Of a DNA stretch of 62,919 nucleotides, positions 1 to 62,919 are shown piece by piece. The notes beneath the pieces were generated by a model. It worked only from the letters and a program-made list of their open reading frames with translations, was not told the DNA's origin and searched no databases. A program made the translations under genes and the position numbers. Numbering within the stretch: position 1 is the stretch's first letter; each line of letters starts with the position of its first letter. Source of the stretch: Sulfurimonas sp. Its GTDB lineage: Bacteria; Campylobacterota; Campylobacteria; Campylobacterales; Sulfurimonadaceae. Location of the stretch: NCBI GenBank assembly GCA_027064045.1, contig JAMOQK010000007.1, positions 1-62,919 on the forward strand, read 5' to 3'.

Positions 1-254
1 TCATAATTAAATGACCTTCTAACAACTGAGATAAGAGTACCATCACCACCAAGAGTCACAAGAGCATCACACTCTTTACATAATAAATCAAACTCAACCC
101 CAAAGACATCAATCATCGTAGCACTGACACTATCTACATAAACATCAATATTATGATTTTTGAAAATCTTCTCAAGTCTAAAAAAATCATCTTTTAACTC
201 GGGGGTAGATGGTCGTAAGATAACGCCAACTTTCTTAATCTTTTTTTTATCCAA
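1..254 (-). CDS. nadK: NAD kinase, N-terminal part (gene runs off the window start)
   Basis: Reverse-strand translation LDKKKIKKVGVILRPSTPELKDDFF...CDALVTLGGDGTLISVVRRSF contains the NAD kinase GGDGT motif; probable TTG start at 254. Confidence 0.85.
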   Translation of the reverse strand, partial: MDKKKIKKVGVILRPSTPELKDDFFRLEKIFKNHNIDVYVDSVSATMIDVFGVEFDLLCKECDALVTLGGDGTLISVVRRSFNY

Positions 255-338
255 AACAACTCTTTATAGAAATATTTTTCTTTATTATACAATTTTTAGA
301 TAATATTCCTTACAAATTTAAACAAGGAATATAAAAAT

Positions 339-659
339 ATGGCAATTTTCGAAGTAGATGAGAGTGATTTTGAAGAAATCAAGTCACAAGAGCTAGAAAA
401 AGAAAAGTTTATAATACTGACATTTGGCTCAGAATTATGTGATGGGTGTCAGGCACTTGAATTTGAATTAGAAGAACTAGAGAACATGCAAAACATATCT
501 ATTTTAAGTGTAGATTGTAACGATTCACAAGAACTTTGTGAATTATACAACATAGATAGAGTCCCAACAATCATCATATATAACCCAAAAGATGAAATTA
601 TACTACACCATGAAGGTGTTATGCTCTATCAAGATATGTTAGAGATAATAAACAAATAA
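339..659 (+). CDS. Thioredoxin-family protein
   Basis: 106 aa with CDGC redox motif and thioredoxin-like VPTIIIY segment. Confidence 0.75.
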
Positions 660-714
660 GGCAATTTTCGATATAATCGCGAAAATTATATTATTAAAAC
701 TCAAGGATTTTTAT

Positions 715-2472
715 TTGAGAACTCATTATTGTACAGAACTAAACGAAAAAAATGTAGGGGAAAAAATCACAGTAGCTGGTTGGACAAACAGCTATCGTGA
801 CCACGGTGGAATTATTTTTATCGATTTACGCGATAAAACAGGTTTAATTCAACTTACTTGTGACCCAGAAGATAGTGCTTCAGCACATAAAATAGCCGAC
901 AGTGTTCGTGATGAGTTCGTTCTTATCGCCAAAGGTACAGTTCGTCTTCGTGGTGAAGGCTTAACAAATCCACGCTTAAAAACAGGTGCTATCGAGATTG
1001 TTGTTGATGAGTTGATTATAGAAAACAAATCTGCTCCAGTACCATTTGTTATAGGTGATAAAAATGTTGGGGAAGAAACTACTCTTAAATATCGCTATTT
1101 AGAACTTAGAGATCCAAGTGTATATGAAACTTTTCGTCTTCGCTCAAAAGCAGCCATAGCAGCTAGAAATGTTTTAGATGCAAACGGTTTTTTAGAAGTT
1201 GAAACTCCAATTTTAACAAAATCAACTCCAGAGGGTGCAAGAGATTATCTTGTTCCATCTCGTGTTCACAATGGTGAATTTTATGCACTTCCACAATCTC
1301 CACAACTTTTTAAACAACTTTTGATGGTTGGTGGTTTTGACAGATATTTTCAAATTGCGAAATGTTTTAGAGATGAAGATTTAAGAGCAGACAGACAACC
1401 AGAATTTACTCAAATAGATGTTGAGATGAGTTTTTGTAACCAAGAGGATGTTATAAAAGTTGCAGAAGATTTGCTTGAAGGTATATTCTCGGCATGTGAC
1501 ATTGATGTAAAACCACCTTTTAATCGCATAACTTACAAAGAGGCTATGGAACTTTATGGAAGTGACAAACCAGACTTAAGATATGATTTAAAAATGGTAG
1601 ATGTTATCGACATCTTTGAGAGATGTGACAATGAAATCTTTACAAATATAGCTGCACAACCTCACAAAAACCGTATTAAGGCTCTTAGAGTTCCAGGTGC
1701 TGATTTAGTATTTTCTAAAAGAGAGATGAAAAGCTTTGAGAGTTTTGTTCGTCAATTTGGCGCGCATGGTCTTGGTTATTTTCAAATGAAAGAAGATGGA
1801 CTCAAAGGTCCTCTAACTAAATTTTTCAGCGAAGAAGATATACAACTTATCATAGAAAGAACTGAACTTGAAGTTGGTGATGTTGTTTTCTTTGGTGCCG
1901 GTGAGAAAAAAACTGTATGGGATTACATGGGAAGATTTAGAATTTTCATCGCTGAACATGAAAAAATGAACCTTATAGATGAAAATAAATTTGAGTTTGT
2001 ATGGGTTGTTGACTTTCCAATGTTTGAAGTGGAAGACGGAAGAGTAAAAGCACTTCATCACCCATTTACAATGCCAAAAGATACAGATAAAAATGATGTT
2101 GAAGAGATTGAATCTATCGCTTATGATATTGTTCTAAATGGTACTGAACTTGGTGGTGGATCTATCCGTATTCACAAAGAAGAGATTCAAGAAGAGGTAT
2201 TTAAACTTCTTGGAATAAGTGAAGAGGAAGCTCAAGCAAAATTTGGTTTCTTGTTAGATGCACTTAAATTTGGAGCGCCTCCACATGGTGGTTTTGCTAT
2301 GGGATTTGACAGAATGATGATGATTATAAGCAAAAAATCTTCTATCCGTGATGTTATTGCATTTCCTAAAACTCAAAAAGCAGCTTGTATTTTAACCAAT
2401 GCACCAAGCGAAGTGGACAATACTCAGTTAAGAGATTTACACATAAGATTAAGAGAACAAACAAAAGCATAA
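715..2472 (+). CDS. aspS: Aspartyl-tRNA synthetase (TTG start)
   Basis: 585 aa; class II aaRS motifs ([53 protein letters not shown]). Confidence 0.95.
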
Positions 2473-3035
2473 TGAAAAAGTTATTTTTAATCATAGGTGC
2501 ACCCGGATCTGGCAAAACAACAGATGCAGAGTTAATTGCTAAAGCAAATGATGAGATAACTCACTATTCGACTGGTGATATGCTTCGAGCAGAAGTTGCC
2601 AGTGGTAGTGAGATTGGTAAAAAAATAGAGAATTTTATATCTAAAGGGTTAATAGTTCCCATAGATATAGCCATAAAAACCATTATCAATGCCATAAAAT
2701 CTGCCCCAACTGATACGATTATACTTGATGGCTATCCAAGAAGTATGGAACAACTAAATGCATTAGAAGAGTATCTAAATGATGAACTTAAACTTATAAG
2801 TGTTATAGAAGTTGAAGTAAGTGAAAAAACAGCCCGAGATAGAGTTTTAGGTCGAAATCGTGGTGCTGATGATAACAATGAAGTTTTCAACAACCGTATG
2901 AAAGTTTACTTAGAACCATTAGAAGATATAAAAAACTTTTATAAAAATAAAAATTTGTTAAAAACCATCTCTGGTGAGGGAAGTATAGAGGAGATTGTAT
3001 CACAGATGCAAAAGTTTATATTGTCTTCTCTATAA
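2472..3035 (+). CDS. Adenylate kinase-like nucleoside monophosphate kinase (second paralog)
   Basis: [24 protein letters not shown]-loop; ATG overlaps the aspS stop (TAATG), so the longer ORF starting at 2385 is not used. Confidence 0.8.
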
Positions 3036-3062
3036 AAGACAAAAAAACACCATGGCACAGTT

Positions 3063-3088
3063 AAAAGGTACGGTTTTAACCGTACTTT

Positions 3089-3090
<2 letters not shown>
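3063..3090. terminator. Bidirectional intrinsic terminator between convergent adk-like genes
   Basis: AAAAGGTACGGTTTTAACCGTACTTTTT: TACGGTT/AACCGTA stem flanked by A and T tracts. Confidence 0.75.
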
Positions 3091-3748
<658 letters not shown>

Positions 3749-3794
3749 CTAAAGTTTTAATACTGAAATTATATATAAATGAGTTTAAAATAAG

Positions 3795-4082
3795 CTAGTC
3801 CTCTTCAACAAATCCAAAATCTTCATCATCACCTTTTTGAGCATCTAAAATATCTTCTATCAGCTCTTTACACTCATCTTCATCAATATCACCACTTTGT
3901 ATATCATCCAAAACATCTTGTAAATCTGCTTTAAACTCACGAAGTTCTTCTATCTCCTCTTTAGCATCCTCTGTTGCTTCTTTATTATCAGCAATCTCTT
4001 CAAAAATCTCATCCAATCTTTCCTCAAGATCAGGAATAACACTTTTTGTTAATAACTCTTCTAATTTTTGTGCTTGTGACAT
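3795..4082 (-). CDS. Small acidic coiled-coil hypothetical protein
   Basis: 95 aa, Glu/Asp-rich heptad-like sequence. Confidence 0.6.
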   Translation of the reverse strand: MSQAQKLEELLTKSVIPDLEERLDEIFEEIADNKEATEDAKEEIEELREFKADLQDVLDDIQSGDIDEDECKELIEDILDAQKGDDEDFGFVEED

Positions 4083-4096
4083 AATAATATTACCTT

Positions 4097-7030
4097 TTAT
4101 TTTAATTTAGTTTTCAAAAGATTAGTAAAATCTTCTGCTTTTATTGGTTTAGAAAAATAGTATCCCTGCATATAAGAACAACCTTTTTCTAAAAGATACT
4201 CTTTGTTCTCATTGCTTTCAACACCTTCAGCAATCACTTTTAGATTTAAGGCATTTCCTAATGCTATAATAGCTTTAACAATCTCTTGATTTTCTTTCTC
4301 TTTGTGCATATTCATTACAAAAAATTTATCTATTTTTATTTGTGAAACTGGAAATTTACTTAGATATGTAAAAGAAGACTCACCTGTTCCAAAATCATCT
4401 ATAGCTAAGGTTACACCAAGATCTTTAATCTTATTTAATTTAACTATATTATCTTCAGCTTCTCGCATAACTTCTCTCTCTAGTATCTCCAATTTCAACC
4501 AACTAGCTTTAAATGAATTCCTTTTCATACATTTTTCAAGTTTTGCAATAAAGTTTGGACTCTCTAGCTGTTTCATAGATAAATTTAAAGATAACATACC
4601 AGGGCTCAGTCCATCATCATAAAGTTCTGAAAACTTTTTCATAGCAGTTTCCATCATAAAATCATCTAGCTTTATAATAAGATCACTTGTCTCAGCCACA
4701 GGTATAAATACATCTGGAAAAATCAAACCTTTTTGTGGACAAATCCACCTTATAAGTGCTTCAGCACCAATAATTTTATTCTCTTTTGCATCTATTAAAA
4801 CCTGATAGTATGGTTCAAAATGATTATTTTTTATAGCATCTCTTATATCACTATTGATTTTAATTTTTTCAGAGATTATCTTTGTCATTTCATTTGAATA
4901 AAACCTCTGTTTATTTTTCCCTTCTGACTTAGCTTTATACATCGCTGTATCAGCATATTTTATAAGGTCATGCAAATCTTTTGTATCATCTGGATATATA
5001 CTTATCCCTATACTACAGGATATATTAATTCTATGTCCTTGAATACTATATGGTTTTTCAAGTTCCTCTAATAAATCATTTGCTTTGTTAGAAATGATTT
5101 TAATATCAGATATCTTTTCTATAATAATAGTAAACTCATCACCACCAATTCTAGCAACAGTATCTTCAGCTCTTATATGATTTTGAAGCCTACTTGCCAC
5201 ATCTTTTAAAAGCATATCCCCAATATCATGCCCAAGAGAATCATTTATATCTTTGAACATATCTAAATCTATAAAAAGTAAAGCAAGTTTAGTTTTTTCC
5301 CTTTTTGAAGTATTTATATTTTTTGATAATCTATCATAAAAGAGATTTCTATTTGCAAGTCCAGTTAAAAAATCATAATTTGCTTGTAGATAAAGTGATT
5401 CTTTTTGAGATAAAAGCTCATTTTCCATCTTTTTTTTCTTTTGAATATCTCTTAAAGTTGCATAAGTATAATCTTTATTTTCTATTTTTAATGATGAAAG
5501 TCTTACTTCCATCCAAATGGGGGTATTGTCAAATTTCGTATGAACCCATTCAAACTGATGAGAACCATTTTTCATAGCCAAACTAATCATCTCTTGTGCT
5601 TTATCAAAAGATTTTTGTTTATCTGGTTGATATTTTGGAGATATATCAGACGGATGTTTACCAAGTAATTGGTTTTTAGAAGAATAATCCAACATTTTGT
5701 ATACTCTTTCATTACACTGAACAAAAACACCGTCTTTAATTATTAATATACCATCTGCAGAATTTTCAAAAAGATTTTCAAAAAGATTTTTTTGCTTTGT
5801 TAACTCTTTTTTTTGTTTATTAACCTCAGTACTAACAACATTTATTAAATTTGCTAAAGCATTTATGGAAATAGCTTGATGTGTAAAATTTTTATCAACT
5901 TTTTTAATATTATGCTTTTTTTGTACATCTTCACTTTCACTTAAAACCAAAAGTGTCATAGTCTGATTTAAAAATTCTTTCTTATTATTTGAATAAAATT
6001 CACCATATGTAAAAAAACCAGATGTGGGAGCAATATCTTCTAAAGGGAGTATCTCATTTTCTATATCCTCATTTAGGTATTGTCTTCTTGCCAAACAAGA
6101 ATATATAAAGATAGCTTCAACAGGTTGCTTAGCTACATGATATGAGATTTCTGTTGATTTTTTATGGATACTTTTTATATCACCATAACCAAACTGTACT
6201 TTATCCCCAACTTTAAAATCACCAGCAAACTCTAAACTTCCATCTTCATAAACACGAGTTACAGCTCTAGAGATTAAAAAACCATCTCTGTTTACAATTA
6301 AAGGAAATTCGATACCACTTTTTGGCAAATCCTTTGCAATATCTTCCCCTAAGTAGTAAGCATATATCTCATAAGGTGTCTTATTGTCTATCTTATAAAC
6401 ACGATTATCAACAACTTCATCAACTCTCAACTCAAGTCCTATTTTAGACCAGTTGTAACTATAATCTATAAATACATGTAAATCTTTACTTTGTAAGGCA
6501 ACTGCCACAACACCACTAGAAATAATTCTTTCTTTTGTAAAAACATAACTTTTTATATCTGAAACATTATGTGTAGCTATACCACCTGAGACAATCACCT
6601 TATCATCCACGGAACTTATACCATTTAGATAATCTTCACCAGAAGTATTATAACAAGTGGCAAAACTAATGATAACTTTAGTATCATCTTTTATTAATGT
6701 TTTAGCAACTTCTTGACCACTTTTAAAACCTCTGTTTTCATGTGCTAAATCTATAATATCTATAGAGGTTTTCTCAAAAGATGTAAAACTGATAATAGTC
6801 TCAGTAGCATTCACTCTACCGTTTATAATTCCACCATCAGCAGTAGTACCGATAAGTTTTGAACTTGGTAGATACGATTTTACATTATCAACCAACTCTT
6901 GAATATACTTTATACTACTTTTTGATACAAATACTTGAATAAGTAAAGAACTTGAGTCAACAATATTATTTTCATTTATAAAGCGTTTCAATGAGCTTTT
7001 ATTTTGATAATATAAATTATTATTTTTCAT
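4097..7030 (-). CDS. FIST sensor - PAS - GGDEF - EAL diguanylate cyclase/phosphodiesterase
   Basis: 977 aa; N-terminal FIST/FIST_C-like region, PAS, ARIGGDEF and EALIRW / EGVE motifs. Confidence 0.9.
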   Translation of the reverse strand: MKNNNLYYQNKSSLKRFINENNIVDSSSLLIQVFVSKSSIKYIQELVDNVKSYLPSSKLIGTTADGGIINGRVNATETIISFTSFEKTSIDIIDLAHENRGFKSGQEVAKTLIKDDTKVIISFATCYNTSGEDYLNGISSVDDKVIVSGGIATHNVSDIKSYVFTKERIISSGVVAVALQSKDLHVFIDYSYNWSKIGLELRVDEVVDNRVYKIDNKTPYEIYAYYLGEDIAKDLPKSGIEFPLIVNRDGFLISRAVTRVYEDGSLEFAGDFKVGDKVQFGYGDIKSIHKKSTEISYHVAKQPVEAIFIYSCLARRQYLNEDIENEILPLEDIAPTSGFFTYGEFYSNNKKEFLNQTMTLLVLSESEDVQKKHNIKKVDKNFTHQAISINALANLINVVSTEVNKQKKELTKQKNLFENLFENSADGILIIKDGVFVQCNERVYKMLDYSSKNQLLGKHPSDISPKYQPDKQKSFDKAQEMISLAMKNGSHQFEWVHTKFDNTPIWMEVRLSSLKIENKDYTYATLRDIQKKKKMENELLSQKESLYLQANYDFLTGLANRNLFYDRLSKNINTSKREKTKLALLFIDLDMFKDINDSLGHDIGDMLLKDVASRLQNHIRAEDTVARIGGDEFTIIIEKISDIKIISNKANDLLEELEKPYSIQGHRINISCSIGISIYPDDTKDLHDLIKYADTAMYKAKSEGKNKQRFYSNEMTKIISEKIKINSDIRDAIKNNHFEPYYQVLIDAKENKIIGAEALIRWICPQKGLIFPDVFIPVAETSDLIIKLDDFMMETAMKKFSELYDDGLSPGMLSLNLSMKQLESPNFIAKLEKCMKRNSFKASWLKLEILEREVMREAEDNIVKLNKIKDLGVTLAIDDFGTGESSFTYLSKFPVSQIKIDKFFVMNMHKEKENQEIVKAIIALGNALNLKVIAEGVESNENKEYLLEKGCSYMQGYYFSKPIKAEDFTNLLKTKLK

Positions 7031-7129
7031 AGGAAATCTTACATTTTATTAACTTAATATTCACTTTGATTGTAATCAAATTATAATTACTGTATAGTAT
7101 AAATATATTTTTTAACTAAAGAGAAAATC

Positions 7130-7861
7130 ATGAATTTTTATGCACTTATAATTGGGACAGAAATTTTAAATGGTAGAAGGGTTGATAAGCATTTTGAATT
7201 TATTAAAAATGAGTTAGCAAAATATGGACACGAACTTTTTGCATCATTTATTATAAAAGACGATAAAAAACTGATAGAAAATTGTTTTGAATTGATAAAA
7301 GCAGATAAAAATTCAGTCCTGTTTTCTTTTGGTGGTATAGGTTCAACTCCAGATGATTTAACAAGGGAGATAGCTTCAAAAGTTTTTAGGAAAACACCAA
7401 CTATACCACATCAAAAATTTTTACAAGATATAATTGATAAGTTTCAGGATGAGGCATACCCACATAGAATCCACATGGCAGATCTACCACCAAACTCAGA
7501 CCTAATACATAATCCTGTTAATAACATGTCTGGTTTTTCATTAGATGATAGATTTTTCTTTGTACCAGGTTTTCCAATAATGGCACATCCAATGGTAAGT
7601 TCAATCATAAAAAAACACTTCTACATTAAAAAAGAAAAATTCAGACGAACACTTCTTGCCCAAACAAGTGAAAATACTCTTATAAATATGATGCAAAAAT
7701 TACCACCTCACATAGAATTATCGTCACTTCCTATCTTTAATAACAACAAACCATCAGTAGAATTATCTCTAAGTAGTCAAAATAAATCAGAATTAGATAA
7801 ATATTTTAACCTTTTTATAGAAGAACTTGATTTTGCAAAGATATATTATGATTTAATTTGA
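7130..7861 (+). CDS. Molybdopterin-binding (MoCF/CinA-N-like) protein
   Basis: ALIIGTEILNGRRVDKH ... FSFGGIGSTPDDLTRE is the MoCF_biosynth signature. Confidence 0.85.
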   Translation: MNFYALIIGTEILNGRRVDKHFEFIKNELAKYGHELFASFIIKDDKKLIENCFELIKADKNSVLFSFGGIGSTPDDLTREIASKVFRKTPTIPHQKFLQDIIDKFQDEAYPHRIHMADLPPNSDLIHNPVNNMSGFSLDDRFFFVPGFPIMAHPMVSSIIKKHFYIKKEKFRRTLLAQTSENTLINMMQKLPPHIELSSLPIFNNNKPSVELSLSSQNKSELDKYFNLFIEELDFAKIYYDLI

Positions 7862-7920
7862 TTTTTGGTACTTTTATTGCTTATAAAAACCATAATTAAA
7901 ATATTATGTGAGAGAATAAA

Positions 7921-8544
7921 ATGGCAATTACTAGAAACAATTATGTATTCAAGGGTCACAAAACCCTTTTAGGAAGTAAATTTGTAACTTATGGAGAGGT
8001 AGAATTACCAACAAGGTATGAACTTTTTGCACAATCTAAAAGTGGATTTGATTGGGGTTATACAGGTTCTGCGGCAAAACAATTAGCATTTTCAATGCTT
8101 TATCAAGTTTGCAATGAAGAGTTTGCTAGAGAAAATGCTATTGATTTTGCATTTGATGTTATTAAAACTCTAAATAATAGAGATTGGATTTTGAATGCGT
8201 CTGAAGTTTTAGACTGGGCAACAAAAAAAGGTTATAGTTCTAGTGTATCTGCTAATGATGAAAAAACAAAACAAAAACAACCATTAAAAATACAAAAAAA
8301 ATCTAAACGAACTAAAAGGACAAAAACCAATGTTGTAAAAGATATATGTAAAAAATTGCAAATTACACAAAAAAATCTAGCTGAAATACTGGAAGTTCCA
8401 GAGGGAACAGTCAGTAGTTGGGCAGTTAAAAACGAGATTCCACGACTGGGTAAAAAAGCTATTGAATTTTATATATCAAATCAAAAAAATCAACAAATTG
8501 TAGATAGCTATCAAAACTTTCTAGCTCTTATGAAAAGTGCCTAA
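7921..8544 (+). CDS. Hypothetical protein, DUF6166-like N-terminus plus C-terminal helix-turn-helix
   Basis: C-terminal KKLQITQKNLAEILEVPEGTVSSWAVKNEIPRLGKKAIEFY resembles an XRE/Cro HTH; N-terminal GYTGSAAKQLAFSML resembles DUF6166. Confidence 0.6.
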   Translation: MAITRNNYVFKGHKTLLGSKFVTYGEVELPTRYELFAQSKSGFDWGYTGSAAKQLAFSMLYQVCNEEFARENAIDFAFDVIKTLNNRDWILNASEVLDWATKKGYSSSVSANDEKTKQKQPLKIQKKSKRTKRTKTNVVKDICKKLQITQKNLAEILEVPEGTVSSWAVKNEIPRLGKKAIEFYISNQKNQQIVDSYQNFLALMKSA

Positions 8545-8589
8545 GGGGGAAAATTTTAATGAGTCTTAGCGAAAGAAATTTGAATGGTT

Positions 8590-9057
8590 TCATGATTTAA
8601 GGAGTTCTAGCATCCGTTTTTTATTCATTTTTCTAGCAAAATCATAAACAGTAAAACCTTTAGAATCAATAGCATCCAAGTTTGCACCCAACTCTAAAAA
8701 CCTTTTAACAGTTTCAGCCCTACCATAACAAACTGCTGCCATCAATGGAGTAAAACCACTTCGTCTATTTGTAGAATTTATATCTATCCCCTGTTCTATG
8801 ATATACTCTATTAACTCCATATTGTTATGCGCTATAGCCATATCAAATATACTTACACCCTCATTATCAAAATCATATATGTCTGCACCATTTTCAATCA
8901 AAAGCATAATTAAATCAATATCACAACCCACTCTCACCCCATATGCCAATACCGACTCACCATTCTCACTAGACGCACCCAAGTCTGCACCACTTTTAAT
9001 ATACTTTTTAACACCTGTATAATCATTGTTTTTTAAATATTCTAACCATTTATCCAT
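8590..9057 (-). CDS. Ankyrin-repeat protein
   Basis: Repeated GADL/ANLDAIDSKGFT...GFTPLMAAVCYGRAETVKRFLELGAN units. Confidence 0.9.
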   Translation of the reverse strand: MDKWLEYLKNNDYTGVKKYIKSGADLGASSENGESVLAYGVRVGCDIDLIMLLIENGADIYDFDNEGVSIFDMAIAHNNMELIEYIIEQGIDINSTNRRSGFTPLMAAVCYGRAETVKRFLELGANLDAIDSKGFTVYDFARKMNKKRMLELLKS

Positions 9058-9131
9058 ACAAACATTATATATAAAATATCATTAGTATTTTTTAAGTATA
9101 ATTGCACAAATAAATCATTAAGCGAGAATTC

Positions 9132-10331
9132 ATGGAAACAATCCAAACAACAGATGCTTTTAAAGCACTTATAGAAAATATCAAATCAACAACAACAGGA
9201 TATAGAGATCCTTTAGCATTTGGTATTGCAAGAGTAGATTTAGGACAGTTAAATGTTGAAAAATCACTTCAAGCGACTTACCCATTAATCAACTGGAATG
9301 AAAACTTTGGTAGTGCTGCTATCTTTATAAAAGCACTTATGGAACAAGGTATAGAGGTAGATTTCACAAAAAGTGAAGCAGTATTTAACATCAATATTAA
9401 ATTTTTAAAAGCATGTTTAAATGCTTTTACACCTTACAGTGATGAAGCTCACGGTGATGCTCACAAAAATATTCAGGTTATTTCAGCACTTTACAGCCAA
9501 ATTATGAGTAATGGAAATCTTGTTGGAGAGTTTAAAGTATGTTTCATTTTTGATGATGCACCACTACAAAGCGTTGAAGCAACATACCTAAAACTTTATG
9601 CAATATCTCAGGCAAAAGTTGGTCTAAGAGAGATTTGTCTTGATGGTGCTTTTGGAGCATTGCCAAATGTTGCATGGAGCCAAGGTCAACCAATAGAACT
9701 TGATTATCTAAGAGAATTTGAGATAGAGTTGAAACTTGCAAACGAGTACCCACATATCGACTTTATAGATAAATTCCCAAGATTTTTACAACATATCATC
9801 CCTGCTGATAACACTCGCATACTTGATACTTCAAAAGTTCGTTTTGGTGCGCAACTAGCAGCTGGAACAACAGTTATGCCAGGTGCTTCATACATTAACT
9901 TTAATGCTGGAACAACTGGTTCTGTTATGGTTGAGGGTCGTATCAGCTCATCTGCTATTGTTGGTGATGGCAGTGATGTTGGTGGTGGTGCTTCTATCTT
10001 AGGTGTATTAAGTGGAACAGATGGTAACCCTATCAGTATAGGTCAAAACTGCCTTCTTGGTGCAAACTCTGTTTGTGGTATCCCACTTGGTGATGGATGT
10101 ATTATCGATGCAGGAATTGCAATACTTGAAGGTACAAAAATAGGAATCTATCCAGCAGAACTTGCAAAAATCCAAGAGGTAAATAAAGGTGTTAAAATAG
10201 AAGGTGAAATATTTAAAGGTAAACAACTTTCTTTCTTTAGTGGTCTTCACTTTAGACAAAACTCACAAACTGGTGAGATTACAGCTTCTCGCTCAACAAG
10301 AGAGATAAAACTAAACGCTGATTTACACTAA
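9132..10331 (+). CDS. dapD: Tetrahydrodipicolinate N-succinyltransferase
   Basis: 399 aa; hexapeptide-repeat C-terminus typical of long-form DapD (GASYINFNAGTTGSVMVEGRISSSAIVGDGSDVGGGASILGVLSG). Confidence 0.9.
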   Translation: METIQTTDAFKALIENIKSTTTGYRDPLAFGIARVDLGQLNVEKSLQATYPLINWNENFGSAAIFIKALMEQGIEVDFTKSEAVFNINIKFLKACLNAFTPYSDEAHGDAHKNIQVISALYSQIMSNGNLVGEFKVCFIFDDAPLQSVEATYLKLYAISQAKVGLREICLDGAFGALPNVAWSQGQPIELDYLREFEIELKLANEYPHIDFIDKFPRFLQHIIPADNTRILDTSKVRFGAQLAAGTTVMPGASYINFNAGTTGSVMVEGRISSSAIVGDGSDVGGGASILGVLSGTDGNPISIGQNCLLGANSVCGIPLGDGCIIDAGIAILEGTKIGIYPAELAKIQEVNKGVKIEGEIFKGKQLSFFSGLHFRQNSQTGEITASRSTREIKLNADLH

Positions 10332-10362
10332 TATTTTTTTCTACATAAATTTTTTTCTACAT

Positions 10363-10390
10363 AAGAAGTATGGTTAAAACTGTACTTCTT
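10363..10390 (+). terminator. Hairpin downstream of dapD
   Basis: AAGAAGTA-N12-TACTTCTT inverted repeat. Confidence 0.5.
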
Positions 10391-10465
10391 AATTCAATTT
10401 AAAAAAATTTCTAAACTTAATTTTATAAATATAGTAATATAATGTTTCTAATAAAGGAGTTCGTT

Positions 10466-10771
10466 ATGAATATATCAAATAATATTTCATCAATTCAAGC
10501 TAATCAAACTATGATGAATACAAATGCGAACAATGTTGCAAATGTTAATACGGATGGTTTTATACCTAGTAACACAACTATTTCCGATACTGAAAACTCA
10601 GTTACAGCAAACACGAGTATGGCAGATGATAACTTTTCACAAAAAAGCCAAACTGATTTAGCAAAAGAGTTAACAGATCAAATTACTATACAAAATACAA
10701 CTGAAGCAAATGTCGTAACTATTAAAACACAAGATGATGTGCTTGGTTCGTTATTGGATTTAAAAGCTTAA
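10466..10771 (+). CDS. Mini flagellar rod/hook-like protein (FlgBC-like termini, no central domain)
   Basis: N-terminal NANNVANVNTDGF and C-terminal ELTDQITIQNTTEANVVTIKTQDDVLGSLLDLKA match rod-protein end helices; ATG at 10466 preceded by AAAGGAG. Confidence 0.6.
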   Translation: MNISNNISSIQANQTMMNTNANNVANVNTDGFIPSNTTISDTENSVTANTSMADDNFSQKSQTDLAKELTDQITIQNTTEANVVTIKTQDDVLGSLLDLKA

Positions 10772-10774
10772 AAT

Positions 10775-12142
10775 TTATTGAGTGAGTATATTAAAACTTT
10801 TTAACTTATTTAAGATGGATGATTCTTCGTCAAAATTGTTTTGATACTTGCCTATCTCAAGTGTACTTAGTATAGTTTTACCTATGATAATCCTTCCGTA
10901 AATACCATCTTTTTTAGTTTTTATACCCCAAGTGTTATGAAGAATTATTACATCACCATTATACACTCCAACATATAAAGCTATATGACCTCTTTTATAA
11001 AGTAAGGTTTGAAATGGTATGGCCTGTTCTTTGATAAGCTTTATTTTTTCATCATTACTTAAATCTTCTAAAGAAATAACCTTGCCAACTTTTGCTTGTT
11101 GTGATGAATTTCTAGGTAACCAAATACCAAACGGTGCAAATATATCACGCATAGTAGAAGAACAATCTCTTTGCCCATAAATACCACCCCATCCATAATT
11201 TGATTTAGACACTTCTGAAATAATACGATTTAAATTTTGTTTTGTTAATTTCAAAACACCTTTATGAGATATATCTTTATCTATTTTTGCTTTAACATAT
11301 AATGGTTGGAAACCTTTATATTTTGAGATTGCCAAAACTATATAATTTTTATCTGTTTCTTTAATCAAAGCCAACATCATACCTATTTTTGAATCAAACA
11401 AAAATTTTCCATCTACACTATATATAGGTATATTGTCTTTGGTTAAAAAAATCTGCTCTGCTTTTTGCCATTGTTTTGCGTATCTATCTTTTAGTGTCAC
11501 TATATCTGCACTTTTTACCCAACCAGATGCAAAACTAGTAAATATATATGCCCACTCTTTATCTTTAGAAAAATGGGAAATAAAAATAGGCTTATTTGCA
11601 GAAACTGTACTGTTTTGAAGATAATCAAACGGAAAACCCTCACCAGCTAGTAATGGATCTCGTAGCAGTGGTCTAGTTGTTGGAAACGCTCTGATATTTA
11701 GATGTTCAAGAGTAACAGCTTTTTTATTAACACTAAGATATTCATCAAAATTTGCATTTAAATAATTTTTTTCAAAAAAACTTTTATCTAAAAGTTGAAG
11801 ATTTTCTCCATAGCTACTTCCCACTCTGTATGATTTAAATGGCCATTTTATACTTTCAACACTTTCCCCAGGTGTTTTAAAATTCCAGACTCTAAAATAA
11901 TTTTTTTCATACTTTTTTTGAATATCATATAATGAAACACTGTCGTTAATCTTTGATGTAAACTCTTTTATATCTTGAGGTGTATGTTCTAAATCATATA
12001 TTTGAGTTTTTTCTATATCGATACAAACTTCTGTTGTTGTTTTAACTTTCAACTCCTTTTTTGAAGAACAAGCTATAAAGTTAAAAACTAAAAACCCCAT
12101 CAATATATATCTAAAAATACTCAAATTAAAACCTTTCATCAA
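10775..12142 (-). CDS. SH3-domain NlpC/P60-type cell-wall hydrolase, lipoprotein-like
   Basis: Lipobox-like LVFNFIACSS; YGWGGIYGQRDCSSTMRDIF catalytic Cys motif and HIALYVG. Confidence 0.85.
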   Translation of the reverse strand: MMKGFNLSIFRYILMGFLVFNFIACSSKKELKVKTTTEVCIDIEKTQIYDLEHTPQDIKEFTSKINDSVSLYDIQKKYEKNYFRVWNFKTPGESVESIKWPFKSYRVGSSYGENLQLLDKSFFEKNYLNANFDEYLSVNKKAVTLEHLNIRAFPTTRPLLRDPLLAGEGFPFDYLQNSTVSANKPIFISHFSKDKEWAYIFTSFASGWVKSADIVTLKDRYAKQWQKAEQIFLTKDNIPIYSVDGKFLFDSKIGMMLALIKETDKNYIVLAISKYKGFQPLYVKAKIDKDISHKGVLKLTKQNLNRIISEVSKSNYGWGGIYGQRDCSSTMRDIFAPFGIWLPRNSSQQAKVGKVISLEDLSNDEKIKLIKEQAIPFQTLLYKRGHIALYVGVYNGDVIILHNTWGIKTKKDGIYGRIIIGKTILSTLEIGKYQNNFDEESSILNKLKSFNILTQ

Positions 12143-12798
12143 TCCACATCACCAAATCTACTAACAACTCTACCAATAACCTCGACATCATCTACATCAA
12201 GAGTTTGAGTTGAGTAAACTTGATTATCTGATATTATATCTATTTTTCCATCTAAGCGTTTTTGAATTCTCTTAATAAAAAGACCAGATTCTGTTCTAAT
12301 GGTAAATATACCACCCCTTTGAAGATCAGTTTTAGCTCTGTTAATAAACACTATGTCATTATAACTAAAAGTTGGTTCCATAGAATCACCAGATACATTT
12401 ATAGCTTCTATATTTTTTAATTCTCTCTCTCCACCAAGCATAAAAACAAACTGTTCAGGTATCTCAATCTCCTGCATATCTTCACACTCCACATCACCTC
12501 CCCCACCAGCGCTTGCACTAACATCATTAAAATACTTTATCATATAAAATTTATTTGTAGCTTCTATTAAACTTTCTGGCGATTGTCCATAAAGCATCCA
12601 GTTTATAGATATAGATTTTGTTGCACAAAAATCCAAAAGCTCAACATAAGGAATTTTATTTCTTTTTTTCATTGTTGCAAAATTCATTTGAGTAATATTT
12701 AATATATCTGCAACATCTTTATCAAATATCTTTTTAGAACTAAATTCAGAAGATATTATACTTTTTATCTCTTCTACTATCTCGGCAAAAGTATTCAC
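12139..12798 (-). CDS. HTH / S24 (LexA-like) peptidase repressor
   Basis: N-terminal HTH region; GDSMEPTFSYNDIVFINRAKTDLQRGGIFTIRTESGLFIKRIQKR is the S24 Ser/Lys signature. Confidence 0.85.
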   Translation of the reverse strand: MNTFAEIVEEIKSIISSEFSSKKIFDKDVADILNITQMNFATMKKRNKIPYVELLDFCATKSISINWMLYGQSPESLIEATNKFYMIKYFNDVSASAGGGGDVECEDMQEIEIPEQFVFMLGGERELKNIEAINVSGDSMEPTFSYNDIVFINRAKTDLQRGGIFTIRTESGLFIKRIQKRLDGKIDIISDNQVYSTQTLDVDDVEVIGRVVSRFGDVD

Positions 12799-12939
12799 AA
12801 TAGCCCCTTTTTTGCTAAATATAGTAAAAGTATAATGTAAAAACGCAATAAAGTCAAAATAAATATGTCAATTTGTCATATTTTTTACTTTTTTTATAAA
12901 AAACATGTAATATCAAATAATTTATCTAAAGGATTTAAA

Positions 12940-13023
12940 ATGTTAATATTTATTGAAAATGCACAAAGTTTATTTCAAAAGTTTGAAAACAACATAGAGA
13001 TTTTAGCAAATAGATTTTTTTAA
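12940..13023 (+). CDS. Possible 27-aa small protein MLIFIENAQSLFQKFENNIEILANRFF
   Basis: Good Shine-Dalgarno (AAAGGA) 6 nt before ATG; divergent from the S24 repressor gene. Confidence 0.3.
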   Translation: MLIFIENAQSLFQKFENNIEILANRFF

Positions 13024-13166
13024 TCTTCTTTTTTTGCTTTATCTAGTTCATCTCTTTTAAATTGTTCTTCTCTTGCAGCAGATTTATTTTTGTGATAACC
13101 ACCAAAAATAAAGACCATAAACAATAAAAAAAGAACAAGTACAATAGCATCTACGATAGGATTCAT
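13020..13166 (-). CDS. 48-aa single-TM small protein MNPIVDAIVLVLFLLFMVFIFGGYHKNKSAAREEQFKRDELDKAKKED
   Basis: Open frame absent from the ORF track; overlaps the trmL start by 4 nt; one hydrophobic TM plus charged tail. Confidence 0.6.
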   Translation of the reverse strand: MNPIVDAIVLVLFLLFMVFIFGGYHKNKSAAREEQFKRDELDKAKKED

Positions 13167-13636
13167 ACTTGCTCCTTAAAATTATCGTAAGTCTGTCTAA
13201 TCGCATCATATAAAACTATCCCTGTACTTATAGCTAGATTTAGGCTTCTTCCATCGTTTGTCATTGGTATAGTTATGTTTTTATCTTTATATTTGTTTAA
13301 AATATTTTCAGGTATCCCTGCCGTTTCACTGCCAAAAAAGATAAAGTCGCCATCTTTAAACTCAGCTTCAAAATATGGTCTATCTGTCTTAGTAGTTGCG
13401 AAATAAGCATTATCTGTTATCTCGTTTTTTTCAAAAAACTCATCTATACTTTCCCATACATGCAAATCAAGCCTATGCCAATAATCAAGCCCTGCCCGTC
13501 TTACAGCTTTTTCATCTATATCAAACCCTATAGGTTTTATGATATGTAAAGTTGCTCCGGCATTAACACACAAACGACCTATCGCACCTGTATTATTTGG
13601 GATTTGAGGGTTTACTAAAACAAGATTAAAAGACAT
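13163..13636 (-). CDS. trmL: tRNA (cytidine/uridine-34-2'-O)-methyltransferase, SPOUT family
   Basis: LVNPQIPNNTGAIGRLCVNAGATLHIIKPIGF ... GSETAGIPENIL ... SLNLAISTGIVLYDA. Confidence 0.9.
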   Translation of the reverse strand: MSFNLVLVNPQIPNNTGAIGRLCVNAGATLHIIKPIGFDIDEKAVRRAGLDYWHRLDLHVWESIDEFFEKNEITDNAYFATTKTDRPYFEAEFKDGDFIFFGSETAGIPENILNKYKDKNITIPMTNDGRSLNLAISTGIVLYDAIRQTYDNFKEQV

Positions 13637-14473
13637 CTAAAAAATCACCGTTTTGTTAGCATATACAAATATTCTATCTTCAAGAGCTAATTTTAAAGCA
13701 CGAGACAAAACAACTTTTTCCACATCTTTACCTGAACGCTGCATATCTCTCCAACCATAAGCATGATTTACATGGATAACCTCTTGAGCGATAATTGGAC
13801 CTTCATCTAAGTTATTGTTTACAAAATGTGCTGTTGCACCTATGATTTTAACTCCTCTGTCATATGCTTGTTTATAAGGATTAGCACCTATAAAAGCTGG
13901 TAAAAAAGAGTGATGAATATTTATAATTTTATCTTTATAAGTTTCAACAAACCTAGGTGTTAAAATACGCATATATTTTGCTAAAACTATATAATCAACA
14001 CTTTCAAAACCATTAATACACTCTATAACCTTACTCTCATGTTCCATTCTATCTAAATTTTCATGGGAAATTGTTATATATGGAATATCAAATTTTTTTA
14101 CAACATTCTCGAGTTTGTCATAGTTGGATATAACAGCTAAAATATTTGCTTCTAATTCTCCAGCTTCATGACGAATTAAAATATCTCCAAGTGCATGCAT
14201 CTCTTTTGTAGCCATTATTACTATATTTTTCTTTTTAGGTTCTATAACTTCTAAAGTAGAGTTTTTTGGTAAAACGCCATAGATAGAGTTTTTAAAATTT
14301 TCCACATCTATTTGACCATCAACAACACTTCTCATGAAAAATTTATTGTTTTCTTTATCAACAAATTCACTATTTGATAGGATATTTAAATCATTATTAT
14401 AAAAAATAGTAGATACTTTATAAACTAACCCTTTCTCATCATCTGCATCTATCAAAACTCTATATTGGCTCAC
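13637..14473 (-). CDS. purU: Formyltetrahydrofolate deformylase
   Basis: ACT-like N-terminus plus formyltransferase core NIHHSFLPAFIGANPYKQAYDRGVKIIGATAHFV. Confidence 0.92.
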   Translation of the reverse strand: MSQYRVLIDADDEKGLVYKVSTIFYNNDLNILSNSEFVDKENNKFFMRSVVDGQIDVENFKNSIYGVLPKNSTLEVIEPKKKNIVIMATKEMHALGDILIRHEAGELEANILAVISNYDKLENVVKKFDIPYITISHENLDRMEHESKVIECINGFESVDYIVLAKYMRILTPRFVETYKDKIINIHHSFLPAFIGANPYKQAYDRGVKIIGATAHFVNNNLDEGPIIAQEVIHVNHAYGWRDMQRSGKDVEKVVLSRALKLALEDRIFVYANKTVIF

Positions 14474-14814
14474 TTTTTATTTCCTTTTTCTAAACTCTCA
14501 ACTCTGGAGTCTATAGTTGCTAACACATATTCTAAAAAATTAAGTGTTAAATCAACTTTAGCTTCTATATTTACATTATTTGGTGCTTGAAAACCTTCAA
14601 AAAGAACTAAGAGTCTCTCCCTGATTGAATTTAAATAACTAAGTTCACTATCTGAATTTTCAACTATAACTTCTTCTGGTTGTAAATCTTTTTTTATTTT
14701 AAGAGGTTTATTTTGTTCTACCTGAGGCTGTTGTTTGGGTTGGGGCTGAGTTTCCTCCATCTCTGCTAAAGTAGAAAGTATTACATCTTTTAGTTCCATG
14801 ATTTCATTAACCAC
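14470..14814 (-). CDS. Hypothetical protein next to purU (position suggests a CiaD-like Campylobacterota protein)
   Basis: IRERLLVLFEGFQ C-terminal core; adjacency to purU. Homology is inference only. Confidence 0.5.
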   Translation of the reverse strand: MVNEIMELKDVILSTLAEMEETQPQPKQQPQVEQNKPLKIKKDLQPEEVIVENSDSELSYLNSIRERLLVLFEGFQAPNNVNIEAKVDLTLNFLEYVLATIDSRVESLEKGNKK

Positions 14815-15038
14815 CTTTCAAACTCATTAAATTCTATCTCTGTGTCCATCTTGATAAAAAACTCTTTCATCTCATTATCGACATTTAAAAATTTTTTTCT
14901 CATACCAGATAATCTTCGTATAGCAATTTTTGCATCACTATTAGACGGTTCTTTTTTTAAAATCTCTTTGTAAATATCCAAAGCCTCCTCTTTGAGACCT
15001 TGAAGTTCATATATATTTGCTAGTGTTAGCGTTTGCAT
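14790..15038 (-). CDS. Small TPR-like protein
   Basis: [40 protein letters not shown] signature. Confidence 0.7.
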
Positions 15039-16105
15039 TTTGCAACATAATTAGCGATGATGGAACCCATCTCACTTGTTGAACAAACTTCTTTAGCATC
15101 AAACTGAGCTAAATCTTGAGTTCTATAACCCTCGCTAAGCACCTTTTTAACAGCTTCATCTATTCTATCTGCAGCTTCAACCTCTTCAAAGGCATATCTA
15201 AGCATCATAGAAGCAGATGATATAGTTGCTATTGGATTAGCTATTCCCTGACCTGCAATATCTGGTGCAGAGCCATGAATAGGTTCATAAACACCGATTT
15301 TTGAGCCAACAGATGCTGATGGTAAAAGACCGATTGAACCTGAAAGCATTGAAGCTTCATCGCTTAAAATATCTCCAAAAATATTTCCTGTCAACATAAC
15401 ATCAAACTGTTTAGGATCTCGTATGAGTTGCATAGCAGCATTATCAACATACATATGTGACAACTCAACTTCAGGGTACTCTTTTGCTACCTCTTCAACA
15501 GTTTCTCTCCAAAGCTGAGAAACATCCAAAACATTTGCTTTATCGATTGAGCATACTCTTTTACTTCTTTTCATAGCTATCTCAAAAGCGTTGTGAGCGA
15601 TACGAACTATCTCGTTACGAGAATAAACCATAGTATTCCAACCCTTAGTTTCATCTCTACCTTTTGGTTCACCAAAATAGATACCACCAATAAGCTCACG
15701 AACAACCATAAGATCAACACCTTTCACGATAGAAGGTTTCAAAGATGAAGCATTCACAAGTTCATCATACACAACAGCAGGACGAAGATTTGCATAAACT
15801 CCAAGCTCTTTACGAAATCTTAAAAGTCCACTTTCTGGTCTCTTCTCACGAGGCAAAGTATCCCATTTCTCACCACCAATAGCACCAAAAAGAACTGCAT
15901 CTGAATTTAATGATTTATTGATGGTTTCTTGAGGAAGTGGATCACCTGTAATATCATAAGCACAACCACCCATCAAAGCTTCATCATATCTAAAATCAAA
16001 ATCATAGCAAGAAGCAACAGCATCTAAAACTTTTACAGCCTCTTCTACTATTTCAGGTCCAATTCCATCACCTTTTATAAGTGTAATTTTATATATTTTC
16101 ATCAT
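15026..16105 (-). CDS. leuB: 3-isopropylmalate dehydrogenase
   Basis: [10 protein letters not shown]..., [45 protein letters not shown]. Confidence 0.95.
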
Positions 16106-16605
16106 TTACCTTTTATCTCATTTTGTGCAAAATTCATTAACCCACCTGCATCTATCAGCTCTTGCATAAATTCTGGAATAGGTGTGAAGTTATATGATTT
16201 ATTTGTAGTTTTGTTGGTGATTGTTCCATTGTTCATGTCTATACTGATTTCATCACCCTCTTTTATCTCACTACTCTCTCTTAGTTCAAATATAGGAAGC
16301 CCCATATTAAAAGCATTACGATAAAATATTCTTGCAAAAGTTGGTGCAATAATAGCAGCAACACCTGCAGCTTTTAAAGCTATTGGAGCGTGTTCACGAG
16401 AACTTCCACAACCAAAATTTTCATCAGCAACTATAATGTCACCAGCACTCATTTTGTTTACAAATTCTGGATCAGCATCTTCCATAACATGTTTTGCCAA
16501 CTCTTCTGGTACTGATGTATTTAGATACCTAGCAGCGATTATCAAATCTGTATCAATATCTTTTCCAAAAGTCCAAACTTTTCCGTCAATATTTGTTTTT
16601 TGCAT
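16102..16605 (-). CDS. leuD: 3-isopropylmalate dehydratase small subunit
   Basis: [12 protein letters not shown] ... [42 protein letters not shown]. Confidence 0.95.
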
Positions 16606-16673
16606 TGTTAAAAATCCTATGTTTTTACTAAATAAGTTTGCGATTGTATCTAAAATGTAATTTATATTATATT

Positions 16674-16694
16674 AAAAACCACATTGGCATGTGG
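16674..16694 (-). terminator. Intrinsic terminator of flgG whose stem contains the CCACATGCCAA motif
   Basis: Minus strand CCACAT-GCCA-ATGTGG followed by TTTTT; downstream of flgG on the minus strand. Confidence 0.7.
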
Positions 16695-16740
16695 GAATAA
16701 GCTTGATTTTGAAGATTATCAAGCCTATTTCAAAAAGTAA

Positions 16741-17529
16741 TTATCGTTTTAAATTATTAGTAGTTTGTAGCATTTCATCACTTGTTGTGATTATTTTTGA
16801 GTTAGAATCATAAGCTCTTTGACCAGTAATCAGGTCTGTAAGTTCAACAACAAGTTCAACATTACTAAGTTCAACAAAACCTTGTCTTAAAGTACCAAGA
16901 CCATCAATTCCTGGTGTACCCTCAACTGGCTGACCTGAGCTGTCTGTTTCTATATAAAGGTTATCCCCAAGAGAGTGAAGACCAGCTGGGTTTACATAAT
17001 TTGTTAAATTGATTTGTCCAACTTGAGTTGCTTGTGTTTGCCCAGGTTGAATAACAGTCACAATACCATCTGTACCTATACTAATATTTGTAGCATCTTC
17101 TGGAATTACAATTTCAGGTACAAGTTTATACCCATCGCTATTTACAATTGTTCCATTGTCATCGATTTTAAAAGCACCATTTTTAGAATAAACTTCTGTA
17201 CCGTCTGGAAGTTCAAGTTTAAAAAAACCTCTACCAGTAATAGCCATGTCTAGTTGATTGTCAGTTTGTTTAAGACTTCCTTCTGAAAATATTTTATTTA
17301 TAGCTGTTGGTCTAACACCAAGTCCAACTTCAACACCAGTAGGACTTTTTGTCACATCACTAGTAGAAGTTCCAGCATATTCCATAACATGGTACATCAA
17401 ATCTGCAAACTCTGCACGAGATTTTTTAAATCCTATTGTATTCACATTGGCAATATTATTGGCTGTTGTATCTATCTGTGTTTGCATACCTAACATTCCT
17501 GTTGAGGCTGTATAAAGTGATTGCATCAT
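16741..17529 (-). CDS. flgG: Flagellar basal-body rod protein FlgG
   Basis: SLYTASTGMLGMQTQIDTTANNIANVNTIGFKKSRAEFADLMY ... VELVVELTDLITGQRAYDSNSKIITTSDEMLQTTNNLKR. Confidence 0.95.
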   Translation of the reverse strand: MMQSLYTASTGMLGMQTQIDTTANNIANVNTIGFKKSRAEFADLMYHVMEYAGTSTSDVTKSPTGVEVGLGVRPTAINKIFSEGSLKQTDNQLDMAITGRGFFKLELPDGTEVYSKNGAFKIDDNGTIVNSDGYKLVPEIVIPEDATNISIGTDGIVTVIQPGQTQATQVGQINLTNYVNPAGLHSLGDNLYIETDSSGQPVEGTPGIDGLGTLRQGFVELSNVELVVELTDLITGQRAYDSNSKIITTSDEMLQTTNNLKR

Positions 17530-17548
17530 AATTTTATCCTTATTTTAT

Positions 17549-18370
17549 CTAGTTTTTACTTGCGATTTTTTCAATTGCATCACGGTTCATATCATTCATC
17601 TGAGCATCCATAACTTTTTGATACATTCCAACCAAACGATTTGTTTCTATAAGTTGTGTCATCATTTTTACTGCATTTACATTACTTTTTTCTGTAAAAC
17701 CCTGTAAAACTGCATCACTCTCTTCAACACTTTGTAATTTATTTATCTCATCACAAACAAAAAGATTATCACCCTCTTTTTTTAAATGTGCTGTATTTGA
17801 TGGTTGAGCTATAAAAAGTTTTGATCCCATTGTCATTTTTGATGTATTTGGCAAATTTGTATAAAACTGTCCATTCTTATCTACTTTTATAACACTGTTT
17901 TGTATATCGAATTCAACAGTATTTTGAGTCTTAAAATAATCATCAGATAAAACTTCATAACCCTGTTTTGTGACAAGTTTGCCCTCATCGTTGGTTGTAA
18001 AAGAACCATCCCTTGTAAGTCTAATACCCTGTGGAGTTTTAACTGCGAAAAACAATCCCTCTTTTGAAAGTGCAAAATCCAATGTATTTGATGATTTTTG
18101 CATACTTCCAACAGAATAATCTGTATATCCATCAACAATTTGTGGAACTCTAGCCATTGTTCTGTTTATAAATTTAGCTGCATCTTTAGTTTGATTCTCA
18201 TGTGGAAGTTCATCTCTTGCATCTTTATAAAGACGCATAAAGTCACCAACTATAAGGTCATTCTCTTTAAATCCAGTTGTATTAACATTTGCAAGATTAT
18301 TGGCGATAGTATCAAGTCGATTAAACTGTGTAACCATACCAGCTGCTGAACTATAATAACCAGTTTGCAT
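17549..18370 (-). CDS. Flagellar hook-basal body protein (FlgF/FlgG family)
   Basis: YYSSAAGMVTQFNRLDTIANNLANVNTTGFKEND ... C-terminal rod helix. Confidence 0.85.
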   Translation of the reverse strand: MQTGYYSSAAGMVTQFNRLDTIANNLANVNTTGFKENDLIVGDFMRLYKDARDELPHENQTKDAAKFINRTMARVPQIVDGYTDYSVGSMQKSSNTLDFALSKEGLFFAVKTPQGIRLTRDGSFTTNDEGKLVTKQGYEVLSDDYFKTQNTVEFDIQNSVIKVDKNGQFYTNLPNTSKMTMGSKLFIAQPSNTAHLKKEGDNLFVCDEINKLQSVEESDAVLQGFTEKSNVNAVKMMTQLIETNRLVGMYQKVMDAQMNDMNRDAIEKIASKN

Positions 18371-18513
18371 ATATTTTCCTATTTTGATTTAATTATTCAA
18401 AAGATAGCAAAGAGTGTTCCAAAAAAAATTATGTCTAAAAAAGTAAACTTTAAGAAGATTTGGGTATAATCCACTCTTTAAAAAATCTTAAATACCACTG
18501 GGGTAAACTGCAA

Positions 18514-20361
18514 ATGACAGCAAAAGAACTCAACAAAGCTATAGATGATTTCTTTGTAAATCACAAATCGAAAGATTGTGCTACTTACGAAGCCATAATA
18601 GAACTTTTTGAAAAACAGCCTACAGCCGCACAATCTAAAAATATCTTTAAACTTGCCAAAAAACATAAAGTCTGCCTTTATACATCTAGTGAACATGCAA
18701 AAAAACTAAATGATAAAGAAGCTGAAGCAAGAAGAGATGCTCAAAGAAAAATGCTACAAAATAATGAGTCTGATAAATTTGATATACTCAAAGAGCATGA
18801 ACTACTTGAATGGTCCCGTTCAGATTCCCCTGTTCGTATGTATCTTCGAGAGATGGGACAAATCCCCCTATTAACAAAAGAAGAAGAGATAGAAATATCT
18901 AAAAAAATAGAGGGTGGAGAAAGCATAATCATAGATGCAATCTGTTCTGTTCCATACCTTATAAATTTTATCTTAGACTACAAAGAGCCTTTAATTAACC
19001 GTGAAAGAAGAGTTAAAGAACTTTTTAGAAGTTTTGAAGATGAAAAAGATGATAGTGATGATGGTGATGATAAAGATGTAGATTCAAAAGAAAAAACTTC
19101 ATCCGTAAAAGATAAAAGTAGAGTTGAAAAAGTAAGCCTATCTTTTAAAGCACTTGAAAAAGCAAAAAAAGAGTGGATGAAAGCTGCTGATAAAATGCCA
19201 GAGAATATTGATGGTGAACTTACAGAAGAGATTGTTGCTTACTTTTTAGCTGTAACTTTCAAAAAAAGTGTTCTTAAAGAGAAACTTTTAGATTTAGGTC
19301 CAACTTCAAAACTTATCAACGAACTTGTAAAAGCAATGGAAACTGCTCTTAAAAGTGATGATGGCTACGACAAAGAATTAAAAAGACTTGAATATAAATT
19401 ACCACTTTTCAATGCTACTCTTAAAGCAAATCATAAAATCCTGGTAGAAAAAATACAAGAACTAAACAAAGAAGATATAGCCGGTATGGTACCTGAAGCT
19501 ACCATGGTTTCTACATATATGGAGATTAAAAAACTTGTTCAAACAAAAGAAGCAAGTAAAAACTCTTTTGATATGGAACCTGAAAAATTAGCCGATATTT
19601 TAGAGCAAATTAAACGGGGTAAAAACATCTCTGAAATCTCTAAAACAAAAATGGCAAAATCAAATCTTAGACTTGTTGTATCTATTGCTAAAAGATATAC
19701 AAACCGTGGTCTTCCATTTCTTGACCTTATACAAGAGGGTAACATCGGTCTTATGAAGGCTGTTGATAAATTTGAATATCAAAAAGGTTACAAGTTTTCA
19801 ACTTATGCTACTTGGTGGATTCGTCAGGCAATTAGCCGTGCTATTGCTGATCAGGCTAGAACTATCCGTATTCCTATACATATGATTGAAACCATAAACC
19901 GTATCAACAAAATTATGCGTAAACACCTTCAAGAACATGGTAAAGAGCCAGATGTTGATACAATCTCACAAGAAGTTGGATTAAGTGTTGAAAAAGTTAA
20001 AAATGTAATTAAAATCACAAAAGAACCAATAAGTCTTGAAGCCCCTATCGGTAGTGAAGAAGATGGTCGTTTTGGTGACTTTATCGAGGATAAAACATCT
20101 GTCTCACCATCAGATGCAATACTAAAAGATGATTTAAGAGTTCAGATAGAGAGTGTTCTTGAGCAATTAAATGAAAGAGAAAAAGCCGTTATAAAACTCC
20201 GTTTTGGAATTATGGATGATGAGAGTGATAGAACGCTAGAAGAGATTGGCAAAGAGTTAAGTGTAACTCGTGAGAGAGTTCGTCAAATCGAATCAAGTGC
20301 TATCAAAAAACTTAAACACCCTAAAGTTGGTAGAAAACTTAAAAACTATATAGAAGAATAA
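18514..20361 (+). CDS. rpoD: RNA polymerase sigma-70 factor RpoD (start possibly upstream of 18514)
   Basis: [16 protein letters not shown] (1.2), [53 protein letters not shown] (2), [20 protein letters not shown] (4.2). Confidence 0.97.
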
Positions 20362-20378
20362 ACTAAAACATTACAAAG

Positions 20379-20405
20379 AAGGAACTTTTAAGAAAAAAGT
20401 TCCTT
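20379..20405. terminator. Bidirectional terminator between rpoD and the convergent downstream gene
   Basis: AAGGAACTTTT-N5-AAAAGTTCCTT 11-bp stem. Confidence 0.75.
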
Positions 20406-20912
20406 ACCACTAATAGACCCAACAACAATTCCAACCAATAATGATGGTAAATATATAGCAATATCAAGCAGTTGATTGTTTTTTAAAGCTATAAAACCCA
20501 AAATCAAAAATACATACGGAACAAGTCTAAAAGCAGACACACTCCCCTTTACCCCTTGCTTCATACTTTTTACACTAAAAGTTTTTATCTTTGATTTTTC
20601 CTCTTTAACTATCGCCTTTAAATCCAACTCTTCAAATGGTGCTTCATTTATCTCTTCATCATATAAACCATGGGGATCTTCTATCTCATCTAAAAGATCT
20701 CTTTTTTCTTCAAAAATACCTGAATCAACCTGAGACTTAACCATTTTCTTATAACCATAAGAAGCACCTAAAATTATAAAAAAAGAGCTTAAAAATGCTA
20801 CTTGTAAATTTATATAAAAACTAAAAGATATTAGATAAGTTCCTAAGATTAGAAGTTGAGATATTAAAATCAGTTTAATAGCTTTTCTCACCATAGTCCT
20901 CATCATCTTCAT
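20388..20912 (-). CDS. Hypothetical membrane protein
   Basis: Several hydrophobic segments; translationally adjacent to the AtpI-like gene. Confidence 0.6.
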   Translation of the reverse strand: MKMMRTMVRKAIKLILISQLLILGTYLISFSFYINLQVAFLSSFFIILGASYGYKKMVKSQVDSGIFEEKRDLLDEIEDPHGLYDEEINEAPFEELDLKAIVKEEKSKIKTFSVKSMKQGVKGSVSAFRLVPYVFLILGFIALKNNQLLDIAIYLPSLLVGIVVGSISGKELFS

Positions 20913-21198
20913 TTTCTTCTAATTGTTTTTTTATCGCATAACGAGGTTCTTTTGCTAATTCTTCATACTCATTATATTGTTTAGAATATGCTTTATAAAC
21001 ATTTAAAATTGCAGCTGCAATACCTATAAAAACACCTATAAAAAAAGTCCAATAAACACCACTTAAACTACGGAGTAGATAACCTATCCCTATACCCATA
21101 GCAACAGCCACAACTATAGAAATACCAAGAGAAAGGCTATCAGCTGCCTCCACAAGTGGTTTTATCCTTGGTTTCCTCTCCTTTTTTTCATTAGGCAT
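20875..21198 (-). CDS. AtpI/F0F1-type putative ATPase subunit
   Basis: [20 protein letters not shown]...[21 protein letters not shown] AtpI-like two-TM fold. Confidence 0.7.
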
Positions 21199-22483
21199 TA
21201 GCTATCTCTTTAAATACTTTTGCACTTGCCTTAATCGTGTCTTCTATCATCTCATCAGTTATAGCAGTTGATATAAATCCTGTCTCATACAGTGAACATG
21301 CAAAATAAAAACCTTCATTAAGCATACCTGAATGAAATTTTGCAAACAATTCGGCATCAGATTTTGTAGCATCATTGAAGTTTTTAACCAGATTATCATT
21401 AAAAAAGAAGCCAAACATACTTCCCCTTACATCTGTTTGCATAGTAATCCCACATGCCAAAGCTTCAGCCTTCATCCCCTCAACAAGTCTTTTTGCTCTT
21501 GTTTCTAACACCGATATAACTTGTGCATTTGCTTTTAGTTTAGAAAGTGCTGCATAACCTGCTGCCATAGCAACTGGATTTCCACTAAGTGTTCCAGCTT
21601 GATAAACTGGGCCTTCTGGTGAAAGTTTTGCCATAATCTCAGCCCTTGCACCAAAAGCACCAACAGGCATACCTCCACCTATAACTTTACCAAGAGTTAC
21701 AATGTCAGGTTTAACACCAGTAATAGACTCAGCACCATTCACACTACCTCTAAAACCACTCATAACTTCATCAAATATAAGCAATGCTCCGTTTTTATCA
21801 CAAAGTTCTCTAAGCTCATGCAAGAACTCTTTATCAGCTGGTACAAGCCCCATATTTCCTGCTATTGGCTCGATAATCACACATGCTATATCATTAGAAT
21901 CTGCAAAACATTTTTTTACACTCTCGATGTTATTATATTCTGCTAAAAGTGTATGTTTTGTAAAATCAGCTGGTACACCAGGGCTTGATGGATTTCCAAA
22001 AGTAGCAGCACCACTTCCAGCCTCAACTAAAAGTGCATCACTGTGACCGTGGTAACATCCAGTAAATTTCACAATATCATCACGGGAAGTAAATCCACGA
22101 GCCAAACGGATAGCACTCATAACCGCTTCTGTTCCACTGCTTACAAATCTAACTTTGTCAATAGAATCAAAAAATGACACAACAAGTTTTGCCAACTCTG
22201 TTTCAGCCAAAGTTGGCGCACCAAAACTAAGACCATGTTTTACAGCATCAATTACAGCTGCTTCTATCTTTTCATCTCTATGACCAAAGATAAGTGGTCC
22301 CCAACTTTGAACAAAATCTACATATTTGTTCCCATCAACATCACTTATATAAGCACCCTTGCCCTCTGTTATAAAGATAGGAGTTCCCCCAACACTTTTA
22401 AATGCTCTAACTGGAGAATTTACTCCACCCGGGATTAATTTTTGTGCTTGACTAAATGCTTCTTTAGATGCTTGTGTATTCAT
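21191..22483 (-). CDS. hemL: Glutamate-1-semialdehyde 2,1-aminomutase
   Basis: [16 protein letters not shown] ... [11 protein letters not shown] ... [16 protein letters not shown]. Confidence 0.97.
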
Positions 22484-22575
22484 AATTATATTGACCTTAT
22501 TAAGTTTTTTTGTATTATAGCAAAGTAGTATTAATCTTCATTTGATATAATCTTCAAAAATTAGAATGGAAAAAT

Positions 22576-23475
22576 TTGAATAGATCTTCTTTTGCTTTTT
22601 TTGTAGCATTGCTAGTGCATATACTACTTATACTTCTGTTTTTATTGTTAGGTAGTATGTTGCCTATTGACACCCATAAAAACACAGCACCAAAAGAAAA
22701 AAAAATAAAAATATCTTTAAAAGATTATAAACCAAAAAAACATAAAAACTCTGGAAATATTAAGAAAAAACCAACACCAATAGCTCCACCAATGCCAAAA
22801 GGTTCACAACTAAAACAACTTGCTAAGAAACCACCTATAAAATACAAACCAAAAAAACATAGAAAAAAAGTAAAACTAAATCCAAAACCAAAGCTAAAAC
22901 CAAAAATTGTAAAACCAAAACCAAAAATAAAACCCCTACCACCTAAAAAACCATACATAGCACTGAAAAAAACTATAAAAGATATAAACATAACAAAAGA
23001 TACAACAAAAACAACTATAAAAAAACAACCAAAAGATCCTTTATATGCACTACTTTCTCAAGATAGATCAAATGAAGAAAACAAACAACAAAAAAAGAAA
23101 AACAATGCTGGAAGTAATATTGGTCAAAATATAAAAGAACTATATGGTGATAAATTTGGAAAACTCACACCTGGACAACAAAAATATATATTAAACAATC
23201 AAGAGATTATGAGACGCATCACGCAACAGGTTCTAACTCGTGTTGCGAGAGTAAATCTACCAAACAATTTAAGAGTAAATGCAACTAATATCATAGAGTT
23301 TTATCTATATCCAAATGGAGACATGTCAGATTTTAGATTTATAAAAAAAAGTGGATATTATGTACTAGATGACACAACAAAAGAAACTATAGAATATGCT
23401 TATAGTAGATACCCAAGACCAACAGAGAAAACACTCATTAGGTATAATGTTTTTTATAATTTAGCAAGTTATTAG
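22576..23475 (+). CDS. tonB: TonB-like energy transducer (TTG start)
   Basis: N-terminal TM, long Lys/Pro-rich linker, C-terminal TonB-like fold (NIIEFYLYPNGDMSDFRFIKKSGYYVLDDTTKETIEYAYSRYPRP). Confidence 0.8.
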   Translation: MNRSSFAFFVALLVHILLILLFLLLGSMLPIDTHKNTAPKEKKIKISLKDYKPKKHKNSGNIKKKPTPIAPPMPKGSQLKQLAKKPPIKYKPKKHRKKVKLNPKPKLKPKIVKPKPKIKPLPPKKPYIALKKTIKDINITKDTTKTTIKKQPKDPLYALLSQDRSNEENKQQKKKNNAGSNIGQNIKELYGDKFGKLTPGQQKYILNNQEIMRRITQQVLTRVARVNLPNNLRVNATNIIEFYLYPNGDMSDFRFIKKSGYYVLDDTTKETIEYAYSRYPRPTEKTLIRYNVFYNLASY

Positions 23476-23480
23476 CTAGT

Positions 23481-24434
23481 TTACTTTTTAAGTAATCTAG
23501 CTATTTTTGCTTGAAGTTTTAGCCATGTTCTTTGTTCCATAAGTGGAAAACCACCATATGTTTTTCCACTCTCTTTTATATTATGAGTAATTCCACTTCT
23601 TGCTGCAAAATTTGAAAATGGTGCTATCTCTAAATGACCAGCAAAAGCAGCCTGACCACCAACAACTACATTTCTACCGAGTTTAGTTGAACCAGCACTA
23701 CCAGATTGAGCAACAAACACACTATATTCACCTATCTCACAGTTATGTGCTATCTGAACAAGGTTATCTATGCGAACACCTTTTTTAAGTATGGTTGAAC
23801 CAAATACTGCTCTATCTACACTTACATTACTACCAATCTCAACATCATCTTCTATAACAACATTTCCGTTTTGATAGATTTTTTTATGCTCACCCAAATT
23901 ATTTGTAGCAAAACCAAAACCATCAGCACCTATCACTGTATTTGCATGGATTATACAATCAGCACCTATTTTACAATCTCTATAAACTGTTACACTTGGA
24001 TAAAGTATAGTGTTGTCTCCAACAACTGCATTTGCTCCAATATAAACATGAGCTAAAATAGTACAGTTTTTACCTATAACAGCACCATTTGCTATCTCTG
24101 CTTTATCAGATACACTACTACCCTCGCCTATCTTGGCATGTGGGAGTGTGTTGTCCTCAATAGCAGGTGCAAAATATTTTGATAAAACAGCCATCGACCA
24201 ATAAGAATTTTCCACAACCAAAGCTACACAACCACTTGGTACATACTCTACTAAACTTTCTGGTACAATAACACCAGCAGCTTTTGTGTCTTGTATATCT
24301 TTAACATACTTTGCATTTGCGACAAAAGAGAGTTCACTAGAAGTTGCATCTTTAAGAGCATTCATCCCCTCTATATCTATATCATCCCCACTAAATTCAC
24401 ATTCTAAAATAGATGCTATTTTACTTAATTTCAT
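23481..24434 (-). CDS. lpxD: UDP-3-O-acylglucosamine N-acyltransferase
   Basis: Hexapeptide repeats, HANTVIGADGFGFA motif. Confidence 0.95.
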   Translation of the reverse strand: MKLSKIASILECEFSGDDIDIEGMNALKDATSSELSFVANAKYVKDIQDTKAAGVIVPESLVEYVPSGCVALVVENSYWSMAVLSKYFAPAIEDNTLPHAKIGEGSSVSDKAEIANGAVIGKNCTILAHVYIGANAVVGDNTILYPSVTVYRDCKIGADCIIHANTVIGADGFGFATNNLGEHKKIYQNGNVVIEDDVEIGSNVSVDRAVFGSTILKKGVRIDNLVQIAHNCEIGEYSVFVAQSGSAGSTKLGRNVVVGGQAAFAGHLEIAPFSNFAARSGITHNIKESGKTYGGFPLMEQRTWLKLQAKIARLLKK

Positions 24435-24437
24435 ATT

Positions 24438-24914
24438 TTATCTCTCAAGTGCCACAGCACCACTTCTAACAATCTCTTTTGGATTGTATCTTTTTATGGC
24501 TTGTAAAAAATTTTCTACCCTTTGTGGCTCATCTGCAACCATTGCTATGATTACATTCTCACCAATATTTACAATTTTACCATTATATGCTTCGCATAAA
24601 GTATTTATATCACTAATATTTTCAGCAATAGGAAATTTAATCAAAGCCATCTCTTTTTCAACTATATCATTATGCTCATACACCCTTAAAACAGGTATAA
24701 GTTTATGTAGTTGCTTGGTTATCTGTTCTATAACTCTGATAGAACCAGAAGTAACAATAGTAAGTCTTGAATACTTAGAATCAGGTATAGGAGCAACTGT
24801 TAAAGAAGTAATATTATAACCACGACCAGAAAAAAGGTCTGTAATACGAGATAAAACACTCGCTTCATTTATAACAATAACTGAAACTACTCTTCTTTCA
24901 CTATTCTCAATCAT
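24438..24914 (-). CDS. ilvH: Acetolactate synthase small subunit
   Basis: ACT domain VIVINEASVLSRITDLFSGRGYNITSLTVAP. Confidence 0.93.
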   Translation of the reverse strand: MIENSERRVVSVIVINEASVLSRITDLFSGRGYNITSLTVAPIPDSKYSRLTIVTSGSIRVIEQITKQLHKLIPVLRVYEHNDIVEKEMALIKFPIAENISDINTLCEAYNGKIVNIGENVIIAMVADEPQRVENFLQAIKRYNPKEIVRSGAVALER

Positions 24915-26610
24915 TATCTTCCCCCTTTTTCTCTAGTAACATCATATTAAATAAACTTCCACCAGCTGGAACCATTGGCATAACATTTTCCAGCCTATAG
25001 ACTATAACTTCTATAAAAGCTACCACATTTTTCTCAACGGCATCTTTAAGTGCAGCATCAAACTCCTCTTTTGTATGAACTCTATAACCAAGACCACCAA
25101 AAGCTTCAGCAAGTTTTACAAAATCTGGCTGTACCTGAAGATCAGTTTCTGCATATCTTTTGTCATAAAAAAGTGTTTGCCACTGCCTAACCATACCTAA
25201 GAAATTGTTATTTAAAATAATATTTACTACTGGTAACTTCTTCTCAACTGCAGTCATAAGTTCTTGACAATTCATAAGGATTGAGCCATCACCTGTAAAG
25301 TTTATACTTACTTTATCTGGTGAAGCAGCTTTTACACCCATAGCTGCTGGAAAACCAAATCCCATCGTTCCAAGTCCACCAGAACTTGCAAACTGACGAG
25401 GTCTTGTAAATGGATAAAACTGACTTGTCCACATCTGATGCTGTCCAACATCTGTTGTTATGTTTGCTCCATCACCGAGAAGTTCACCAACTCTTTTTAT
25501 AACCCATTGAGGTTTTAATCTCTCACTATCTTCATAAAAAGTCAAAGGATGAAGTTCATTAAAATTATTTACACTCTCTCTCCATGATGAATAATCTTCA
25601 TTTTTTACAACATCACAAAGAGATAACATATCTAAAACAACATTCTTAACATCACCAACTATCGGATAATCAGCATTTACAAGTTTAGAGATACTAGCAG
25701 GGTCAATATCTACATGAACAACATCAGCATTTTTAGCAAACTCACTAAGTTTTCCAGTTACCCTATCATCAAATCTAGCACCCAAAGCTATAACTAAATC
25801 TGTCTCACTCATAGCCATATTTGAAGCATAACTTCCATGCATACCTAACATACCAACAAGAAGTTCATCATCATAAGACAATACACCACGAGCCATAAAT
25901 GTCTCAACAGCAGGGATACCAGTTTTATGAACTAACTCCCTTACTTCATAAGCTGCATTTGCATTTATAACACCACCACCAAGATAAAAAAGTGGTCTTT
26001 TGGCATGTGCGATAGCCTCCATAACTTTTTTGATCTGACGAGTATTACCTTTTACATGTGGTTTATAAGTTTCTAAATTTAGTTTTATATCGTAATCAAA
26101 CTTTTCTATCTGTGCAGTTACATCTTTTGGAATATCTACATGCACAGGGCCGGGACGACCACTTGCTGCTATGTAAAATGCTTCTTTAAGTATGCGAGGT
26201 AAATCAGCTGCATCTGTTACAAGATAGTTATGTTTTGTACAAGAACGACTTATCCCAACAGCATCAATCTCTTGAAAAGCATCAGTACCTATAAGGCTCA
26301 TCGGAACTTGTCCTGATATAACAACCAAAGGGATAGAATCCATATAAGCGTCTGCTAAACCAGTTACTGCATTTGTAAACCCTGGTCCACTTGTTATCAT
26401 TGCAACGCCAACTTTTCCACTAGCCTTAGAATAACCCTCAGCAGCATGTACAGCAGCTTGCTCATGGCGAGTTAAAATATGCTTAAAATAATCCTGTTTA
26501 TATATCTCATCATAGACATTCATTATAGCTCCACCCGGGTAGCCAAATACTGTATCTACTCCCTCACATTTTAAGGCTTCAATCACCATCTGTGCGCCAC
26601 TAATCTGCAT
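24907..26610 (-). CDS. ilvB: Acetolactate synthase large subunit
   Basis: VFGYPGGAIMNVYDEI ... TPP-binding GDGSILMNCQELMTAVEKKLPV. Confidence 0.96.
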   Translation of the reverse strand: MQISGAQMVIEALKCEGVDTVFGYPGGAIMNVYDEIYKQDYFKHILTRHEQAAVHAAEGYSKASGKVGVAMITSGPGFTNAVTGLADAYMDSIPLVVISGQVPMSLIGTDAFQEIDAVGISRSCTKHNYLVTDAADLPRILKEAFYIAASGRPGPVHVDIPKDVTAQIEKFDYDIKLNLETYKPHVKGNTRQIKKVMEAIAHAKRPLFYLGGGVINANAAYEVRELVHKTGIPAVETFMARGVLSYDDELLVGMLGMHGSYASNMAMSETDLVIALGARFDDRVTGKLSEFAKNADVVHVDIDPASISKLVNADYPIVGDVKNVVLDMLSLCDVVKNEDYSSWRESVNNFNELHPLTFYEDSERLKPQWVIKRVGELLGDGANITTDVGQHQMWTSQFYPFTRPRQFASSGGLGTMGFGFPAAMGVKAASPDKVSINFTGDGSILMNCQELMTAVEKKLPVVNIILNNNFLGMVRQWQTLFYDKRYAETDLQVQPDFVKLAEAFGGLGYRVHTKEEFDAALKDAVEKNVVAFIEVIVYRLENVMPMVPAGGSLFNMMLLEKKGEDND

Positions 26611-26703
26611 AAGAAGTCTCCTTCATAAAAAATTATAATTTTAAAAATTTGACGATTATACTCAAATGGAACTATATTTGAGGTTAAAAGAGGTGTTAAT
26701 TTT

Positions 26704-28830
26704 TCAATCTAAGATAGAGTTTACAATCATAGATGGTCGCCACATCTCCAAAGAACCCTTTGTTAAGACTTCAAGATTTAGTTTTGATTTCGGATAATAT
26801 TTTTTAAATATTCTATAAAATACCTCTATTTGCTCTTGAATTCCAAAGCATGAAACATAGTTTTTTATGCCATTTTCTATAACTAACTGCTCTTTTCTCT
26901 GTCTTATAGCTTGTTCTAATTGAACTGTATATGCCAAGGCAAACATAGTAGCTAAATGCTTATATCTTGAATGGATTTTCATATATTGAGATAAGATATT
27001 TTTCATACTTATCACATCTCCATCAACAGCATATCCATTCGCCTTTTGCAAATCATCATTCCATTGTTGCTGTAAAACTCTCCCCTCCTTTGTTTCTTGC
27101 AATTCTTCAAAAGAAGCCATAATATTATATGCAGAAATAAAATCCTCTTTTTTAATAGCTTCATAAAATTTATGTTCTAACTCTATAGACCCTAAAATAT
27201 TTTTAGCTTCCTCTTTAAAATCATCAAAATCCAACAACATTCTTAATATTTTTATAGCCATATGAATTTCATTATCTTGTAGATATTTTTGTGATTTTAT
27301 GTAAAGAGTATCTGCATAATTCATCAACATATCATACTCTTTAAATTCTCTTAAAAATGGATTATGTCTTATCAATTCAAAAGCAAGTTTAAAATCTTTT
27401 TGTCCAAGAGAAATTTTAAAACGCCTATAAACATCACCTTGCATAGAAAGACTCTGTATTAACTTTGTTTTTTCACTAACACCACGATATGGATTTAAAA
27501 TCTCACGAGCTTTATCTTTTGCTTTTGGATCTAAAGAGTACTGCTGAGCTAAAGAAAACGCTTTTTTCCAATTAGCTTCCATAGATTTAAATATAGAAGA
27601 ATTTTTATACATGGGATGTTTATTTGCTAATGAATATGCCAATGCCAACTTACCCTGCTTGGCAAATGCACTAAATTTCTCAAAATCAACATATTCTTCC
27701 ATGGTTTTTTTGATGATTGTCTTTTTTAATGGAATATTTTTAAAATTAACAAATGATTCAATAGCACTTTTTTTATCATTTTTCTCAAGAGCTAAGATTG
27801 CTTTTTTAAGCATTCTCTCCCAAGTAAATTCCATTTTTTCATATATTTTAGTATATTTAAGAAGTGGATTTATCTCAATATACTGATAAGCTTTTGCATA
27901 TAATTTTCTTTTGCTTAACTCTTGCATATTTTCTCTACCACTATATATATAATAATTATAAAGTTCATTGGAAGCCGTAGCAACTAAAAGATTTTGATTT
28001 ATCCCATCAAAACATAACGAAGTTATACAACTAGAAAATTTAATATATTTTGAACTAAGTAACTCATAGTTTTCTAACTCATAAACTAAAATATAACCGA
28101 GTTCAGTTGCTAAAAACAAGAACTTGTTATCACTACTTTTTGTAACTTGAACGACTATATCATGAATACCGTCAAGCCGTTTAATAACCTTTCCACTCTT
28201 CATATCCCAAACAATACCATTACTTTTTTTATCAACACTAAAAAGTCTATGCAAATTTAAAAACTGCAATTTCATAACGGCCGCAGAATGTCCTATGAGT
28301 TTATGTTTAAAAGATCTACCGTCTATGTTAAATAAAAACACTTTTTTATCATAACTAGCAGTTGCAAGCCAAACTCCATTATCACTAAAAGCTATATCGT
28401 TTATAGCATCTGAATGTATAGGCAAAGTAAAAGCCAGTTTTGTGCTTTTTATATCTGTTACAAATGTTTTACCATCTTCACCACATGAAAACATATATCT
28501 ACTTAGTGGATCTATCCCTACACAGCTAACACGACCTTGATGTCTTGTTGTTTTTGCTACTACTTTTTTAGTTTTTACATTAAAAAGTTTTGACTCCTTA
28601 ACACTAGAGTCTATAACTGCAAAAAAAACTCCATCACTCGTAAAATCTACGGACTGAAAAGCATAATCTTGAAGTGAAATTTTACTTTTAAAACCACTTT
28701 TTAATTTAAAAGTTTGTTTATCTAAAAATATCACTGTTGTTTTAGAATCTACAGTGACTAAATCACCACTATCTAAATTTTTCACAAGAACAAGTGGATA
28801 CTCAAATAGTTTTTTATTTAATGGTTTCAT
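26704..28830 (-). CDS. WD40-repeat protein with helical C-terminal half
   Basis: N-terminal WD40-like units (HQGRVSCVGIDPLSRYMFSCGEDGKTFVTDI; HSDAINDIAFSDNGVWLATASYDKKVFLFNI). Confidence 0.8.
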   Translation of the reverse strand: MKPLNKKLFEYPLVLVKNLDSGDLVTVDSKTTVIFLDKQTFKLKSGFKSKISLQDYAFQSVDFTSDGVFFAVIDSSVKESKLFNVKTKKVVAKTTRHQGRVSCVGIDPLSRYMFSCGEDGKTFVTDIKSTKLAFTLPIHSDAINDIAFSDNGVWLATASYDKKVFLFNIDGRSFKHKLIGHSAAVMKLQFLNLHRLFSVDKKSNGIVWDMKSGKVIKRLDGIHDIVVQVTKSSDNKFLFLATELGYILVYELENYELLSSKYIKFSSCITSLCFDGINQNLLVATASNELYNYYIYSGRENMQELSKRKLYAKAYQYIEINPLLKYTKIYEKMEFTWERMLKKAILALEKNDKKSAIESFVNFKNIPLKKTIIKKTMEEYVDFEKFSAFAKQGKLALAYSLANKHPMYKNSSIFKSMEANWKKAFSLAQQYSLDPKAKDKAREILNPYRGVSEKTKLIQSLSMQGDVYRRFKISLGQKDFKLAFELIRHNPFLREFKEYDMLMNYADTLYIKSQKYLQDNEIHMAIKILRMLLDFDDFKEEAKNILGSIELEHKFYEAIKKEDFISAYNIMASFEELQETKEGRVLQQQWNDDLQKANGYAVDGDVISMKNILSQYMKIHSRYKHLATMFALAYTVQLEQAIRQRKEQLVIENGIKNYVSCFGIQEQIEVFYRIFKKYYPKSKLNLEVLTKGSLEMWRPSMIVNSILD

Positions 28831-28850
28831 TTATTATATTTTACGAAAAG

Positions 28851-30053
28851 CTATCCTCTTAAATAGCCCTCTACCTTTAAAGCACTCCTGATTTCATCTT
28901 GATGTTCTTTTCCTTTTGTTTCCATATGAACTGTTACATTCGCATCACCATAATCAAGTGATATAGAAGTTCTATCATAAGCTATATGAACTATATTTGC
29001 ATTTAAATCTCTTAATATCTCTGTAAATCTCATTAATGAACCTGGTTTGTCAATAAGAGTAACAGTAACTTTCATTTTTCTACCAGATTTTAAAAGACCT
29101 TTTTCTATAATGACAGAAAGCAGGGTTACATCCATGTTTCCACCACTTAAAACAACAGCTACTTTTTTACCTTTTAAATGTTCAAGTTCATGATGAAGCA
29201 ATGCAGCCACACCAACAGCCCCAGCTCCTTCAACAACAAGTTTTTGTTTTTCTAATAAATATAAAATGGCACTTGCTATCTCTTCATCATCAACACTTAT
29301 AATTTTATCTACATTTTTAATTGCATATTTTAATGTTACTTCAGAAGTATCTCTTACTGCTATACCATCTGCAATAGTTCTAACTTTTGTTGAATCTATC
29401 GCTTTTTTAGCATTAAAAGAATTTTTAAATGCAGGAGCGCCCAATGCACTAACACCTATTACTTCTATATTTGGATTTATAGATTTTACAGCAGTTGATA
29501 TACCTGCTATAAGCCCTCCACCACCGACAGGTACTACAACAGCATCAAGTTCTTGACATTTATCTAAAATCTCAAGCCCAACAGTCCCCTGTCCAGCGAT
29601 AACATCTTCATCTTCAAAAGGATGAACAAAAGTTAAAGAATGTTCTTTAGCATAGTTTATGGCATGTGCGTAAGCTTCATCATAATTAGCACCAGCCAAG
29701 ATGACCTCTGCACCAAAATATTTTACCCCATTCACTTTTGTAAGAGGTGTTGAATCTGGCATAACTATCACAGCTTTGATACCAAACTTACTAGCTGACA
29801 AAGCAACACCTTGAGCATGATTTCCAGCACTTGCAGCAACAACTCCACATGCTCTTTGTTCATCATTCAAAGAAGCTATCTTATTGTAAGCACCTCTAAT
29901 CTTAAATGCACCAGTAATCTGTAAATTTTCTTTTTTTAAATAAACATCACAACCAGAAATTTCACTTAGATATGGTGCTACAGAAAAAGGTGTATCTACC
30001 ACAACACCTTTAATTCGTTCTTGTGCTTCATAAATTTTATCTATATTTAACAA
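28851..30053 (-). CDS. ilvA: Threonine dehydratase with C-terminal ACT domain
   Basis: KKENLQITGAFKIRGAYNKI PLP site; VALSGGNMDVTLLS; ACT C-terminus. Confidence 0.93.
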   Translation of the reverse strand: MLNIDKIYEAQERIKGVVVDTPFSVAPYLSEISGCDVYLKKENLQITGAFKIRGAYNKIASLNDEQRACGVVAASAGNHAQGVALSASKFGIKAVIVMPDSTPLTKVNGVKYFGAEVILAGANYDEAYAHAINYAKEHSLTFVHPFEDEDVIAGQGTVGLEILDKCQELDAVVVPVGGGGLIAGISTAVKSINPNIEVIGVSALGAPAFKNSFNAKKAIDSTKVRTIADGIAVRDTSEVTLKYAIKNVDKIISVDDEEIASAILYLLEKQKLVVEGAGAVGVAALLHHELEHLKGKKVAVVLSGGNMDVTLLSVIIEKGLLKSGRKMKVTVTLIDKPGSLMRFTEILRDLNANIVHIAYDRTSISLDYGDANVTVHMETKGKEHQDEIRSALKVEGYLRG

Positions 30054-30494
30054 TTATAACCCTTGCAAACTTCTATGCTCAACCATACTACACATATTTT
30101 GAACAACTTTCATACCTGCATCTTTAGCTTTTTGTGCAGCAGCATTATTTACTATACCTTTTTGTGACCAAAATACTTTTACATTACCTTTTTCAATACA
30201 AGCATCAGCAACAACATCAAGCACAGCAGGTTTTCTAAAAATATCAACCATATCTACATCAAAAGGTATCTCTAAAAGAGAACGATAAACTTTTTCCCCT
30301 AAAATAGTATCCTCTTTAGGATATATAGGAACGATTTTAAAACCATGTTCTTTTAAATACCTAGCAACCTTGTGACTATCTTTACTCTCATTAGGTGAAA
30401 GCCCAACAACAGCGATGGTTTTAACACTATCAAATATCTCTTTTATCTCTTGTTTATTTGCATTAACTGAAGGAAATTCACACTCCATATTCAT
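30054..30494 (-). CDS. CoA-binding domain protein (YccU-like)
   Basis: IAVVGLSPNESKDSHKVARYLKEHGFKIVPIYPKE. Confidence 0.85.
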   Translation of the reverse strand: MNMECEFPSVNANKQEIKEIFDSVKTIAVVGLSPNESKDSHKVARYLKEHGFKIVPIYPKEDTILGEKVYRSLLEIPFDVDMVDIFRKPAVLDVVADACIEKGNVKVFWSQKGIVNNAAAQKAKDAGMKVVQNMCSMVEHRSLQGL

Positions 30495-30567
30495 CCTTTT
30501 TCATATTTTATCATCTCTCATCAAATCGCTTAAGTTTCCCTAATATAGGTAGTTTCAAGGATTTTCT

Positions 30568-30816
30568 ATGTTATCATACCTTTAAAAACATATTCCTACC
30601 AACAAAGCAGGCGTCTTTTATAAAAAGATTATATCGAAAAATAATAAAGTTGTTGATAAAGATACACCGATGCAAACAATAAACGCGATTAAAGACTATA
30701 GGAGAAAAATCAGACGGGATTACAGAAGCTTACTGCAAAGTAAAAAAGCAAAACTAAGCAAAATAACCATCCGTATTGAACTTGGTGAAGAACTACCCCA
30801 TATTGGACTTAATTAA
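30568..30816 (+). pseudogene. Degenerate coding remnant, possibly a tyrosine-recombinase/integrase fragment
   Basis: In-frame MLSYL*KHIPTNKAGVFYKKIISKNNKVVDKDTPMQTINAIKDYRRKIRRDYRSLLQ...; internal stop; no intact neighbouring ORF. Confidence 0.35.
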
Positions 30817-30847
30817 AAAGTTTAGTAAAGTTTTTTAATGGATATGT

Positions 30848-32044
30848 TTAATATAAGAACCCAAATAACCAAAGAGGCACTTTATTTTTATGAGTACCAC
30901 TATCAATATCTAAAGCTAGATAACTCTTGTTTATATCTTTAATTTGTTCAAAAGATTTATTTTTACCACCAACCTCAAATATAATATCACCAACTTTAAA
31001 ATCACCAATATCACTATAATAAATATCTTTAAAACAACTCACAAAATATGTCTCTCTTGTAGTTCCTACATCTGTAGCTATTTGTAAGTCTGTACTTATT
31101 GATTGAAGTATATTTGTATTTTTAAAAAATAATTTTTCAGGTTTTTTTGTTTGTTTTGCACTAAACTTATGGATACTTCTAAATATTCCTGTTTTATTTA
31201 AAATCTCAAGATAAGTATAAAGTGTAGGTTCACTTATACCTAAATCTTTTGCCAGGGTATCTATCTTTACTTGATAAGGCACTTTAGAAGCTACAACTTT
31301 ATACATAAGCTTTTTAAATACACTCAAATTTTCAAATTTTATTTTGTTTGTAGCGGGGATATCCTCATATATTATTTTTTCTATAGAGTTGAAAAGTTTA
31401 CTATTAAAACTTTCTATAGTTTTAGAACTATTAAAATACGGATAGCAACCCATTGTTAAATATGATTTAAATTCTTTATAAAGCATAGGGTATTTTTGTG
31501 TCAAATCAAAAGAGATATTAGTATGATTTGACAAAATATTTTCTAGTGAAAAAGATAATAGTTTTACATTGTGTTTTATCTCAAAATACTCTTTAAATGT
31601 AAGTTTATCTAATTCTTTTACCACTATTCTTCTACTTAAATCATAACTTTGTATAAGAATATTTAACATAGATGAACCACTAATTCGTATAGTCAAATCA
31701 GGGAAAAAATCATATATATTTTTAATATGCCCCGCCCAATCTTTAAACATATGAACTTCATCAATAACTACTTTTCGTCCACCAAGCTTATAAAACTCTT
31801 CAACTATCTCTATGATACCAAAATTAGCAATACTTATATCGTCTGCACTAAAGTATAATGCTTCATCTAGGGAATATTGAGCTAAGTACTGAAGTAAAAG
31901 AGTGGTTTTTCCTACACCTCTAGCTCCTATGAGTCCTATTAGTCGTTCATCACTATTTATAAAACTATATTGGGTTCTGATATATTTTACATTTTTTATT
32001 GAGGCAATTAGTTTTCGTTGTTTATCTTGAAGTTGCTCTATCAT
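30848..32044 (-). CDS. AAA_14/DUF4143-type ATPase
   Basis: GLIGARGVGKTTLLLQYL Walker A; KVVIDEVHMFKDW Walker B; C-terminal DUF4143-like region. Confidence 0.9.
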   Translation of the reverse strand: MIEQLQDKQRKLIASIKNVKYIRTQYSFINSDERLIGLIGARGVGKTTLLLQYLAQYSLDEALYFSADDISIANFGIIEIVEEFYKLGGRKVVIDEVHMFKDWAGHIKNIYDFFPDLTIRISGSSMLNILIQSYDLSRRIVVKELDKLTFKEYFEIKHNVKLLSFSLENILSNHTNISFDLTQKYPMLYKEFKSYLTMGCYPYFNSSKTIESFNSKLFNSIEKIIYEDIPATNKIKFENLSVFKKLMYKVVASKVPYQVKIDTLAKDLGISEPTLYTYLEILNKTGIFRSIHKFSAKQTKKPEKLFFKNTNILQSISTDLQIATDVGTTRETYFVSCFKDIYYSDIGDFKVGDIIFEVGGKNKSFEQIKDINKSYLALDIDSGTHKNKVPLWLFGFLY

Positions 32045-32151
32045 AATATATACCTTTTTTATAAAGTATAGTATAACATAATATATTTAAAAGTTAAAGT
32101 GTACTTTAGTTTATCATCTATGGAAATTTCACAAACATTCTTCCACTCTTT

Positions 32152-32907
32152 TCACTTTTTTGAGCTTCTGATTGTAGCCCACAAAATGCCAATATACTCA
32201 TGCATTGCTATTTGTGACTTTGCGAAAGAAAATACACTTGGTACTTTTAAATAACCATCAAACTCTTTTTTATAAAAATCAGTCGGTGCTGGGATGGGAT
32301 TCATCCCTAAAGATTTAAAAAGTTTCATCGCTCTTGGCATGTGGGTTGCCGAAGTTACAAGTACAAATGGCTCATTTCCTACAATGGACTTACAAAATAT
32401 AGCTTCCTCTTTTGTATCTTTTGGTTTTGGATTTATAAGCAGGTCTTTTTCATCAACTCCAAGTGCTTTAGCTAATCTAGCATTCATAATAGCTGTTGGC
32501 GTATCTGTAAATCCCTCATAACCTGTAAAAATAATCTTAGAATCTTTTAATTTTCTATGTATCAGTATCCCCTCTAAATCCCTTTTTAAACCTCCACTAC
32601 TTATATGAGAAGAGAGTGGCTGAGTTTTATCAGTATTGTGTCCATTTCCTAAAACATGTATATATTTTACTGTTGTTTTATAGCTGTATTTTGGATATTC
32701 ATTTTCTAGGTTTTGCACTAAAAAATTAGCAAAAGGTGGATATGAGAACAAAAACATCACAAAAAATGCCAAACTTAAAAAAGCACTTGCATAGACATCT
32801 TTTTTTCTATACATATAGTAAAGACCAATTACAAACAAACTAAAAAACATCCCAAAAGGTTCAACAAAAAAAGTTATAAACTGTTTTAAAAAAAATCCAA
32901 TATCCAT
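32152..32907 (-). CDS. YdcF/DUF218 family protein
   Basis: VLGNGHNTDKTQPLSSHISSGGLKR ... VTSATHMPRAMKLFKSLG. Confidence 0.85.
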   Translation of the reverse strand: MDIGFFLKQFITFFVEPFGMFFSLFVIGLYYMYRKKDVYASAFLSLAFFVMFLFSYPPFANFLVQNLENEYPKYSYKTTVKYIHVLGNGHNTDKTQPLSSHISSGGLKRDLEGILIHRKLKDSKIIFTGYEGFTDTPTAIMNARLAKALGVDEKDLLINPKPKDTKEEAIFCKSIVGNEPFVLVTSATHMPRAMKLFKSLGMNPIPAPTDFYKKEFDGYLKVPSVFSFAKSQIAMHEYIGILWATIRSSKK

Positions 32908-33668
32908 TACCCCAACACCTCATTAATTTTATCTACTATCTCCACATGCCAAAGCAATTCTTTATGTGTTAAATTTTCAAACTCTTTATAAAACTCAAGA
33001 TTTTTAATACTATTTTTTAACTTTCTTGCATTATCTATATAAACTACTTCATCATCTTTACTTACAAAAAGATATGTTTTAGCATCAATTTTCTGAACAT
33101 ATTTTACAGTATCAAATTTATATCTTAGAAACCTAGACATATTTATTTTATATTTTGTTTGTGCCAAAGAGGCTATACTATCAAAAGCACCAACTAAGAA
33201 AACACCTTTCGAGTCCATTTTACTACCAACAAAAGAAGCAATATTTGAACCCAAAGAGTAGCCAAAAAGATAAAAATCACCATAATTTTTTTGAATTATT
33301 TGAGCTATAAATAAACTATCTTCTAAAATGTTTTTTTCACTAACATGACCCTCACTTCGACCATAAGAACGATAATTAAATGAGATTATCCTCCTTTTTG
33401 GATATAACAAAGCCAGTTTTTGCACAACATCTACACTATCTTGACCTTTACCTGAAAAAAACAATAAAGTTTCACTTGATTTTTGTGGTTGATAAACAAC
33501 ACCTTCTAGCTCAATTGCATCTTTAGTTTTTATACTTAGTATCTCAAAATCATCTCCTAATTCTTCACAACGATAGTAAGTTGGAGAAAAAATCATAAAA
33601 AATTGCCACTGATAAAAAGCAAACCATAAAATCATAAATGTAAAAATTAAAAATATAATATAAATCAT
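32907..33668 (-). CDS. Alpha/beta hydrolase
   Basis: LFGYSLGSNIASFVG nucleophile elbow; NYRSYGRSEG. Confidence 0.88.
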   Translation of the reverse strand: MIYIIFLIFTFMILWFAFYQWQFFMIFSPTYYRCEELGDDFEILSIKTKDAIELEGVVYQPQKSSETLLFFSGKGQDSVDVVQKLALLYPKRRIISFNYRSYGRSEGHVSEKNILEDSLFIAQIIQKNYGDFYLFGYSLGSNIASFVGSKMDSKGVFLVGAFDSIASLAQTKYKINMSRFLRYKFDTVKYVQKIDAKTYLFVSKDDEVVYIDNARKLKNSIKNLEFYKEFENLTHKELLWHVEIVDKINEVLG

Positions 33669-33713
33669 AGATGAAATTGTAGTATAATTTCATCAATTAT
33701 AATAGGATTTAAA

Positions 33714-34451
33714 ATGCAAGTATTCGGAAAATTTTCAACAAACTTTGATATGGACTATCTAGTAGAACATTATATTTACATAAATGAGAGTGAAAATGAA
33801 AAAATAACAGTAACTGATTTAGAAAATATGCTCAAAAAAAAAAGAAAAACAGTAGCAGGAACTATATTTTTATATAACCCTGAAGTGAGTCCTGTTGGCT
33901 ATAAACTTAGCCGTTTTTTACAAAATGATGGTTTTGACAAATATGATGAATTTGTACAACTAAATGAAAGTCCAAAAGACTACATTTTAAATGCAGGACT
34001 TAAACAACACCATAAAGGTAAGCTAGTTGAGATAAAACATCTATTTAACTACAACAGAGAAAATATTGAGCCAACACCTATTTTAGAAGAATTTGATGCA
34101 GATTTAGACAAGTTTACATCTTCTCAATTTACAAGATACGACAAAACACTCAACTATCTTGACATTCCAAATATCCGTTTAAGTGGAAAATTTGTATTTT
34201 TTGGAATTGGACATAAATATGATAGACATCACAAAGCTATCATTGCCTATGCAAAAGCTTTATCTCAACATATAAACAAACTAGATAAAACAGTAGTTTT
34301 TATGCATGACAATAACTATGATGCAGATGAATGTAGAGAGATAGCATACTTTTTGTCACCTTTTGCAACAGGTAAAGCTAGAGAAAAAAGGGCAAATGGA
34401 TTTAAAGAAGTTTTTAACACAAATCCACCACACATTGTAAAGATAAAATAA
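33714..34451 (+). CDS. Conserved hypothetical protein
   Basis: 245 aa intact ORF; no family recognised. Confidence 0.6.
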   Translation: MQVFGKFSTNFDMDYLVEHYIYINESENEKITVTDLENMLKKKRKTVAGTIFLYNPEVSPVGYKLSRFLQNDGFDKYDEFVQLNESPKDYILNAGLKQHHKGKLVEIKHLFNYNRENIEPTPILEEFDADLDKFTSSQFTRYDKTLNYLDIPNIRLSGKFVFFGIGHKYDRHHKAIIAYAKALSQHINKLDKTVVFMHDNNYDADECREIAYFLSPFATGKAREKRANGFKEVFNTNPPHIVKIK

Positions 34452-34486
34452 GTTATAATGGCTTAAATAGTTTAGGAGATTTTATA

Positions 34487-35074
34487 TTGTTAACTAAAAA
34501 AGAGCAAAAAAAAGAAAAGATAATTCGAAATGCTTTGTTACTTTTTGCAAAAAATGGTTTTTATGCTACAACTATACCAGATATAGCTTCAACACTTAAA
34601 ATGAGTGTTGGAAATATGTACAACTATTTTAAATCAAAAGATATTTTAGCAAAAGAGATTATAAAATATATATCTGCATATCTGGGTTCTAAGATAAAAA
34701 AGATAAATGAAGAGGACATTTCTACAAAAGAAAAAACAAAAAAAATCATAGAGATGTATTTTAAAACTGCTATGTCAAAACCTGAAATGATAGATTATTT
34801 TCTAAGAATATATCTCTCAAATCGTGAGGTATTTTTAGATGGCTGCGAAGGGATGATTTGTGTTAATGAGTTTGTCATAGAGGTTATGATATATTTTGAA
34901 GAAGGTGTAAAATCTGGAGATTTAAGAGATCAAGATTTTTTTAGTGCTTTTGGACTTTTTATGGGTTATCTTGGTGGTATGGTTTTTCTAAAAGGGGAAA
35001 ATATACTTCCAAAAGAGCTGAATGACTACATAGATGACATAACCTACAATATCTACAAGGCATTAAGTGTATGA
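34487..35074 (+). CDS. TetR-family regulator, paralog 1 (TTG start)
   Basis: ALLLFAKNGFYATTIPDIASTLKMSVGNMYNYFKSKDILAKEII TetR HTH. Confidence 0.93.
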   Translation: MLTKKEQKKEKIIRNALLLFAKNGFYATTIPDIASTLKMSVGNMYNYFKSKDILAKEIIKYISAYLGSKIKKINEEDISTKEKTKKIIEMYFKTAMSKPEMIDYFLRIYLSNREVFLDGCEGMICVNEFVIEVMIYFEEGVKSGDLRDQDFFSAFGLFMGYLGGMVFLKGENILPKELNDYIDDITYNIYKALSV

Positions 35075-35945
35075 TAAAAAACTAAAAATCATCTGGTTAA
35101 CTGCCATATCTTGCAATGGTAATTCACACTCTTTTTTAAATTATCCACATTTAGAACAATTTATAGACGATTTTGAATTTATCTACCACCCCCTTATCTA
35201 CTCAAAATACTCACTACAAGACTTAATCAATAAAGATATAGAATGTGATATATTACTTTTAGAAGGGGCTATATCACCAGAGTTTAAAAAGATGGATGAA
35301 CCTATTATAAATCTAGTTGATAAATATGCACACAAGGCAAAAAAGATTATCACGGTTGGTACATGTGCAACTTTTGGTGGTATATTTTCACAAAGTGATT
35401 ATGCTTATACAACCGGTCTTCATTTTGATAAAGAGAACCCAACTTTTTTGTTTAAAAGTTTAAAACATAAAACCATCTCTATATCTGGTTGCCCAATACA
35501 ACCAGAGGTTTTGGCAAATACAATCTATGCAATACAAAAAAATATGGATTTAAAATTAGATAATTATCTAAGACCTAAAGAATTTTTTGCATACACTATA
35601 CATAACGGATGTACAAGAAACGAGTATTTCGAGTACAAAGTGGATAATCATACTTTTGGTAAAAAAGAGGGGTGTATGTTTTATGAACATGGCTGTCAAG
35701 CTCCATACACTAACGGAAGTTGTAATAAGATACTATGGAATGGTGTAAACTCAAAAACAAGGGCAGGTTTACCATGTATGGGTTGTACTTCACCAGATTT
35801 TCCAAAACAAAACTTATTTAAAACTAAAAAAAACATGGGAATACCTCAAAACCTACCACTTGGAGTTGGAAAAAGAACATATCTAACATTGGCTGGTATC
35901 ACAAAAGCATTTAGTATAAAAAGGCTTGAGGAGGACTTGTTTTGA
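35067..35945 (+). CDS. Cytoplasmic-type NiFe hydrogenase small subunit (no Tat signal)
   Basis: ISCNGNSHSFL, VGTCATFGG, SGCPIQPEV, GLPCMGCTSPDFPK Fe-S motifs. Confidence 0.92.
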   Translation: MYDKKLKIIWLTAISCNGNSHSFLNYPHLEQFIDDFEFIYHPLIYSKYSLQDLINKDIECDILLLEGAISPEFKKMDEPIINLVDKYAHKAKKIITVGTCATFGGIFSQSDYAYTTGLHFDKENPTFLFKSLKHKTISISGCPIQPEVLANTIYAIQKNMDLKLDNYLRPKEFFAYTIHNGCTRNEYFEYKVDNHTFGKKEGCMFYEHGCQAPYTNGSCNKILWNGVNSKTRAGLPCMGCTSPDFPKQNLFKTKKNMGIPQNLPLGVGKRTYLTLAGITKAFSIKRLEEDLF

Positions 35946-37204
35946 TAAAATTCATAGAAAAGATAGAGGGTGAAGCTAAACTAAATTTCTCATTTGATGA
36001 ACATAAAAAGATAGATTTTGTAGATATAGAGTTTTTCTCAACAAGAAATATAGAAAAGATACTTGAGAACAAACCAGCACTTGATGCACTTGTTATAAAC
36101 CCTAGAGTTTGTGGTATTTGTGGTCATGCTCATCTCATAGCCACTACAAAGGCATTAGAAGATTGCTATAAAAATATAGAAGTACCAAACAATGCTAAAA
36201 TATTAAGAGAATTAACACTTAACTTTGAGATTATGCAAAACCATTTTAAGTGGTTTTATCTGAGCATTTTACCTCTTTTAGGAGAGAGACAGCACCTCTT
36301 AAAAGCTACTTTTCCATCTCAAATTTTAGCAAAAGCCATAGCAGTAGTTGGGGGACAATATCCACATACTTCATACAGTCTTGTTGGTGGTGTGGTTTGT
36401 GATATAACGGTAATGGATATTTTAAAAATTACACATCTCATAGATGAAGTTATGAAATATTTTGAAAAAAATTTGCTTGTTGATGAGAGTGAAGAGTTTT
36501 TAAACTACAAAAATATAGAAAATATTTTAAATAAAGATGGAGATTTAATAAAAACTTTATTAAAATTTAAACAAAATTCATGGCAGCATCTTGGTAGAAG
36601 CTATGGTAGATTTGTTGTATTTGGTCAAAATTCATACTTCAACAGTGGTAAATCCATCAAAACAACAGTAAGTAAGAATCTAAATTTCGCAAATATCAAA
36701 GAGCAAACAAATCAAAATTCATATGCTAAAAATGTTACATATAAAAATAAATACTATGAAGTTGGTCCACTTAGCAGAGCTATGTTAAATAAAATTCCAC
36801 TCATAAAAGACAGTCATAGAAAATATGGTGATAGTATATTTAGCAGAATTTTAGCCAGAATGTATGAGATACCACAACTTCTCAATCATTCAAAAAAACT
36901 ACTTGACGAGTTAGACTTAGACAAGCCTTTTTACATAGAACCAAAGATAGATATTTCAAAAATCTCAGGTTCGGGTTATGGTTGTGTTGAAGCTGCCAGA
37001 GGTACTCTTTTACATAAAGTAAAACTTCACAATGGAATTATTGAAAAATACGACATAATCACACCAACACAATGGAACCTTTCAAATGGAACTAAAGAAA
37101 AACTAGGTGTATCTCAAAAAGCAATGATTGGTCTTAGCGATATAAATTTAGCAGAAATAGTTTTTAAATCTTTTGATGTTTGTTCCGTTTGTACAACACA
37201 TTAA
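35942..37204 (+). CDS. Cytoplasmic-type NiFe hydrogenase large subunit, no C-terminal extension
   Basis: L1 RVCGICGHAH; protein ends at L2 FDVCSVCTTH*. Confidence 0.92.
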   Translation: MIKFIEKIEGEAKLNFSFDEHKKIDFVDIEFFSTRNIEKILENKPALDALVINPRVCGICGHAHLIATTKALEDCYKNIEVPNNAKILRELTLNFEIMQNHFKWFYLSILPLLGERQHLLKATFPSQILAKAIAVVGGQYPHTSYSLVGGVVCDITVMDILKITHLIDEVMKYFEKNLLVDESEEFLNYKNIENILNKDGDLIKTLLKFKQNSWQHLGRSYGRFVVFGQNSYFNSGKSIKTTVSKNLNFANIKEQTNQNSYAKNVTYKNKYYEVGPLSRAMLNKIPLIKDSHRKYGDSIFSRILARMYEIPQLLNHSKKLLDELDLDKPFYIEPKIDISKISGSGYGCVEAARGTLLHKVKLHNGIIEKYDIITPTQWNLSNGTKEKLGVSQKAMIGLSDINLAEIVFKSFDVCSVCTTH

Positions 37205-37308
37205 ATAAAACCCCAGTCTAATTTTGAGCTAGAGTTTCACAAAAAACTTAAAAATTTATAAACAAGATTCCATATTAAGTTTAAACAAAGAATATCAAAG
37301 GTATTATT

Positions 37309-37328
37309 TTGAATGAATATTCACTCAA
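37309..37328. promoter_or_regulatory. Candidate TetR operator upstream of hydA
   Basis: TTGAATGAATATTCACTCAA, 9 of 10 palindromic pairs; -10-like TATTAT at 37302. Confidence 0.5.
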
Positions 37329-37347
37329 ACAAACAAAGGAGAGAGGG

Positions 37348-38505
37348 ATGAAACATAACGACTTATTAAAAAAGTTTAATTTACGACTTGAAGAACTAGA
37401 AAAAATGCCTAGAATGGATCAGTCTAAAACAATAACAGAAGTTATTGAGGAGAAAGGTTTTTCAAGAAGAGAATTTATGAAATGGGCAACAGCTACCTGT
37501 GCTTTGTTAGCATTACCAGCTGAATTTACACCTTTAGTAGCAAAAGCTGCTGAACTAGCAGATAGACTTCCTATCATCTGGTTACACATGGCTGAATGTA
37601 CAGGGTGTAGTGAAAGTTTACTTAGAAGTGATGCACCAAGTATAGATAGTCTTATATTTGATCACATCTCATTGGAATATCATGAAACTCTTATGGCTGC
37701 CGCTGGTTGGCAAGCAGAAGAAAATCTTGAAAATGCTATGAAAAAATATAAAGGTAGATATGTATTGATGGTTGAAGGTGGTGTACCTATAGCAAATGAA
37801 GGTTCATTTTTAACTATAGGTGGTCATGCTAAAAGAGGTAAAGATATTGCCATAGAAGCTTCAAATGATGCAGCTGCTATTTTTGCTATTGGAACTTGTT
37901 CATCTTTTGGTGGTGTTCAAGCTGCCATTCCTAATCCAACTGGAGCAGTAGGTTTAAGTGAAGTAACTAACAAACCTGTTATAAATGTACCAGGATGTCC
38001 ACCTAGTGAAAAAAATATTGTTGGAACATTATTACACTTTTTACTTTATGGAACACTTCCAGCACTTGATGCATTTAACAGACCAAAATGGGCTTACAAA
38101 CACAGAATTCACGATTTATGTGAAAGAAGAGGTCATTTTGATGCAGGTGAATTTGTTGAACAATTTGGTGATGAAGGTGCTAAAAATGGATACTGTTTAT
38201 ATAAAGTAGGATGTAAAGGACCATATACATTTAACAACTGTTCAAAAAATAAATTTAATCAAGGTACTTCATGGCCAGTACAAGCTGGTTTTGGTTGTAT
38301 GGGTTGTAGTGAGCCAGATTTTTGGGATACAATGGGAACAGTTGGTGAACCACTTAAAGATAAACTTTATAACACAGTATTTGATGGTATGGGTGCAGAT
38401 GCAACAGCAGATAATATAGGTGTTAATTTACTAATAGCAACTGGTGTTGGTATAGCAGCACATGCCGCAATTTCAGCGATTAAACACCCTAAAGGAGATG
38501 AATAA
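37348..38505 (+). CDS. hydA: Tat-exported respiratory NiFe hydrogenase small subunit
   Basis: Tat motif SRREFMKWATAT; CTGCSES, GTCSSFGG, PGCPPSE; ATG at 37348 has GGAGAGAGGG SD. Confidence 0.95.
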   Translation: MKHNDLLKKFNLRLEELEKMPRMDQSKTITEVIEEKGFSRREFMKWATATCALLALPAEFTPLVAKAAELADRLPIIWLHMAECTGCSESLLRSDAPSIDSLIFDHISLEYHETLMAAAGWQAEENLENAMKKYKGRYVLMVEGGVPIANEGSFLTIGGHAKRGKDIAIEASNDAAAIFAIGTCSSFGGVQAAIPNPTGAVGLSEVTNKPVINVPGCPPSEKNIVGTLLHFLLYGTLPALDAFNRPKWAYKHRIHDLCERRGHFDAGEFVEQFGDEGAKNGYCLYKVGCKGPYTFNNCSKNKFNQGTSWPVQAGFGCMGCSEPDFWDTMGTVGEPLKDKLYNTVFDGMGADATADNIGVNLLIATGVGIAAHAAISAIKHPKGDE

Positions 38506-40238
38506 TGTCAAAAAGAGTAGTAGTAGATCCAATCACAAGGATAGAAGGACACCTTAGAGCAGAGGTTATTGTAAATGATGATGGAGTTGTAGAAGATGCT
38601 TTTGTTTCTTCAACTTTATGGAGAGGTTTAGAAGTTATTGCTAAAAATAGAGATCCAAGAAATGTTCCTCTTATAATGCAACGAATCTGTGGTGTTTGTA
38701 CATATTCTCACTACCTTAAAAGTACAATAGCAGTTGAAGATGCATTAGGAATTAAAATTCCTTTAAATGCTGAACTTGTTAGAACACTTATGAATGCTGC
38801 ATTATTTATGCACGATCATGTTGTTCACTTTTATCATCTCCATGGTGTTGATTGGGTTGATATTGTCTCAGCTCTTGATGCAGATGAAGCAAAAGCTAGT
38901 AAATTAGCTTTTAAATATACAGACAATCCAATAGCAACAGGGGAAAATGACCTTAAAAAAGTTAAGGAAACTGTAGCTAAGTTTGCTAAAAATCCTCAAG
39001 GTCTTGGACCATTTGCAAATGCTTATTGGGGACATGGAACTTATAAGTTTACACCTGAACAAAACCTAATTGCACTCTCACATTATTTAAAAGCACTAGA
39101 GATGCAAAGAATGGCAGCTCAACTTTTAGCTATCTTTGGTGGTAAACAGCCACATCCACAATCTCTTGTTGTTGGTGGAGTTAGTTGTGTTATGGACATC
39201 TTAGATCCATCAAGAATGGGTGAATACCTTACAAAATACAAAAAAATGGCTAATTTTGTAAAAAATGCTTATGTAGCAGATATTAAAATGGCTGCAGAGA
39301 TGTATAAAACAGAAGGTTCAGTTGTTAAGCCAATGGGTGTAAAAAACTTTATGGCGTATAGAGATTTTATGGTTGGCAGAGATGAATATCTGTTCGATAG
39401 TGGATATATTGAAAATGCTGATTTATCAAAAGCATTTGATATTAATGAAGATTTAATTACTGAAGAAGCAACACACTCTTGGTATGCAGATGATGAAGCA
39501 CTTCATCCATATGATGGTAAAACAAATCCTAAATATACTGGTTTTGTAGATGGTGAAAGTGTTGGACCTGATGGAAAAATGATTCATTCTCAAAATATTG
39601 ATCCTAAAGGTAAATACAGTTGGATCAAGTCTCCTAGATATGATGGTAAACCTATGGAAGTTGGTCCACTTGCGTGTTTACTTGTAAGTTATGCAAGAGG
39701 AAATAAAATTGTTCAAGCATCTGTTAATGGATTCCTAAAAGAAACAGGTCTTCCTGTTGGTGCATTGTTTACTACTCTTGGTAGAACAGCAGCAAGAGCA
39801 TTACAATGTGAAATCATTGCAGACAATGCGATTAAAGCATTTAATAACTTAATTGAAAACCTAAAAGTTGATCAAGAAACATGTGCTCCATATATCATTG
39901 ATAAAAATAAAGAGTATAAAGGTAGAGGTATTGGTGATGTTCCAAGGGGAATGCTTAGCCACTGGATCAGAATTAAAAATGGTGTTTGTGAAAATTATCA
40001 AGCTGTTGTTCCATCAACTTGGAATGCTTCTCCAGTAGATGCAAATGGTATCAAAGGTCCATATGAAGCTGATTTAGTTGGATTGAAAATTGAAAATCTT
40101 TCTCAACCGTTAGAGATTATTAGAATAATTCACTCATACGATCCTTGTATAGCATGTGCAGTACATGTTATGGATACTAAAGGGAATAAACTTAGTGAAT
40201 ACAAAGTTGATCCTCTTTATGGCAATTGTAGTGTTTAA
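38505..40238 (+). CDS. hydB: Respiratory NiFe hydrogenase large subunit
   Basis: QRICGVCTYSHYL (L1), SYDPCIACAVHVMDTKGNKLSEYKVDPLYGNCSV (L2 plus cleavable extension). Confidence 0.97.
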   Translation: MSKRVVVDPITRIEGHLRAEVIVNDDGVVEDAFVSSTLWRGLEVIAKNRDPRNVPLIMQRICGVCTYSHYLKSTIAVEDALGIKIPLNAELVRTLMNAALFMHDHVVHFYHLHGVDWVDIVSALDADEAKASKLAFKYTDNPIATGENDLKKVKETVAKFAKNPQGLGPFANAYWGHGTYKFTPEQNLIALSHYLKALEMQRMAAQLLAIFGGKQPHPQSLVVGGVSCVMDILDPSRMGEYLTKYKKMANFVKNAYVADIKMAAEMYKTEGSVVKPMGVKNFMAYRDFMVGRDEYLFDSGYIENADLSKAFDINEDLITEEATHSWYADDEALHPYDGKTNPKYTGFVDGESVGPDGKMIHSQNIDPKGKYSWIKSPRYDGKPMEVGPLACLLVSYARGNKIVQASVNGFLKETGLPVGALFTTLGRTAARALQCEIIADNAIKAFNNLIENLKVDQETCAPYIIDKNKEYKGRGIGDVPRGMLSHWIRIKNGVCENYQAVVPSTWNASPVDANGIKGPYEADLVGLKIENLSQPLEIIRIIHSYDPCIACAVHVMDTKGNKLSEYKVDPLYGNCSV

Positions 40239-40250
40239 AGGAGAATAATT

Positions 40251-40931
40251 ATGGAAACACATAATTCTTGTATAGAAAGGGAAGAAGAGTTTACTTCCCT
40301 TTATAGATGGCAACACTGGATTAGGGTAATAGCGATTGTTGTTTTAACTGTGACAGGTTTTTATATAGCAAAACCTTTTATATCGCCTATACCAAACAGT
40401 GAACCAACAAATTTCATGTATGCTCTTTTTAGAAGTTGGCATGAAATATTTGGTTTTGTTTTGACTGCTGTTGTATTATTTAAAAGCTACCTTTTTGTTT
40501 TTTCAAAAAGATATAAAGATGAAGCAGGTTCAATTAAGGATTTTTTAAGTCCAAAAATATGGATACAGCAAATTGGATACTATTTATTGGTTTCAAAACA
40601 TCCTCATTTAAGAGGAACATATAATCCATTGCAATTTATTGCATATATTGGATTTTATGTTTTAATGGCTATTTTAATACTTACAGGTCTTATCTTGTAT
40701 GTTCATGTGTATCATCAAGGTCTTGGTGGTATGCTTTATGATAGTATGAGAAACTTTGAAGTTATGCTCGGAGGTCTTGCCTTGGTTAGAGAACTTCATC
40801 ACATAGCAATGTGGGGAGTTATACTTTTTGTAGGTGTGCATGTATATATGGCGATTTACAATGCAGTTTTTGGAAAAGATGGTTCTATGGATGCGATTTT
40901 TTCTGGAAATAAATGGCATAAAAAACACTAA
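40251..40931 (+). CDS. hydC: Ni/Fe-hydrogenase cytochrome b subunit
   Basis: 226 aa, multiple TM segments, conserved His, RSWHEIFGF, LHHIAMWGVILFVGVHVYMAIY. Confidence 0.93.
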   Translation: METHNSCIEREEEFTSLYRWQHWIRVIAIVVLTVTGFYIAKPFISPIPNSEPTNFMYALFRSWHEIFGFVLTAVVLFKSYLFVFSKRYKDEAGSIKDFLSPKIWIQQIGYYLLVSKHPHLRGTYNPLQFIAYIGFYVLMAILILTGLILYVHVYHQGLGGMLYDSMRNFEVMLGGLALVRELHHIAMWGVILFVGVHVYMAIYNAVFGKDGSMDAIFSGNKWHKKH

Positions 40932-40942
40932 ATATTAGTTTC

Positions 40943-40965
40943 AAGAGAGGTTTTTCACCTCTCTT
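40943..40965 (+). promoter_or_regulatory. Intra-operon hairpin between hydC and hydD
   Basis: AAGAGAGGT-N5-ACCTCTCTT 9-bp stem without an adjacent clean U tract. Confidence 0.55.
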
Positions 40966-41005
40966 CTAAGTGATATTTTTTAAATGATATTTTAAGGAGT
41001 CTATT

Positions 41006-41557
41006 ATAAAAATTTTAATTTTAGGTATTGGTAATGTTTTATTTGGTGATGAGGGCGTTGGAGCGCACTTAGCACATTTGATAGAAAAAAAATATGAGTT
41101 TATTTCAGATAAGCATGTTGTTGATGTAGTTGATGGTGGAACTTTAGCTCAGATTCTCATACCGATGATTACTGAGTATGACAGAGTGTTTTTAATTGAT
41201 TGTGTAGATGTAGATGATGCTGAGATTGGAGATGTTTATTGTTTTGATTTTTCAGATATGCCAAACTATATAAAATGGGAAGGTAGCGCACATGAGGTTG
41301 AGATGTTACAAACTCTTCAGATGATAGAGATGGTAGGTGATTTACCACCTGTTAAAATCATAGGGGTAATCCCTTATGTTATAGGTGAAAACAGCACTTT
41401 TGAGATGACAAAAGAGGTTTTAAAAGCTTCTGAAGTTATGGAAAAACTGATTATTAATAACATTAAAGAGTTTGGAGATATTGAAATAAGAACAAAAGAA
41501 GAATTAAAAATAGCAGATGTTTGTGCTACAACATACCTAAAAGGTTTTACTATATGA
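41006..41557 (+). CDS. hydD: Hydrogenase maturation endopeptidase, apparent AUA (or AUU at 41003) start
   Basis: N-terminal IKILILGIGNVLFGDEGVGAHLAHLIEKKYEF is upstream of the first ATG (41078); AAGGAG at 40994-40999; in-frame TGA at 40985. Confidence 0.8.
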   Translation: MKILILGIGNVLFGDEGVGAHLAHLIEKKYEFISDKHVVDVVDGGTLAQILIPMITEYDRVFLIDCVDVDDAEIGDVYCFDFSDMPNYIKWEGSAHEVEMLQTLQMIEMVGDLPPVKIIGVIPYVIGENSTFEMTKEVLKASEVMEKLIINNIKEFGDIEIRTKEELKIADVCATTYLKGFTI

Positions 41558-43221
41558 TATTAGAATATGTAATAGACTATCGTTCATCTTCACAAATTTA
41601 TGAAAAGATTTTTTTAAAAAGCATAAAGGAACATTCACTCTCTGGTAAGTTGGTAAAAGATGGTTTTTATCTAAAATGTTATATTGAGGCAGATGATACT
41701 GAAAATTTTTCAAATTTTGCAACAGATTTTGCAAAAAAACTGCCCCACTCTATCTTTTTATATGATACAAAAGTTAATGTTATAGAAGACATGCCAGATG
41801 ATGAATTTATCTTAGAAGATAAGCAAAAACTAGATATACCTTTTTGTTTAGAGTGTTCAAAATCTGTTTTAGATGAAAACAGCAGTAGTTATTATGATAT
41901 TTTTAAATCATGTGATATATGTGGGCATAACATTGATGGAGAACACAAAAGCTATAAAAAAGAGTTTGAAATGATTGCTGATCTTATCAAAGATGGCAAA
42001 ACTATTAAAATCAACACTTCTTATGCAACATACAATATTGGTAAAGTTTCAAAACTATGTGATGAGATAGATTTTGATATAGTTGCTTATGATTATGCTA
42101 CTATAAAAAAATTCACACATGCCAAAGATTATGAGCTAAAAGCTTTAGCTTCTATTGAAAAACCCTTTATAAAGTTAAAAACCAATATCAAATTTAAAAC
42201 AGATATAGAAGATTTACAAGAAGAACTGATAAGATTTAAACTAGCTGATGATTTTATGTTGTATCTTTTACTTCAAGAATTAAATAAAAATGATATAAAT
42301 ATGATATTTATATCAAAAGATAAAATTAAAGCAGATGAAGAATTTATCTTATTTGAGCAAGTAACACAAAAAGAACCCATAGAAATAGTTGTTTCAAAAA
42401 ATCAACATGCCATTGTAAAGGGGGATAAAGGCTTAGAGGTTTTTCCAACATTAACAACTGAAATAGCACCAATAGTGGGAGCTACTTACTCTGTTATAAA
42501 AGAGCATAACCTAAAAGATGATAATATAGCAGGAATATATCTAAGTAAAAAATATCAAAACGGTATCGTAATATATGGGAAAAAATATGGGATGATAAAT
42601 TATCTGTCTTTAGAAGCTCATTATAACTCTATCTCAGATATTTTTCAAAAAATAAAATCTACAGATGAGAGTGGGAAAAAGCTGATTGAAAATTATATTT
42701 CTAAATTTCCAAAGCATTGTGAAAATATTTTAAATCTATCGTTTGATAAAAATTATTTTAATATCCATGAATTATGGGGAATTATGTCTATAATTTTAAA
42801 TTTTTCATCATCATCTAATTTAGATATAGCTTCAAATGTGTTACAAAACAATTCTATCTCTTTTTTAGGAAATAGAGGTCCTAGGATAGATTACAAGGTA
42901 ATTAAAAACAAAAATACAACTTCACTTAATTACCTAATGATTATAAGAAGTGCTATGAGTTTTAAACTTGCGGGGATAGATGATTTAACTTTATCTTATG
43001 GTGTTATTGAGAGTTTTGCAGAATTTCTGGTAAATGAAATAGGTGATATTAAAGATAATTTCAATGTTAGTTCAACCGTTCTTGCTGGATCATTGTTTCA
43101 AAACAGTAAACTTTTTACTAAGCTAAATGATGAAGCTTATATAAATGACGATATATATTTCAACAATCAACTTTTGATTGATGGAAAAAATATAACTTAT
43201 GGGGACTTTTTGATTAATTAA
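41554..43221 (+). CDS. hydE: HydE-like hydrogenase accessory protein (HypF-related)
   Basis: Position after hydD (ATGA overlap); CLEC...CDIC zinc-finger-like pairs; HypF-like length and layout. Confidence 0.65.
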   Translation: MILEYVIDYRSSSQIYEKIFLKSIKEHSLSGKLVKDGFYLKCYIEADDTENFSNFATDFAKKLPHSIFLYDTKVNVIEDMPDDEFILEDKQKLDIPFCLECSKSVLDENSSSYYDIFKSCDICGHNIDGEHKSYKKEFEMIADLIKDGKTIKINTSYATYNIGKVSKLCDEIDFDIVAYDYATIKKFTHAKDYELKALASIEKPFIKLKTNIKFKTDIEDLQEELIRFKLADDFMLYLLLQELNKNDINMIFISKDKIKADEEFILFEQVTQKEPIEIVVSKNQHAIVKGDKGLEVFPTLTTEIAPIVGATYSVIKEHNLKDDNIAGIYLSKKYQNGIVIYGKKYGMINYLSLEAHYNSISDIFQKIKSTDESGKKLIENYISKFPKHCENILNLSFDKNYFNIHELWGIMSIILNFSSSSNLDIASNVLQNNSISFLGNRGPRIDYKVIKNKNTTSLNYLMIIRSAMSFKLAGIDDLTLSYGVIESFAEFLVNEIGDIKDNFNVSSTVLAGSLFQNSKLFTKLNDEAYINDDIYFNNQLLIDGKNITYGDFLIN

Positions 43222-43234
43222 GATTATAAATTAT

Positions 43235-43831
43235 ATGTTAAATAAAAATAAAAAAGAAAATTTGATTATATCTTCAGCATTGAAAATGTTTTCAAAAAAT
43301 GGATTTTATAATACCAAAGTAGCCGATGTCGCAAAAAGTATAGGTATGAGTGTGGGAAATTTTTATAACTATTTTCCATCAAAAAACTCTTTAGCCAAAT
43401 CTTCTATTGTTTTTGTATCAAAAAAACTAGCTATGAAACTAAAGTATATAAACGAACAAGAGATTTCATCAAAACAAAAGATAAACCTATTTGTAAAAAG
43501 TTATCTAGTGTTTTTAACAAAACATCCAGAGATGATAAACTATTTTTTTAAAGTATATCTTGGAAATCGTGAACTGTTTTGTGAAAATGAGGATTGTGGA
43601 TTTGAATTTGCAAAAGAGTTTGTAGATGAATTAAAAAAAATGATTGATAATGGAATCGAAAAAAAGGAGTTTGTCAATCAAGATTTTTTTATATGTTTTT
43701 CTTGTATAGCTGGAATACTAGGAGGTATAACATTTTTAAATTCAGAAAATGTTTTGGATAAAGATTTAGAATTTTATGTTGACAGTTTGTCAATTTCAAT
43801 TTACAAATCTATATCATATCCTTGCGAATAG
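43235..43831 (+). CDS. TetR-family regulator, paralog 2
   Basis: ALKMFSKNGFYNTKVADVAKSIGMSVGNFYNYFPSKNSLAKSS; similar throughout to the 34487 protein. Confidence 0.93.
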   Translation: MLNKNKKENLIISSALKMFSKNGFYNTKVADVAKSIGMSVGNFYNYFPSKNSLAKSSIVFVSKKLAMKLKYINEQEISSKQKINLFVKSYLVFLTKHPEMINYFFKVYLGNRELFCENEDCGFEFAKEFVDELKKMIDNGIEKKEFVNQDFFICFSCIAGILGGITFLNSENVLDKDLEFYVDSLSISIYKSISYPCE

Positions 43832-46017
43832 GTATTCATAAAGTGGAAGCTATATTAAAAGCAAAAACGATTACAATCACGGGTAGAGTTCAAGGTGTTG
43901 GATTTCGCCCATTTATATATAAATTGGCAATAAAATTTAACTTAAAAGGATATGTAAAAAACAATGAACAAGGTGTCTTTATTTTCATCGAAGGGAAAGA
44001 TAATTATATAAAATCTTTTTTAAATGAGATATACCTAGACAACCCACCTTTAGCTGACATTGTTGATGTTAGAGTAAAAAATGTAGTTCCTCTTTATAAG
44101 GGACAGTTTGAAATAATACAGGATATAGTTGAAATTTCTACTTCCAAAACAGCGACGATTTCTCCTGATTTCGCAATATGTAACAAATGTAAAATAGAGA
44201 TACTAACAAAACCCCATAAGTACGGCAACTATTTTGCTACAAATTGTACAGATTGTGGACCAAGATATAGTATTATTCAAACTGTGCCTTATGATAGAGA
44301 AAACACCTCAATGGCAAAATTTAAAATGTGTTCTAGTTGTCAACAAGAGTATGATGACCCACAAAACAGACGCTATCATGCACAACCTATCTCTTGTCAT
44401 AAATGTGGACCTAGTTTAAATATGAGTATTGAAGATATGGCAAAATATATCAAAAATGGAGATATAGTTGCCATAAAAGGGATAGGTGGTTTTCATATTG
44501 TTTGTGATGCAACAAATGACAATACACTCAAACAGCTAAGAGAGTATAAGCATAGACCAACAAAACCTTTTGCTATCATGTGTAAAGATTTAAAACAGTT
44601 ATCAACATTAGCAGAATTTTCTAAAAAAGAAGAGATGATTTTAACTTCAAAAGAAGCCCCCATTGTAATTTTAAAAAAACTAAATAAATCTATAATATCT
44701 AAAGAGATTGCTCCAAATATAGATAGAATTGGTTGTTTTTTACCATATACACCACTTCAATACCTACTTTTTCAACATCTAAAAACCCCCATAGTAGCAA
44801 CAAGTGCAAATCTAAAAGGGGAGCCAATCATAACAAATATCGAAGATATTAAAACAAAACTCCCATTTATAAAGCATATTTTAGATTTTGACAGAGATAT
44901 AGTAAATGCAATAGATGATAGTTTAACTCAAGTGGTAGATAACAAGATACAAATACTAAGAAATGCCAGAGGTTATACACCAAAAACCATAAAACTTAAA
45001 AATAAAATAGATAAAAAAATTTTAGCAGTTGGAGCAAATCAAAAAAGCACAATAGCACTTGCATTCGATGATAAAGTTATTTTAAGTCCATATATTGGGG
45101 ATTTAAATTCTATAAAAAGCTTTGATTTTTTTATAAGAACAATAGAGAGTTTTAAACGATTTTACGATTTTGAACCAGATGTCATCATAATAGACAAACA
45201 TCCAAACTATGAAACAACAAAATGGGCAAAACAACAAAATATAAAACTTTTCGAGGTGCAACACCATTTAGCACATATCTATGCTACTAAAGCTGAATTT
45301 AATTTAGATAAAGATTGTCTTGGCTTTAGTTTTGATGGTACTGGATATGGAGATGATGGCACTCTTTGGGGTGGAGAAGTTTTTGTCGGGGATGAAAGAA
45401 AATATCACTTTAAACCTATTAAACTGCTTGGTGGAGATAAAGCTATAAAAGAGCCAAGAAGAGTAGCTTTAAGTATGCTTTTTGATAACTATAACCTTAC
45501 TGAAATTTTAAATTTTAAATTACCATTTGAAAAAAATGAGATAAAACTTTTATATAAAAGTTACATAAACAATCTAAACGCACCACTAAGCACATCTGTT
45601 GGAAGGATGTTTGATGGAGTAGCAAGTTTATCAGGATTTTGTGATTTTCAAACCTATGAAGGGGAAGCTGGTCTTTTATGTGAAAAAGCATATAATCCCA
45701 CATGCCAAGAGAATTTTAATTTTAAAATTGATAATGGAACAATAGATATAAATTTTGATTTTTTTGATAAAAATCTGGTAAGTAAATTTATAAATACTCT
45801 TGTTGAAATTATCATATATATATCTAAAAAAGAAAAGATTGATGTGATTTTAAGTGGTGGTGTTTTTCAAAATAAAACACTCTTAGAACTAACTTTAAAA
45901 AGGTTAAAAGAGCAACATATCAACTACTATCATCAACAAAACACACCTATAAATGACAGTGGTATATCTTTAGGACAAATTTGGAAATATATAAGTACCT
46001 TAAATAATTTTAGCTAG
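43822..46017 (+). CDS. hypF: Carbamoyltransferase HypF
   Basis: GRVQGVGFRPFIYKLA acylphosphatase; two zinc-finger motifs; YrdC-like and Kae1-like domains. Confidence 0.96.
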   Translation: MRIGIHKVEAILKAKTITITGRVQGVGFRPFIYKLAIKFNLKGYVKNNEQGVFIFIEGKDNYIKSFLNEIYLDNPPLADIVDVRVKNVVPLYKGQFEIIQDIVEISTSKTATISPDFAICNKCKIEILTKPHKYGNYFATNCTDCGPRYSIIQTVPYDRENTSMAKFKMCSSCQQEYDDPQNRRYHAQPISCHKCGPSLNMSIEDMAKYIKNGDIVAIKGIGGFHIVCDATNDNTLKQLREYKHRPTKPFAIMCKDLKQLSTLAEFSKKEEMILTSKEAPIVILKKLNKSIISKEIAPNIDRIGCFLPYTPLQYLLFQHLKTPIVATSANLKGEPIITNIEDIKTKLPFIKHILDFDRDIVNAIDDSLTQVVDNKIQILRNARGYTPKTIKLKNKIDKKILAVGANQKSTIALAFDDKVILSPYIGDLNSIKSFDFFIRTIESFKRFYDFEPDVIIIDKHPNYETTKWAKQQNIKLFEVQHHLAHIYATKAEFNLDKDCLGFSFDGTGYGDDGTLWGGEVFVGDERKYHFKPIKLLGGDKAIKEPRRVALSMLFDNYNLTEILNFKLPFEKNEIKLLYKSYINNLNAPLSTSVGRMFDGVASLSGFCDFQTYEGEAGLLCEKAYNPTCQENFNFKIDNGTIDINFDFFDKNLVSKFINTLVEIIIYISKKEKIDVILSGGVFQNKTLLELTLKRLKEQHINYYHQQNTPINDSGISLGQIWKYISTLNNFS

Positions 46018-46042
46018 ATTTTATAAAAAAGACTATAGAATA

Positions 46043-46062
46043 CTGAATGAATATTCATTAAA
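46043..46062. promoter_or_regulatory. Candidate TetR operator upstream of the Ni-transporter/hyp operon
   Basis: CTGAATGAATATTCATTAAA with perfect AATGAATATTCATT palindrome (46046-46059); -10-like TATAGAAT at 46034. Confidence 0.5.
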
Positions 46063-46071
46063 AGGTTAAAT

Positions 46072-46719
46072 ATGAATGAATTTGGACTCTTACTTATATT
46101 TTGGTATGGTATCCTCCACGCTTTTGGTCCCGACCATCTCACAGCTATCGCAGATTTTTCCATCGGTAAAGACAAGAAAAAAACTTTACTTATAACAACG
46201 CTTTTTGCCATGGGTCATGGTCTTAGTCTTTTTGTATTTGCTAAAATTTTACAAAGTATAGACATAAGTGAGAATATTTTAAGATATGGTGATATGATCT
46301 CAGCATCTGTTATTTTAAGTATGGGGGTATATCTACTATATATGGTTTTTACAGACAAAATCCATCTAGGTTATCATACTCATACAGATGGTAGTCAACA
46401 TACTCATATATACTTTGGCAAAGAGCATCAGCATGATAATAATGTTGCTACAACTTCAGCCTTCACAATGGGTCTTTTGATGGGTGCAGGTGGTGTTCGT
46501 GGTATGCTTGTTACACTTGGAGTATTACAAGGGCAAAATGTTGATTTTACACTCGTTTTAGCTTTTACTTTAGGAGTTATGCTTATCTTTGTAGGTTTTG
46601 GTGTTTTTATTTTGTATATTAATCAAAATTTATTAAACTCAAAACAAAATATAAGAAGAGTTTTTGCAACAGCAGGAGTTATCTCATTAGTTGTTGGCAG
46701 TAGTTTTATAGTTGGATAA
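46072..46719 (+). CDS. NicO/UreH-like nickel/cobalt transporter
   Basis: LHAFGPDHLTAIADFSIGK and His-rich loop HTHTDGSQHTHIYFGKEHQHDN. Confidence 0.85.
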   Translation: MNEFGLLLIFWYGILHAFGPDHLTAIADFSIGKDKKKTLLITTLFAMGHGLSLFVFAKILQSIDISENILRYGDMISASVILSMGVYLLYMVFTDKIHLGYHTHTDGSQHTHIYFGKEHQHDNNVATTSAFTMGLLMGAGGVRGMLVTLGVLQGQNVDFTLVLAFTLGVMLIFVGFGVFILYINQNLLNSKQNIRRVFATAGVISLVVGSSFIVG

Positions 46720-46744
46720 TAAAGAAAATTTTAAAGGATAAAAT

Positions 46745-47521
46745 ATGTGTGCAGATTGCGGATGTTCTATAACAGGACACACTCACGAACATAGTCATGA
46801 ACATCATCACGGAAGTAGCGAAGAACATCAAAAAGCTCATGGACACCTACATGACAATCCACAACTAAATGATGCTAAAACCATCTCGGTAATACAAAAG
46901 ATACTTGATAAAAATGACCATGAAGCAAAACACAATAGAGAGCATCTTGAAAAAAATGGTGTACTTGGTGTAAATCTTATGAGTTCCCCCGGAAGTGGAA
47001 AAACAACTATTTTAGAGTATTTAGCAGATGTAGCTGACTTTAAATATGGTGTTGTTGAGGGTGATTTAGAGACAAGCAGAGATGCAGACAGACTCAAAGC
47101 CAAAGGGATAGAGGCTCATCAGATTCAAACAGGAAGTGCTTGTCATCTTGATGCTTTTATGGTTCATAAAGCACTTCATCATATAGATTTAAACAAAATA
47201 GATGTCTGTTTTGTGGAAAATGTTGGCAACCTTGTTTGCCCTGCAAGTTATGATGTTGGAACTCACTTAAATATAGTACTTGTTTCCATACCTGAGGGTG
47301 AAGATAAAATTGCAAAATATCCTGTGATGTTTCGTCAAGCAGACTTAATTTTGTTTACAAAAACAGACCTTTTACCATACTTTAATTATGATATAGAAAA
47401 AGAGAAAGAAACTGCAAGAAAGCTAAAACCAAATGTTGATATGCTTGAAGTAAATATAAATGATATTGAGAGTATCAAAAATATCGCTTCATGGATAGAA
47501 TTTAAAAGGAAGATGAGATAA
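46745..47521 (+). CDS. hypB: Hydrogenase nickel-insertion GTPase HypB
   Basis: CADCGC N-terminus, His-rich stretch, GVNLMSSPGSGKTTILEYLAD P-loop. Confidence 0.97.
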   Translation: MCADCGCSITGHTHEHSHEHHHGSSEEHQKAHGHLHDNPQLNDAKTISVIQKILDKNDHEAKHNREHLEKNGVLGVNLMSSPGSGKTTILEYLADVADFKYGVVEGDLETSRDADRLKAKGIEAHQIQTGSACHLDAFMVHKALHHIDLNKIDVCFVENVGNLVCPASYDVGTHLNIVLVSIPEGEDKIAKYPVMFRQADLILFTKTDLLPYFNYDIEKEKETARKLKPNVDMLEVNINDIESIKNIASWIEFKRKMR

Positions 47522-47823
47522 TGTGCCTATCTATACCAAGTAAAGTTGTAAAAATAAACAAAGAAACAAATGTAGCAACTGTTGATACGATGGGTATCAA
47601 AAGAGATGCTTCTCTTGATTTAATGGCAGAAGATGATGTAAAAGTTGGGGATTTTGTACTTCTTCATATAGGTTTTGTTATGAATAAAATAGATGAGGGA
47701 GATGCTCTTGCCTCGATTGAAACATACAAAGAGATACTTGCCATCATGGATGAAGAGGATCGGCAACAGGCAATTTTGGAAGAAGATGAAATGAGTGTCC
47801 AAACAGAGGTAGCACCTAAGTGA
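47521..47823 (+). CDS. hypC: Hydrogenase assembly chaperone HypC
   Basis: MCLSIPSKVV...VGDFVLLHIGFVMNKID. Confidence 0.96.
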   Translation: MCLSIPSKVVKINKETNVATVDTMGIKRDASLDLMAEDDVKVGDFVLLHIGFVMNKIDEGDALASIETYKEILAIMDEEDRQQAILEEDEMSVQTEVAPK

Positions 47824-48962
47824 AATTAGAACTAAAAAATCTTTATGATGATTTTAGAGATGGTAAAACTATCAAAGCCTATGCCAAACTCATAGAAGAT
47901 GAAGCAAAAAAGATAGATAAAGATATAAATATTATGGAGGTTTGTGGAGGTCATACACACACCATTATGAAATTTGGTCTGCCACAACTCATGCCAAAAA
48001 ACATCCATTTTATCCATGGTCCAGGGTGTCCTGTATGTATTATGCCAAAAGAGAGGATAGACCATGCTTATGTTTTAGCAATGCAAAAAGATGTAATTCT
48101 TGTAACTTTGGGCGATATGATAAAAGTTCCAGGAAGTCACGGAAGTTTACAAAATGCAAGAGCAAAAGGTGCTGATGTCAGGTTTGTTTACTCCCCAATG
48201 GAGTGTATAAAAATAGCAGATGAAAATCCAAACAAAAAAATAATCTTTTTTGCTATTGGATTTGAGACAACTACCCCCATGACTGCTGCACTTGTGGATT
48301 TTACACTAAAAAAAGATATAAAAAATATATATTTTCACATAAACCATGTAACAGTTCCAGAAGTTATGAAAGAGCTAATTGACAGTAGAGATGAGCATGT
48401 GGACAGTTATAACAATCGTATTGATGCTTTTTTAGGACCTAGTCATGTAAGTGTAATAGCTGGAGCAAAAATATATGATCAGTTTCCAAGAGATTATGGC
48501 AGACCTGTTGTTGTGACAGGATTTGAACCTGTTGATATGATGGAAGGTGTTTATAAAATTCTAAAACAATTCACAGAACAAAGATGTGAAAACGAGATAC
48601 AATACAATAGAGTTGTAACTTATGAAGGCAATACAAATGCCCAAAAACTCATAGATAAATATTTTGACAAAGTAAATCTTTTTAAATGGAGAGGTCTTGG
48701 AAATGTACCAGATAGTGGACTTAAACTAAAAGATAAGTTTGCTAAATATGATGCAGAAGTTATATATGATGAGATATTACCAAAACATGAGATAGAAGAT
48801 CATAAACTTTGTATTTGTGGAGATATTTTACGGGGTATGGCTCATCCGACAGAGTGTAGTATTTTTGGTACAGCATGTAAACCAAGTAGCCCAGTGGGGA
48901 GTTGCATGGTTAGTAGCGAGGGAGCATGTGCAGCTTACTTTAAATATGGAAATATGGTATAA
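47820..48962 (+). CDS. hypD: Hydrogenase maturation protein HypD
   Basis: MEVCGGHTHTIMKFG; HGPGCPVCI; CICGDILRG...TACKPSSPVGSCMVSSEGACAAYFKY. Confidence 0.97.
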   Translation: MKLELKNLYDDFRDGKTIKAYAKLIEDEAKKIDKDINIMEVCGGHTHTIMKFGLPQLMPKNIHFIHGPGCPVCIMPKERIDHAYVLAMQKDVILVTLGDMIKVPGSHGSLQNARAKGADVRFVYSPMECIKIADENPNKKIIFFAIGFETTTPMTAALVDFTLKKDIKNIYFHINHVTVPEVMKELIDSRDEHVDSYNNRIDAFLGPSHVSVIAGAKIYDQFPRDYGRPVVVTGFEPVDMMEGVYKILKQFTEQRCENEIQYNRVVTYEGNTNAQKLIDKYFDKVNLFKWRGLGNVPDSGLKLKDKFAKYDAEVIYDEILPKHEIEDHKLCICGDILRGMAHPTECSIFGTACKPSSPVGSCMVSSEGACAAYFKYGNMV

Positions 48963-48963
48963 T

Positions 48964-48988
48964 ACTTTTAAAAGTACTCTTTAGAGTA
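48964..48988. promoter_or_regulatory. Tandem palindromes upstream of the toxin-antitoxin pair
   Basis: ACTTTTAAAAGT (48964-48975) abutting TACTCT-TT-AGAGTA (48975-48988). Confidence 0.5.
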
Positions 48989-49005
48989 TTGTTAAGGATG
49001 TGACA

Positions 49006-49254
49006 ATGATAGTAACTGCAAATGAAGTAAAAAAAAGAGGTGTATCTCTTTTTGATGAACTTTTTGAGAAGTTTGATGATTTGATTATAAGTGTCAGAGG
49101 TAAAAAAAAGTATATCGTTATGGATTATGAGCGATATGAAAAGATAAGAGAATATGAGTTAGATAGAGCATATAAAGAGGTTATGGAGGATATTGAGAAT
49201 GGGGATTATCATACAGATATAGATAAACACCTCAAAGAGATAGCAGATGTATGA
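49006..49254 (+). CDS. Phd/YefM-type antitoxin
   Basis: MIVTANEVKKRGVSLFDELFEKFDDLIISVRGKKKYIVMDYERYEKIR. Confidence 0.85.
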   Translation: MIVTANEVKKRGVSLFDELFEKFDDLIISVRGKKKYIVMDYERYEKIREYELDRAYKEVMEDIENGDYHTDIDKHLKEIADV

Positions 49255-49519
49255 GATAAAAATCACAAAAAGATATGATAGAGTTTCAAAAAAGTTTTTT
49301 AAAAAACACCAAAATTTAAAAGACAGATATATCAAAACTATCAATATCTTAAAAACAAACCCTTTTCATCCATCTCTTAGACTTCACAAACTTCAAGGGG
49401 AGACAAAAGAGTATCACTCTGTTTCAATAGATATGCAATACAGAATAATTATAGATTTTATCATAATAGATGAGCAGATAATTCTCATAGATATTGGCTC
49501 ACATGATGATGTTTACTAA
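49247..49519 (+). CDS. RelE/YafQ-type mRNA interferase toxin
   Basis: YEIKITKRYDRVSKKFFKKHQNLKDRYIKTINILKTNPFHPSLRLHKLQG...YRIIIDFIIIDEQIILIDIGSHDDVY. Confidence 0.88.
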   Translation: MYEIKITKRYDRVSKKFFKKHQNLKDRYIKTINILKTNPFHPSLRLHKLQGETKEYHSVSIDMQYRIIIDFIIIDEQIILIDIGSHDDVY

Positions 49520-49528
49520 AGGATAATA

Positions 49529-50527
49529 ATGCAGAAAAATATAACCTTAGCCATGGGAAATGGTGGCGAAGAGAACAATAAACTTATAACAGATATATTT
49601 TATAAAGCTTTTAAAAATGAGATTTTAGAGAGATCTGAAGATGCCGCAGTGCTTGGTTTTGGAAACGAAAAAATAGCTATGAGTACCGACAGCTTTACGG
49701 TAAGCCCCATATTTTTTAGTGGCAGTGACATAGGAAAACTAAGTATTTGTGGAACTTGTAATGACCTTGCTATGATGGGGGCAAAACCAAAATATCTAAC
49801 AGTTGGGATAATTCTTGAAGAGGGATTTTCAATAAAAGATCTACAAAAGATAGTAAGAAGCATGAAAAAAGAACTTGAGATAAACGGTGCTATTGTAGTT
49901 AGTGGAGATACAAAAGTTATGCCAAAAGGTACACTAGATAAAATCATCATAAACACAACAGGTGTTGGTGAAATTTTATATGATGGGATTAGCTCAAACT
50001 CTATTACAGAAGAAGACACTATTATAGTTAGTCGTGATATAGGTTGTCATGGTGCGACTATATTTGCTTCAAGAGAGGGAATAGAACTTGAGAGTGAATT
50101 AAAGAGTGATTGTACTTCATTGTTTCCAATAGTAAAAAAACTCATAGATGGTGGAGTGAAAATCACAGCCCTAAGAGATGCAACAAGAGGTGGAGTAGCA
50201 GCGGTGCTAAATGAGTGGGCAAAACAAAGTGACATTTGTATAGAAGTGGATGAAGATAGCATACCTGTATCACAAGAGGTTTACGGCATGTGTGAAATGC
50301 TTGGATTTGAAGCAACTGCATTGGCAAACGAAGGAACTTTTTGTCTTTCAATAAAAAAAGATGATGAGAAAAAAGCACTTGAAATTTTAAAAGAGTTTAA
50401 TCCACATGCCACAACCATAGCAAAAGTGACATCATCACATAAACAAAAAGTTATACTTAACAGCTCTTACGGTACTCAAAGGTTTTTAGACACTCCAAGT
50501 GGAGAATTGCTTCCTAGGATTTGTTAA
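49529..50527 (+). CDS. hypE: Hydrogenase maturation protein HypE
   Basis: MAMGNGGEE-type N-terminus, AIR-synthase-like fold, C-terminal PRIC. Confidence 0.96.
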   Translation: MQKNITLAMGNGGEENNKLITDIFYKAFKNEILERSEDAAVLGFGNEKIAMSTDSFTVSPIFFSGSDIGKLSICGTCNDLAMMGAKPKYLTVGIILEEGFSIKDLQKIVRSMKKELEINGAIVVSGDTKVMPKGTLDKIIINTTGVGEILYDGISSNSITEEDTIIVSRDIGCHGATIFASREGIELESELKSDCTSLFPIVKKLIDGGVKITALRDATRGGVAAVLNEWAKQSDICIEVDEDSIPVSQEVYGMCEMLGFEATALANEGTFCLSIKKDDEKKALEILKEFNPHATTIAKVTSSHKQKVILNSSYGTQRFLDTPSGELLPRIC

Positions 50528-50531
50528 ATAT

Positions 50532-50903
50532 ATGAAAATTAATCCAAATATATCATGTCCATGTGGAAGTGGTAAAAAGTATAAAAAATGTTGTGCTGTT
50601 TTTCACAAAGGAGGTTATCCTAAAAATGTGCTAAGCCTTATGAAAAGTAGGTATAGTGCTTTTACCCTTGGTAAAATAGACTACATCATAAAAACTTCAA
50701 CTTTTCAAAATGATTATGATGACTTAAAATCATTTAGTGAAAATTGTGAGTTTAAAAAACTTATAATCTTAGACCATACTGAAGATAGTGTAACCTTTAA
50801 TGCAACTGTATTTTGTAATAACATGGATAACAGTTTTACTGAAAAAAGTAAATTTATTATGGTTGATGGCATGTGGAAGTATGAAAGTGGAGAGATACTT
50901 TAG
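50532..50903 (+). CDS. YchJ-like SEC-C metal-binding protein
   Basis: CPCGSGKKYKKCC near the N-terminus; YchJ-like MKSRYSAF...; ATG at 50532 follows the hypE stop. Confidence 0.85.
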   Translation: MKINPNISCPCGSGKKYKKCCAVFHKGGYPKNVLSLMKSRYSAFTLGKIDYIIKTSTFQNDYDDLKSFSENCEFKKLIILDHTEDSVTFNATVFCNNMDNSFTEKSKFIMVDGMWKYESGEIL

Positions 50904-52532
50904 ATGAAAATAACACTTCTCATAACCAGTTTTAATTCTATTTCTCAACTTGTTTATACATATTTAAAAGACAAAAATCACAAAACAGATATTGTCTTTG
51001 CCACTTCACTCACAAGAGATAAAGAGATACAAGATTTTAACCCAGACTTGATATTGTGTCCTTTTTTGAAGCATTATATCCCACATGCCATATATGAGAA
51101 CTATCCAACTTTTGTTTTTCATCCAGGTATTAGAGGTGACCGTGGAGCTTATTCGCTTGAGTATGCTTTAAATGAAAAAAGTTGGGGTGGTGTGATTTTA
51201 AAAGTGGATAAAAACTATGATGGTGGAGACATTTTTGCCTCATTTAAATTTGAGATGAGAGATACTTACAAGGCTTCACTTTATAGAAATGAGATAAAAA
51301 AAGGATTTTTTGACATACTTGATCAATTTTTTAAAAACTACAAAGAGGACACAAAGACCCCACAAATCCTAAACCCACTCCACAAAAAGCCACATGCCAA
51401 GATAGATTGGCAAAGAGATACAACCAAAGAGATAGTTAGAAAAATAAATATGCTCGATAGTTACCCTGGCATAGAAGATGAGATTTTAGGTCTAACATAC
51501 CACCTTTTTGGTGCATGGGAAGAGGAACAACTAAAAAGTGATAAACCAAAAGAGATTTTAGCAAAAAGAGAGGGTGCTATCTGCATATCAACCATTGATG
51601 GTGCAGTATGGATAACACATCTAAAAACAACAGATGGTTTTAAATTACCAGCAACCTATGTTTTAAAAGAAAAACTAAAAGGGGTAAAAGAGGTTAGACT
51701 CCCCTTGCTTTTTGATATGAGTTATAAAACTTTTTATGAGATAAGCCATACTATGGATGGGGATGTAGCATACCTGTGTTTTAATTTTCACAATGGTGCT
51801 TTTATGGCAGAGCAATGTATAAGATTAAAATATGCTTTTGAATTTTTGAGAGAGAGTGCCAAAGTTATTGTGCTGATAGGTGGAAGAGATTTTTTTAGTA
51901 ATGGTATCCACCTAAATATCCTAGAAGACAGCAAAAAAAATGGTGAAGATGGCTGGAGCAATATAAATGCGATGAATGATTTGATTAAAAGCATAATATT
52001 TGCAGATGATGTTATAACGGTTGCTTCACTTCATCAAAATTCTGGTGCTGGTGGTGTATTTTTAGCTTTGGCATGTGACTTTGTTGTGGGTGCCAAAAGT
52101 GCAACGATAAATCCACACTATAAAACTCTTGGACTCAGTGGAAGTGAATATCATACATATACTCTGCCAAAAAGAGTTGGTAGAGATATGGCTACGAAAT
52201 TACTTGATGAGTGCCTACCCATCTCAACCCCACATGCCAAAAAGATAGGGATGATAGATGAAGTTTTTGATGATGATGGATACTTTAAAACTTTACGAGA
52301 ATATACTCAAAATATTATAAAAGATGAAGATGAATTTGAAGATTTTTTATATGAGAAACAAGATTATTTAGAAGAAAATGAGCAAATGATAGAGATAGCA
52401 AAAGAGGATGAAATAAAAACAATGTATCCAGAATTTTGGGATAAAAAAAGTCCATTTCATAAACTTAGATACGATTTTGTATATAAAGTTTGCCCAACAA
52501 AAACTCCAAAAAGGTTAAAATACAATGCATGA
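50904..52532 (+). CDS. hypX: HypX (formyltransferase-like plus enoyl-CoA hydratase-like)
   Basis: N-terminal formyltransferase-like [25 protein letters not shown]-terminal crotonase-like [17 protein letters not shown]. Confidence 0.9.
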
Positions 52533-52866
52533 ATATAGTATAGTCCAATCACTGCTTGATAGTTGTGAAGAAAATGCCAAAGAAAATAACAGTGAAAAAA
52601 TCGCAAAAGTTGTAGTTAAAATAGGTGTTATGAGTGGTGTAGAACCAGATTTACTCAAAACTGCTTTTGATACTTTTAAAGAGGGTACTATGTGTGAAGA
52701 TTGTGAGTTTGTCATAAATATACAACCCATACTGGTACTCTGCCGTAGTTGTAATACAAAATCCACACTGAGTAAAAATGAATACGAATGTCCAAAGTGT
52801 AAAAGTGTTGAGTTAGATGTATTAGATGGTGAAGATATGTATCTTATGCAACTAGAATTAGTCTAA
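52525..52866 (+). CDS. hypA: Hydrogenase nickel-incorporation protein HypA
   Basis: [16 protein letters not shown]...CPKC zinc site. Confidence 0.96.
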
Positions 52867-53981
52867 AGTTTCTTAGCCCATCTAGCAAAAAATCTAGCTG
52901 GACTTAACCTTTTGCTTATCTTTTTATCGTTTAAAATTTTATCTTTTAATATTTTTGCTAAATATGGTGCTAAAACAAAACCATAACCACCATTTCCATT
53001 TATCATATAAAGATTTGGATAGTATATATACTCATCAAAAGATGGTTTTTTCGTTTTAAAGTTAATACCACCACATGCCAAAGTTTCACCAGAAAGGACT
53101 AAAGAACCAACCATTGGGATATAATCAAAACTTCCACTTCTAAGACCTGTATAATCTTTTATCACTTCTACATCTTCTAACTTTAAAGTTTGTCCAGCTT
53201 TTTGTAGTAACTCAGCCCTACCCTTTTGTATATTATAAGGTTCTTGTGAGGTTTGTGGATGATAATGAACATTATGTGTCGCACCAATAGCTAAAACACC
53301 ATCTTTACTTGGTGAGATTGAAACAAACTGATGGATAGAATATGGATTTTGTGTAGCAGTCTTTACATCTATACGATGTCCCCACACTCCACGAAGTTTT
53401 AAGTATGGCTCTTTTATTATCTGCTCATAAGCACCAGTTGCCAAAACAACATCTTTTGCACAATAACACTCATTTATAACCCACATCCCATCATCATATT
53501 GTAAACTATCAACCTTTTCTTGTTTAAATATTGCACCTTTTATCATCTCTTGGCATGTGGATACAGCATCTACAACCCCAGCATCCAAAGATATATTTTG
53601 CATCTCTTTGGCATGTGGATTTAAAGTAGCTAAAATCTCTTCTGATGGAGATTTCAATTTTAAGGTGGCATGTTCTTTATAGTATTTTAAAATTTCACCA
53701 CTGATTTCATCTTGAGCAATATGAAGAAGTTGTGCTTTTGTAAAAGAAGTATGAAAATTTTTCTCATAAAATTCCATAGAGTAGATAAAAGCATCATGAA
53801 GCAACTCTTTTAGCTCTCCAGCTTTTGAAAATTTTGGAGATACAAAAGCACCAGCAGCACCACTACCACCACTAGCAACCCCATCCATATCTAAAATAAG
53901 TACATTTTTTTTAGCTTTTACCATCTCATAAGCAACACTACATCCGTTTATACCCGCACCAATTACAACAACATCATACAT
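52863..53981 (-). CDS. FAD-dependent oxidoreductase (DAO family)
   Basis: [28 protein letters not shown]-terminal [15 protein letters not shown]. Confidence 0.88.
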
Positions 53982-54054
53982 CGTATAATTCCACCGTCAC
54001 TTATAAAGAATTTTTCCGTTTACACACCACATCTTACACAACTAAAATTAAGTC

Positions 54055-56073
54055 TTAAATACTAACTTCTTTTATATCTGCAATATTTAAGATACTTTTA
54101 TATATGGAAGCCACCAAAGATTTACGATTGTTTTTAACCTTTTCATCTTCAGCATTTACCATAACACTATCAAAAAACTTATCTAATTCAGGTTTAAGTC
54201 CAAGAAGTGAGTCAAGTTCATCTTCATAGCAATCATACTCTTTTTGTGCAATCTGCATATATTTTTCATAAAGTTCACGCTCTGCATCATCTTCAAAAAG
54301 TTTACTATCTACAACCAAATCAACTGACAAATCTATATCTCTTGTAATGTTTGCAACCCTTTTAAAAGTTGAAAAAGCATCACTAAAACCTTCAGAATTT
54401 GCTATGTTGTCTAACGCTTGAATCTTTTTAGAGATAGCTAAAAGCTCCCTCTCTCCAGTTGATAAAACAGCTTCAACAACAGAAGGATTTACCTTATGAT
54501 ACTGTTTAACTCTTTCAAGGAAAAAAGCCTCTAACTTTTTCATATCTATCTTATCGTATCCACATGCCAAAGTATTTAAATCTTTGACAATATCAAACTC
54601 AAAATCATATTCATTTGTTATCCTGAGTAAACCATTAACAGCACGACGAAGTGCAAATGGATCTCTTGAGCCTGTTGGGATTTGATTTACGCTAAAAAGT
54701 GCTAAAAGTGTATCTAATTTTATACTCATTGCAACTATGGCACTCATAGGAGTTGATGGTAAAGCACTCTCCTCACCATCTGGTAAATACTGCTCAGCTA
54801 TAGCAGTAGCAACCTCCCTGCTCTCCCCTTGTTCTAACGCATAGTAACCACCCATAAGACCTTGAAGTTCTGTAAATTCATAAACCATCTCACTCATCAA
54901 GTCAGCTTTTGCTAAGTTTATAGCTTTATCCAACTCCTCTTTTGGAGTGTCTATTTTATATTTTTCATACAATGCTGAAGCTATTTTAGCCTCTCTTGTT
55001 ATCTTATCTTTAACACTTCCAAGACCTTTAAAAAATGCAACTTTTTCAAGTCCGTCCGTAGTTAAACCGTTCTTCAAGTCATTATCCCAAAAGAAAAGTC
55101 CATCAGCAAGTCTTGGTCTTAAAACTCTCTCATTTCCCTCTATAACTTTGGAAAAATCATCTGTCAGTGCATTTGAAACCACTACAAACTTATTGATAAG
55201 CTTACCATCTTTAAAAACAGGAAAATATCTTTGATGCTCTTTCATAGAAGTGATAATAACCTCAGGTGGAAGTCTTAAAAATGCTTCATCAAACGAACCT
55301 AAAAGTGCAGTTGGATTTTCAGTGATAGCCACAACCTCATCAAGCAAATCTTCATCTATCTCGATATTTAGTTTATTTGAATTTTCAATCTCTTTAAACT
55401 CTTTGAGTATCTTCTGTCGTCTTTCATCTTGAAAAAGGATAACTCCACCCTCTCTGATGGTATAAAAATAATCCTGCATACCTATAAGCTTTTTAGGTTT
55501 AAAGTCACTAACACGATGTACAAAAGTGACCAGCTTAGATTTTACACCAAAAAGTTCTACATCTATAAGGTCACCACCCATAACAACATTTAACCATCTA
55601 ACAGGTCTGATAAAACTTTTTTGTAACTCACCCCACCTCATAGACTTACCAAAATCAAGTGAAGTTATCCACTCATTTATAATGCTTTCTAAAAGAAGAC
55701 TTGAGTCTTTACCCTTAACATCTCTTTTATAGTAAAGCACCTCTTTGCCACCTTTAGTAGCTGTACTTAGCTCATCAAGTGAAACACCACATTTCTTCGC
55801 AAAACCATTCGCTGCAGGAGTTGGCTCACCATCTTTATATGCAACACTAAGTGGCGCTCCAAAAAACTCCTCAACACTATCTGGCTGAGAAGCTAAAAAA
55901 TCCCTATGCCAAAGAACTAAACGACGAGGTGTATAATAAAATTCAAATTCACCTAAAAGTGAATATTTTTGCAATATATCTGCATATTTTTTCTCAATAT
56001 TTTTTAACTCTTTTAAAAGTGGAACTGCTGGAAGCTCTTCAACACCTATCTCTATTAGTAATGGTTTAAACAT
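54055..56073 (-). CDS. glyS: Glycyl-tRNA synthetase beta subunit
   Basis: LLIEIGVEELPAVPL ... DPFALRRAVNGLLRI. Confidence 0.96.
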   Translation of the reverse strand: MFKPLLIEIGVEELPAVPLLKELKNIEKKYADILQKYSLLGEFEFYYTPRRLVLWHRDFLASQPDSVEEFFGAPLSVAYKDGEPTPAANGFAKKCGVSLDELSTATKGGKEVLYYKRDVKGKDSSLLLESIINEWITSLDFGKSMRWGELQKSFIRPVRWLNVVMGGDLIDVELFGVKSKLVTFVHRVSDFKPKKLIGMQDYFYTIREGGVILFQDERRQKILKEFKEIENSNKLNIEIDEDLLDEVVAITENPTALLGSFDEAFLRLPPEVIITSMKEHQRYFPVFKDGKLINKFVVVSNALTDDFSKVIEGNERVLRPRLADGLFFWDNDLKNGLTTDGLEKVAFFKGLGSVKDKITREAKIASALYEKYKIDTPKEELDKAINLAKADLMSEMVYEFTELQGLMGGYYALEQGESREVATAIAEQYLPDGEESALPSTPMSAIVAMSIKLDTLLALFSVNQIPTGSRDPFALRRAVNGLLRITNEYDFEFDIVKDLNTLACGYDKIDMKKLEAFFLERVKQYHKVNPSVVEAVLSTGERELLAISKKIQALDNIANSEGFSDAFSTFKRVANITRDIDLSVDLVVDSKLFEDDAERELYEKYMQIAQKEYDCYEDELDSLLGLKPELDKFFDSVMVNAEDEKVKNNRKSLVASIYKSILNIADIKEVSI

Positions 56074-56233
56074 ATTTATACTCTTTTATTAAATTATTGC
56101 GATTTTATCTATTTTTTGGTTAAATACTTATAAATTAAAAAAATCTTAAATAAGATGGATAAACTCCTATTTATATTTTCTCAAATAAAGATAAGGCTAC
56201 AATACTACAAATAAAACAAAAAAAGGATTTCAC

Positions 56234-56620
56234 ATGCCAAAGATTAACAAGTATGTTGACATAGACACAGTAGAAAGAGAAGCTAAAAAAGATTTAATTG
56301 ACCGTCACTCTCCATTTATCACAGTTGAGGGTGTAGCTAAAAAAGGTGAAATGGTTGCAGTAAATGTAAAAATGGGTAACGAATATACTCATCCAGATGA
56401 TTTTGACCACTATATCGAAAGTATCACACTTTTTAACGGTGAAACTAAACTAGCAATGGCATCATTTGTTCCAGGAACTTTAGGAAATGAAAAGTCACAT
56501 GCCGAAGTAACTTTTAACATCCGTCCAATGGGTAAAAAACTAAACCTAGTAGCTCAAGCATACTGTACAAAACACGGTATCTGGGAATCAACTCCAGTGG
56601 TTGTTGAAGTAACTGAATAA
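56234..56620 (+). CDS. Superoxide reductase (neelaredoxin-like)
   Basis: Fe-site ligands RHSPFI, THPDDFDHYIE, AYCTKHGIWES. Confidence 0.8.
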   Translation: MPKINKYVDIDTVEREAKKDLIDRHSPFITVEGVAKKGEMVAVNVKMGNEYTHPDDFDHYIESITLFNGETKLAMASFVPGTLGNEKSHAEVTFNIRPMGKKLNLVAQAYCTKHGIWESTPVVVEVTE

Positions 56621-56643
56621 TTTTACAAAAAAAGTAATCCCAC

Positions 56644-57552
56644 ATGACAATAGGTGAACTAGAGCAACTACTACAAAATAATGCTAAAAAAACAACACAT
56701 GAATTTAAAAGACTTTTTCACGGTCGTGGTGGGTTATATGAAGGTTGGAGGCATCTAACCATAGATAGCATCGACAATATTTTAAGTGTAGCACTTTATT
56801 TTGAAGAAAGCACAGAAGACAAACTTATAAAAATGTTAAAAGAATTTACCTCCACATGCCAAAAGTATGATACTTTAGTTGTGCAAAGAAGATATATAAA
56901 AGGTGCGCCTAGCGAAGTTCTACTTGGTAGCGTAGCAGATGATTTATATATAGTTGAAAACGAAATGAAACTCAAACTAAACCTCCTAAACAACAAAAAC
57001 AACTATTATTTTGCAGATATGAAAAATGGTCGAGAGTTTGTAAGACAAAATGCAAAAGATAAAAATGTATTAAATCTTTTTTCATACACCTGTGCTTTTA
57101 GCGTTGCTGCCAAATTTGGTGGAGCAAAAAGTGTAATAAATGTAGATATGAGCAAAGGAGCTTTAAAAATAGGGATGGCTAACCACTCCCTAAATAAACT
57201 AGACCCAAGAGGTGTGAGCTTTTTACCATACAACATCTTAAAGTCATTTTCATCTCTAAAGAAAAAAGGTTTATATGATTTAATCATCATAGACCCACCA
57301 ACCTTTCAAAGAGGTAGTTTTGAAGCAACTAAAGATTATGAAAAAATCATAAAAAAACTACCTCAACTAGCAAGTAAAAACTGCACTCTTTTAGCATCTC
57401 TAAACTCACCTGAGTTAGAAAGTGAATTTATAATCAATCTCATAAAACAATTTGCACCTAGTTTCAAGTTTAAAAAAAGACTTAAAAACTTAGATGAATT
57501 TGCAAGTGCTGATGAAAATAAAAGTTTAAAAAATTTAGTTTTCACCAATTAA
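56644..57552 (+). CDS. Class I SAM-dependent methyltransferase (RlmI/RlmK-like)
   Basis: VLNLFSYTCAFSVAAKFGGAKSVINVDMSKGAL ... LIIIDPPTFQRG. Confidence 0.88.
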   Translation: MTIGELEQLLQNNAKKTTHEFKRLFHGRGGLYEGWRHLTIDSIDNILSVALYFEESTEDKLIKMLKEFTSTCQKYDTLVVQRRYIKGAPSEVLLGSVADDLYIVENEMKLKLNLLNNKNNYYFADMKNGREFVRQNAKDKNVLNLFSYTCAFSVAAKFGGAKSVINVDMSKGALKIGMANHSLNKLDPRGVSFLPYNILKSFSSLKKKGLYDLIIIDPPTFQRGSFEATKDYEKIIKKLPQLASKNCTLLASLNSPELESEFIINLIKQFAPSFKFKKRLKNLDEFASADENKSLKNLVFTN

Positions 57553-57557
57553 AAAAT

Positions 57558-58118
57558 TTAACTACAATATGTAGCTAAAAGTCCACCTTTTAACATCTCA
57601 TACATATCTTCACCTTTTAGTTTTCTAACAATCTCAAGTGCAAAACACATTGCAGTAGCTGGTCCCCTTGATGTCATCACATTTGCATCTTCAACAACCA
57701 TTTTTTTATCACCCTGATACCCATCTTTTTTTATATCATCTTCAACCGATGGATAACATGTATAGTTTTTCTTTAAAACTCCAGCTTTGTTTAGTGCAAA
57801 TGGAGCTGCACAAATCGCACCTATATTTTTACCTTTTGTATCCATCTCTTTTAAAATTCTCTGAACATTCTCATCATCTGCTAAAGCATGAGTACCATCC
57901 CAGCCACCAGGGAGAACTATCATATCTATCTCATCACTGTCTATATCTTTCATCTCAAAATCAGCTTTGAGTGTTATACCGTTTGCACCTTTTACTAAAG
58001 AATTTTCATCTAAGGATGTCACCAACACCTCTATCTCTGCCCTTCTTAAAACATCTATAATGCTAACTGCCTCTATCTCTTCAAACCCACATGCCAAAGG
58101 TACTAAAACTCTACTCAT
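57558..58118 (-). CDS. DJ-1/PfpI family protein
   Basis: VPLACGFEEIEAVSIIDVLRRAEI ... GAICAAPFAL nucleophile elbow. Confidence 0.93.
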   Translation of the reverse strand: MSRVLVPLACGFEEIEAVSIIDVLRRAEIEVLVTSLDENSLVKGANGITLKADFEMKDIDSDEIDMIVLPGGWDGTHALADDENVQRILKEMDTKGKNIGAICAAPFALNKAGVLKKNYTCYPSVEDDIKKDGYQGDKKMVVEDANVMTSRGPATAMCFALEIVRKLKGEDMYEMLKGGLLATYCS

Positions 58119-58190
58119 AATCTATCCTTTACTAAATATTTATTCTATTTTAAGTATAATATCTAAATTTTTTTAACTGGATTTTAATAT

Positions 58191-59249
58191 ATGATAAATT
58201 ACCAAACTATAAAACCTCTGCTTTTCAAACTTCAACCTGAAAATGCTCACCATGTAGCTGAATGTGTACTGAGACTTCCAAATATTTGCCAAATACCATT
58301 TAACCCTTTTTTAAAGTCACACTTCATAGCAGATGAGATTTTAACGCAAGAGCTTTTTGGTCGTAAATTTCGCAACCCTGTTGGACTTGGTGCAGGATTT
58401 GACAAAAATGCAACTATGATTAGGGGTATCCAGATTTTAGGTTTTGGATATACTGAGATAGGTACAGTCACACCAAGACCACAAGCAGGAAACCCAAAAC
58501 CAAGAATGTTTAGGCATGTGGAAGAAGAAAGTATCCAAAATGCTATGGGCTTTAACAATGATGGTGCTTATAAAGTTATAAAAAGATTAAAACAAAGATA
58601 CCCTTTTACAACTCCTATCGGTATAAATATAGGTAAAAACAAAATCACCCCTGAAAATGAAGCCATAGATGATTATACACATCTTATCAAAGCTTTTAAC
58701 GGCTTAGGTGATTACTTTGTTATAAACATCTCATCTCCAAACACACCAGGACTTCGTGATTTACAAAATGAGGAGTTTATAAGCAAGCTTTTTAGTGAGG
58801 CAAAAAAACTAACAAAGATGCCTATTTTACTAAAAATAGCTCCAGATATGGAGATAGAAGATGCTGTTACACTTACAAAAATGGCTGTAGAAAAAGGTGC
58901 TGATGGTATCATAGCAACAAATACAACCATAGACTACTCACTTGTAAAACATCCAAAAAATATAGGTGGACTCAGTGGAGCTGTATTGAAAGAGAAAAGT
59001 TTTAAAATATTTGAAGCTATAGCAAAAGAGCTTTATGGCAAAACCATTCTCATCTCCGTTGGTGGGATAGATTCTGCTGAGGAGGCTTACAAGCGTATCA
59101 AAGCTGGTGCATCTTTAGTACAAATACTAAGTGGAATTGTCTTTCATGGTCCAGATATGATTATGAACATCAATAAAAAACTGATACAACTTTTAAAAGA
59201 TGATGGATACAAAAATATCACAGAAGCTATAGGAGTAGATAGAAAATGA
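58191..59249 (+). CDS. pyrD: Dihydroorotate dehydrogenase (quinone)
   Basis: NPVGLGAGFDKNA ... NISSPNTPGLRDLQ ... GGIDSAEEAYKRIKAGASLVQ. Confidence 0.96.
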   Translation: MINYQTIKPLLFKLQPENAHHVAECVLRLPNICQIPFNPFLKSHFIADEILTQELFGRKFRNPVGLGAGFDKNATMIRGIQILGFGYTEIGTVTPRPQAGNPKPRMFRHVEEESIQNAMGFNNDGAYKVIKRLKQRYPFTTPIGINIGKNKITPENEAIDDYTHLIKAFNGLGDYFVINISSPNTPGLRDLQNEEFISKLFSEAKKLTKMPILLKIAPDMEIEDAVTLTKMAVEKGADGIIATNTTIDYSLVKHPKNIGGLSGAVLKEKSFKIFEAIAKELYGKTILISVGGIDSAEEAYKRIKAGASLVQILSGIVFHGPDMIMNINKKLIQLLKDDGYKNITEAIGVDRK

Positions 59250-60616
59250 TAACAAAAGTTATAACATTAGCTCTAGTTTGCTCAACTCTCCTTTTTGGAG
59301 GAGATTTTGTAAACTACGAACAACAAAAAACAAAAATAAAACAAGAAAGTGAAATACAAATCATGCCATCACCATTGCCAAAATATGAAACAAAAACCTT
59401 AAAAAATGGACTACAAATAGTAGTTATCCCTCTTCACAATGAAACCAATGTTATAAGTACAGACATCTTTTACAAAGTTGGAAGTAGAAATGAAGTTATG
59501 GGCAAAAGTGGTATAGCCCACATGCTAGAACACATGAACTTTAAATCTAGTAAAAACCTAAAAGCTGGAGAGTTTGACAAAGAGGTCAAAAGTATAGGTG
59601 GGATAAATAATGCTTCTACAAGTTTTGATTATACTCACTACTTCATCAAGTCAAGCACTCAAAATCTAGCTAAATCACTATCTTTATATGCTGAACTTAT
59701 GCAAAATCTAAGCCTAAAAGATAAGGAGTTTCAACCTGAGAGAAATGTAGTCGCTGAGGAAAGACGCTGGAGAACAGATAACAACCCTATGGGCTATCTT
59801 TATTTTAAAATGTTTAACAATGCTTATGTTTATCACCCATACCACTGGACACCCATAGGTTTTATGAATGATATAAAAACATGGACAATCAAAGATATAA
59901 GAAAATTTCACAAAACATACTATCAACCATCAAATGCAGTTGTTGTTGTAACTGGTGATGTTAATCCAAAAGAGGTATTTAAACAAGCTAAAAAAGAGTT
60001 TGGTGATATAAAAAATACTGCTAAGATACCTAAATTTAAATTTGTAGAACCAGAACAAGATGGTGCAAAAAGAGTAATCATCCATAAAGACAGTGAAGTA
60101 CAAATGATAGCTATTGCTTTTCATATACCTGATTTTAAAAGTAAAGACCAAATAACACTAAGTATGATTTCTGAAATACTTTACTCTGGAAAAAGTTCAC
60201 GACTTTACAAAGAGTTAGTTAATAAAAAAAGGCTTGTAAATACAGTATATGCTTACAATATGGAAAACACAGACCCAGGTCTATTTATCTTCCTAGCAGT
60301 TTGTAATCCAAATGTAAAAGCATCAACTGTAGAAGCTGAATTGGTAAAACAAATCGAGATTATGAAAAATACAAAAGTTACAAAAGCAGAACTTGATAAA
60401 ATCAAAATCAACACAAAATCAGATTTTATATACTCACTTGAAAGCTCAACAAGTGTTGCAAATCTTTATGGAAGCTACTTGGTAAGAGGTGACATCACAC
60501 CACTTATGAACTATGAAAAAAATCTAAATAAAGTAACAGCCAAAGAGGTACAAAGAGTTGCACAAAAATATTTTGATTTTGACAAATCTACAACTATCAT
60601 ACTAAAAAAACAATAA
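59246..60616 (+). CDS. M16-family zinc peptidase
   Basis: GIAHMLEHMNFK HxxEH motif; NVVAEERR. Confidence 0.95.
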   Translation: MITKVITLALVCSTLLFGGDFVNYEQQKTKIKQESEIQIMPSPLPKYETKTLKNGLQIVVIPLHNETNVISTDIFYKVGSRNEVMGKSGIAHMLEHMNFKSSKNLKAGEFDKEVKSIGGINNASTSFDYTHYFIKSSTQNLAKSLSLYAELMQNLSLKDKEFQPERNVVAEERRWRTDNNPMGYLYFKMFNNAYVYHPYHWTPIGFMNDIKTWTIKDIRKFHKTYYQPSNAVVVVTGDVNPKEVFKQAKKEFGDIKNTAKIPKFKFVEPEQDGAKRVIIHKDSEVQMIAIAFHIPDFKSKDQITLSMISEILYSGKSSRLYKELVNKKRLVNTVYAYNMENTDPGLFIFLAVCNPNVKASTVEAELVKQIEIMKNTKVTKAELDKIKINTKSDFIYSLESSTSVANLYGSYLVRGDITPLMNYEKNLNKVTAKEVQRVAQKYFDFDKSTTIILKKQ

Positions 60617-60708
60617 CTTCATAACATTTTTGCCACTTAGGTGGCAGAACTCTTTTTCAAATTTTTCTATACTTTCACCATAAATAAAAAATATTTAAGG
60701 AGTTCAAA

Positions 60709-61158
60709 ATGTTAGTAACAAGATATAATCCAAATTTAAAAATAAAAGAAGTTAGAAGAGGTTTTGACCTTTTAAACTCAATGCTCGATGAATTTAATGT
60801 TGAAAAAACAGATGGCTTTAAAAGTAATTTCTCACCTACTATCAACACCAGAGAGGGTGAGTATGCTTATCATATTGAAGTTGATTTACCAGGTGTAAAA
60901 AAAGAAGATATTAACATACAAGTTGAGGACAACACACTGGTTATTTCTGGTGAAAGAAAGATAAAAGAGGAGATGAAAGAGGAAAACTACTATAAAATTG
61001 AAAGTAATTTTGGTTCATTTTCCCGCTCTTTTTCACTCCCTGAAGAGGCTGACATAGAAAATATACATGCAGAGTCAACAGATGGTGTCTTAGAAGTTGT
61101 TGTACCTAAACTTGAGAGTGCAAAAGTTGAAAAAGTGAAAAAAATATCTATCAAATAA
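60709..61158 (+). CDS. Hsp20 small heat-shock protein 1
   Basis: VDLPGVKKEDINIQVEDNTLVISGERK alpha-crystallin domain. Confidence 0.95.
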   Translation: MLVTRYNPNLKIKEVRRGFDLLNSMLDEFNVEKTDGFKSNFSPTINTREGEYAYHIEVDLPGVKKEDINIQVEDNTLVISGERKIKEEMKEENYYKIESNFGSFSRSFSLPEEADIENIHAESTDGVLEVVVPKLESAKVEKVKKISIK

Positions 61159-61168
61159 GGGGGATATT

Positions 61169-61594
61169 ATGGACATCGTAAAAAATACAAAAAATATAGC
61201 AAATGAGATAGAAAAAGGTGTGGAAGTTGTAACAAAAAAAGCAACAGAAGCTTTTGACAACTTAGCAAGTCATCTACCATTTTCAAATATAGCAAAAAAA
61301 GAGGATTCAACATTTCATTTAGAGGTTGATTTACCTGGCGTAAAAAAAGAAGATATAGAGATAAAGATAGAGGATAATATCTTAGTCGTAAGTGCAGTTA
61401 GAAAACATCAAAATGAACTTACGAAAGATGATTATTATATTTGTGAGAGTTCTTTTGGAAAATTTGAAAGACGATATTCTCTACCTGAGAGCATAGACAC
61501 AAATAAAATTAATGCAAAATTTGAAAATGGAAGACTTGAGATTGAATTAGAAAAAACAAAAAAAGCTAAACCAAAATCAATCTCTATAAAATAG
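61169..61594 (+). CDS. Hsp20 small heat-shock protein 2
   Basis: VDLPGVKKEDIEIKIEDNILVVSAVRK alpha-crystallin domain. Confidence 0.95.
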   Translation: MDIVKNTKNIANEIEKGVEVVTKKATEAFDNLASHLPFSNIAKKEDSTFHLEVDLPGVKKEDIEIKIEDNILVVSAVRKHQNELTKDDYYICESSFGKFERRYSLPESIDTNKINAKFENGRLEIELEKTKKAKPKSISIK

Positions 61595-61634
61595 ATAAGG
61601 TTAGTTAAAATCATTTTTTTGTATCATTTGCTCT

Positions 61635-62315
61635 ATGGATACAAAAACAGATAAAATCAGTTCTCAACAACTTATACTAAGAGGAGTTTCTAACTCCTCC
61701 TTAGCCGTACAAAACCAAAAAACTCTACATTTTACAAAAGGGCAAGACCCACTCAATTCTGCCGATACAAAAAACTATTTTTACTTTATCATGAGTGGCA
61801 AAATAAAAATATATCAAATAGATTTTCAAACATCAAAAGAGCAAACTCTTTACATGCTTACTCGCGGTGATATGTTTGATGTTGTATCACTCTTAGATGG
61901 ACAACCAAACGAATATATTTCTGAAGTTTTAGAAGATACACAAATCATTCAATTACCTTTAGAAAATGTTAAAAATATGATTTTAGAAGATGAGCAATTT
62001 AGACAATATTTTTACTCTTACATAGCAGGACAATTAAAATCCATGGAAAATCTGGCAGTCAGTTTATCTTTTTATGATGTTTATCAAAGAGTATTACAGC
62101 TTTTTGCAAGATTTACAGAGGTAAAAGAGGGAAAAACAAATCTAAAAGTTATAAACAACCTAAAACATGAGGATATAGCTTCAATGGTTGGAAGTGTTAG
62201 AAAAGTTGTAAACAGAAGTCTGCAAAAACTTAAAAATGATGGGATTATAGATATATCAAGAAAAAATATACATATAAAAAACTTCCAAAAACTTTTAGAT
62301 AAGCTCACTATATAA
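61635..62315 (+). CDS. Crp/Fnr-family regulator
   Basis: cNMP-binding-like N-terminal half; HEDIASMVGSVRKVVNRSLQKLKNDGIIDI HTH. Confidence 0.9.
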   Translation: MDTKTDKISSQQLILRGVSNSSLAVQNQKTLHFTKGQDPLNSADTKNYFYFIMSGKIKIYQIDFQTSKEQTLYMLTRGDMFDVVSLLDGQPNEYISEVLEDTQIIQLPLENVKNMILEDEQFRQYFYSYIAGQLKSMENLAVSLSFYDVYQRVLQLFARFTEVKEGKTNLKVINNLKHEDIASMVGSVRKVVNRSLQKLKNDGIIDISRKNIHIKNFQKLLDKLTI

Positions 62316-62369
62316 GAAGTTTAAAACTTTTTAGATATAATCACACATTATTAAAAAAAGGTCAAACAG

Positions 62370-62919
62370 ATGAATATTGTAACAGGTTCTTCAACAGCAC
62401 TTATAACTCCATTTAAAAATGGAAAACTTGATGAGCAAACTTATGCAGCACTTATAAAAAGACAGATAAACAACGGTATGGATATAGTTTGTCCAGTTGG
62501 AACTACTGGGGAGAGTGCTACGCTAACTAGTGATGAAGATATTAGATGTATGGAGATAGCAGTTGAAGTTTGTAAAGGAACTAACACTAAAGTTCTAGCA
62601 GGAGCAGGAAGTAACTCTACTACAGAGGCTATCAACACTGCAAAACGCGCACAAAAGTGTGGAGTTGATGCCATATTTTCAGTTTCACCATACTATAATA
62701 AACCATCACAAGAGGGACTTTATCAACACTATAAAGCTATCGCAGAGTCAGTTCCTGAACTTGGTTTTATGCTTTATAATGTTCCAGGAAGAACTGGTGT
62801 AGATATATCTGCAGATACAACCATAAGACTTTTTAATGATGTTGAAAATATATATGGTATAAAAGAGGCTACTGGAAGTTTAGAACGAACGGTTGAGCTT
62901 CTGTCTCGTTGCCCTGAAC
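62370..62919 (+). CDS. dapA: 4-hydroxy-tetrahydrodipicolinate synthase (truncated by window end)
   Basis: [25 protein letters not shown]...[17 protein letters not shown]...[18 protein letters not shown]...[11 protein letters not shown]. Confidence 0.96.

Follow-up and report, generated by a model that had tools for sequence, protein, structure and literature searches.

TetR1, the product of a gene directly upstream of a cytoplasmic [NiFe] hydrogenase (CytSL), probably represses the uptake hydrogenase genes hydABC and the hyp genes, with CytSL, an enzyme of the group-2d type, as its H2 or redox input. We place the probability of this reading at about 0.58. The genes lie in a stretch of 62,919 nucleotides (the window) from a 1.53-Mb Sulfurimonas sp. 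draft genome that is 75% complete. An earlier note on this DNA had suggested a circuit built on a pair of TetR proteins and an extension-less hydrogenase. The link between a TetR protein, the extension-less hydrogenase and a palindrome held up, in two phyla and against a set of loci lacking cytL, whereas the TetR pair as the core of the circuit did not.

Whether the group-2 cytoplasmic hydrogenase of Campylobacterota acts as a sensor or as an electron supplier has been a question for years (PMC4584964, PMC7952632). With a conserved putative repressor, a defined candidate operator and an almost 1:1 co-occurrence in two phyla, it can now be tested directly. If correct, our reading would mean that H2 can reach gene expression by a second path, used by lineages that figure prominently at hydrothermal vents; it would also offer a compact part for H2 biosensors.

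A conserved module of tetR1, cytS and cytL

The genes of the island lie on the + strand in the order tetR1, cytS, cytL, palindrome, hydA-hydE, tetR2, hypF, palindrome, nicO-hypBCD-(toxin-antitoxin pair)-hypE-...-hypA:

34487..35074, +, TetR1, 195 aa; TetR_N domain (E 1e-11), hydrogenase-linked, with orthologs next to cytSL throughout Campylobacterota
35067..35945, +, cytS, small subunit of the cytoplasmic group-2 [NiFe] hydrogenase; Pfam Oxidored_q6 and NiFe_hyd_SSU_C, CNGN proximal motif
35942..37204, +, cytL, large subunit without C-terminal extension; PF00374, RVCGICGHAH ... FDVCSVCTTH*, placed by alignment and tree
37280..37307, +, promoter-like TTTAAA-16-TATTAT; consensus match only, ends 2 bp 5' of the candidate operator
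37310..37327, no strand, putative palindromic operator TGAATGAATATTCACTCA at hydA, 23 bp 5' of the hydA ATG at 37351
37351..38505, +, hydA, exported small subunit of the uptake hydrogenase; TIGR00391
38505..40238, +, hydB, large subunit with C-terminal extension; family match and tail comparison
40251..40931, +, hydC, b-type cytochrome subunit; TIGR02125
41006..41557, +, hydD, maturation endopeptidase; TIGR00072 and TIGR00140, apparent ATA start
41554..43221, +, hydE, 555 aa; no Pfam or NCBIfam match
43235..43831, +, TetR2, 198 aa, sporadic TetR1 paralog; TetR_N, FC-x5-C
43822..46017, +, hypF; TIGR00143
46044..46061, no strand, putative palindromic operator TGAATGAATATTCATTAA at the nicO-hyp operon, 10 bp 5' of nicO
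46072..46719, +, nicO-like nickel transporter, first gene of nicO-hypBCD...; PF03824, slightly under cut-off
46745..52866, +, hypB, hypC, hypD, a Phd/YafQ-type toxin-antitoxin pair, hypE, YchJ-like, HypX-like and hypA; open reading frames, with Pfam matches for the toxin-antitoxin pair, the YchJ-like and the HypX-like genes

The tetR1 and cytS genes overlap by 8 bp and cytS and cytL by 4 bp, giving the trio an operon-like arrangement. As the earlier note had remarked, the island holds no histidine kinase or response regulator: none was found among the open reading frames of about 24.9-54.0 kb of the window. A Phd/YefM-YafQ-type toxin-antitoxin pair (window 49000-49519) separates hypD from hypE. 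At the start of hydD (window 41003-41008) an ATA stands where relatives use TTG, GTG or ATG, with an ATT just 5' and a good AAGGAG preceding; this is either a rare start or an error in the draft sequence. The adjoining hydE (41554-43221) belongs to no Pfam or NCBIfam family, yet is kept beside hydD in related clusters. The tetR1-cytSL-hyd-hyp island is also borne by a 50-kb plasmid of Sulfurimonas paralvinellae (NZ_CP041407.1, locus L270); there, an integrase gene immediately precedes tetR1, and the hyd genes are separated from the hyp genes by one for a transposase.

The earlier note had left conservation in relatives to be checked, and the order tetR1-cytS-cytL indeed recurs across Campylobacterota. 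At 60 cytL loci a TetR gene lies directly 5' of cytS, save a few where the contig ends first, and named loci of Sulfurimonas, Sulfurovum, Sulfuricurvum, Sulfurospirillum, Aliarcobacter, Poseidonibacter, Nitratiruptor and Nautiliaceae show the same arrangement. Conservation of TetR1 is unusually high: mean pairwise identity is 63% for TetR1, 51% for CytS and 45% for CytL.

Among 200 Campylobacterales genomes cytL was present in 95 and TetR1 profile matches in 100 (both in 94, cytL only in one, TetR only in six, neither in 99), and the same search of 121 Aquificota genomes found both in 48, cytL only in two, TetR only in four and neither in 67; these counts cover related genomes, so Fisher p-values overstate the evidence. 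The six TetR-only Campylobacterales genomes comprise three with contigs cut inside cytSL, one TetR2-type gene, one degenerate copy and one true loss of cytSL (G148). TetR1 and cytL are adjacent in 18 Aquificota genomes, more than 12 kb apart in 12 and on different contigs in 18, indicating that co-occurrence is not only a neighbour effect. In the separate cases inspected, the TetR gene often adjoins hypB, hypD, hypX or hydA. One Aquificota genome (L224 597-1529) encodes a PAS-like protein, judged by eye, between TetR1 and hydA.

A palindrome shared by hydA and nicO-hyp

The single palindrome that the earlier note had seen at both operons was recovered at 37310-37327 and 46044-46061. Two matches with at most three mismatches were observed in the window against 0.16 expected from shuffles, and the 1.53-Mb genome, 75% complete, contains no third copy at two mismatches or fewer. 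In relatives, the 300 bp 5' of hydA were searched at up to four mismatches in 60 loci with cytL and 40 without. The palindrome was present at 56/60 of the former and 3/40 of the latter, so that its conservation, likewise left open by the earlier note, was confirmed. The association with cytL persists within families holding both states (CMH p 2e-6) and within each hydA subtype (18/20 with cytL vs 2/28 without, and 38/40 vs 1/12). Of the three cytL-negative exceptions, one (L100, a Sulfurimonas) has lost cytSL and kept both TetR1 and the palindrome; the remaining two belong to a family whose other members possess the module. Together, L100 and the subtype data show that the palindrome follows TetR1 and not the kind of uptake hydrogenase.

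The palindrome also recurs at other hydrogenase genes. Arcobacter-type genomes with two hydAB sets carry it before each set, as do two genomes of the genus Aliarcobacter (L293, L294), laid out like A. butzleri, at both hynAB sets. It stands at nicO in two further loci (L055, L066), and in Aquificota it is found before hypB (L200, L221, L222) and before hydA. A point against our reading is its generic TetR-type shape; TetR1 is presumably the protein that binds it. TetR1 very probably controls hydABC and the hyp genes.

The 88 palindrome sites have in common a -10-like hexamer that ends 2 bp 5' of the palindrome (best of 35 offsets), which in the window is the TATTAT of TTTAAA-16-TATTAT. A protein bound directly 3' of such a box would cover the transcription start, suggesting repression.

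TetR1's own promoter carries the palindrome in only 6/65 cases (up to four mismatches), and thus the sensor-side operon of Campylobacterota looks unregulated by TetR1. An unregulated tetR1-cytSL operon and a palindrome-bearing hydA would fit a sensor that is always present and whose output is regulated. Kruse et al. (2017) noted a TetR gene upstream of hupSL in Sulfurospirillum multivorans and proposed that it might repress hupSL (PMC5357620). TetR1 as a local repressor of cytSL alone would agree with that tetR lying directly 5' of hupSL, whose hupL transcripts were mostly undetected (PMC5357620), but the rarity of the palindrome 5' of TetR1, set against its frequency at hydA, argues against it. 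Since the palindrome also tracks the presence of TetR1 and cytL, and TetR1 in Aquificota is often far from cytSL, we regard purely local repression as very improbable.

A scan for degenerate sites gave 38 sites against 9 in a reversed control in 27 genomes with cytL, many of the 38 at hydA, and 8 against 7 in 16 genomes without it. A wide regulon was considered and rejected; apart from hydA in one genome (G034), most of the extra sites inspected had no evident relation to hydrogenase or lay where two genes converge.

The earlier note had described two full-length TetR paralogs, one heading the cytoplasmic hydrogenase genes (34487-35074) and the other hypF (43235-43831). Both proteins score above the Pfam cut-off for TetR_N, and a full-length comparison gives 43% identity. 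As a conserved unit, the pair is rejected on the distribution of TetR2: only TetR1 is a conserved regulator, while TetR2 falls in a sister clade, well supported and patchily distributed, that has its own Cys spacing, and its gene, between hydE and hypF, sits outside the conserved module. TetR2, or another TetR protein, might nonetheless bind the palindrome in this genome; its identity to TetR1 and a TetR2-clade gene whose own promoter carries the palindrome (L306) speak for this. Extra TetR copies beyond TetR1 occur, however, in about ten of 200 genomes, whereas the palindrome is near universal in genomes with TetR1 and cytL, and we consider a binder other than TetR1 improbable. At two loci (L312 4014-4622, L313 4074-4688) regulators of the TetR2 clade adjoin group-4-like (NuoD-type) hydrogenase genes, which suggests that hydrogenase-linked TetR proteins make up a broader family.

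A group-2d-type cytoplasmic hydrogenase

CytS and CytL are without leader peptide; CytS starts MYDKKLKIIWL..., and this start is aligned in relatives. CytL stops three residues past DxCxxC (...FDVCSVCTTH*), as do 137 CytL-type sequences, whereas HydB of the window carries a C-terminal extension. The extension-less cytoplasmic enzyme of the earlier note is thereby substantiated, and with such an end a protease would not be needed. The Ni- and Fe-ligating Cys are conserved in CytL in the alignment.

In the large-subunit tree the 33 CytL rows, from Campylobacterota and Aquificota, group in a clade of their own (100/100), separate from HoxC/HupV and from groups 2a and 2b. Judged by the organisms that carry it and by the names given to it in Arcobacter and Sulfurospirillum (PMC12286921, PMC5357620), CytSL matches group 2d (HuaSL/HupSL of Campylobacterota, Aquifex hydrogenase III). 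The single clade apart from 2a and 2b, the cytoplasmic location and the leaderless small subunit agree with it. The type that it matches goes by the name of group 2d (PMC12286921) or group II among other authors. The closest solved structures are those of Huc, a group 2a enzyme, its small subunit being the closest to CytS. Group 2a has a CxGN small-subunit motif in common with CytS, but the 2a large subunits compared, unlike CytL, retain the C-terminal extension and come with a protease gene.

HoxBC/HupUV sensors signal via the HoxJ/HupT kinase and the HoxA/HupR regulator. Like them, CytSL is a cytoplasmic [NiFe] enzyme with a large subunit lacking the C-terminal extension, it is encoded beside a transcription regulator, and its system would control an uptake hydrogenase. 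In contrast, the first motif of CytL reads RVCGICGHAH where HoxC/HupV have R[VI]CGICSVSQ, and CytS has CNGN in place of the CGGC of HoxBC/HupUV. Regulator and kinase-type genes flank hoxBC on pHG1, whereas the cytSL island encodes a TetR protein and neither a kinase nor a sigma-54 activator. Membership of CytL in HupUV is excluded by its motifs and its own clade in the tree. The contrast with HoxBC/HupUV drawn by the earlier note thus stands, in the separate clade and in the missing kinase or NtrC-type partner.

The candidate input to TetR1

With its TetR_N domain and TetR fold (predicted structure, pLDDT 93), TetR1 belongs to the TetR family. Its best fold matches are FadR-type TetR repressors (B. 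subtilis and B. halodurans FadR; TM about 0.8, ~20% identity). FadR senses acyl-CoA; TetR1 differs from it by an invariant Cys pair and by its putative hydrogenase targets. Both cysteines of GCEGMxC (Cys-x4-Cys; C120, C125) are kept in 123/124 distinct TetR1 sequences, and the model places the pair in a loop before the eighth helix, where it may have a redox or metal role.

We propose that TetR1 serves specifically to repress the uptake hydrogenase system. When no signal is received, TetR1 would occupy the 18-bp palindrome over the transcription start of hydABCDE and of nicO-hyp, blocking both. CytSL, made together with TetR1 from one overlapping operon, would activate H2 and relay this to TetR1 through contact or through electrons altering the redox state of the Cys-x4-Cys pair. 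Signalled TetR1 would then release the DNA, allowing the uptake hydrogenase, the nickel importer and the maturation genes to be made. CytSL is a somewhat better than even candidate for the H2 input of TetR1. In its fullest form, the proposal is a one-component H2-sensing circuit, in which a catalytically competent [NiFe] hydrogenase would act on a TetR Cys pair through electrons or conformation, with no kinase, and so determine how strongly the uptake hydrogenase is expressed in both Campylobacterota and Aquificota; this form we hold to be less likely than not.

Both sensing and electron supply have been suggested for this enzyme (PMC2628731, PMC4584964, PMC7952632). TetR1 might control hydABC and hyp through the palindrome in response to another signal (nickel, thiol redox state or a metabolite), with CytSL a merely co-operonic, metabolic H2 oxidiser that delivers low-potential electrons to CO2 fixation. 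In favour are the precedent of hydrogenase III of A. aeolicus, the reported closest characterised homolog, which has been treated as catalytic, and proposals involving the rTCA cycle (PMC4584964, PMC2628731). Furthermore, L100 retains TetR1 and the palindrome without cytSL, the Cys pair alone could sense redox, and the putative regulon includes a Ni transporter. A merely metabolic CytSL is harder to reconcile with the near 1:1 co-occurrence of TetR1 and cytL in two phyla, even when unlinked, or with the usual place of cytSL in the TetR1 operon, which is without palindrome. Moreover, in Sulfurimonas denitrificans the cytoplasmic enzyme is transcribed, yet soluble H2 uptake activity was not found (PMC4149538). 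We therefore consider this alternative rather unlikely, and favour CytSL as the input.

Published data on the response to H2 conflict between species. Growth of Arcobacter butzleri with H2, in which the electron donor also differed, raised both hynAB sets 2.3-6.2 fold, and huaSL itself fell (PMC12286921). In S. multivorans hydB was about twofold up with H2, a change that was not significant (p 0.22; PMC5357620). In the literature searched, with many subscription papers outside reach, we found no paper linking TetR, the palindrome and hydABC. On a plasmid of Runella slithyformis (L288 1-1681), two TetR genes lie directly 5' of a group-2a-type hydrogenase.
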